DNA from: an uncultured Alteromonadaceae bacterium
GTDB taxonomy: Bacteria > Pseudomonadota > Gammaproteobacteria > Pseudomonadales > Halieaceae
Length of the DNA: 36,212 bases
Reading direction: 5' to 3'
Assembly: GCA_913064725.1 (NCBI GenBank)
Contig: CAJYAI010000024.1
Span: forward strand, 1 to 36,212
Below, one piece after another: positions 1 through 36,212 of the stretch. The translations under genes and the position numbers were made by a program. The stretch's first letter is position 1; each line of letters starts with the position of its first letter. Under the pieces are notes generated by a model. That model was not told the DNA's origin, made no database searches, and saw only the letters and a program-made list of their open reading frames with translations.

Positions 1-666
1 GACTTGTAGGCCTAGAAAGCCGATCGGACCCACGGTGCCAGCAAAAACGGCGATCACGGCGACAATGTCAGTCATATCGCCGATCCGGCCCCGCACGCCA
101 GCTTCGCCGATAAGTGGATAGAGTAAGCTGCGAGGCGCCAGTGGTAGCCCCAGGTCATAGTGCAAGTACATAAGCAGGACCGCCGTAAGGCTACCCAGAA
201 TGGACCATGCTAGAAAACCCCAATGAAGAAAGGCCTGCGCTAACGCGACACCGGCCAACGATTCGGTTGTTGTCTGGCCATCAAATGCCGGAGGTGGCGA
301 CACAAAGTGTGCAATCGGCTCGGCGGCAGCCCAAAACACACCACCACCGGCAAGCAGAGTACACAAAATCATCGCGCCCCACTGAAAATCGGTAAATTCG
401 GGAGCGTCGAGGCCGCCGAGAGTCCGAGTCGCGCCGTCGCGCGTTGCTATCCACAGCGCGATCACGAAATTACCGAGCATCAGTATCTGCCAAAAAAGGC
501 CAAAATACTGTGCACTCCAGTTAAAACCCTGGTCGATGAGAGCACCAAATAAATCCGTATCGATAAAAAATACAGCGAGAAACAACAGCACTAAAACGCC
601 GGCACCGACGGTGACGTTCCAAGAGACTGTCTGCTTCGATTGGTGGTTATCGGTTGTGCTGCCCAC
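1..666 (-). CDS. BCCT-family betaine/choline-type transporter, N-terminal part (cut by window edge)
   Basis: This reading frame starts at a GTG at 664-666 and runs off the left edge after 222 codons. The GTG is preceded by GAGGAAG, and an in-frame TAA lies a few codons upstream, so it is the only sensible start. The visible protein has a short polar N-terminus and then hydrophobic segments near residues 20-37, 57-75, 96-112 and 140-165. The segment GGGVFWAAAEPIAHF matches the conserved BCCT signature around TM3-TM4. BCCT proteins are inner-membrane, usually ion-coupled carriers for glycine betaine, choline, carnitine or DMSP; full members have about 500-700 residues and 12 TMs. It lies 68 bp downstream of the DUF3726-type gene on the same strand and is probably the last visible gene of that operon. 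The family call is firm; the substrate cannot be read from the part seen. Confidence 0.9.
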   Translation of the reverse strand, partial: MGSTTDNHQSKQTVSWNVTVGAGVLVLLFLAVFFIDTDLFGALIDQGFNWSAQYFGLFWQILMLGNFVIALWIATRDGATRTLGGLDAPEFTDFQWGAMILCTLLAGGGVFWAAAEPIAHFVSPPPAFDGQTTTESLAGVALAQAFLHWGFLAWSILGSLTAVLLMYLHYDLGLPLAPRSLLYPLIGEAGVRGRIGDMTDIVAVIAVFAGTVGPIGFLGLQV

Positions 667-734
667 GTCTTCCTCGCTATTTTATGTATGTGGCCGCCGG
701 ATCAGTTTCGTCGTTACTGATCGAGGCCCCAGCC

Positions 735-1490
735 TTAGTCTGCGGGTCCTGCCCCGAGTCGAGAGTTTCCGGTTGATTCCACAAGTGTTAATTTTGCAAA
801 TTGGTTGAGCGTAGCCCACAGCGCATCGTCGACCGTGATCCCGCGGCTCCCACTCTGTGATCGAGCATCGAGGAGCTCCGCTTCATCATGCTTAGCTAAT
901 AAATTGTATTCGTAGTCGGATCGCATAGTGGGCAGTAGATCAACGTGGTTTGCCATAACGATGCTGATGCCCGTGTTTTCTTGAGTCTCTTCGGGCACTT
1001 CAGATACTGCGTAAATTCGAATGGATGGCACCGATGAGTTCGCACGAAAACCAACGACTTGCTCGGTGAGAGGTTGCTGCGAATTTCGCCAAAAAGCGGT
1101 AATGTTCATCCCGCGGTTCGCCAGCCGTGCCAAGTACCCCATGATCAGTTGTCGCTGTCGGCAACGCCTAATCTTAAGAATAGACAGTCCGCGCGCTCTC
1201 GCCTTGGCGAAGGTCAGCTCTAGCGGAAGGTGGGAGCAGGCCAATACGCTTGCGTTGTGCGCGTCGAGGACGGTGACATCGGTATCCTGATAGAGCCTCT
1301 CAGCCGGCGCGTGGGGATGTTCAAGGGAATACTGGGCCAGTGCGTCGCTGAGCGCTTTCAATCCTTCGAATCCCAGGCTCTCCATCCAGCAGAGCATGTC
1401 GGCGGCATCGACGGCCTGGCCGTCAGAAAATCCCATACCAATAAACGCTTTGCGAGAGAGAGACTCGAGTTCATTAAAGGACACTTTCAT
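735..1490 (-). CDS. DUF3726-type protein of unknown function
   Basis: The 251-aa product resembles the DUF3726 family from memory of its N-terminal pattern (MKVSFNELESLSRKAFIGMG followed by a helical stretch). That N-terminus also looks like the helical start of the Ldh_2 malate/lactate dehydrogenase family, but the rest of that enzyme is absent. There is no signal peptide or membrane segment, so it is probably cytoplasmic. Its ATG overlaps the stop of the upstream 576-aa gene by 4 nt, which implies translational coupling. A role with the neighbouring aldehyde dehydrogenase, dipeptidase-like protein and BCCT transporter is inferred from context only. No catalytic residues can be named. Confidence 0.75.
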   Translation of the reverse strand: MKVSFNELESLSRKAFIGMGFSDGQAVDAADMLCWMESLGFEGLKALSDALAQYSLEHPHAPAERLYQDTDVTVLDAHNASVLACSHLPLELTFAKARARGLSILKIRRCRQRQLIMGYLARLANRGMNITAFWRNSQQPLTEQVVGFRANSSVPSIRIYAVSEVPEETQENTGISIVMANHVDLLPTMRSDYEYNLLAKHDEAELLDARSQSGSRGITVDDALWATLNQFAKLTLVESTGNSRLGAGPAD

Positions 1491-3217
1491 GGTTGTGGGA
1501 TGCTGGTGTTAGGTTGCTCGGGGCAGACAGGGAAGCTCCAGTCATCGAAGGCACTCAGATCGGTGGGTTCTGCATTGAGCTCCGATAAGAGTGGTGCCCC
1601 CTGAAAGAACGTCACGCGAACCCATCGATCTCCGCGCGGATCGAATCGACTGGCACCTAAAAATGATAATTTCGCGCGCAAGAGATGCATGGGCTTCATA
1701 TCACGGTGCCAGAGATTGGCTCGAATTTCGCCATAGGCCGAGCTTGCCATCGTTTGAATGCGACGGATGATGTCAACCTCTCGAGGCTGCGCCATGAGGT
1801 AGTCTATTGTCAGCGACGTGGGCGATTCATCGAGGTAGTCATTAATGGATTGATGGGTGTGTTGAATTCGAGGTCCGATGGCAAGGGCAAGCTCCTTTTC
1901 CACGCCCTTGTCGACATGACGAATGCCCAGCCGCGGTTCCTCTTTCTCGACTGATCGATACCAGAACCAGTATTGTCCATCCTCGGTGTTAAAGCGCTCG
2001 TTTAGCGCCCAGTCAAAGTGCGTCTCTATCAATTGCCTAAGCTGCACCAGTGGCATATCAGGCACCAGATCGAACGCTTCCTCCACCGACATAGCATCTT
2101 CTAAGAAATCCACCTGATCTGGGTATAGCTCAATCAGCAGGGCGTTGATGAGCTCCTGCGTCTCTAGCGACAGAGCGGCTTCGGCCCAATCAGTCAGCTG
2201 CAGCCACAGGTCATCCTCAGCCGCTACTTGCTGAAGCCAGATTCTGACAAGCTCAAGTTGTTCTGTGACCTCTTGGTTTCTCGACGCCTGCTCGGCGTCC
2301 TCAACTGCAAGATTCTTCATGCTTTGTAAGACGCGAGTCACCAGGACAATCAGTTCATGTTGGCTTATTTCATTCGGTATTTGCTGCTTCGCCAGTGACA
2401 GGGCAGTCTCACGCATGTGCACCCATTGGTTAATGAGCAATGGGTGGTTGATCAAAAAGGGTGCCATCCCAAGGCCTGTCGAATTCCCGATACCGACGTA
2501 ACGCCGGACGGGGTCAATCAACGTTGTTGCGCGGTCGCTTCGGCACTGAGCGATGTGTTCGACTTGGTCTATTGAAAATTGGCGAAGTACATATACGGCG
2601 CACATTTGTGCCGAGAAGGGGTGCCTAAAATCTGGGTTTTCTTTTAGTTGGCGATAGTCTGCGATGCCAAACTTGCCGTTGCCATACACGGCAGTCGTTC
2701 GGTAGAGGTAGCCTGCTGTTTTGAGTAATTCGATGGCGGGCTGTTGACCAGCGCTCAGCGAATCGACACACGCCGAGAAGTTACGGACACTCCGATTGGC
2801 TCGAGAAATAACAAGCAGTTGGGGGTGTTGCCGACCGGCCTCTTGCAGCGGGACGTTCTCAGCCAAAGAGGCCATTAGCGATGCCTCAACATCACCTTCT
2901 ACGAGTCCAAATGTAAGATCCCACGCTTCTGCTATGACTCTATCGGATCGCTCAGAGTCCGCGAGAGCTTTAGCGAATATAACAACATGGTAGCGCGCGT
3001 AGGGCGTTTGAATGCGGTAAATCGCCTCACCGTAGCCAAGCTCGTCTAAATCGAACTTTGCGCGAACAATTTGCCATCGCTGTCGTCCCATTTTTCGGAT
3101 GAGAGATCGGGAAAAGCTCAGGCGAGTACTGCTAAGCGCCCCTAGTCGCTGCAAATCCATCACCGTTGCAGGGGGCCGTAGAACCGGAGAGGGGACTTGT
3201 CCAATCTCTAGGGTCAT
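1487..3217 (-). CDS. Conserved-looking 576-aa protein of unknown function
   Basis: I do not recognise this family. The protein is 576 aa, soluble, with no signal peptide or clear membrane segment, and is rich in W, H and R. Visible features include RAKFDLDELGYGEAIYRI near residue 53, a segment around residue 240 with VGIGNSTGLGMAPF, a helical acidic middle (about 300-400) and a C-terminal region with NLWHRDMKPMHLLRAKLSF. It overlaps the flanking genes by 4 nt on both sides (dipeptidase-like upstream, DUF3726-type downstream), so it is embedded in the ALDH-to-BCCT operon and probably acts in the same pathway. It could be an enzyme or a large accessory subunit; neither can be shown from the sequence. 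The gene is certainly coding, because of its length and coupling. Confidence 0.85.
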   Translation of the reverse strand: MTLEIGQVPSPVLRPPATVMDLQRLGALSSTRLSFSRSLIRKMGRQRWQIVRAKFDLDELGYGEAIYRIQTPYARYHVVIFAKALADSERSDRVIAEAWDLTFGLVEGDVEASLMASLAENVPLQEAGRQHPQLLVISRANRSVRNFSACVDSLSAGQQPAIELLKTAGYLYRTTAVYGNGKFGIADYRQLKENPDFRHPFSAQMCAVYVLRQFSIDQVEHIAQCRSDRATTLIDPVRRYVGIGNSTGLGMAPFLINHPLLINQWVHMRETALSLAKQQIPNEISQHELIVLVTRVLQSMKNLAVEDAEQASRNQEVTEQLELVRIWLQQVAAEDDLWLQLTDWAEAALSLETQELINALLIELYPDQVDFLEDAMSVEEAFDLVPDMPLVQLRQLIETHFDWALNERFNTEDGQYWFWYRSVEKEEPRLGIRHVDKGVEKELALAIGPRIQHTHQSINDYLDESPTSLTIDYLMAQPREVDIIRRIQTMASSAYGEIRANLWHRDMKPMHLLRAKLSFLGASRFDPRGDRWVRVTFFQGAPLLSELNAEPTDLSAFDDWSFPVCPEQPNTSIPQP

Positions 3218-4230
3218 GAGTTGCCGTGTACCAGGTGATCGCGCGCAGCAGGCGCGCCAGCCCGAGTTAACAGATCTACCCAGTTGCCGCCCATGATATT
3301 ACCCAGATCGGTATCGGAGAAACCACGGTTAGCCAGCGCTGAAGCAATACCGGGAAAGTCTCGACTGTCACTAAACCAACTCAAGCTGTCAGGCCACCCT
3401 GCATTACCTGAGGAGCCTTCGCCATAGTCCATGGTCTTTGACCAGCGTCCATTGCGCATCCATTCAAGCACGCTTTGTGGTTGGTTTTGGCATAGATCAG
3501 AACCCAAACCGATTCGTTCTACACCCATACGCTCAGCCGTCCAAACAACCATGTCGCAAAAATCGTCTAAGCTGCATTGCGGACCATTCTTGAGATGGAA
3601 TGGATAGAGAGAAAAACCGAGGATGCCCTCATTCGCTGCGATTGCGTCTATAACTGTGTTCGACTTGTTTCTTAGCGCTGGATGGAAGTGACTGGGATTT
3701 GCATGTGAGACAATAACCGGGCTTTCTGAGTAATCGATGGCTTCAAGCGTCGAGCGTTCCGCGCTGTGCGACATATCGATGACCATACCAACGCGGTTCA
3801 TCTCCTTGATCACCTGTTTCCCAAAGCGCGTTAAGCCGCTATCGTCATCCTCGTAGCAGCCGCAGGCTAGCAAACTTTGGTTGTTGTAAGTCAGCTGCAT
3901 AATCATCAGACCAAGACGACGCATCAACTCCACCAATCTAATATCATCCTCTATCGGCGAGCAGTTTTGCGCACCGAAGATAATGCCGATTTTCCCTTCG
4001 GCCTTGGCAACTGCGATATCACTGGGATTGAAGACGGGGCGAATCAGGTCGGACATCGACTCAAATCGCTGATTCCACTCTCCGAGGCGTATCAGGGTCT
4101 CTCGTGTATTTTCATGGTAGGCGATAGTGACATGAACACAGTCGAGGCCACCTTCGTGCATCTGCTCGAAAATCTCTCGTGACCATGCCGAATACTGCAA
4201 GCCGTCAACCACTGTCCAATCTGGATTCAT
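3214..4230 (-). CDS. Divergent peptidase M19 (membrane dipeptidase-like) protein
   Basis: The 338-aa protein follows the M19/renal dipeptidase TIM-barrel pattern: GIIFGAQNCSPIEDD, MIMQLTYNNQS, GMVIDMSHSAERS, VIVSHANPSHFHPALRNKSN, ERIGLGSDLCQ and a C-terminal IMGGNWVDLL. The usual N-terminal metal motif (DGHxD) is replaced by VDGLQYSAW, so the His and Asp of the binuclear zinc site are missing. From memory, M19 proteins in the Pseudomonas glycine-betaine catabolism region carry a similar DGLI-type replacement. This suggests a specialised subfamily that may not be a true dipeptidase. It starts 15 bp after the aldehyde dehydrogenase and overlaps the 576-aa gene by 4 nt. No signal peptide is present, so it is cytoplasmic. 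The fold is confident; the reaction is unknown. Confidence 0.85.
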   Translation of the reverse strand: MNPDWTVVDGLQYSAWSREIFEQMHEGGLDCVHVTIAYHENTRETLIRLGEWNQRFESMSDLIRPVFNPSDIAVAKAEGKIGIIFGAQNCSPIEDDIRLVELMRRLGLMIMQLTYNNQSLLACGCYEDDDSGLTRFGKQVIKEMNRVGMVIDMSHSAERSTLEAIDYSESPVIVSHANPSHFHPALRNKSNTVIDAIAANEGILGFSLYPFHLKNGPQCSLDDFCDMVVWTAERMGVERIGLGSDLCQNQPQSVLEWMRNGRWSKTMDYGEGSSGNAGWPDSLSWFSDSRDFPGIASALANRGFSDTDLGNIMGGNWVDLLTRAGAPAARDHLVHGNS

Positions 4231-4245
4231 TGCATCACCCTAATG

Positions 4246-5706
4246 CTAAGCTTGGACGTAGCTTGTTTTTACAGTGGTGTAAAACTCGCGCGCATACTGA
4301 CCCTGCTCACGTGGGCCAAAACTCGAGTTTTTACGACCGCCAAAGGGAACATGATAATCTGTTCCGGCCGTTGGTAAGTTAACCATGACACAACCGGCTA
4401 CTGCACGTTGCTTAAAGTCAGATGCGGTCTTGAGAGATTGTGTGATGATGCCCGCAGTTAAGCCGAATTCCGTGTCATTGAGCATGGCGAGCGCGTCTTC
4501 GTAGTCTCGTGCTTTCATAACGCAAGCAATGGGCGCGAATAACTCGGCTCGGTTGATACGCATGTCATTTGTTGTGTCGATAAAGAGCGCAGGCTCCATG
4601 AAATACCCTTCGGTCGATTTCTGTATTGGCTTGCCGCCAAACACCAGATTTGCGCCCTCAGATAGACCATCCTCTATCCAAGCTAGATTTTCATCGAGCT
4701 GTTGGCGAGACGCTACGGGTCCCATGTCGACTCCTTCCGCCAAAGCGTGCCCGACGGTCGTCGATCGCAACTTTGCGACGAGTTTGTCAACAAATTGGTC
4801 GTGAATAGCTTCGTCTACAATGAGTCGGGAGGAGGCTGTGCATTTCTGTCCCGTACCGCTGTAGGCTCCAACGAAAGCGGCGTTGACGGCGACATCGAGG
4901 TCAGCGTCCGCAGCCACGATGAGCGCGTTTTTGGAGCCCATTTCCAGCTGGCACTTCACGAGGTTGGCGGCGGTCGCTTTTGCGACCTCTCGGCCTACGG
5001 GCAGGGACCCTGTGAACGAGACGGCATGGATTTTGTCGCTGTTAATAATGGCGTCACCCACGGTGCTGCCGGAACCCATTACCAAGTTGAACGTGCCAGC
5101 GGGCAGAGCGCTTTGACGCGAAATAATTTCTGTCAGTGCCCAGGCGCTGGCGGGAACTAAATTAGCTGGTTTGAATACAACTGAATTGCCAAATGCTAGT
5201 GCAGGTGCGATCTTCCAAACCGCAGTCGCCATAGGGAAGTTCCAGGGGCTAATGACCGCGACGACACCAACCGGTTCGCGTCGAGTATCGACCTCGATAC
5301 CTGGTCGGACAGAGTCAGTACGATCATCAATTTGCCGGTGTACCTCGCCTGCAAAATAGTGAAAAAATTGCCCTGATCGATACACTTCGCCGATGCCCTC
5401 AGCGTGGGTTTTTCCCTCTTCTCGAGCTAATAATTCGCCGAGCTCGCGGCTTCGCTCGATAAGCTCATTGCCAATCGCCATCAGCACGGAATATCGCGTT
5501 TCCATTGGTGACCGACCCCAATCACCAACAGCGTGATTGGCCGCAGCGATAGCGTCGCTGACGTGTTCGAGCGAGGCTTGTGCAAAGTGTCCTATGACAT
5601 CGGCTGTATCTGAAGGACTGACGTTTGTGATTGAGGTCTCGGTGCCGGTCCACTGGCCGTTTATGTAAAGGTTGCCACTGATACACGGCCTAGCTGAGTC
5701 ACTCAT
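4246..5706 (-). CDS. NAD(P)-dependent aldehyde dehydrogenase
   Basis: The 486-aa product has all the ALDH superfamily landmarks: ISPWNFP (Asn156), VVFKPAN (Lys179), FTGSLPVG near 231, LEMGSKN (Glu255) and the catalytic Cys289 in GQKCTASSR. The length is normal. The pattern resembles the alpha-ketoglutarate-semialdehyde/succinate-semialdehyde dehydrogenase branch, but the substrate is not certain. The start has a good ribosome-binding site (AAGGAAAACCT then ATG). It is the first gene of an apparent five-gene minus-strand operon ending in a BCCT transporter, which suggests oxidation of an aldehyde released from an imported betaine-like compound. The promoter should lie within the 181-bp gap to the divergent pseudouridine synthase gene. 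Confidence 0.92.
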   Translation of the reverse strand: MSDSARPCISGNLYINGQWTGTETSITNVSPSDTADVIGHFAQASLEHVSDAIAAANHAVGDWGRSPMETRYSVLMAIGNELIERSRELGELLAREEGKTHAEGIGEVYRSGQFFHYFAGEVHRQIDDRTDSVRPGIEVDTRREPVGVVAVISPWNFPMATAVWKIAPALAFGNSVVFKPANLVPASAWALTEIISRQSALPAGTFNLVMGSGSTVGDAIINSDKIHAVSFTGSLPVGREVAKATAANLVKCQLEMGSKNALIVAADADLDVAVNAAFVGAYSGTGQKCTASSRLIVDEAIHDQFVDKLVAKLRSTTVGHALAEGVDMGPVASRQQLDENLAWIEDGLSEGANLVFGGKPIQKSTEGYFMEPALFIDTTNDMRINRAELFAPIACVMKARDYEDALAMLNDTEFGLTAGIITQSLKTASDFKQRAVAGCVMVNLPTAGTDYHVPFGGRKNSSFGPREQGQYAREFYTTVKTSYVQA

Positions 5707-5887
5707 AGGTTTTCCTTATGCTTTTTTTCTTGCACTGCTTGTTATTCGAATACACGGCGTTGTTAGTCCGGGTAATCGTTCGTTATTTAGAACGGTATGG
5801 TAAAGCCATGGTGCCCATAAAGACATTTAAAAAAACACCACTATGTGGTTGGTAAAGCCTGTGTCATCAGGTCAGTAATCGCATGGT

Positions 5888-6664
5888 TTGACGCGTGTTA
5901 CAGTTGCGACATATCTCATAATTAGCTGGGTTGCCACAGTGGGCCAATTGTCCATTTCTTATCTTGATGACGTGCTGGCGATTGTGGAAAAGCCTGCCGG
6001 TATGCTGGTGCATCGAAGTCCCATCGATGCGCATGAGCGCATATTTCTGATGCAATCGCTGCGCAATCAATTGAATCAACATGTGTACCCTGTGCATCGC
6101 TTAGACAAGCCCACTTCAGGCTTGGTGATGTTCGCGCTAGACGCCGTCACTGCGCGCGAGATGTCCCAGCAGTTTGAGCGCGGTGCTGTCGAGAAAATCT
6201 ATCATGCGTTTGTGCGCGGGCACGTGACCACTAATATGCTGATTGATCATCCGCTGAGAGACGAAGTTACACGCAACGGCAGTAGTATCAAAAACGGAAC
6301 TGTCCGCGAAGCGCGGACGCAGCTGCGCGCATTGCAAACATGGACCATACCGGAGGCGGTTGATCGGTATCCTGAGGCGCGGTATTCGCGGGTTGAGCTC
6401 AAGCCTGTCACGGGTCGTTACCGCCAATTACGGCGGCACATGAAGCATGTCTCCCACCCAATTTTAGGCGATGTGCGATACGGTAAGGGCACGCACAATA
6501 GGTTTATTGAGCAGCACACAACGATAAAACGATTATGGCTGCATGCCACTGAGTTGCGTTTCAGACACCCCGTAACAGACGATGTGACAGCGGTTATTGC
6601 TGCGCCGCCCGACGATTATCGAGTGCTGGCAACTTGGTTGGATTGCTACACGAATACGGCATAG
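5888..6664 (+). CDS. truC: tRNA pseudouridine synthase, TruC-like (RluA family)
   Basis: The protein carries the RluA-family active site HRLDKPTSG with catalytic Asp73, the upstream motif EKPAGMLVHRSPID and the C-terminal GRYRQLRRHMKHVSHPILGD. These match E. coli TruC closely; TruC isomerises U65 in some tRNAs. The first 20 residues or so are probably not translated: homology begins at the SISYLDD segment. A GTG at 5939 or a TTG at 5948 would give a better fit to the family, although neither has a strong ribosome-binding site. The gene is divergent from the aldehyde dehydrogenase operon and convergent with sdaA, with only 19 bp between the ends. Confidence 0.88.
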   Translation: MTRVTVATYLIISWVATVGQLSISYLDDVLAIVEKPAGMLVHRSPIDAHERIFLMQSLRNQLNQHVYPVHRLDKPTSGLVMFALDAVTAREMSQQFERGAVEKIYHAFVRGHVTTNMLIDHPLRDEVTRNGSSIKNGTVREARTQLRALQTWTIPEAVDRYPEARYSRVELKPVTGRYRQLRRHMKHVSHPILGDVRYGKGTHNRFIEQHTTIKRLWLHATELRFRHPVTDDVTAVIAAPPDDYRVLATWLDCYTNTA

Positions 6665-6683
6665 TGAAAAGCAGTACCGAGTC

Positions 6684-8084
6684 TCAGCATTCGACGGCCG
6701 TGACGGGAATTTTCAGACCATGAATTGCAAGACCGCCCCGCGCCGTTTCTTTGTAGCGGCTGTCCATGTCCTTGCCGGTCTCTCTGACGGTATCGATGAC
6801 TTGATCGAGTGAAATCATGAACTGACCATCACCGGCGAGGGCCAAATCGGACGCGGCAATGGCTTTTACAGCGCCCATTCCATTTCGCTCAATGCAGGGG
6901 ACTTGTACCAAACCACCGATGGGGTCACAGGTTAAACCTAGGCAGTGTTCGACGGCGATCTCAGCTGCATTTTCGATCTGTCGTGGGCTGCCTCCCATAA
7001 CGGCGGTAAGTCCTGCCGCTGCCATTGAGGCCGCAGCGCCCACCTCGCCCTGACAACCTACCTCGGCACCTGAGATAGATGCATTCATTTTGAACAAGCT
7101 GCCTATGGCTGTCGCGGTTCGTAAAAAAGTGCTTACGTGACGGTTGATACCTGCGCTGTTTAAGCGGTGCTCATCCAAATGGGCTCGCAATACAGCAGGT
7201 ACGATACCGGCCGCGCCGTTTGTCGGTGCAGTGACAAGTCGTCCACCGGCCGCGTTTTCCTCATTGACCGCCATGGCATAGACCATGGCGCGCTGGGCCT
7301 GGTTGGCTGGAGCCTTGCCTCCCTGAGAATTGCTCAGGAGACGACGCCATAGCGCAGCCGCTCGGCGTTTTACACGAAGACCACCGGGTAATTCACCTTC
7401 CGTCGATAGACCCCGATCAATGCACTCGGACATTACTTGCCACAGCGTGATGGCGTGAGCGTCTCGTGACTCACTGCGCAGACACAAGTGCTCATTCTTC
7501 GCTTGTAGCTGCGCTATGGATAGATCTTCCGAGTCACACCATGCCACCAGTTGATCCATACTTGCATAGGGAAAGGGTGTTTCGTCATCCACTAAGTCTC
7601 CCGTCGCGAGCGCACGACCTTCCTGATCTTCGACCATACCGCCGCCCACAGAAAAATACTGTGCTTCGGCGATGAATTCATTGGAGCGCCATGCCTTGAA
7701 CGTCATGCCGTTGGGGTGATTTGGCAGAGGCTGGGTATCTCTGTGAAGAGCGTCAGTTGGCTTGAACTGAATACTATGGCCGGCCAATGACTGCAGGCGA
7801 CCCGTATTCATCGCGATTTCCCATGCCAACTCAATATCAACGAGGGTTACGGTGTCATAGTGATGACCCATGAGCCCTGCGGTGATTGCTCCGGGCGTGC
7901 CGTGGCCCTCACCTGTTGCCGCTAATGAGCCGTGGAGTGTGACTTCGATGCGGTAGGGCTCTGTGGCATGGCAGACGTCCAGCCCCGACAGAAAATGCTG
8001 GGCAGCGTGCATCGGTCCCATCGTATGACTGGATGAGGGACCTATTCCAATTTTGAAGATGTCATTTAATGCGAATCCTTGCAT
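6684..8084 (-). CDS. sdaA: L-serine ammonia-lyase (L-serine deaminase), iron-sulfur type
   Basis: A single-chain bacterial L-serine dehydratase of 466 aa that converts L-serine to pyruvate and ammonia with a [4Fe-4S] cluster. The N-terminus has the beta-domain motif [12 protein letters not shown], and the C-terminal catalytic domain has [15 protein letters not shown]. Candidate cluster ligands are Cys344 (EVGCQGEVG), Cys386 (LTCDPIGG) and Cys397 (VPCIERNG). The last residue is Cys466; in the Legionella enzyme the C-terminal cysteine inserts as a fourth ligand, and the same arrangement is likely here. The start follows GAGGAG at a good distance. It is transcribed alone, convergent with truC. 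Confidence 0.96.
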
Positions 8085-8439
8085 CTATCACTCCTCACTT
8101 CGTGGGCTAACGCTACCGCAAAGTAAATTCGGTGAATATCGACTTTTTTATGCATCGAGTAACGACTTGGGGGTAGGAGCGCAGCGCAGCGTTTTTTTAA
8201 GGCCGTAAATGTTTAGCGCGGTAAATTTTGAGGGCTGCAAACTGAGGGCTACAAACTGAGGGCTACAAAGAAAAAGGTTAGTAACCTAACAATGGATTTG
8301 AAATCCGATAATTAGCAATGACGGAGTCCGAAGCGCTGCCAACTGTGAGATTTCGTGTTGGAAAGGTGCAGATTACGGACTGATTCGATGCGTCGACCGC
8401 TGCTTATCCGCCCAAACGGCGATAGACCAAAAGGTTAAA
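8085..8439. other. Intergenic region between sdaA and a small ORF
   Basis: This 355-bp stretch holds no convincing gene. It contains the sdaA promoter area on the minus strand, an array of three 14-bp tandem repeats at 8228-8269, and a GCGCAGCGCAGCG run followed by seven T at about 8178-8197. The T run follows no plus-strand gene, so it is not called as a terminator. Confidence 0.5.
8228..8269. repeat. Three tandem 14-bp repeats
   Basis: Three head-to-tail copies with consensus CTGAGGGCTACAAA occur at 8228-8241, 8242-8255 and 8256-8269. Copies two and three are identical; the first begins with T and has G in place of A at one inner position. They lie about 145 bp upstream of sdaA (minus) and 170 bp upstream of the small plus-strand ORF. 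The function is unknown: replication slippage or an array of protein-binding sites are both possible. Confidence 0.85.
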
Positions 8440-8634
8440 ATGAAACAAGAGCCGGTAGAAGTGAGCTTTAAGTACCTGACAGCTGGTGAGAGCCTGCTGG
8501 CCAAGGTCAGACTAGGCATCATCGCGATAGGAATTTACGCATTCGTGGGACGCCAGCTATTTGAGTGGTGCCGAGAGAGCCGTTTTATGGGAGTAGGCGA
8601 CGCGTGTCAGTCCTGCGAACAGCGGATTAAGTGA
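8440..8634 (+). CDS. Possible small membrane-associated protein (64 aa)
   Basis: This short frame starts at an ATG preceded by AAAAGG at usable spacing and encodes one hydrophobic stretch at residues 24-41 (VRLGIIAIGIYAFVGRQL), followed by a basic region and a CQSC pair near the C-terminus. It sits in a gap that otherwise lacks a gene and overlaps the convergent kynureninase stop by 8 bp. No family is recognised. It may be a real small protein or a chance ORF. Confidence 0.4.
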   Translation: MKQEPVEVSFKYLTAGESLLAKVRLGIIAIGIYAFVGRQLFEWCRESRFMGVGDACQSCEQRIK

Positions 8635-9835
8635 CAGTGGATCTGATTTGAAACTGCGGCGCTTCATATTGCTTACTGGTAATAATTGATTCGAGGCTAC
8701 TGATCCCGCGCTCTGCGTCTGTGAGCGTGTTGTAGAGTGGCGAAAAGCCAAAGCGAATAAGGTTGGGTTCTCTAAAATCAACAACAACACCGTCATCGAT
8801 GAGTGCCTGGCTAATAGGGAAGGCGTGATCTAAGGCCAGACTGACCTGAGAGCCACGTTTGGCCTCATCGAGCGGAGTGACAATGACAGAGTCGCCTTGC
8901 AACAATGCACTTTTTTGCCAAAGCGCGATGAAATGCGCGGTCAAGGACAGGCTGCGCTGCCTCAGCTCGGTCAGGCAGAGGCCGTCAAATACGCTCAGCG
9001 ATGATGCCACTGCATTGAGTGCCAATACGCTTTGAGTTCCCGTTAGGAAGCGTCGAACCCCGGGGGCGGCGTCATAGTCTGCCTCGAAGTCAAATAAACG
9101 CGCATGACCCATCCAGCCAGGCAGTGGGTTCTGTGAGTGCTGATGGCGCTCGTTAACATATAAGAAACCGGGTGCACCAGGGCCGCCATTCAAAAACTTA
9201 TAGGTACAGCCGACAGCAAAGTCCACTTCCGAGGCAGCCAGGCTGATATCAACTACGCCGGCACTGTGGGCAAGATCCCAAATGATCAGCGATCCGGCCG
9301 CATGTGCGACTTTAGTAATGCTGCCCATATCCCGTAGCGTTCCTGTTTTATAGTCAACATGGGACAGTACGAGGACCGCAGAGTGCTTCAAGTCACCTAC
9401 GGTAACAGTGTCGACATCGACCGATTGAACCTGACAGCGCTCGGGGCCAACTAGACTTGCCAGCCCCTGTGCCATGTAACTATCGGTGGGGAATTGGCCG
9501 GCTTCGACCGATATGAGTGTGCGCGCGTTGTTGATCTCTAAGCTCGCCGCCAAGGCTTTAAATAGATTGATGGATAGGTTGTCACAACAGACGATGCTAC
9601 CTGCGGCGGCGCCTACGATGGGGGCAATCTGGTCACCCACGCTTAGCGGTAAATCAATCCAGTCGCAGGTATTCCAGCCGGTAACCAGCTCACCTGCCCA
9701 CTGTCGTGAAATGACATCAGTCATGTGAGATTGGGTCATTTTGGGCAGTGCTCCGAGAGAATTGCCGTCTAGGTAGACCATGTTCTCGGGTATCTGGAAC
9801 TGCGATCGCAACTGGGCAAACTGCTCGTCGGTCAT
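8627..9835 (-). CDS. kynU: Kynureninase
   Basis: The 402-aa PLP enzyme hydrolyses L-kynurenine (or 3-hydroxykynurenine) to anthranilate (or 3-hydroxyanthranilate) and alanine in tryptophan degradation. Diagnostic segments are YLDGNSLGALP at residue 21, EAGQFPTDSY near 111, the cofactor-binding WDLAHSAGV at 186-194 and the PLP lysine Lys213 in GCTYKFLNGGPGAPGF. The length is normal for the family. The start codon overlaps the stop of the upstream alpha/beta hydrolase by 4 nt, so the two are co-translated. No tryptophan dioxygenase gene is seen in the window. Confidence 0.95.
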   Translation of the reverse strand: MTDEQFAQLRSQFQIPENMVYLDGNSLGALPKMTQSHMTDVISRQWAGELVTGWNTCDWIDLPLSVGDQIAPIVGAAAGSIVCCDNLSINLFKALAASLEINNARTLISVEAGQFPTDSYMAQGLASLVGPERCQVQSVDVDTVTVGDLKHSAVLVLSHVDYKTGTLRDMGSITKVAHAAGSLIIWDLAHSAGVVDISLAASEVDFAVGCTYKFLNGGPGAPGFLYVNERHQHSQNPLPGWMGHARLFDFEADYDAAPGVRRFLTGTQSVLALNAVASSLSVFDGLCLTELRQRSLSLTAHFIALWQKSALLQGDSVIVTPLDEAKRGSQVSLALDHAFPISQALIDDGVVVDFREPNLIRFGFSPLYNTLTDAERGISSLESIITSKQYEAPQFQIRSTVT

Positions 9836-10668
9836 TCGCTTGTGCCTTTTTGCTTCGACATTTGTTCGAGTATTGACAGCATGCGACTGAAGGCCAAGGT
9901 GTCGGGATGAATGAGATCGAAATGACCCGATTGGGGGATCATTGTCAGCTGGTCTTTCGCAAGGCCAGCCACCTGATCTTTGCCAACGATGGAGTCGATA
10001 TGACCCAGTATGATGTGCACGGGAACCTGTATCTCAGTCAATGAGACGGATGCGTCTCTATAACGTTCATTGGGTGCGTAGGTCTCATCGCCCATAAAGG
10101 GTGCAACCATCGATTGACAGCTGCCGTCTTTCGCTCCGTAAGTAACGAGGTCGATAATCGGTGCGAGACCAACTACCCCGGCGATGGGTATGTCAGTCTG
10201 AGCGGCTCGCAGTGCAAGGTGGCCGCCTGCAGAGTGACCGATTAACAAGGGACGCTGTTCTGTTTCCTGACGAACAAATTTGGTTGCGTTGATCACGTCG
10301 TCAAGGCTTCCTGGCCAGCCACCACCAACATCGCCGACGCGCCGATATTCGGGGAGCCAAACCTCAAATCCGTGTGCGGCGAGCGCTTCAGCCATGGGTA
10401 AGAGGTGATCTCGGTCGTAGGCGTTTGACCAGCAGCCGCCGTGGAAAAGAATGACGCTGTATTTTGGGGGCGCTTGGTGACTACTGATGTTGATCAGCGT
10501 ATGCCACTGTCCTTCTCCATACCTCACCTCGGTCTCGTATGTCGCGTGTGAGAGCGCCATAACATCGTCAAACGAAACCGGACTGGCATGAGCGTGAAAG
10601 GACAGCAATGACCAGACACCGATCACTGTCTGATGCACGAGTCGAAGAATAACGTGGCACTTGGACAT
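9832..10668 (-). CDS. Alpha/beta hydrolase with a predicted signal peptide; possible kynurenine formamidase
   Basis: The 278-aa protein has an oxyanion-hole motif HGGCW (residues 76-80), the nucleophile elbow GHSAGGH (Ser146) and a C-terminal SGHFDLIHP histidine, the pattern of carboxylesterase and AFMID-like formamidases. The translational coupling to kynureninase makes N-formylkynurenine hydrolysis an attractive role. The first 28 residues look like a signal peptide ending AHA-S, which would place the enzyme in the periplasm and argue against that role. An internal ATG at residue 37 would give a cytoplasmic form. An exported esterase is the alternative. Confidence 0.8.
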   Translation of the reverse strand: MSKCHVILRLVHQTVIGVWSLLSFHAHASPVSFDDVMALSHATYETEVRYGEGQWHTLINISSHQAPPKYSVILFHGGCWSNAYDRDHLLPMAEALAAHGFEVWLPEYRRVGDVGGGWPGSLDDVINATKFVRQETEQRPLLIGHSAGGHLALRAAQTDIPIAGVVGLAPIIDLVTYGAKDGSCQSMVAPFMGDETYAPNERYRDASVSLTEIQVPVHIILGHIDSIVGKDQVAGLAKDQLTMIPQSGHFDLIHPDTLAFSRMLSILEQMSKQKGTSE

Positions 10669-10680
10669 GCGTCGTACTAT

Positions 10681-10720
10681 ACAGCAACGTAAAACACAGC
10701 AACGTAAAACACAGCAAAAC
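10681..10720. repeat. Tandem 15-bp repeats upstream of the hydrolase-kynU pair
   Basis: Two identical copies of ACAGCAACGTAAAAC (10681-10695 and 10696-10710) are followed by a shortened third copy ACAGCAAAAC (10711-10720). They lie 13-52 bp upstream of the hydrolase start, so they overlap its promoter or leader. A TATAGT on the minus strand just downstream of the array could be a -10 element but is very close to the ATG. Confidence 0.85.
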
Positions 10721-10739
10721 GCAGAAGGTTTGAGTTAGT

Positions 10740-11171
10740 TTACTGTTCTCGCTTCCACTGGTTCGCTGCCCACGATAAGGCCCCATAAGCAATAGCCAGT
10801 AACAACACAGCACCGGCCTCGTACAACAGGTGAGTGGGTTCTGAGTCCTTGCTGAGTAGTATCAATCGCGTGATACCAGTGATAGCAATGAGAACCGGCA
10901 GGGTTACAGGTACGCTGTGCGTGGAATAATACGCGTAGGCCATACCCAGCACTTCGAGGTAGATGAACAGGAGAAGCAGATCCGCGAGGTTAATATCTTG
11001 CTTCAAGGCAAGAGCACCCAGTTCAAATCCAACCGCGACGATCGCTAGTGCGCCAATGAGTAAGAGTAGACCCCGTTCCGCGAATGCGAACATGCCCAAT
11101 ACGACATCATCAAAGCGATCGATGAACTTGTGCTCTTCTAAACTGCTTTTGTGATCGTCTTGCTCACTCAT
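10740..11171 (-). CDS. PsiE-family (phosphate-starvation-inducible E-like) membrane protein
   Basis: The 143-aa product has about four hydrophobic segments (near residues 34-55, 64-82, 88-104 and 113-134). It also has the family core DLLLLFIYLEVLGMAYAYYS followed by THSVPVTLPVLIAITG, which matches PsiE. The family is an inner-membrane protein induced by phosphate starvation in E. coli; its biochemical role is unknown. The start is preceded by AGGGAAG. It lies 71 bp upstream of the hydrolase gene on the same strand; the tandem repeats fall between, so co-transcription is uncertain. Confidence 0.85.
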   Translation of the reverse strand: MSEQDDHKSSLEEHKFIDRFDDVVLGMFAFAERGLLLLIGALAIVAVGFELGALALKQDINLADLLLLFIYLEVLGMAYAYYSTHSVPVTLPVLIAITGITRLILLSKDSEPTHLLYEAGAVLLLAIAYGALSWAANQWKREQ

Positions 11172-11268
11172 GGTGTGCTTCCCTAAAACCCCAGCCTCAT
11201 GTATCTACGAGCGATCATCCAGTTTCGTTCAGTCAGGGCGGTTTTTTTTGATGGACTGTCAGTGCAGC

Positions 11269-11310
11269 GAATCTCTGATAGTGAACCTCTGATAGCGAAC
11301 CTCTGATAAG
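11269..11310. repeat. Three tandem 14-bp repeats upstream of the acyl-CoA synthetase
   Basis: Three copies near the consensus GAACCTCTGATAGC occupy 11269-11282, 11283-11296 and 11297-11310, with one or two substitutions in the first and third. They lie 68-109 bp upstream of the likely ATG of the acyl-CoA synthetase and so could overlap its promoter. Confidence 0.85.
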
Positions 11311-11377
11311 GTAATGATCAAACGGGTGGATGATCCTGTTGTGATCGCTTCTTGAAGCAAGTTAGAGGTATTTGAGC

Positions 11378-12907
11378 ATGACTATATCGCTCTGTGAGCA
11401 ATTAGATCGTCGTCGACAGGCATATCCAAATCAACTCGCCTATGTCATTGATGACGATGAACGTGATAACCAGACCAGCATTGACCACGTATTTCGACTC
11501 GCGAACGGCCTTCTTGCAGCAGGGATCGGGAAGGGCGATCGCATTGCCGTGTTGTCGCGCAATAGTGTCGAATGCGCAGAGGCGATGACGGCAATATTGT
11601 GTTCTGGGGCAAGCATGGTGCCGGTGCCCAATACGGCCACTCCAGACGCGCAGAAAAATATGCTGCTCGACAGTGCGGTGAAGGGGTTGTTTGTATCAGA
11701 TCAATACCGGGAGGCTGCGCTTGAGCACTTTATGGATCTTCCGACAGTGAGGTGCGATCTGCGTTTTGCTCTGGAGACACCTTGCGAGACCTTTACAGAT
11801 CACACGAGTTGGGCGCACCAGTTCGCTTCTGACTCACCTGACGTAACCATGGCGACCAATGAGGAGTATGACATTCTCTACAGTTCGGGGACGACAGGCA
11901 CCCCGAAGGGCATTATCCACAGTCACCTCGCGCGTAATTTATTGATCTCAGGCACACAAACCATGGCCTTCGAGGGGGGGCGGGTACTTGTCAGCACACC
12001 GCTGTATTCCAACACCACCATTACGACGTGGTGGCCATCCGTCTGGGTTGGCGCAACCCAGGTGATCATGCGTAAGTTCAACGCTGATCGTGCGAACGTG
12101 CTTATGCGGGAGCGACAGATTACGCACGCCATGCTGGTCCCCGTGCAATACCAGCGTATGTGGGCGGCAAGTAACCACACATCAGAAAACTGGCAATCGG
12201 TTCAGTGGCTTTTTTCGACCAGTGCCCCGTTGTCTGAGGAGATGAAGCAGAAAATTCTTACCGATACGGATGCTCAATTACTCGAGTTTTATGGACTTAC
12301 TGAAGGTGGCGTAGCCACGACCCTAGTGGCGCGTAAGGCTGCGGAGCTGGGTAAGCTTGGCTCAGTGGGTCAGGTGCAACCCGGTGGTGAGCTGAAAATT
12401 CTCAGTGAGACCGGTGAGGTGTTGGGACCGAATGAGGCGGGTGAAATTGTCGGGCGGACGGGGATTATGAGCGACGGTTATCTCAATCGCGAAGAGGCGA
12501 CGAGAGCCATGCACTGGTTGGACGAGGACGGTCAGCTTTTTTACCGATCGGGCGATGTGGGTTATCTGGATGAGGACGGATGGTTATTTTTAAGTGACCG
12601 TATCAAGGACATGATTCTGTCCGGTGGGCAGAATATTTACGCGACCGATCTAGAGCAGGTACTGAACGCCATGTCTGATGTGGTGGACGCTGCAGTGGTC
12701 GCCAAACCATCAGACGCATGGGGAGAGACGCCATGGGCTTTTGTTGTGAAGAACGCCGGCAGTCAGCGTTCTGGGGATGACATTCGTCTAGACGCAAATT
12801 CGCAACTAAGTCCTATTCAAGCCATCGCTGGCGTGACGCTGGTAGACGAATTACCTCGAAGCGACATCGGGAAAATTCTCAAGCGCCAGCTTCGAGACAC
12901 ATTCTAA
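11378..12907 (+). CDS. AMP-forming acyl-CoA synthetase (class I adenylate-forming)
   Basis: The product (509 aa) activates a carboxylic acid with ATP and joins it to CoA. Visible motifs are the phosphate-binding loop YSSGTTGTPKG, the EFYGLTEGG motif, the hinge region YRSGDVGYLDEDGWLFLSDR with SGGQNIYATDLE, and the C-terminal catalytic lysine in SDIGKILKRQ. I chose the ATG at 11378 because AGAGG lies 9 nt before it; an in-frame TTG two codons earlier is too close to that site. The substrate is not evident; medium- or long-chain fatty acids or aromatic acids are all possible. The gene stands alone and converges on the M20 gene. Confidence 0.88.
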   Translation: MTISLCEQLDRRRQAYPNQLAYVIDDDERDNQTSIDHVFRLANGLLAAGIGKGDRIAVLSRNSVECAEAMTAILCSGASMVPVPNTATPDAQKNMLLDSAVKGLFVSDQYREAALEHFMDLPTVRCDLRFALETPCETFTDHTSWAHQFASDSPDVTMATNEEYDILYSSGTTGTPKGIIHSHLARNLLISGTQTMAFEGGRVLVSTPLYSNTTITTWWPSVWVGATQVIMRKFNADRANVLMRERQITHAMLVPVQYQRMWAASNHTSENWQSVQWLFSTSAPLSEEMKQKILTDTDAQLLEFYGLTEGGVATTLVARKAAELGKLGSVGQVQPGGELKILSETGEVLGPNEAGEIVGRTGIMSDGYLNREEATRAMHWLDEDGQLFYRSGDVGYLDEDGWLFLSDRIKDMILSGGQNIYATDLEQVLNAMSDVVDAAVVAKPSDAWGETPWAFVVKNAGSQRSGDDIRLDANSQLSPIQAIAGVTLVDELPRSDIGKILKRQLRDTF

Positions 12908-12928
12908 GACACGCGGATAGATTCGCGC

Positions 12929-14206
12929 TTATTTGGCCAGCATATAGTCAAGTGTCAGGGAGGTGAGCGCCTTCACACCCACAGGCAACGCCCGTTCATC
13001 CGCATAAAAACGCGGTGAGTGGTTGGGGTGTACCAGCGTCGGATCGTCCGACGCCACGCCTAAAAACAAAAACAAACCGGGAACTTCGTTGGCAAAGTAA
13101 GAAAAATCTTCAGCAGTTGTTGTCTGTGTCGCCTCGATGAACCCGTCCCCTGCAACCGTTTCAAGTGTGGACGACATTTGACGCAACAGGTCAGGGTCGT
13201 TGCGGGTCACACCATAGCCCCGGTCAATAACCACGTCTGCGGTTGCCCCGGCTGCCTCAGCAATGCTCGTGGCAGTGCGTCGGATTCGCTTGTGGATATC
13301 AGTGCGCGTTGCTGCATCAAAGGTTCTGATGGTGCCCTCGAGTTCCACGGATTCAGGAATGATGTTGTTGCGCACACCGCCCTCGATGCGTCCCACGGTC
13401 ACGATTGAGGGCGTCAGAGTGGCGTCTAACTGCCGTGAGATGATGGTTTGCAGTCCTAAAACCACTTGGCTCGCAGTGACAATGGGGTCCACACCAGCCC
13501 AGGGAACCGCCCCGTGCGTTTGTTTCCCGTTTATGGTGATTTGATAGCGATCGGACGATGCCATCAGGCCCTCAGGTCGTGTAGCGACAGTTCCGACTGG
13601 GAAGGGAAATACATGAAGTCCAAACACGACGTCGGGTTTTGGATTGGTGAAGGCACCCTCCATAAGCATGAGCTCCGCCCCACCCACCGACCCATCCGGT
13701 GTACCTTCCTCCGCTGGCTGAAAGATGAACTTGACCGTACCCGGTAACTCATCGCCCAAACCTGCCAACACCTCCGCCACGCCCATCAAGATCGCCACGT
13801 GATTATCATGGCCACAGGCATGCATGACGCCAACTTCTTTTCCTTGGTAAACGCCCTTGGCTTTTGACGCAAAGGGGAGGTCGACCAGTTCGGTTACGGG
13901 CAATCCGTCCATATCGGCGCGCAGGGCAACGACCGGTCCATTGCCACCCCGTAGGGTACCGACAACACCGGTGTGGGCAACTTCGGTCTCAACCTCCATG
14001 CCTAAGGCCCTCAAGTGGTCAGCAATAATCTTCGCTGTTCGAAATTCCTGATTACTGAGTTCTGGATGTTGATGAAAGTCACGCCGCCACTCGACAACTT
14101 TGGGCATGACAGCCTCGATACGTGTATCGACATTGAGAGGTAGTGCCTGCGCGGTCGCGTTGCTAAATAGGGCCACCACGAGTAGGAGCAACGGGTTTTT
14201 TTTCAT
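12929..14206 (-). CDS. Exported M20-family amidohydrolase/carboxypeptidase
   Basis: The 425-aa protein starts with a signal peptide (MKKNPLLLLVVALFSNATAQA, probable cleavage after AQA). The mature part is a typical M20D amidohydrolase: RRDFHQHPELSNQE, LRADMDGLPV, the metal-binding HACGHDNH, FQPAEEG and a C-terminal HPNHSPRF. Relatives hydrolyse N-acyl amino acids, hippurate or IAA conjugates; this one acts in the periplasm on an unknown amide. It converges on the acyl-CoA synthetase gene with 21 bp between the stops, and no clear terminator is visible there. Confidence 0.92.
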   Translation of the reverse strand: MKKNPLLLLVVALFSNATAQALPLNVDTRIEAVMPKVVEWRRDFHQHPELSNQEFRTAKIIADHLRALGMEVETEVAHTGVVGTLRGGNGPVVALRADMDGLPVTELVDLPFASKAKGVYQGKEVGVMHACGHDNHVAILMGVAEVLAGLGDELPGTVKFIFQPAEEGTPDGSVGGAELMLMEGAFTNPKPDVVFGLHVFPFPVGTVATRPEGLMASSDRYQITINGKQTHGAVPWAGVDPIVTASQVVLGLQTIISRQLDATLTPSIVTVGRIEGGVRNNIIPESVELEGTIRTFDAATRTDIHKRIRRTATSIAEAAGATADVVIDRGYGVTRNDPDLLRQMSSTLETVAGDGFIEATQTTTAEDFSYFANEVPGLFLFLGVASDDPTLVHPNHSPRFYADERALPVGVKALTSLTLDYMLAK

Positions 14207-14244
14207 CGGCGTAAATCCTTACGGTGAGAATAGTTCCCAAATGT

Positions 14245-14463
14245 TCAGGCTTTATAATGTCGTGACCGGGCAAGAAAATCTATGACAAAAGAGGCGATTG
14301 AGTCGAGCGCCTCGTGCATCAGGTCTGCCAAGTGTCGCGTGTAATCACAGATAAAGTAGTTCCGACATTCGGTGCCTTGATTTGGCAGCAGCTGAATGCC
14401 CAGGCGTATCCGTACAACCTCTGTATAAATGATGCTCGTAAGGCTGGGTGCCTGTCTCATCAT
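14245..14463 (-). CDS. Doubtful 72-aa ORF
   Basis: An ATG-initiated frame in the 338-bp gap between the M20 and MFS genes. The product has a mildly hydrophobic middle and ends in a basic RSRHYKA tail. No family is recognised and the ribosome-binding site is poor. It is listed because the gap otherwise contains only the M20 promoter area and the inverted repeat at 14485-14534. Confidence 0.2.
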   Translation of the reverse strand: MMRQAPSLTSIIYTEVVRIRLGIQLLPNQGTECRNYFICDYTRHLADLMHEALDSIASFVIDFLARSRHYKA

Positions 14464-14484
14464 GGTGTGAGGGCGTGGCAGTAA

Positions 14485-14534
14485 CTGCTGTGCACATCTA
14501 ACGGCGTCTCATGGCAGCGCAACGTGCACAGCAG
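14485..14534. repeat. 11-bp perfect inverted repeat
   Basis: The arm CTGCTGTGCAC (14485-14495) is matched exactly by its reverse complement GTGCACAGCAG (14524-14534), with a 28-nt loop between. It lies just past the stop of the GPH-type transporter on the minus strand. No T run follows the outer arm, so it is not a standard intrinsic terminator; it may stabilise the transporter mRNA 3' end or be an operator. Confidence 0.7.
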
Positions 14535-14544
14535 GCTTCACGAT

Positions 14545-15996
14545 TTAGGCCTCTTGTGGCTTGGTGGCCAGGCTGGCAAGGCGCGCGGCATGAGCTTCTT
14601 TGTTCTCGCGAACCTTGCCAATAAAGAAAAGACCCAAGAGCCAGAGCGCAGTAGAGGCGACGACCGTGTAAATACCTACTGTGTCCAAGGTGGCCTGTGA
14701 CACGAGTCCGGGCTTGGCATCTTCGGGCCAGGCCGCAAAGCTTAAGATAAGGCCTGCAGAAAATGCACCAACCCCAGCCATGCACTTCTCGGCAAAGGAT
14801 CGAGCCGCGAGCAGGGTGCCCTCCATACGTTTACCGGTTGACGATTCAACCTCTTCAACGGTGTCGAATACCATGGCCCCAACGGCGGTTCCCGCAACAA
14901 TGATGCATGTGATGGCAGCGAGGTGACAGACGAGCACGGCGGTGAGAATGATGGGTGACTCGTTCGACGGCAACAAGTCTAGGACTCGCAGCAGGATCAG
15001 CGCATTTTCAAGCACCATAGCTGCGGCAAAGAAGCTGATGGCCGTATTGCGCTTACCAAATAACCGGCTACACGTGGGTGTGAGCTTTAAGCCGAGCACA
15101 GGTGCTAAAAACAGGGTGAGGCCGATGGTCAAAATGTCGACTGGCGCTAGCTCCCAGTAATAGCTGTAGTAGAAAAGAGTCAGGTTGGTAAATAGGCCAG
15201 AGGCGGCCTTGCAAACAATGTAAGCGATGAAGAGGATCCGATAATTGCGACTCACATTGAGCGTTAGCCAGATATCGTTAACGACCGTCCCGATTTTTTG
15301 TCGAGAGCCTTTTAAGCGCTCATCCTTCGGTATGTGCAGTTGTGGAATGTGCTTATGGGTGCCGATTCCGGTCACTAAAATCGCGATAGCCATGACGATG
15401 CTGCACGCGATGCCATAGACCACCCAGGTGTCGGCGTTATAGCGGGCGTCTTCGGTCCCGTTCATGCTGCTGTAAACAACAAATACCCACAACAAGTTCC
15501 ACATGGTGAGACCGCCCCACCAGCCGAACCATTGCCGGAAAGCGATTAGGGAACTGCGCTCAACGTAGTCTTGAGTCAACTCTGGACCCAGTGCCGTGCT
15601 GGGTATCTCATAGAGCGTGATCGCCGTTCTAATGCCAATTCCCATCACGAGTAAATACCAGAACAGCCCCTGATCAGACGCTCCGGTGGGTGGGTCCCAG
15701 ATGAGGAAGAAGGTCAATGCAACAGGGATGATCGAGCCATAAATGAATGGATGCCGTCGACCCCACCGCGACTGGGTATTATCCGAGATATAGCCTATGA
15801 GTGGGTCTGAAAAGGCATCGAAAATCAGCATAACGAGAATGGCTAGCCCCGCAAGATCAGGGGCTAGACCGAAGACTTGGACATAAACAAACAATAAAAA
15901 GTAGGCGAAGGCATTGTCTTTGATGCCATAGGCGATGGAGCCAAAGCCGTAGAGAAACTTTGTACTGAATGGCAACGCGGTATGACCGTCTGACAT
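14545..15996 (-). CDS. GPH-type (MelB-like, MFS_2) cation symporter
   Basis: The 483-aa protein has about 12 hydrophobic segments and the glycoside-pentoside-hexuronide:cation symporter signature in the first half: LVMLIFDAFSDPLIGYISD followed by SRWGRRHPFIYGS. It would import a sugar, glycoside or related solute with Na+ or H+ across the inner membrane. The substrate is unknown. It lies downstream of mcr on the same strand, but the terminator at 16127-16154 and a 180-bp gap indicate its own promoter. Confidence 0.9.
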   Translation of the reverse strand: MSDGHTALPFSTKFLYGFGSIAYGIKDNAFAYFLLFVYVQVFGLAPDLAGLAILVMLIFDAFSDPLIGYISDNTQSRWGRRHPFIYGSIIPVALTFFLIWDPPTGASDQGLFWYLLVMGIGIRTAITLYEIPSTALGPELTQDYVERSSLIAFRQWFGWWGGLTMWNLLWVFVVYSSMNGTEDARYNADTWVVYGIACSIVMAIAILVTGIGTHKHIPQLHIPKDERLKGSRQKIGTVVNDIWLTLNVSRNYRILFIAYIVCKAASGLFTNLTLFYYSYYWELAPVDILTIGLTLFLAPVLGLKLTPTCSRLFGKRNTAISFFAAAMVLENALILLRVLDLLPSNESPIILTAVLVCHLAAITCIIVAGTAVGAMVFDTVEEVESSTGKRMEGTLLAARSFAEKCMAGVGAFSAGLILSFAAWPEDAKPGLVSQATLDTVGIYTVVASTALWLLGLFFIGKVRENKEAHAARLASLATKPQEA

Positions 15997-16126
15997 GAGC
16001 CTGTTCTTTTATTATCAGCTTGACTTCAGACTACGCAGTCTCACGTCTCTACGCAAAGAAATGTGACAGCTACGGAGTAAATAAGAGAATCAGACAGCTC
16101 GATCTCGGCGCTGCTGAGAAAAAGGT

Positions 16127-16154
16127 AAAAAAAACCGGGGCAGAGCCCCGGTTT
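16127..16154 (-). terminator. Rho-independent terminator of the pcs-mcr operon
   Basis: Read on the minus strand, a perfect 10-bp stem AAACCGGGGC / GCCCCGGTTT with a 3-nt loop occupies 16154-16132. A run of eight T (five beyond the stem) extends to 16127. It begins about 20 bp after the mcr stop codon, exactly where an operon-ending terminator is expected, and separates the operon from the transporter gene. Confidence 0.93.
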
Positions 16155-16175
16155 CAGTGATCACCCTGCCCAGAG

Positions 16176-19100
16176 TTACACCGTTACTGCGTTACCACGG
16201 AAAATCTTCGACAAATACCGACTCTCAGACGGTGTCGGCGCTGGCACGGAGCACTGCATGACGGCATGCACCAGTCGTGTCATTTCTTCAGCCAGTTCCT
16301 GATCGTTTGAGGGCTCTTCGGTATGTGCTCTGCGCGTCAACTGCACCTGATTTATCGCGGGTACAGTCGGCAGACGCTCGCCTTCTACACCGAGCGTCAC
16401 GGTAAAGGCGTGCAATGAGTTCTTAACGAACAAAGCGAGCGCAAACTCCTCTCGTGTAGAGGCTAACGATGTATCGGGTGTTATCAGCACGATCTGACAG
16501 TTGGGCACCAACGCTGACGTCCGCGCTACTCGGAAGTGGTGCGTTAACTGATCATGGACCAGTTTTCTAAACTCACCATCACTCAATACACGATCCCATG
16601 ACTCATTGGCGCTCGCCGCCAAGGCATTGAGCGGCAGCCGCTCAAAGGGACTGCTAACGACAACATCATAGCCGCCATCATCACGCAAGATGGCGTCGAG
16701 GTTGGACTCAATATCGTCGCCAATGGCGCGGCATTCGATATTGGCACCATTGGGATTGCTCACCGCATGTTTTAGAGAATTTGCAGCGTCCTCCGTCTTT
16801 GTCAGAACCCAGAGTTTTTCGACGTGTTGCGCCAAAAAGCCATTCGCAATATTCGTCAGTTCGCTTTTCATGGAATTACCAATCAAAACGACGCGTTTAC
16901 CCTTCAGCTTGGCCACCTCACTTTCATTAGGCGGCAGTAAGAGCTCGCCCTCGGTCACCGAGCGATCAAATTTCAGTCCGCCCGAGGGATGGAACGTCTC
17001 CCCACTGACGATGTCGTCGGCTAGGTGAAAGACGGTCGACAGTCCCACTTGCTCATCGGTGGGCATCTTGTGCAGATGCAGCCGGTTCAAAATGCCAGTT
17101 TCTATCTGCTCCGCTTGCTTGGATGTTTCCGCGAAGTCGAAGAAAGGTGCAGGGGCGTCGACAAAGGCATCCAAAAATTGGTCTCTCTGTTCGTCACTCA
17201 GCAGTCCGGCGCGCACCAAGCGAGTCATCAATTTAGACGCAATGCCGGTATGCATAAGGTACTGAGAAGAATTCCCTAGACCACCCGAGTCGCGAACCTT
17301 CAGAATCAAGCGCGCAATGGGTTTAGGTAGGGCGTCGACATCGACAGCATCCAGTCTATTCGTTGCAAGCGTTAAAACATCTGCAACACCGAAATCATCG
17401 GACATACCCGCTAGGATAGCTTTGTGGATTTCATTGAGCCGCTTATTCTCAAGGACGAGCAGGCCCCGACGATCAAACAAGCCAGGTGCTTCCGCCGATC
17501 CACGCAGGCGTGCACCATCCACCGGGCCCGGGGCTAATGCGTTGATTTGAATTTCGGGACCGAGATGGCGAGACAGTATCTCAGCAAGAACCCGCTGCCC
17601 GGCCTTTGATACGGCGTAATCTGCGCGATTTGGATAGGCCACCGCAACATATTTTTCACCGCCGAAATAACTTGAAACGTTCAGTATCGAGCCCTTGCCA
17701 CCTGCTTTCATGGCTGGACTAAATTTTCGGATCAGCGAGTAGTTGGAAATCAGGTTAGCTTCCATCGTGCGGTCCCATGCCGCTCGCGTCATATCAACAA
17801 CCATCTCTTCGGCACCTGAAATGCCAGCGTTATTGATCAAAAAGTCCACGTGACCCAGTTCTGCTACCGCGTGATCGTGTAAACGATCAAGCGCATCAGG
17901 ATCTCCGACGTCAATGCCGCCCAAAATCTTGACCCGTCCTTCGGGTCGGGGGTAGCCAATATTGCGCAGCTCTTCAACAATATCGGCACGTGCTTCAGCC
18001 AGCTTTTCTTCGCTCCTAGCACTCAATAGTACTCGCGCGCCGGCTATAGCTAGGAAGCGCCCCAATTGCAGGCCAATACCCAAGCTGCCTCCTGTTATGA
18101 CGGCAGTTCGACCCTTGTGCAGCCCTGGAAGAACACGAGAAATAGAGGAGGGCATCGCACTTTTTCCAGTGGAGCGCTTGATGCTTCTGGGTAACCAAAG
18201 GTTGATGGAATCCATCTTACGGACGCGGTTGGTTAGCGTTGCGGCCCAATCCGCGGCAAAGGTCAGCGCTTCGGCGTCTTCCGTATCGTAGCGAACCATC
18301 TGATTGGGCTGAACCGCCCAAGGCAAGTCACCTGTATTCGCCAGTGTTTCATCCTCGTGACGCCAACCCCTGATAAGTGCCTCGACCGATGCTCGAATGA
18401 TCTCGTTCATTAGATTGCCGTGACGATCAGAGGGATTGGTGACATAGACGATGGCAGGTGGTTCGCCGTCTGCGAATAACAGGTCCATATTTCGGGCAAA
18501 ACTGGAGGCAAAAGCCACTGGCGCGACGACTTCGTCACGGACGAAGTTTGCCACGTCTTCATCGTTAGCGGTGCATAATGAGTAGCCGTATTCGCCATTG
18601 GGCTTCTGTGGCAGTAAAATGACGCCATCCAGCTGGCCGAATTGGTCTGCGATCAACTGCATGGATCGGTCCACTGATTCGCGACGCAGTGGGTCTAGGT
18701 GCGATAACTGAATATCGCCAAGGTCTTTTGCCTGAACTAGTGCGCGAGCATGCCCGACTATGGGGAGATTCCGGAAGGCAAGCATGACGCGTGCACCACT
18801 CTGAATTTGTCGTTCTGCGAAGGTCACAGCTTCCTGGTAATCGTCACCACCTAGGATCAATACAACTTGCCCAGATAAATCTTCCAACCGCTTGTCTGGC
18901 CAAGACACTAGTTGCGATCGGCTCTGGGCCGGCACCTGCATGCCGTTGGTAACCTCGATGTGGTGTCCAGACAATGCCGAGGACTCATCGGAAGCTAGCC
19001 AGATAATGCCCGAAGCCACATCTGTCGGTGTTGGGTATTTGTATTCCAAACCACCATCCGAGGTGCGCGTTGTAATCATCAGGTCACGAAACTCTTTACC

Positions 19101-19826
19101 AGTGCTGCCCGGTTCCACGCCTTGAAGTTCATCCATGCGAGCAAACACGCTTTCAATGCGCTCCGATTCAATCGGTCCGGGGAAGAGTGTGTTGACTCGT
19201 ATCCCTTGCTTTTCGCCTAGCTCGAGGGCCAAGCCTTTTCCTAATGCATTGAGCCCAGACTTTGGCACCACATAGGGGATGCGTCCGTAATAGTGGGTTC
19301 GCGAAAAAATAGTAGAGACATTGATGATACTGCCACCCGCGGACATATGCGGTGCCGCTGCCCTCGCCATATTCCAGGGCGCCCCCAGCAAGTTCATCGC
19401 AGAGTCAAACATGGTTTGATCTGAGTCGGCAGCGCGCTGCTCGGCCTCTGTGAAGGGTATATCCCGAAGTGTGAACTTAGGGCCCGCGGCTCCCGCATTG
19501 TTCACTAAAACATCAATTGAACCGAATGCAGCGACCGTTTTGGCCACGATGTCGCGACAAACGGCGGGATCAGCACAGTCGCCGGTGGCGCTGACCATTG
19601 CGGCAGCCTCAAAGCCCTCTTCGACGAGGTCCTCCATAAAGCCATTGAGCTTGCTCTGATCTCGGCCTGTCAACATGACGCGAGCGCCCTCGCGAAGCAG
19701 CTGCCGCGTAATGAAGCTACCAATGGAGCCGGCAGCGCCCGTTAGGATGATGCATTTGCTGTCTAGTCGACGACCAGCGATGGACTGCGTTAACAGCTCC
19801 GGGGAAATATCGCTCATATCATTCAT
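16176..19826 (-). CDS. mcr: Bifunctional malonyl-CoA reductase (malonyl-CoA to 3-hydroxypropionate)
   Basis: The 1216-aa product matches the Chloroflexus-type bifunctional enzyme (about 1220 aa) in length and layout: four Rossmann/SDR-like domains in two halves. The N-terminal half has a nucleotide loop TGAAGSIG (29-36), VNNAG (108-112) and the catalytic pair Tyr185/Lys189 (YVVPK); in the family it reduces malonate semialdehyde to 3-hydroxypropionate. The C-terminal half starts near 570 with TGGSLGIG (578-585), INNAG (664-668) and Tyr737/Lys741 (YAVSK); in the family it reduces malonyl-CoA to the semialdehyde. Domains near 318-540 and 985-1190 look like degenerate Rossmann partners without an intact Tyr/Lys pair. 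Both reductions use NADPH in known enzymes. The start overlaps the pcs stop by 4 nt. All visible catalytic residues are intact, so both activities are expected. Confidence 0.94.
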   Translation of the reverse strand: MNDMSDISPELLTQSIAGRRLDSKCIILTGAAGSIGSFITRQLLREGARVMLTGRDQSKLNGFMEDLVEEGFEAAAMVSATGDCADPAVCRDIVAKTVAAFGSIDVLVNNAGAAGPKFTLRDIPFTEAEQRAADSDQTMFDSAMNLLGAPWNMARAAAPHMSAGGSIINVSTIFSRTHYYGRIPYVVPKSGLNALGKGLALELGEKQGIRVNTLFPGPIESERIESVFARMDELQGVEPGSTGKEFRDLMITTRTSDGGLEYKYPTPTDVASGIIWLASDESSALSGHHIEVTNGMQVPAQSRSQLVSWPDKRLEDLSGQVVLILGGDDYQEAVTFAERQIQSGARVMLAFRNLPIVGHARALVQAKDLGDIQLSHLDPLRRESVDRSMQLIADQFGQLDGVILLPQKPNGEYGYSLCTANDEDVANFVRDEVVAPVAFASSFARNMDLLFADGEPPAIVYVTNPSDRHGNLMNEIIRASVEALIRGWRHEDETLANTGDLPWAVQPNQMVRYDTEDAEALTFAADWAATLTNRVRKMDSINLWLPRSIKRSTGKSAMPSSISRVLPGLHKGRTAVITGGSLGIGLQLGRFLAIAGARVLLSARSEEKLAEARADIVEELRNIGYPRPEGRVKILGGIDVGDPDALDRLHDHAVAELGHVDFLINNAGISGAEEMVVDMTRAAWDRTMEANLISNYSLIRKFSPAMKAGGKGSILNVSSYFGGEKYVAVAYPNRADYAVSKAGQRVLAEILSRHLGPEIQINALAPGPVDGARLRGSAEAPGLFDRRGLLVLENKRLNEIHKAILAGMSDDFGVADVLTLATNRLDAVDVDALPKPIARLILKVRDSGGLGNSSQYLMHTGIASKLMTRLVRAGLLSDEQRDQFLDAFVDAPAPFFDFAETSKQAEQIETGILNRLHLHKMPTDEQVGLSTVFHLADDIVSGETFHPSGGLKFDRSVTEGELLLPPNESEVAKLKGKRVVLIGNSMKSELTNIANGFLAQHVEKLWVLTKTEDAANSLKHAVSNPNGANIECRAIGDDIESNLDAILRDDGGYDVVVSSPFERLPLNALAASANESWDRVLSDGEFRKLVHDQLTHHFRVARTSALVPNCQIVLITPDTSLASTREEFALALFVKNSLHAFTVTLGVEGERLPTVPAINQVQLTRRAHTEEPSNDQELAEEMTRLVHAVMQCSVPAPTPSESRYLSKIFRGNAVTV

Positions 19827-22800
19827 CGAAGTGCTCCTGCTGAACCTGTGTCTACTTTCGTCAATATTTCGCCTCGCTCCATCGCATCGCGAATAGCCCA
19901 GGCACGGTACAACTCATCCCGCGACTTCAGATTAGTACGCGGAAGGGCGTGCATAGCTACGTAGTTAGCACCGGCATGGCGGTTTTCCCACATGGCCTGG
20001 TGCGCTTCTGGCACACCTTCCATTGGAATAATGGTCGGCGGCAGAACGTTGATATGACCCGCAGCAATACGCTCCTGCATCTCGGCAAATTCTCGCGACG
20101 TATTTAGGTGCGTACCTCTGATTTCAGCGGTCGGCATGAGGATACGGCGTTGACGCATCCACACCTGTGGTGCATAGAAGGTGAAGCGGGCGCCCTTTAA
20201 GTCCTCGGAATAAACGATTTTTCCGACGTTTGGTTTGACGAGCGATGTCGCAAGTGCAAGACCATCACGTCCAGCGCGCTCAAAGACCACGTCTGGCAAG
20301 CCACGTTTGTCGAGCGTATTGCGAAGTAACGGTGCTATTGCCGATCCGATTGGTTTTAAGGTGCGATCCGAGAACGCCCTAACGGACTCTTTGAAGGCCG
20401 CAGACTCAGTGAACGGATTCGGCATCTTTTGAAATGGCCCGGGTGGATCGAAATCGTCACCCAGCCTACGCTCGATTTCTTCGATGCTGACAACGCCTTT
20501 CATCTGCGCACCGAAACCCAGAGATGTGACAAACTCCCGCTGTGACACGGTATCAGCCAGCACTGCGACCTGTGCGCCGCGCTGACATCCCACTTCGATT
20601 GCTTCGATGGCGACGCGATCCACTATGCCGTCCTCAGCGCCGGGTCCGTAGACCACAAGCAGTGATTGACCCGCACGTAAACCCGCTTTTGAAAATTGCG
20701 CTGCAGGCGTAGATGCGCCGGATTTACCCATAAAAGTAAAGCGGTAGCCTGAGGACGCGCCATAAAACGTCAAGACGCCGTTATCACCAAGCAGCTGAAA
20801 TGAACGCGGAAATGCAGTTTCTCCGGCATGGGACACCGAGTAGTCGATCTGCCCACCGACAAGCCGCTCAGCTTCGGCGACAAAGGGTTCGCCTGCGGCT
20901 TCCCAGCTTGCCCACTCGGATGGATTATCCGGCACCGCGGTGAAGATGTCGGCCCAGCGTTCGTCCTTTCGATTAATAGCATAGCCACCAACCGCATTTA
21001 CACGCTCGCCTCTCGCGTCACTTGACACCATCCCAAGTGCGGAACAGCTCGAGGAGAGGGCGCTGCGCAAACAGTCGTAGCCCGTACCGGTCGAGGCACC
21101 CTCTACAAACAGGCGCTTGTTCGGCTCGATGGCAAGTGTTTTGTAGAGTGCGCGGTGAATAGTGCCCATGGTCAGGCCATAAGAGCCAGCTTCTTCAATG
21201 CTCAAACCAGGTAGTTTTGGATGGAGCTGAGGTCCTTGGACGGTCAGGAACTGTGCGTGGCTACCATCATTGCGCTCGTAGCCTTGAATCCTGAAGTCGG
21301 CCGCCATGGGATCAAGACCTTGATCTGGTGCCATGAGTTCGCTTTGCCCTGAGTAAACCGTGACGATATCGCCTACTGATAGGCGACCTTCACGGATGAG
21401 GTCTTGGCCAAGCTGGGCGACCATAGCGACACCACCTGAACCGGTTACCTGAACATCCGCATCACGTGCGTCAAAGGGAGAAACGGGAATGCCTGTAATC
21501 GCCCAGATGTCATTGAAGTTCATCTCGGAGGCAAGGATGTAAACCAAAGCCTCGTTGGGACCTGGCGAGGGGGTAGGTAGCACCAATTCTTTTTCAGCCA
21601 CCTCGGGGTCGCCGTGAAGCGGACTACCATCCACATGCGAACGCATCACACCATAACCCAATTGATATTCCGGAATCGGAGTAATACCCGGGAAGAAGCT
21701 TGCACCCATGGGCAGTAACTTGCCGTCGCGGATAAGCGTCGCGCGCTCGTCGGGCGATGCATCGGGCTGAACCGATTTTGGCTTCGGCGGTAATGGCGCA
21801 CCGCGCTTTTCTAAAAACGCAGAGATCCCAGCGGGTCCGCATTCTGGATCACACACGCCTTGGGCAAATAATTCGGCCTCCCGCTGCAGTCCAGCGGTTT
21901 GACCATGACGTGCGCCCGTGAACATGGCATCGATGATGAGGTCAACCGGCTTATGTCGGCCACTGGCTCGTATCTGCTTCAGCGCAAGAGCCACACCGGT
22001 GTGCTCAAGAAGCGATTCGTCAATGTGTAAGGCGGTCTCGCGTTGTTTCTTGAGCTTTCGTCGGCGCGCCATTGACTGCTTAAGTGCGTCGCCACCGGCG
22101 AAGTGGTTGCGAAGTGCATCCATCGCCGCTTCCACGGTTGAGAGCCCCTCGGTCGTAACAATGTCATCGATAAGGCCTATTTCAAGCGCCGTTTCGGCAT
22201 CAATGGTGCGCCCGTCAAGCATCATACGTAGCGCGTGTGCTGCACCGTCCGTACCGTGGGCTTCAAACAACTTACGGGTCAGACGTTGGGTGCCACCGTA
22301 GCCGGGAAGCAGATTGAGATTGATCTCAGGCTGACCAAATTCGGCATGCTGTGCGGCTATGACGTGAGAGCAAGCCAAAACCAGCTCGTTTCCGCCGCCC
22401 AGTGCGGGGCCGTTGACCGCGGCAATGATGGGGATATCGAGATTTTCAAGCGTCGCAAATGCGGCTTGCGCCGTATTCGGCAGAGTCCGCGCCGACTCTA
22501 GGTCGCCTTTCTCGCCTATTTTCAGGAGTTCCTTGACGTCGGCACCGGCAACAAAGGTATTGCGCGCGCCTGTCACGACCATGGCCGAAAGGTCGTCCTG
22601 GTGAGCAAGCTGGGTGAGTGCTGTGTGGAGTTCGTCGAGGGTCCGCTCGCTTAGCGCGTTAACGGGTGGACTGCTGATAACAACCAAGGCCACGAGATGG
22701 CCCGGTGCAATTTCGTGGGTTTCAACCCTCAGATAGCGCCAAGTCTGCACGACACGGCGAGCTTCTGTTAGGCGTCCAAAGTCCTTCCACTGGGCGACAG

Positions 22801-25234
22801 CAGTCCGAATTTCTTCAACAGATTCCGGGTTCTTAAGGGTCGAGATATCGCCCAGTGGCTGCTCTAGTAAAATCGAACGAAGAGTCCGGCGCATGTATTT
22901 GCCGGAACGAGTTTCTGGGAAAGCCGACACCACTAAGAAATCAGACGGAACTGCAGTGGCGCCCTTTTCGGAGCGAACCAAAGATTGCAGGCGCGCGAGG
23001 TCATCATCAGAGAGCTTGCGACCAGCAGCAGCAACAAGGAATGCTACGGGCGTCTCACCTTTTTCGTCGTGGGGTGCGCCAACTACGACCACATTGCCGA
23101 CGGGAGAATCCTCGCGGAGCGTTTTGTCTCGTAAAATCGCGCCCTCGATTTCCTCGGTTCCGATGCGATGTCCTGAAACGTTGATAACATCGTCGGAGCG
23201 ACCGTGCAGAGTGAACGCGCCGTCGTCGTGTTGTCGAGCGTAGTCACCCTGTGTGTAGGTCAGCTCTCCGTCCCAGCGCGCAAAGTAGACCTCACTAAAT
23301 CGGTCGATATCGCCACGCCAGCTGTCACTAAATAAGTTATCTGCGTCGCCCCATAACGTTCGTGCAAGGTAGGGATAAGGCTGGGTGATTACCAGTTCGC
23401 CTTTTTCACCGGGCTCTGCCGTGCGCCATGTCGTGACCGTGCCATCAGTTGCCGTTGTCTCGGCAATCCGCACCTCAGCTTGAATCCACGGTAGGGCCCA
23501 GGTTTTTGCATCGGCAGCTAGGGGCTTGTAGCCACCCCATGGACAGCTGAATACGATGCCTCCGTGTTCGGTAGCCCAATAGGAGTTGATGTAGTGCTGG
23601 CAGATGTTATCCATCGCAAACTGCTGCACGGCGGGTGACACCGGCTCTGCACAGAATGTCCCTGCACGCAGGCTGGACATATCAAAGTCAGCCATTTCAC
23701 GCGCACTAGCAGGATCTGTCATGACCGCTTTGAGGAACGTAGACCCTGCTTTAAACAGGGTAACTTTGTAGCGCTCGATGATGGATGAGAATCGGCCGGC
23801 ATGGGGGAATAGAGGGGAGCCTTCAGCGATCACCGTGGTCATGCCTTGAACAAGCGGTGCGGCAATGAGATAGCTTTGTCCCGTAATCCAGCCTGGATCA
23901 CCAATGACGTAGAGCGTGTCATCCGGCGTCGCGTTGAAGACGGTGCGCATGGTGTGACTAACGCCACTGAGCCAGCTGCCGTGGGTATGCACGACACCTT
24001 TTGGTTTGCCGGTGGAGCCAGAGGTATAAATAATAAATAACGGAAAGTTTGAATCTACCCCTTCAACGGGCAATACCGCGTTAAGTTTGGACCAAAGGGC
24101 TTCTGCGTCCTCTTGAGTTAGATCATCAAACGAGGCGAGACCCAGCTGTGTCGCAATCTTAGCTTTTGCTGAATCGACCAAATCATTGGACCATCGGTCG
24201 CGACCATGCTCGACGATTTCTTGCCCGGTGTAATCGACAACAATCACGTTGTCGACATCGTGTTTTGCGTCCGCCAGTTGTCGTGCAACCGCAGTTCGCA
24301 AATCTGCAGTCAACTCAGCCGCAATAGACTGCTGTTTCACAAGTGACGCGCCGAGCTCGCGCATGACGTCTGAGCGTTCAAGTGTGATTTCGCCGCCCAG
24401 TGCCTCACTCACGTCGGCATAGAGTGTGTCGGCAACATCGCCTAAATTGTAGGTTGCCAGAACGGCTTTGAGGGTGCGTAGCGCGGCCTCACGAGGTATG
24501 TAGTTATCCAGCGCAGGATCGGTATAAGTCCCTTTGTAGGCCACCACCTCGGCGTTTCGGTACCCGCCATCGGCGGTAATGACTAATTTGGCCCCTGCAT
24601 CATGGATGCGGTCCGAGAGTGTTTTGGCTGAAAAGCCGCCAAAAACGGGGGTGTAGACGACGCCCATTCGTTGAGCGGCGAGCATATAAAAAACCTGCTC
24701 AGGGATATTAGGGAGGTTGAACGCGATGCGATCACCTTTCGTCAAGCCGAGGTCTTTGAAGACCTGCATGCGGAGGATAACTTCTTGAAAAAGGTTGCGG
24801 TAGCTGATGTGTTGCTCAGTAACAGGGCCGCCGCGGCCATTATTTTTGGAAGGATCCCATCGGTCGCCCTCGAAAATGATAGCGGTTTTTTCCGCTCGAC
24901 CCAGGAGTAAGTGGCGATCAACAAGATTGAAGCAGGCGTTGGTTTGCCCACCGGTGAACCATTTGTAATAAGGCGCCGCTGATCGATCTAAAACCTGCTG
25001 CCAAGGCGTCCAGTCATCTGCCGAAACCTCTCTTGCAGCAGCTTTCGAGTCCCAGCCATGCCAGGTATTGTCGGGTTCTTTGGCGAGCCATGCGCCGCTA
25101 GCCGGGTGCAGCCAGTGAATTTCTCGCGATGCCACTGCACCGTGATAGTCATCCGTGGTGCTGGTGATGTGTTGTTTAAGCGCATCCTCATCGGACTGCG
25201 ACGTCAATACGCCCCAGATATGGTCATCGCTCAT
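19823..25234 (-). CDS. pcs: Trifunctional propionyl-CoA synthase (3-hydroxypropionate to propionyl-CoA)
   Basis: At 1803 aa this matches the known Pcs (about 1820 aa). Residues 1 to about 830 are an acetyl-CoA-synthetase-type ligase: YTSGSTGKPKG (403-413), YWATEHGG (552-559), GRSDDVINVSGHR (678-690) and catalytic Lys779 in SGKYMRR. Residues of about 840-1115 form a crotonase-type hydratase: AGADV (897-901), GGGNEL (946-951) and FGQPEINLNLLPGYGG, with candidate catalytic Glu950 and Glu970. Residues of about 1170-1803 form an MDR-type reductase of the crotonyl/acryloyl-CoA reductase group (SEMNFNDIWAITGIP at 1236, EGASTGTGYD at 1378). The enzyme activates 3-hydroxypropionate, dehydrates it to acryloyl-CoA and reduces that to propionyl-CoA; the published Erythrobacter structure shows a closed chamber holding the toxic acryloyl-CoA. 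The start follows GAGGGAGAGAACC. First gene of the pcs-mcr operon. Confidence 0.96.
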   Translation of the reverse strand: MSDDHIWGVLTSQSDEDALKQHITSTTDDYHGAVASREIHWLHPASGAWLAKEPDNTWHGWDSKAAAREVSADDWTPWQQVLDRSAAPYYKWFTGGQTNACFNLVDRHLLLGRAEKTAIIFEGDRWDPSKNNGRGGPVTEQHISYRNLFQEVILRMQVFKDLGLTKGDRIAFNLPNIPEQVFYMLAAQRMGVVYTPVFGGFSAKTLSDRIHDAGAKLVITADGGYRNAEVVAYKGTYTDPALDNYIPREAALRTLKAVLATYNLGDVADTLYADVSEALGGEITLERSDVMRELGASLVKQQSIAAELTADLRTAVARQLADAKHDVDNVIVVDYTGQEIVEHGRDRWSNDLVDSAKAKIATQLGLASFDDLTQEDAEALWSKLNAVLPVEGVDSNFPLFIIYTSGSTGKPKGVVHTHGSWLSGVSHTMRTVFNATPDDTLYVIGDPGWITGQSYLIAAPLVQGMTTVIAEGSPLFPHAGRFSSIIERYKVTLFKAGSTFLKAVMTDPASAREMADFDMSSLRAGTFCAEPVSPAVQQFAMDNICQHYINSYWATEHGGIVFSCPWGGYKPLAADAKTWALPWIQAEVRIAETTATDGTVTTWRTAEPGEKGELVITQPYPYLARTLWGDADNLFSDSWRGDIDRFSEVYFARWDGELTYTQGDYARQHDDGAFTLHGRSDDVINVSGHRIGTEEIEGAILRDKTLREDSPVGNVVVVGAPHDEKGETPVAFLVAAAGRKLSDDDLARLQSLVRSEKGATAVPSDFLVVSAFPETRSGKYMRRTLRSILLEQPLGDISTLKNPESVEEIRTAVAQWKDFGRLTEARRVVQTWRYLRVETHEIAPGHLVALVVISSPPVNALSERTLDELHTALTQLAHQDDLSAMVVTGARNTFVAGADVKELLKIGEKGDLESARTLPNTAQAAFATLENLDIPIIAAVNGPALGGGNELVLACSHVIAAQHAEFGQPEINLNLLPGYGGTQRLTRKLFEAHGTDGAAHALRMMLDGRTIDAETALEIGLIDDIVTTEGLSTVEAAMDALRNHFAGGDALKQSMARRRKLKKQRETALHIDESLLEHTGVALALKQIRASGRHKPVDLIIDAMFTGARHGQTAGLQREAELFAQGVCDPECGPAGISAFLEKRGAPLPPKPKSVQPDASPDERATLIRDGKLLPMGASFFPGITPIPEYQLGYGVMRSHVDGSPLHGDPEVAEKELVLPTPSPGPNEALVYILASEMNFNDIWAITGIPVSPFDARDADVQVTGSGGVAMVAQLGQDLIREGRLSVGDIVTVYSGQSELMAPDQGLDPMAADFRIQGYERNDGSHAQFLTVQGPQLHPKLPGLSIEEAGSYGLTMGTIHRALYKTLAIEPNKRLFVEGASTGTGYDCLRSALSSSCSALGMVSSDARGERVNAVGGYAINRKDERWADIFTAVPDNPSEWASWEAAGEPFVAEAERLVGGQIDYSVSHAGETAFPRSFQLLGDNGVLTFYGASSGYRFTFMGKSGASTPAAQFSKAGLRAGQSLLVVYGPGAEDGIVDRVAIEAIEVGCQRGAQVAVLADTVSQREFVTSLGFGAQMKGVVSIEEIERRLGDDFDPPGPFQKMPNPFTESAAFKESVRAFSDRTLKPIGSAIAPLLRNTLDKRGLPDVVFERAGRDGLALATSLVKPNVGKIVYSEDLKGARFTFYAPQVWMRQRRILMPTAEIRGTHLNTSREFAEMQERIAAGHINVLPPTIIPMEGVPEAHQAMWENRHAGANYVAMHALPRTNLKSRDELYRAWAIRDAMERGEILTKVDTGSAGALR

Positions 25235-25441
25235 GGTTCTCTCCCTCTCGAAACAGTCTCCGCGGAGGGGGTTAGAAAAGACGACGAGCCGACAAACCTA
25301 TGCTTGCCGTTCCTCCGCTCTTGATCAAGCACCGGAAAACCGGTTCCCACCTACGCTCGATTACGCATGAGATACGTCCCGCAAAAGGCCCTAGATCACC
25401 AGAATTGGTAATTTGCCACATGTGAAATGGCGAGTATTTGG
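25235..25441 (-). promoter_or_regulatory. pcs-mcr upstream region with small palindromes
   Basis: The 207-bp gap upstream of pcs must hold the operon promoter unless transcription continues from the dehydratase gene on the same strand. It contains a 10-bp palindrome CTCCGCGGAG at 25258-25267, a small hairpin ACCGG-AAAA-CCGGT at 25331-25344 and the palindrome CACATGTG at 25417-25424. No confident -35/-10 pair was found, and no TGT-N12-ACA site of the PpsR type. These elements are candidates only. Confidence 0.35.
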
Positions 25442-26416
25442 CTAGCCGATGGCCAGCGCTTTTTGGAATGTGGATCCGTCAACATTGCCTCCGGATGCAA
25501 TGACTAGAAGCTCATCAGCATCAGGAAGGTGGGCGCCAAAAAGGGCGGCGGCGAGTGCAACAGCACCGCCGGGCTCCGTTACCAACTTGAGGGTGTCAAA
25601 TGCAAGCTTCATCGCGTGCAGTACCTGCTGATCAGAGACGGCGAAACCCGCACCCGCCAGTCGCTTGAGAATCGGAAATGTCAGCTCCCCTGGGGTGGGT
25701 GTCACGATAGCATCGCAGATGGAGCCCTGCTCAGATGCGTTGCGCACCCTGTAACCGAGACGAAGCGAGCGTAATGTGTCATCGAACCCTTCTGGTTCTA
25801 CAGTGTGTACGGATAGTCCTGGGTGCGTCGCGGCCAAGGCTGTGGCAATACCCGCACTCAACCCGCCGCCACCGCAGCAGCACAGAACAGCGCTTGCAGA
25901 TACGTCATGCTCGGTTATCTGGTGCGCGAGCTCGATTCCAACAGTCCCCTGGCCTGCAATAACCATCGAATCATCGTAGGGCTTTATCAGCGACAGTCTG
26001 CGTTCGGTCGCCACAGTTGAGCCAATCGTCTCGCGGCTTTCTTTGCCGCGGTGGTAGCGGATCACTTCGGCACCGAGAGCCTGTGTATTGGCTACTTTGT
26101 TCGACGGGGCATCATGTGGCATAACAATGGTGGCCGACGTTCCGAAAAGACGTGCGGCGAGGGCGACTCCTTGAGCGTGATTGCCAGATGAGTAGGCGAG
26201 AACCCCTCGCTCTCTGGCGTCGGCCGTGAGAGCGCTAATGGCACTGCACGCCCCTCGGAACTTAAAGCTACCGGTGACTTGCAATGGCTCTGCTTTGATC
26301 CAAAGTTTGCGCCCAGCAATCTCGTCAAGCCGCGGCGAATTCAGCAGTGGTGTCTTGACAATCAAATGCTTGATTCGCTGATGCGCAGCCTCAATATCCG
26401 AAAAATTTACTGTCAT
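25442..26416 (-). CDS. Threonine/serine dehydratase (PLP fold type II)
   Basis: The 324-aa protein has the PLP lysine in GSFKFRGA (about residue 52), the substrate loop SSGNHAQGVA, the glycine-rich phosphate-binding CCGGGGLSAG and the C-terminal ASGGNVDG. The length fits catabolic threonine dehydratase or serine racemase, without the C-terminal ACT regulatory domain of biosynthetic IlvA. It would deaminate threonine to 2-oxobutyrate (a propionyl-CoA precursor) or serine to pyruvate. It is upstream of pcs on the same strand with a 207-bp gap, and its start is only 28 bp from the divergent gene at 26445. Which amino acid is the substrate cannot be told from the sequence. Confidence 0.9.
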   Translation of the reverse strand: MTVNFSDIEAAHQRIKHLIVKTPLLNSPRLDEIAGRKLWIKAEPLQVTGSFKFRGACSAISALTADARERGVLAYSSGNHAQGVALAARLFGTSATIVMPHDAPSNKVANTQALGAEVIRYHRGKESRETIGSTVATERRLSLIKPYDDSMVIAGQGTVGIELAHQITEHDVSASAVLCCCGGGGLSAGIATALAATHPGLSVHTVEPEGFDDTLRSLRLGYRVRNASEQGSICDAIVTPTPGELTFPILKRLAGAGFAVSDQQVLHAMKLAFDTLKLVTEPGGAVALAAALFGAHLPDADELLVIASGGNVDGSTFQKALAIG

Positions 26417-26444
26417 AATAGGGTCTTAAATTGATCCGGACGAC

Positions 26445-26903
26445 ATGATATGCCGAACTAACACTATTACACAGTGTGGGGCACGTTCAGTGTTGGATTA
26501 TGTACAACACGACGGGGGGCGGCAGGAGGCCGGTTTTCGTGGTCGCTCAGATTGCGTCGTGCGCGCTATTTGTTTGGTCACAGGCGACGTCTATGCGGAT
26601 GTGCGCCGTGATTTGTCCTATCTGCAGAAAAAGATGACCGGAGGCTTGTATCCGTCCATTGCCGACGGCGTGATGACGCCAGTTCATTATCTCTATCTCA
26701 CCGGCAAGGGCTGGCGACTCGAGCTGACCAAAAACACCTATCTGCCTGATATTCCTCGTGATGGACGTTTTATTGCGGTCATACCGCGGCATGTGATGGC
26801 CGTTTGCAACGGCACGGTCTGGGATGCTTGGGATTCTCGCTTCAGCCGGAAAACAAAAAGTGGATACCCTCGGCTCTTAGGCTACTACTGCCCGCCAACC
26901 TAA
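26445..26903 (+). CDS. Small protein with possible papain-like Cys/His residues, unknown function
   Basis: The 152-aa frame contains SDCVVRAICLVTG near residue 35 and GRFIAVIPRHVMAVCNGTVW followed by DAWDSR near 105-130. This is the spacing of a Cys...His...Asp arrangement seen in small papain-like or C39-like proteins of phages and bacteria. That resemblance is from memory and tentative. There is no signal peptide. The annotated ATG is only 28 bp from the divergent dehydratase ATG and has a weak ribosome-binding site; an in-frame GTG at 26490, preceded by TGGGGCACG, is a plausible true start. Confidence 0.6.
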   Translation: MICRTNTITQCGARSVLDYVQHDGGRQEAGFRGRSDCVVRAICLVTGDVYADVRRDLSYLQKKMTGGLYPSIADGVMTPVHYLYLTGKGWRLELTKNTYLPDIPRDGRFIAVIPRHVMAVCNGTVWDAWDSRFSRKTKSGYPRLLGYYCPPT

Positions 26904-26929
26904 GTGAATATTCATGGGAGGTTGCGGGA

Positions 26930-27376
26930 CTACGCCTCTATCCAACGAATGATATAGTCCTGCAGATCCGATTCCCGCACATCAGTCTCGGAAACAACGC
27001 GCCCGCGAATACTCGTTGGATCTTTAAAGACAGAGGACGGGTGACCACTAATCAAGGGATGCCACTCTGGCAAATCTTTAGACTCAGAGCGTAGTCGATA
27101 AGCACACGTATTTGGCAACCATTTCATTTCTCGGTCCGTCATCGAAGCTACATCCATGCAGTCGGGTACTGTGCTAAAACGATTTTCATAGTCGCCGCAA
27201 CGACCACTTTTGTTATTGAGCAGACGACAGGAGACGCGCGTATAGAACACCTCGTCTGTCTCGTCGTCTTGTAATTTGTGCAGACAACATTTGCCGCAGC
27301 CGTCACACAAAAGCTCCCATTCGTCACGGCTCAGTTGATCAAGCGGTGTCGAATTCCAGTAGTTAGGCGTATGCAT
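26930..27376 (-). CDS. ycgN: YcgN family cysteine-cluster protein (UPF0260)
   Basis: The 148-aa product matches the YcgN/UPF0260 family: YWNSTPLDQLSRDEWELLCD with the cluster CDGCGKCC, then VSCRLLN, RCGDYENR, VPDCM, LPNTCAYR, and PLISGHP. The cysteines suggest metal or iron-sulfur binding, as in the related zinc- or iron-chelating YkgJ-like family; the function is not established. It lies 6 bp downstream of the dehydrogenase-GFA fusion and is probably co-transcribed with it. A perfect palindrome TGAATATTCA (26905-26914) sits between its 3' end and the convergent gene. Confidence 0.93.
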   Translation of the reverse strand: MHTPNYWNSTPLDQLSRDEWELLCDGCGKCCLHKLQDDETDEVFYTRVSCRLLNNKSGRCGDYENRFSTVPDCMDVASMTDREMKWLPNTCAYRLRSESKDLPEWHPLISGHPSSVFKDPTSIRGRVVSETDVRESDLQDYIIRWIEA

Positions 27377-27382
27377 TGCGCT

Positions 27383-28681
27383 CTATTCTTCCTTTGACAA
27401 ATGTGCCAGCGCACCAGAATTTTTTTCCCAGTTTCGTCCATCAAATGGCTTGTCGTAAATGACCTCTACGGTATCCATGACTAAGCAGCGAGCATTGACG
27501 CTAACACCGTCGGGATTGGATCTCGGTATATAAAACGACTTAATACCGCAGTGGCTACAAAAGTAGTGTTTTGCTAAGTGGCTACCATAGGTATAAAGCG
27601 ACAGCGCATCTTCACCTTCTACAATCCGGAAACGACCTTTAGGGACGAGCAGATGCTGATAGTGGGTGATGTCGCAGATGGAGCAATTGCAAGTGTGCGT
27701 ATCAAGAACCGCCGGTGCCTCGACAGTCCATTGCACGGTGCCGCAGTGACAAGATCCCCGGTGGCTGACACGCTCTGCTGTCACCGCGGTCTGAATTTTT
27801 TCACCGCGGAGCCGAATTTGCTCAATCAGACCAGATGTATCCCACCGACCACCGCCATTTGCTTGCACATTGGCGTAATGATTATCGACCATTGCGGCTA
27901 TTGGTAGATGAAGCCCTAACTCTTGGGCGACATCCAGTGCGAACCCGAGATCTTTGCGCATCCAATCTACGGCGAAGCCAAAATCGTAGTCTCGTGCCGC
28001 TATGCTCGTGGCTCGATTAGTCATTTGCCATGATTGTGCTGCGCCGCCCTGAATGGCACTTGTGACCTGAGCAATATCGAGTCCGGCACATTCGGCAAAA
28101 TGAAAGGCCTCTGAGAGTCCGCCCAAGACACCCGCTATGCATAATTGATTGACCATTTTGGTTACTTGACCGGTGCCAACGGGACCCATGAGCTGGGTGT
28201 GTTTGGCGTAGGTACTGATAATAGGCTTCACGGTGTTGAACGTCTTTTCATCGCCACCCAGCATGATCGTAAGTACGCCATTCTCGGCACCGGCTTGTCC
28301 GCCCGAAACAGGCGCATCCATGAAACTGATTCCAAGGTCCTCGCAGGCGTTGCTAATATCTTCGGCGAGCGCTCTGGATGTAGTAGTGTGGTCTACCAGT
28401 ATGGCGCCGGGAGTCATGGTGGATAAAACGCCTTCAGGTCCCGTTGTTACGGCGCGAACATCGCTATCATTGCCCACGCAAAGAAAAACGATATCTGCGT
28501 CGACGGCAGCTTCTGAGGGCGTGGGGGCCGACAAGCCATCGTATTGGGCAGTCCATGCGAAGGCTTTGTTTTCGGAGCGGTTGTAAACACAGACTTCGAG
28601 GCCGCTTTTCTTGAGGTGACCGGCCATGGGGTAACCCATTGCACCGAGGCCTATGAAGGCAACCTTATTGATCTGCAACAT
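27383..28681 (-). CDS. Fusion of a 3-hydroxyisobutyrate-type dehydrogenase and a GFA (CENP-V/GFA) domain
   Basis: Residues 1 to about 292 are a complete beta-hydroxyacid dehydrogenase: NAD(P) loop GLGAMG (11-16), substrate motif DAPVSGGQAGAENG (122-135), and catalytic Lys175 in GQVTKMVNQ. Residues of about 305-425 are a GFA domain with zinc-type cysteines at 311/313 (CHCG), 331/333/336 (CNCSIC) and 375/378 (CSHCG). The two halves are joined in frame by a short linker. The first half oxidises a 3-hydroxy acid to the semialdehyde or does the reverse. The GFA family includes proposed glutathione-dependent formaldehyde-activating enzymes, but its chemistry is poorly settled. The start follows AGGACATGCGTC. 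The gene is divergent from ggt (53 bp) and upstream of ycgN. Substrate unknown. Confidence 0.9.
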   Translation of the reverse strand: MLQINKVAFIGLGAMGYPMAGHLKKSGLEVCVYNRSENKAFAWTAQYDGLSAPTPSEAAVDADIVFLCVGNDSDVRAVTTGPEGVLSTMTPGAILVDHTTTSRALAEDISNACEDLGISFMDAPVSGGQAGAENGVLTIMLGGDEKTFNTVKPIISTYAKHTQLMGPVGTGQVTKMVNQLCIAGVLGGLSEAFHFAECAGLDIAQVTSAIQGGAAQSWQMTNRATSIAARDYDFGFAVDWMRKDLGFALDVAQELGLHLPIAAMVDNHYANVQANGGGRWDTSGLIEQIRLRGEKIQTAVTAERVSHRGSCHCGTVQWTVEAPAVLDTHTCNCSICDITHYQHLLVPKGRFRIVEGEDALSLYTYGSHLAKHYFCSHCGIKSFYIPRSNPDGVSVNARCLVMDTVEVIYDKPFDGRNWEKNSGALAHLSKEE

Positions 28682-28734
28682 GACGCATGTCCTACTGTAC
28701 TGGGTTTGACGGAATGACTTAGGGAGAGTTCACC

Positions 28735-30516
28735 ATGAAAAATACAATAACGCGATGCCTGGTAGGGGCGTTGATAGCTTCTTTTGTGGGCGTGGTTGGG
28801 GCGCAGGAGCTGGGACCAGGTGCTCGACCCATTGGCGCTGACTGGTCGCGCAGTCCCGTAATGGCCGCAAACGGTATGGCTGCTACAGCACAGCCGCTGG
28901 CCTCAACCATCGCCGTAGACGTATTGCAAGCAGGTGGCTCCGCTGTGGATGCCGCGATTGCTGCGAATGCTGCATTGGGTTTAATGGAGCCGACCGGCAA
29001 CGGTATTGGGGGGGACTTGTTTGCCATCGTTTGGGATCCACAAACCAGCCAGTTGCACGGTTACAACGGTTCGGGCCGATCGCCAGCAGGTCGCTCGCTC
29101 GAGACGTTACGCGCTGCCATCGCCAGCATGAAGGCAGAGGGTGCTATTCCGATGGATTATGTGGGTATTCCCTCACATGGCTCATTGTCGGTGACCGTGC
29201 CCGGGGCTGTGGATGGCTGGTTTGCGCTCCACGAGCGATGGGGCAGCTTGCCCATGGCAGAGGTACTTTCTGCACCTATTCAGTATGCGCGCGAGGGTTT
29301 TCCGGTGAGCCCGGTCATTGCCGCAAGCTTCGAAAGCAACCGCAAGCGGTTCCAAGCAGTATCGGGGATGATTGACGAGTTCGACAATGCTGAAAAAACC
29401 TATTTCCCTGGTAATACTGCCCCGCAAGCAGGCGAGCTGTTTCGCAATCCAGACTTGGGGAATACCCTCGCTGCGATTGCACAAGGGGGGCGCTCTGCAT
29501 TTTACGAGGGTGACATAGCGCAGGCGATGTCGGCTTACTTTAAGTCGATTGGAGCCGATCTGACTCTGTCTGATTTATCTGCACATGAGGGTGAGTGGGT
29601 AGAGCCCAGAGGTGTAAATTATCACGGTTACACCCTCTACGAACTCCCACCTAATGGTCAGGGCTTCGCCGCGCTAATGATGCTGAATATCCTAAAGCAG
29701 ACAGATGTGCGGCAATTTGAGCGAGGTTCGCCTGAGCTTTTCCATTACATGGTTGAGGCGAAGCGACTTGCATTTGAGGCGATGGCTGGAACGTTCGCAG
29801 ATCCGGATTTTGCCGATATTCCGCTCGATGCGCTGCTCAGTGACGGCTTCGCAAAGCGCCAATTTGCACGCATACGAAAGGATGCTGTGATTGAGCCAAA
29901 ATTTTTGGCAGTACCACTGGAGGGAGAGGGTGATACGACTTATCTGACGGTGGTAGATAAGAGTGGATTGATGGTATCTCTTATTCAGTCTAATTATCGT
30001 GGGATGGGAAGCGGGCTGGTTCCCAAAGGGCTTGGCTTCATGCTCCAAGATCGAGGTGAACTATTTTCACTTGAGGACGGGCACCCGAATGTCTATGCAC
30101 CGGGTAAGAGGCCCTTTCATACCATCATTCCAGCCTTTTTACTGAAGGACGACGAACCGTTTATGAGTTTTGGTCTGATGGGCGGCGGCATGCAGCCACA
30201 GGGTCACGTACAGATTTTGGTCAATATCGCTGACTTTGGCATGAATCTGCAAGAGGCGGGCGATGCGGCACGTTTTCTTCACGATGGTGGGTCTAGCCCA
30301 GACGAGGGAATAGCATCTGATTACGGTACATTATTCGTTGAGCCGGGCGTGCCATTGTCAACAGTTGAAGCTTTGCGCGCCCGCGGGCATGTGGTGCAGG
30401 TCAATGATCAAGCCGGTATGTTTGGCGGCTACCAAGCCATAAGCCGGGATCCAAAAACCGGAGTCTTAACGGGTGCGACAGAAATGCGTAAAGACGGCAC
30501 AGTGGTCGGTTACTGA
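28735..30516 (+). CDS. ggt: Gamma-glutamyltransferase family protein (YwrD-like), exported
   Basis: The 593-aa precursor has a signal peptide (about residues 1-23, ending VGA) and the Ntn-hydrolase pattern of Ggt: MAATAQPLAS, GGSAVDAAIAANAALGLMEP and GIGGDLFAI in the large subunit. The autocleavage site is GEGDTTYLTVVD, with the nucleophile expected to be Thr401. The usual TTH is TTY here, and SGLVPKGLGFMLQDRG resembles the YwrD branch more than classical Ggt. It would cleave itself in the periplasm and hydrolyse gamma-glutamyl bonds such as those in glutathione; an acylase role is possible. The start has a good GGGAGAG site. Its stop lies 3 bp before the SDR gene. Confidence 0.9.
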   Translation: MKNTITRCLVGALIASFVGVVGAQELGPGARPIGADWSRSPVMAANGMAATAQPLASTIAVDVLQAGGSAVDAAIAANAALGLMEPTGNGIGGDLFAIVWDPQTSQLHGYNGSGRSPAGRSLETLRAAIASMKAEGAIPMDYVGIPSHGSLSVTVPGAVDGWFALHERWGSLPMAEVLSAPIQYAREGFPVSPVIAASFESNRKRFQAVSGMIDEFDNAEKTYFPGNTAPQAGELFRNPDLGNTLAAIAQGGRSAFYEGDIAQAMSAYFKSIGADLTLSDLSAHEGEWVEPRGVNYHGYTLYELPPNGQGFAALMMLNILKQTDVRQFERGSPELFHYMVEAKRLAFEAMAGTFADPDFADIPLDALLSDGFAKRQFARIRKDAVIEPKFLAVPLEGEGDTTYLTVVDKSGLMVSLIQSNYRGMGSGLVPKGLGFMLQDRGELFSLEDGHPNVYAPGKRPFHTIIPAFLLKDDEPFMSFGLMGGGMQPQGHVQILVNIADFGMNLQEAGDAARFLHDGGSSPDEGIASDYGTLFVEPGVPLSTVEALRARGHVVQVNDQAGMFGGYQAISRDPKTGVLTGATEMRKDGTVVGY

Positions 30517-30519
30517 GAA

Positions 30520-31287
30520 ATGGTGACGGGTATGGCGTCGACACAAGAAGAGAGAGCCAATGAGGCTGTTACTGCACACAGGTCGATTGCTGTCGTAGTG
30601 GGTGGTAGTGGTGCCATAGCCAAGGCGCTTGTCCACAAGTGGTCGCAAGATCCCGACCTGACCGTCGTGAGTTTGAGTCGAACGAGCAGTGGGTTTTCAA
30701 AAGTACAGTCCGTTATCACCGACTACAGTGATGAGTCGTTAGCGAGCGCGGCTAGACACGTTGCTGCCATAGGCCTGCCGCTTTCACGGCTCGTTATTTG
30801 TAATGGCATACTATCTGACGACGCTATTCGTCCGGAACGTAAGGTGAGTGATCTGGATGTCGCTGCATTTGATACCGTTATGTCGGTGAATACGCTGCTA
30901 CCGATGCGAGTTTTGGGCGCCTTTTGGAGGGTGATTCGTGACGCTGAAGATCCACGGATAGCGGTGCTGTCGGCTCGTGTGGGTAGTTTAGAGGACAATA
31001 AACTGGGCGGATGGTACAGCTACCGGGCCAGCAAAGCGGCGCTAAATATGATGCTTAAGTGCGCTGCAATAGAGGCTAGGCGGGTGAATAGCAGAGCAAA
31101 AATTATTGCTTATCACCCCGGTACCGTCGACTCTGCTTTATCACGCCCGTTCCAGCGATCGGTGCCGGATGGAAAACTATTCTCCCCAGATTACACCGCT
31201 GCGCAATTGATCGACATTTTAGATTCGGTTGTGGCAGACGGCGACCTATCCTATCTAGACTGGGCCGGTCAGCCGATACCTTGGTAA
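30520..31287 (+). CDS. Short-chain dehydrogenase/reductase (CsgA/C-factor-like)
   Basis: The 255-aa protein has a variant nucleotide loop VVGGSGAIAKAL, the CNGIL segment in the place of NNAG, and the catalytic pair in GWYSYRASKAALNMM (Tyr-x3-Lys). It ends with an SDR-typical C-terminus (YHPGTVDSALSRPF). The pattern is closest to the C-factor-like SDR group. It follows ggt by 3 bp and is probably co-transcribed. The start is uncertain: an in-frame ATG at 30532 is also possible. The substrate is unknown. Confidence 0.85.
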   Translation: MVTGMASTQEERANEAVTAHRSIAVVVGGSGAIAKALVHKWSQDPDLTVVSLSRTSSGFSKVQSVITDYSDESLASAARHVAAIGLPLSRLVICNGILSDDAIRPERKVSDLDVAAFDTVMSVNTLLPMRVLGAFWRVIRDAEDPRIAVLSARVGSLEDNKLGGWYSYRASKAALNMMLKCAAIEARRVNSRAKIIAYHPGTVDSALSRPFQRSVPDGKLFSPDYTAAQLIDILDSVVADGDLSYLDWAGQPIPW

Positions 31288-31334
31288 ACCCCGTGATGTG
31301 TCTGCAGTACCCGTAATGTTAGTTGCGAATAAGA

Positions 31335-32018
31335 CTAGTTGAGAAATTCGGCTCTAGACGCAGGGTTTGACTTAAACACCCCGCCCAAGGACGTTGTTCG
31401 CGTTGTTGAGTTCCCGTCTTTCACCCCTCGTGCCTTCACGCAATAGTGGGTTGCGGTCATGGTGACTGCCACATCGTCAGTACCGAGCAAGGTTTGCAGT
31501 GCAACCAGCACTTGCTGGGTCAGACGTTCCTGTACTTGCGGACGTTGGGCGAAGAAGCTTACCAATCGATTTATTTTGGATAGTCCAATGACTTTTTCAT
31601 TAGGTATGTAGGCAACCCTGGCAAACCCATCGATCGTGACGAAATGGTGTTCGCAGGTGCTGGTGAGATCGATCTGGTCGACACAAACCATTTCTTCTAC
31701 ACCCATTTTGTTATCGATGACTGTTATTTTGGGGAATCGGCTGTAATCGAGACCCGAAAAAATCTCATCGACATACATTTTTGCGATGCGGTGCGGAGTC
31801 TCCTCCAAACTGTCATCGCTCAAGTCAAGCCCTAAGGTTTCCATGACGGTCGTGAAGGCGTCGCGAATACGATCGTAGCGTTGATCGCGATTTAGGTGAT
31901 TGGCGATCATTGGTGTTTCCAGACCTTTGACCAATAATGCGCGCCTCACAGCCATCGCCTCATCTGATATCGCACTGGGAAGCGCGGTCGTTTTTGCAGA
32001 GTGTTGAACTTGATGCAT
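31335..32018 (-). CDS. folE: GTP cyclohydrolase I
   Basis: The 227-aa protein is very close to E. coli Fol[33 protein letters not shown] (zinc ligands Cys and His), [20 protein letters not shown] and HYCVKARGV (third zinc ligand Cys). It converts GTP to 7,8-dihydroneopterin triphosphate, the first step of folate and tetrahydrobiopterin synthesis. The start has AAGGA about 10 nt upstream. It is monocistronic, divergent from the SYLF gene. Confidence 0.97.
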
Positions 32019-32156
32019 GAGACGCTGTCCTTCAATAAGGTGTAAACTTATTACGCTGTTACCGCAGTCGTGGATGCCGCTGTCGGTGGGTGATTGATAA
32101 AAATAGGCCTGATGTAGCGGTTTTGTATAACTATTTGTTTGAGAGGTGGGTAAATA

Positions 32157-32723
32157 ATGTTTGGCCGATTATATTGGATGTTGATCCTGGCGATTTTTGT
32201 GTCAAGTCCCGTTTTCGCAGACCGTAATGATCTTGCACTTCAGGAGTTTCGTGCAGCAGGTGCTGGATCCTACATCGACGCGTCTTATGGCTATGCGGTT
32301 TTTCCTAGTATCGGCAAGGTCGGTCTGATCATCGGCGGCGCGACGGGTAAGGGGCAGGTTTACCAAGAAGGTAAAGCTGTTGGTAGCGCGACAATGACTC
32401 AGGTGAGTCTCGGTTTCCAGTTTGGCGGGCAAGTTTACAAGCAAATCATCTTCTTTGAAGACGTACGTGCCATGCGCGAGTTTACGTCTGGTAATTTTGA
32501 ATTTGGTGGCCAAATCGCTGCGGTTGCATTGAACTCAGGCGTGAGTGCGGAAGTGAGTACTGGCGGGGGTGGCCGAACGTCGGTTACCGCGGCCAACGGT
32601 GATATCACCGAAGTGGATAGCAGAGGTTTCGTGGACGGCATGGCGGTATTTACGCTATCGCAGGGTGGTTTTATGGTAGAAGTTTCCCTGGGCGGGCAGC
32701 GCTTCAGCTACGAACCGCTCTGA
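32157..32723 (+). CDS. Secreted SYLF-domain (YSC84-like) protein
   Basis: The 188-aa protein has a signal peptide ([21 protein letters not shown], cleavage likely after VFA) followed by a SYLF domain: [56 protein letters not shown], and a C-terminal [14 protein letters not shown]. The domain binds phosphoinositides in eukaryotes; in bacteria it is a periplasmic or outer-membrane protein of unclear function. The start follows GAGAGGTGGG at good spacing. It overlaps the convergent oxidoreductase by 16 bp. Confidence 0.88.
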
Positions 32724-33940
32724 CCCCCTGCTGGCTCCTCTTCGAATGTGATGTCGACGGTTGCAAGCCGAGCAACCAGGTGATCGCCTAGGGCAGATGC
32801 CGGTGTCCAAATACCCCCTTCGACTGCGAGATCATCGAAGGCCAGACTGAGCCCCGCTTCGGCCAGCATTCGTGACGTCGCTCCGTAGCCGGGGTCGCGT
32901 TTCCCCCGAACCACGATTCGTACGTCTTTTGTCAACTCAGTAGGGTGGTGCGCGTGCACGAAGAATTCGAAAAAACCCGTCTCGCGTTCGTGCAACGATG
33001 GGCCTTCTCCCGGTTGCGGGAGTCGCTTCGCGATGAATCTGCGCAACGGGCCGATCGCGAGTGCTGTCATGCCCGCGATCATGCCGGCCGAGAGTAAGAG
33101 CGCGGCCCGACGGCTTGGCATCAGTTGCGACTCGTTGTAAGAAAAGTCGGCACCATACAGCAGGCTGGCTAACGCATTTGAGCGCCTGACAACTTTTGAG
33201 TTAATTGCTGCCATTACAAAAGGACCGGTCCAACTGCCAAAGTTATCGTCCCAGCGCGCACTACGCTGGTCTGCACCGTCGCCGCCTGGATCTAGCTCAG
33301 GCGGATAGAGGGCGTAAGGATCATTTAGGGTTTTTCTTGCAACCGGATCTTCGACCGCTTGTTCAACTGCCAGCAACATACTCGCCACGGTGCCGCCACT
33401 CACCCCACCCTTGGATTCGCCCATTCGTCCGCTGACGTTTTGGGCATAAACGCCATGCTTTTCCATCATTGTCTTCTGCGCGACAAATACGCCGATGTCG
33501 GATGGAATACTGTCGAAACCACAACAATGAACTAGCCGCGCGCCTGACTCTTCTGCCATCGGACTGACGCGATCGAAAACCGATGCCATCCACTGAGGCT
33601 CACCCGTCAAGTCGCAGTAGTGAGTGCCTTCCATGGCACAGGCTTCGAGTAATGTTGTTCCATAGCGTGCGTACGGCCCAACTGTGCTAATGACAACGCG
33701 CGTGGATGCGGCAAGACGTGTCATTTCATCGGTATTGTCGCTATCCGCAACGAGTATCGGAAGATTGGGTGCCGACAAACCCTGCTTAATTTCGTCGAGT
33801 TTAGACTTGGAGCGCCCGGCGATCGCCCAGTTGATTTTATCGCCATAAGCCTCATGAAGGTAAGCTGCGACAAGAGCTCCGGTAAAACCCGTAGCACCGT
33901 AGACGACAATGTCAAAATCGCGCTGTGTATTCGTTTCCAT
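32708..33940 (-). CDS. Saccharopine-dehydrogenase-like / trans-acting enoyl reductase family protein
   Basis: The 410-aa product starts with an NAD(P)-binding region DIVVYGATGFTGALVAAYL and continues with WAIAGRSKSKL, VISTVGPYARYGTTLLEACA, YCDLTGEPQW and CCGFDSIPSD. This is the pattern of the saccharopine dehydrogenase-like oxidoreductase group that includes mycobacterial trans-acting enoyl reductase. A hydrophobic segment near residue 285-300 may contact the membrane. I chose the ATG at 33940 because GGGAGG lies 6 nt before it; an ATG nine codons upstream lacks a ribosome-binding site. The substrate is unknown; lipid or polyketide reduction is possible. Confidence 0.85.
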   Translation of the reverse strand: METNTQRDFDIVVYGATGFTGALVAAYLHEAYGDKINWAIAGRSKSKLDEIKQGLSAPNLPILVADSDNTDEMTRLAASTRVVISTVGPYARYGTTLLEACAMEGTHYCDLTGEPQWMASVFDRVSPMAEESGARLVHCCGFDSIPSDIGVFVAQKTMMEKHGVYAQNVSGRMGESKGGVSGGTVASMLLAVEQAVEDPVARKTLNDPYALYPPELDPGGDGADQRSARWDDNFGSWTGPFVMAAINSKVVRRSNALASLLYGADFSYNESQLMPSRRAALLLSAGMIAGMTALAIGPLRRFIAKRLPQPGEGPSLHERETGFFEFFVHAHHPTELTKDVRIVVRGKRDPGYGATSRMLAEAGLSLAFDDLAVEGGIWTPASALGDHLVARLATVDITFEEEPAGGQSGS

Positions 33941-34079
33941 AAACGCCTCCCAGAAGCTCATGTGCAAGTAAAAAAGAGAGTCTAGCAGGGTGACTAAAAA
34001 TGCTCCCTTAAAATCGTCTCTGACTTAAGCGCTGTGTTATCCTTTCGCGACTCAAAAATGCTGGTACAACGGGGGCGTA

Positions 34080-35276
34080 GTGGGGGGTTCATCGAGAATT
34101 ACGGTAACGGCAAAGCGCGCACTTGGCCCCGTTATCGTCGCGATAGTGACGGCGCTGATTGTCAGCGCTCTGGTTCGCACTGCGCCTGAGCCTGAGGTAG
34201 GTGAGGCTGTTACCAATCGCATTGGCGTTTACGTGGAGCGCGCAACCCGGACGGGCGCACGCGCAGAGGTCAGGGCGTTTGGTGAGGTACGTCCTCGTGT
34301 TCAAATCGACGTCGTCAGTGAGGTATCTGGACGCATCACGAGTGTGTCGCCGCGGTTTGTCGAGGGAGGAAGCCTGTCTGCTGGCGAGCCGCTGCTTACC
34401 ATTGAAAATCGCGACTACGTTCTAGCAGTAGCCGAGGCAAAGGCGCGTTTAGCTGCGCGCCGATTGGAACTCGAACAAGCACGAGCTGATGCTGATGTGG
34501 CTGAAAGGCAGCTTGCTGGCGAGTCTAATGCATCCGGTTTGGCGTTGAAAAAGCCTCAGATTGCGCAGGCAGAGGCAGCGCTAAATGCGGCCGAGCTCTC
34601 AGTGCGGCGCGCACAATCAGAGCTTGCGCGAACTGAGATTTCCGTACCGTTTGATGCTCGCATCACCTCAACGATGGTCGATGAGGGACAGTACGTTGGG
34701 ATGGGTAGAACAATAGCCTCCGTTTTTTCCACTGACATTGCTGAGGTCAGACTACCGCTCACGGATCTTGATATCGCTGCTTTGGGTGTGCCTATTGGGT
34801 TTGAAGCCGAGCCTGGGCAAGGCTTAGACGTGGTTTTGACTGCAAATGTTGCAGGTGCAATGCGCCGTTGGCAGGGTCGGCTACTGCGGTTAGACGCGTC
34901 TCTGGATCCACGAACGCGATCGACCTTCGGGACGGTCGAGGTAGTCGATCCGTTTAAGACGACTCAAGGGGACATGCCCATGGCGCCGGGCTTATTTGTT
35001 GCGGCTGATATTCAGGGTCGAGCCTTAGACGATGTGATTGCGATTCCCGCAGCGGGACTTCGCGCTGGCGGTCGTGTGTTCATAATGAACGACAAGGATG
35101 TGCTAGAAATACGGAGCGTCATCGTGGCTCACGCGACGTCTGAGGTCGCTTATTTGGTCAATGGTCTTAATGAAGGTGATCGTGTCATTGTCTCGCCCAT
35201 CCGCAATCCGGTTCCCGGCATGGCGCTAGCCGCCATAGAGGACAGTGCGGATCCCGTACAACTGAGCGGAGACTGA
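34080..35276 (+). CDS. RND efflux periplasmic adaptor (membrane fusion protein)
   Basis: The 398-aa protein begins with GTG (preceded by a GGGGG run) and has an N-terminal membrane anchor at about residues 14-33. It then shows the HlyD/MFP layout: a barrel-sandwich half (VSEVSGRITSVSPRFVEGG), an alpha-helical hairpin of about 115-190 rich in A, E and R, the second half (VPFDARITSTMVDEGQYVG), and a beta-barrel plus membrane-proximal domain (DPRTRSTFGTVEV, IPAAGLRAGGRVFI). It links the inner-membrane RND pump to an outer-membrane channel. It has no lipobox cysteine. The pump gene starts 1 nt after its stop codon, so the two form an operon. Confidence 0.93.
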   Translation: MGGSSRITVTAKRALGPVIVAIVTALIVSALVRTAPEPEVGEAVTNRIGVYVERATRTGARAEVRAFGEVRPRVQIDVVSEVSGRITSVSPRFVEGGSLSAGEPLLTIENRDYVLAVAEAKARLAARRLELEQARADADVAERQLAGESNASGLALKKPQIAQAEAALNAAELSVRRAQSELARTEISVPFDARITSTMVDEGQYVGMGRTIASVFSTDIAEVRLPLTDLDIAALGVPIGFEAEPGQGLDVVLTANVAGAMRRWQGRLLRLDASLDPRTRSTFGTVEVVDPFKTTQGDMPMAPGLFVAADIQGRALDDVIAIPAAGLRAGGRVFIMNDKDVLEIRSVIVAHATSEVAYLVNGLNEGDRVIVSPIRNPVPGMALAAIEDSADPVQLSGD

Positions 35277-35277
35277 T

Positions 35278-36212
35278 ATGACGGGACTCATAGCATGGTG
35301 GGTCAGAAACGCCGTCGCGGCTAATCTACTGATGGTGTTCATCTTGGTCTGCGGCCTTCTGGCATGGGCCGGTATTGAAAAGGAAGTCCAGCCAGTCGTT
35401 AAACTGCCCCTCGTTCAGGTTTCGCTGACATGGCCCGGTGCATCACCAAAAGAGATTGAGCAGCAAGTTATTCAGCGGGTAGAGGCCGCCATCAAAAACA
35501 TTGACAACTTGCGACGCTACAACTCGGAGGCTAGCGAAGGATTTGGTCGCGTTACGCTCGAGGCCCTGCCGAGAGTCGACTTAACCGAATTTAAAGAGGA
35601 TGTCCGAGACGCTATCGATGGGATAACGTCATTTCCCAGAGATCTTGAGCCCGCGCGTATCAGAACGATTGAGTGGAAAGAGACTATTCACTATCTCACC
35701 GTTCAGGGTGATATTGGTGAGCGGGCGCTGGGCCGACTGGCTGAGGAGCTTCGCGATGAGCTGATATCGCTGAGTCAGGTGAGTAATGTCCGAGTCGGTG
35801 GTATCCGCGATGAGGAAGTTACCATTGAAGTCTCGGAGGAGGCGCTGCAGCGATACCAGCTGAGCTTCGGCGAGTTGGCGGCTGCGGTCAGAGCCTCGTC
35901 AATCAATATTTCGTCGGGTGAGCTAAAAACGTCTACCGGAAATATTCAATTGCGCGCCGAGAACTTGGCTGATAATCAAACTGATTTTGAGAGCATTATC
36001 GTCCGCGAGTTACCCTCGGGTGCACAACTGACACTGGGTGATGTCGCCCGCATCAATGATGGCTTTGCTGACTATGATGTCAAAGCGTCGGCGAATGGTG
36101 TGCCGGCAGTTATGCTCGAGATAAAGCCATCGGATCGGCTCTTCATAACGAAGACGTCGAAGCAAGTGAACGACTGGATCGATACTAAGCAGTCTGAATT
36201 ACCCGACGGTGT
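35278..36212 (+). CDS. RND-family efflux permease, N-terminal part (cut by window edge)
   Basis: The frame starts at the ATG at 35278 directly after the adaptor stop and runs open to the end of the window (311 codons seen). The protein has a first membrane helix at about residues 12-32 (AVAANLLMVFILVCGLLAWA). A periplasmic porter region follows: VSLTWPGASPKEIEQQVIQR, VEAAIKNIDN, and later RELPSGAQLTLGDVARINDG, which is typical of AcrB-type and related RND pumps. Full members have about 1000-1050 residues and 12 TMs. The sequence resembles the branch whose adaptors and pumps occur as two-gene operons; drug, metal or lipid substrate cannot be told. Confidence 0.93.
   Translation, partial: MTGLIAWWVRNAVAANLLMVFILVCGLLAWAGIEKEVQPVVKLPLVQVSLTWPGASPKEIEQQVIQRVEAAIKNIDNLRRYNSEASEGFGRVTLEALPRVDLTEFKEDVRDAIDGITSFPRDLEPARIRTIEWKETIHYLTVQGDIGERALGRLAEELRDELISLSQVSNVRVGGIRDEEVTIEVSEEALQRYQLSFGELAAAVRASSINISSGELKTSTGNIQLRAENLADNQTDFESIIVRELPSGAQLTLGDVARINDGFADYDVKASANGVPAVMLEIKPSDRLFITKTSKQVNDWIDTKQSELPDG

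Follow-up and report, generated by a model that had tools for sequence, protein, structure and literature searches.

The DNA analysed here (hereafter the window, a stretch of 36,212 nucleotides) belongs to a Halieaceae genome (G000) of 2.63 Mb that is 98% complete, and the tool's grouping places the host in the genus of HTCC2080 and Luminiphilus syltensis. The locus lies on the minus strand, with pcs first and mcr after it when the window is read from right to left, and has the following features:

25235..25441 (-): intergenic region upstream of pcs, with a block conserved in close relatives
19823..25234 (-): pcs, trifunctional propionyl-CoA synthase, 1803 aa, ATG start (6EQO match of 1847 bits; Pcs tree)
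22898..25009 (-): CoA-ligase (ACS) part of Pcs, residues 76-779 (ACAS_N, AMP-binding, AMP-binding_C)
21995..22693 (-): enoyl-CoA hydratase part of Pcs, residues 848-1080 (ECH_1)
19970..21616 (-): enoyl/acrylyl-CoA reductase part of Pcs, residues about 1207-1755 (ADH_zinc_N_2)
19823..19826 (-): overlap of 4 nt between the end of pcs and the start of mcr (ORF coordinates)
16176..19826 (-): mcr, bifunctional malonyl-CoA reductase, 1216 aa, ATG start (domains, structure match, tree, residues)
18168..19772 (-): N-terminal half of Mcr (SDR1-2), assigned to malonate semialdehyde -> 3-hydroxypropionate, residues 19-553 (match to chain 8HI6)
16179..18131 (-): C-terminal half of Mcr (SDR3-ED-SDR4), assigned to malonyl-CoA -> malonate semialdehyde, residues 566-1216 (match to chain 8HI5)
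16131..16155 (-): intrinsic terminator hairpin, 11-pair stem with a T-rich tail (hairpin fold)

The first-pass annotation had read the locus as a complete pcs-mcr operon of a probable gammaproteobacterium, with two large overlapping genes, all three Pcs domains, both Mcr halves, intact catalytic residues and a perfect terminator, and our analysis bears this out: both ORFs and their overlap lie where it had put them, both proteins match solved structures nearly end to end, and the host is a member of the Halieaceae. Pcs carries ACAS_N, AMP-binding, AMP-binding_C, enoyl-CoA hydratase and zinc-dehydrogenase-type reductase domains fused in this order. In a structure-sequence comparison its residues 17-1782 matched 6EQO, an entry labelled acetyl-coenzyme A synthetase in the match table, which we take to be the Pcs of Erythrobacter NAP1. 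Lys779 of the CoA-ligase part, presumably the A10-type lysine, and Glu950 and Glu970 of the hydratase part, presumably its catalytic pair, were kept in 52/52 Pcs rows. Of seven presumed motif positions, six were invariant in 52/52 rows and the seventh was F in 49 and Y in 3, the window Pcs having the common residue there. For the reductase part, the best reductase match was the crotonyl-CoA carboxylase/reductase model TIGR01751 (176 bits, below the family cut-off). Domain search of Mcr returned two SDR units, the protein dividing into the halves SDR1-2 and SDR3-ED-SDR4, and residues 19-1216 matched 8HI4 with 1037 bits. The N-terminal half keeps Thr165, Tyr172, Arg175, Tyr178 and Lys182 (Roseiflexus numbering) and the C-terminal half Ser731, Tyr743, Arg746, Tyr749, Lys753, Arg785, Leu795, Arg799 and Arg1164, so that the window Mcr is identical at 14/14 of the catalytic and substrate residues named for Roseiflexus Mcr (PMC10470521). 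In trees built without an outgroup (52 rows for Pcs), both proteins grouped with the Pcs and Mcr of other lineages, which was the phylogenetic check proposed earlier. The operon is thus intact and of an already known kind and, as judged from its sequence, probably encodes working Mcr and Pcs.

At the operon end, the terminator (TTTTACCTTT, including its T-rich tail) pairs at 11 of 11 stem positions, and the 66-nt stretch around it has a folding z of -5.15. Upstream of pcs, a palindrome-like block near 25396-25411 was found as a strict pattern in the window and in 4/34 other loci, all of them close relatives. The motif TGT-N12-ACA, which we take to be the PpsR-type site, was absent from 25235..25441, and among regions upstream of pcs it occurred in 1/69 against 3.8 expected from mononucleotide shuffles, the starts of these regions being set by first-start-codon ORFs and possibly off; a photosynthesis-cluster stretch (L144) had 8 such sites against 2.9 expected. 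PpsR-type regulation upstream of pcs was rejected on these counts, and the operon is therefore no obvious member of the photosynthesis regulon.

Related loci were then compared (80 kept of 132 confirmed, with no Pcs ORF obtained from L051; absences may be false, as the genomes are drafts). The exact -4 overlap recurred in 27/51 loci that yielded both ORFs, so the overlap is not due to chance. The deep groups were the same in the Pcs and Mcr trees, and identities between pairs of genomes were correlated for the two proteins (Spearman 0.90; 435 non-independent pairs from 30 genomes), in agreement with the earlier suggestion that the genes were spread as a unit. Within the window genus, Pcs was found in 47/57 genomes and Mcr in 42/57, and the named species L. 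syltensis, C. halotolerans and P. rubra carry both genes. The neighbourhoods differed between lineages: accA directly follows mcr in 6/6 Sphingomonadales loci whose flank extends past mcr (that of L061 was located by tblastn, the longest-ORF rule having hidden it), Roseiflexus L074 has accA directly before mcr and, following pcs, a gene resembling biotin carboxylase, pcs is preceded by DabA and a BC-BCCP-CT carboxylase in 3/3 Rhodopila loci, and in L063 a homologue of DabA (46%) lies upstream of pcs. Neither an accA nor a DabA homologue lay next to the operon of the window or to those of the four other Halieaceae loci tested, and no DabA was found in G000. The window operon is flanked by a GPH-type transporter gene after mcr and a threonine-dehydratase-like gene before pcs; these were rejected as operon partners since, among 30 loci, they were common to L009, L030 and (transporter) L045 only.

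G000 also encodes a type-II reaction-centre protein (PufL/M; PF00124, G000:C7, 324 bits). PF00124 was found in 46/50 Pcs-bearing genomes over four phyla and in 37/40 of those outside the Halieaceae, and, going by record titles, the lineages in which Pcs is paired with type-II reaction centres number at least seven and fall into three phyla (Chloroflexales, Sphingomonadales, Rhodopila, Gemmatimonadota, Woeseiaceae, a further gammaproteobacterial group and Halieaceae). In Sphingomonadaceae, 28/31 genomes with Pcs had PF00124 compared with 27/267 without Pcs (Fisher 7.5e-21), and 27/55 reaction-centre-bearing genomes lacked Pcs. For Halieaceae outside the window genus the proportions were 6/9 with Pcs and 3/74 without (1.7e-5), or 5/7 vs 1/21 when counted by genus (p 0.001). 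Throughout these counts G307, below the cut-off, was left out of the reaction-centre positives, and the Pcs/PF00124 counts are not corrected for shared ancestry. A tree-controlled test on 40 Halieaceae genomes gave only 4-6 supported independent pairs, too few for a sign test to reach 0.05; with pcs as the trait, 2.0 pairs went the same way, 0.5 the opposite way and 3.5 showed no difference. Within the window genus itself, pcs and PF00124 were unassociated (38/9/6/4, p 0.21). Among the 4/50 Pcs genomes lacking PF00124, Mcr lies beside Pcs in Myxococcales L037 and both genes are present in Halieaceae G040 (same contig as L023). The pairing of Pcs with reaction centres suggests, although it does not prove, a light-fed sink for CO2 and electrons.

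Mcr enzymes convert malonyl-CoA into 3-hydroxypropionate with 2 NADPH, and Pcs enzymes convert 3-hydroxypropionate into propionyl-CoA within one enzyme, using ATP and 1 NADPH. A gene row at G000:C11 encodes a carboxyltransferase, a divergent biotin carboxylase/carrier protein, an epimerase-type protein, methylmalonyl-CoA mutase (NF006944, 1281 bits) and MeaB. Propionyl-CoA carboxylase and epimerase being assigned by Pfam domains and gene order, this row is predicted to carry the route on to succinyl-CoA. Because of the association of Pcs with reaction centres, the accA, carboxylase and DabA neighbours, this downstream row and the daytime rise of the route's genes published for Porphyrobacter ULC335 (PMC10674011), we think it rather likely that the operon is a light-fed path for CO2 co-assimilation and a sink for reductant (NADPH), not a means of autotrophy. 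Acetyl-CoA carboxylase in front would supply malonyl-CoA from acetyl-CoA, Mcr and Pcs would convert it through 3-hydroxypropionate into propionyl-CoA, and propionyl-CoA carboxylase, epimerase and methylmalonyl-CoA mutase would yield succinyl-CoA. The net outcome would be an open route, not a cycle, from acetyl-CoA and two bicarbonate to succinyl-CoA, in which photophosphorylation would meet the cost of carboxylation and of disposing of NADPH, with organic matter still the main carbon source. Gene content, conserved residues, co-occurrence and neighbourhoods are what the analysis shows; from these we infer activity, flux, in vivo direction and a connection with light.

Both signature enzymes of the 3-hydroxypropionate bi-cycle are encoded, so that a complete autotrophic cycle as in Chloroflexus had to be considered; PF03328 (HpcH/HpaI), however, had no match in G000, whereas the same search recovered the Chloroflexus enzyme. 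The host thus has no malyl-CoA/methylmalyl-CoA/citramalyl-CoA lyase (Mcl) and no bi-cycle; with the genome 98% complete, an overlooked lyase gene is possible but unlikely, and the full cycle was rejected as almost certainly wrong. HTCC2080 and L. syltensis have distant PF03328 members only, with up to 29% identity. The Mcr-Pcs route could also convert acetyl-CoA into succinyl-CoA and might thereby replace the glyoxylate shunt when acetate is assimilated, but isocitrate lyase is present in G000 and in 128/140 family genomes (76/78 good ones), with and without pcs; the operon is therefore no substitute for the shunt, and we rejected this role as very improbable. Slightly less improbable, yet still poorly favoured, is a closed HP/HB cycle with Pcs-Mcr as its first half and 4-hydroxybutyryl-CoA dehydratase as its second, giving photoautotrophy. 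G000 does encode a 510-aa dehydratase (722 bits to 6VJR, 557 bits to 1U8V) that keeps all four presumed [4Fe-4S] cluster ligands. The HTCC2080 homologue, however, has lost two of the four, so a PF03241 match alone is no proof of this enzyme, and L. syltensis has no PF03241 match. Outside the window genus the high-scoring PF03241 group, defined by score with no ligand check, did not track pcs (3/6/14/60, p 0.38) and was present in 14 pcs-lacking genomes; this canonical set excludes G138 and G075 (partial PF03241), G065 (broken match) and the lower-scoring group. The dehydratase was rejected as a partner of pcs on this distribution. Its surroundings also argue against the cycle: in G000 it adjoins flavin-monooxygenase-like and TonB-receptor genes, with a carboxyltransferase about 10 kb away, and in G060 and G063 a carboxyltransferase lies beside the monooxygenase gene (in G060 also with an alpha/beta hydrolase), a set that looks catabolic by its gene content. 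HP/HB-type photoautotrophy has been proposed for eight Luminiphilus MAGs (PMC9802188), a claim for the genus that the ligand loss in HTCC2080 qualifies. No autotrophic growth in light was seen in L. syltensis, C. halotolerans, P. rubra or C. litoralis (PMC3679898); since L. syltensis has no PF03241 match, this is no test of the window subclade.

Alternatively, the operon may mainly serve substrate assimilation, in which 3-hydroxypropionate or malonate semialdehyde from DMSP/acrylate, beta-alanine or uracil would be converted into propionyl-CoA and the CO2 steps would be incidental. This is consistent with Pcs found with neither PF00124 nor Mcr in Porticoccaceae L042 and L075 (Mcr sought in the flanks) and in the Halieaceae genomes G025 and G053 (where an Mcr search at 1e-60 gave no match), with the iron-type alcohol dehydrogenase adjoining Pcs in G025, and with G012 (one contig, 99% complete), which has Pcs and PF00124 yet no Mcr match. 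We nevertheless regard it as unlikely for the operon, because it leaves unexplained the retention of an intact malonyl-CoA-reducing half, the accA, carboxylase and DabA neighbours and the association with reaction centres. Propionyl-CoA is the pathway product and could be destined for odd-chain or methyl-branched lipids or polyesters instead of central carbon; no such recurrent neighbour was seen among families in at least 3 of 31 loci, a weak argument since most neighbours are unannotated, and we give this purpose hardly any credence. The Pcs system appears graded, from the full bi-cycle set through Pcs-Mcr only to Pcs only, the last mostly but not always without a reaction centre. Taken together, the purpose of the operon in this lineage is narrowed to neither the bi-cycle nor a glyoxylate-shunt substitute but, probably, phototrophy-linked CO2 co-assimilation. 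Whether Pcs-Mcr is in general a transferable phototrophy-linked sink for carbon and electrons, joined in some lineages by carboxylase or bicarbonate-pump genes, we advance more tentatively, at somewhat less than even chances.

Aerobic anoxygenic phototrophs, common in sunlit seawater, are generally regarded as heterotrophs to which light gives ATP only. If the co-assimilation route runs, part of the biomass carbon of the window genus would come from CO2, and light would alter growth yield in a way absent from the descriptions consulted. According to PMC3666943, obligately aerobic phototrophs lack a CO2-based redox-balancing system; if the sink reading is true, Pcs-Mcr would be that system, and L. 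syltensis, C. halotolerans and P. rubra, which were studied in that work, carry pcs-mcr. As these are named and cultured species with both genes, the purpose of the operon is directly testable.

The nearest known systems are those of HTCC2080 (L086) and L. syltensis NOR5-1B (L079), of the same genus and with the same gene order and 4-nt overlap, whose Pcs and Mcr are 67-68% and 67-74% identical to those of the window. They differ in that the window genome has a dehydratase with canonical ligands, and L. syltensis has DabA whereas the window genome does not. The Pcs of Erythrobacter NAP1 (6EQO) and 6K8S and 6K8V, which we take to be Porphyrobacter Mcr, show near full-length homology with the same domain order; Erythrobacter-type loci are more distant (Pcs 49-51%, Mcr 41-43% identical) and have accA added after mcr, unlike the window operon. 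The bi-cycle of Chloroflexus and Roseiflexus has the two signature enzymes in common with the window, but Chloroflexus has Mcl, which the window genome lacks, and no mcr in the pcs flanks examined, whereas in Roseiflexus L074 mcr precedes pcs. Porphyrobacter ULC335, as described in PMC10674011, is likewise an aerobic anoxygenic phototroph that has key 3HP enzymes but lacks a full fixation pathway; it differs in being an alphaproteobacterium and in having expression data, in which the genes of the route are up by day.

The window carries two very large genes that share 4 nt, as the first-pass annotation had described:

19823-25234, minus strand: pcs, trifunctional propionyl-CoA synthase, 1803 aa (domains and 6EQO match)
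16176-19826, minus strand: mcr, bifunctional malonyl-CoA reductase, 1216 aa (two SDR units and 8HI4 match)

Judged from sequence, the identity of both enzymes is near certain. The Pcs domains stand in the propionyl-CoA synthase order (CoA-ligase, enoyl-CoA hydratase and zinc-dehydrogenase-type reductase), and 6EQO, which we take to be Erythrobacter Pcs, covers residues 17-1782 with 1847 bits, compared with 312 bits for the runner-up chain, an acetyl-CoA synthetase. Mcr is covered over residues 19-1216 (1037 bits) by 8HI4, presumably Roseiflexus Mcr, as borne out by residue numbering. The three Pcs domains and both Mcr halves claimed earlier were thus recovered by domain matches and near full-length chains. 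Of seven Pcs motif positions, six are invariant in 52/52 alignment rows and the seventh is mostly F (49 rows; Y in the other 3). When the catalytic and substrate residues that PMC10470521 lists for Roseiflexus Mcr were carried onto the window Mcr via the row of the Roseiflexus locus L074, 14/14 were identical; 13 of them are invariant in 30/30 rows, with the 14th being R in 27 and a gap in 3. The first-pass annotation had described the catalytic residues as intact; the terminator that it noticed at the operon end is a hairpin of 11 pairs followed by a T-rich tail. Promoter-like sites did not exceed shuffled expectation (4 observed vs 5.9 in shuffles).

Elsewhere in the window, a fusion protein (27383-28681, minus strand, 432 aa) joins a 3-hydroxyisobutyrate-dehydrogenase-like part to a GFA (glutathione-dependent formaldehyde-activating) domain and has homologues in loci L009 (432 aa) and L030 (451 aa). 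Homologues in both loci were also found for a 152-aa ORF (26445-26903, plus strand) with no Pfam or NCBIfam match. A 576-aa ORF (1487-3217, minus strand), with no Pfam match, shows 4-nt overlaps with flanking DUF3726-type and M19 peptidase genes.

The window, contig C24, belongs to an assembly (G000) of 2.63 Mb and 98.3% completeness; the full-length Pcs proteins nearest to its own (86-91%) come from MAGs named Halieaceae or Luminiphilus. Its genus, by the tool's grouping, takes in HTCC2080 and L. syltensis; Pcs was found in 47/57 and Mcr in 42/57 genomes of this genus, and in 56/140 and 47/140 family-wide. In genome G111 (C18:6977-16030) both genes are split into several frame pieces, one mcr piece having two stops, which reflects either sequencing error or decay. 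Trees of Pcs and Mcr including Chloroflexota and alphaproteobacterial homologues (quick method, LG+G4, drawn midpoint-rooted) concur on three groups: Halieaceae, Woeseiaceae and Myxococcales; Chloroflexota; and Alphaproteobacteria, Gemmatimonadota and a gammaproteobacterial sediment group. Across 30 genomes with both proteins, the pairwise identities of Pcs are correlated with those of Mcr (0.90). The simplest reading would be joint transfer between phyla, in agreement with the earlier suggestion of spread as a unit. Pcs without Mcr occurs in a Porticoccaceae branch within the Halieaceae group and in a separate deep lineage (G025, G053), whose long branches leave its placement unsure. Two Pcs genes from genomes that gave no Mcr match are:

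L148 6626-12055: Pcs of G012 (single contig, 99% complete genome)
L179 7193-13828: divergent Pcs (47%) of G025, adjoining an iron-type alcohol dehydrogenase

Genome-wide, G012 gave no Mcr match at 1e-60; Pcs and reaction-centre genes are present. Neither an Mcr match nor a reaction centre was found in G025, where Pcs and the alcohol dehydrogenase would perhaps form a semialdehyde-to-propionyl-CoA route.

A complete 3-hydroxypropionate bi-cycle is contradicted for this assembly: a profile search of G000 for the malyl-CoA lyase family (PF03328) gave no match, and the same search recovered the Chloroflexus enzyme with 744 bits to 4L7Z/4L80, which we take to be Chloroflexus malyl-CoA lyase (Mcl). 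Orthologues of the latter (63-80% identity) are present in Pcs-Mcr genomes of Gemmatimonas, Woeseiaceae, Rhodopila and Myxococcales; HTCC2080, L. syltensis, Sphingomonas G161 and gammaproteobacterium G152 have distant PF03328 members only (up to 31%). G000 holds a downstream gene row:

G000:C11: propionyl-CoA-to-succinyl-CoA row of carboxyltransferase, divergent biotin carboxylase/carrier, glyoxalase-fold gene in the epimerase position, methylmalonyl-CoA mutase (1281 bits, above cut-off) and MeaB

The mutase family is present in 133/140 family genomes. With this row and no PF03328 match, conversion of acetyl-CoA into succinyl-CoA is possible in G000, an acetyl-CoA carboxylase being assumed, and malyl-CoA cleavage is not. 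Isocitrate lyase, found in G000 and in 128/140 family genomes, rules out the operon as a glyoxylate-shunt substitute.

A 3-hydroxypropionate/4-hydroxybutyrate cycle is proposed for eight Luminiphilus MAGs in PMC9802188. The family of its key enzyme, 4-hydroxybutyryl-CoA dehydratase (PF03241), matched in 54/140 family genomes, in two main score groups; groups were assigned by score, with ligands examined in G000 and HTCC2080. The G000 protein (510 aa, 722 bits to 6VJR) retains C99, C103, H292 and C299 (1U8V numbering), which we take to be the four cluster ligands. The lower group includes a protein of HTCC2080:

L141 7764-9338: HTCC2080 member of PF03241, a relative of 4-hydroxybutyryl-CoA dehydratase in which two of the four cluster ligands are lost

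It keeps C99 and H292, with C103 replaced by Tyr and C299 by Ala, and is therefore unlikely to be a dehydratase of this kind. By eye, CitE-like and PrpD-like genes lie beside its gene. Within the genus the high-score group comprises 13 genomes, every one with a Pcs near that of the window; outside, it occurs in 17/83 family genomes, independently of pcs (3/6/14/60 for both/Pcs only/PF03241 only/neither, p 0.38, type by score). The G000 dehydratase gene adjoins a flavin-monooxygenase-like gene and a TonB receptor, with a carboxyltransferase ~10 kb away; similar genes, including the carboxyltransferase, are adjacent in G060 and G063, with an alpha/beta hydrolase also in G060. This neighbourhood looks catabolic, and it is unlikely that the window's subclade has a closed cycle. 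PMC3679898 reports no autotrophic growth in light for four Halieaceae strains, L. syltensis among them; the L. syltensis genome gave no PF03241 match, so its non-autotrophy says nothing on the window's subclade.

In G000, contig C7 ends with a reaction-centre gene (324 bits), which by eye follows carotenoid and bacteriochlorophyll genes. The type-II reaction-centre family (PF00124) was present in 46/50 Pcs genomes scored (50 of 80 fetched loci, 40 non-Halieaceae-type and 10 Halieaceae), the four others being Myxococcales L037, Porticoccaceae L042 and L075, and Halieaceae L023. Among 298 evenly sampled genomes of Sphingomonadaceae, the family of Sphingomonas G161, a reaction centre accompanied Pcs in 28/31 genomes compared with 27/267 without Pcs (Fisher 7.5e-21). 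In the three Pcs genomes without one, the Pcs match is partial, and two of these matches contain a stop, so these cases may be draft gaps. Since 27/55 reaction-centre Sphingomonadaceae lack Pcs, the link is mostly one-way. In Halieaceae, the corresponding counts (both/Pcs only/PF00124 only/neither) were 6/3/3/71 outside the window's genus (1.7e-5), 5/2/1/20 counted by genus (0.001) and 38/9/6/4 within the window's genus, where no association was seen (p 0.21). The chief reservation is common descent: when 40 Halieaceae genomes were placed on a methylmalonyl-CoA mutase tree (5 from the genus, all 12 from outside it that have Pcs or a reaction centre, and 23 others from some genera), at most six supported independent pairs were available, too few for the test to have power.

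Genes beside pcs-mcr in related loci point to acetyl-CoA carboxylation with bicarbonate supply as the input. An accA homologue directly follows mcr in 6/6 Sphingomonadales loci whose flank extends beyond it (L053, L061, L063, L071, L072 and L084, 68-82% to that of L071; L082 and L083 stop inside mcr). Roseiflexus L074 has accA immediately before mcr and a biotin-carboxylase-like stretch after pcs; Pfam confirmed accA in L071 and L074. All three Rhodopila loci tested (L046, L069, L085) have DabA (Pfam 914 bits in L046; L069 and L085 copies 95% identical) and an 1800-aa biotin carboxylase-carrier-carboxyltransferase protein upstream of pcs, and L063 has a DabA homologue (46%) there. No homologue of accA, DabA or such a carboxylase was found in the window or in the loci of P. 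rubra (L043), C. halotolerans (L047), L. syltensis (L079) and HTCC2080 (L086), nor in the gammaproteobacterial, Gemmatimonas, Woeseiaceae, Porticoccaceae and Myxococcales loci tested. G000 has no DabA; outside the genus it matched in 7/9 Pcs genomes vs 12/74 others (p 0.0003, two matches being fragments). Three clusters in other lineages are:

L069 24-23572: Rhodopila MAG, DabB-type proton-antiporter-like gene, DabA, carboxylase, pcs, mcr, then bi-cycle genes
L189 3390-10826: Woeseiaceae G140, resembling Chloroflexus genes around Mcl
L191 6945-13757: Gemmatimonas G156, resembling Chloroflexus genes around Mcl

In L069, mesaconyl-CoA hydratase-like, CoA-transferase and malyl-CoA lyase genes lie downstream within 5 kb, and this 24 kb stretch of an alphaproteobacterium with reaction-centre genes would nearly be a bi-cycle cluster. 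The other two share 57-80% identity with the Chloroflexus genes; both genomes have Pcs-Mcr and reaction centres, making complete bi-cycles beyond Chloroflexota possible.

The role that we consider probable is that a light-using heterotroph would drive acetyl-CoA carbon and bicarbonate into succinyl-CoA via Pcs-Mcr, a route that would spend ATP and, by its known stoichiometry, three NADPH per acetyl-CoA. PMC3666943 found that the redox state of the cell governs pigment production in Halieaceae strains including L. syltensis, and stated that obligately aerobic phototrophs had until then yielded no genes for redox balancing by CO2 or N2 fixation; a system of this kind would be encoded by the pcs-mcr loci of L. 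syltensis, C. halotolerans and P. rubra. Genes of the route are up by day in Porphyrobacter ULC335 according to PMC10674011, which already proposes CO2 co-assimilation there; for single strains the idea thus has a precedent. A literature search, covering few subscription journals, brought to our notice no paper stating a family-wide or cross-phylum Pcs-phototrophy association or the DabA link. The pair has reportedly been described in the HTCC2080/L. syltensis genus before, the first-pass annotation naming homologues in HTCC2080 and NOR51-B; the window operon is thus a new member of an already known set, a known kind of operon that here comes with a testable role.
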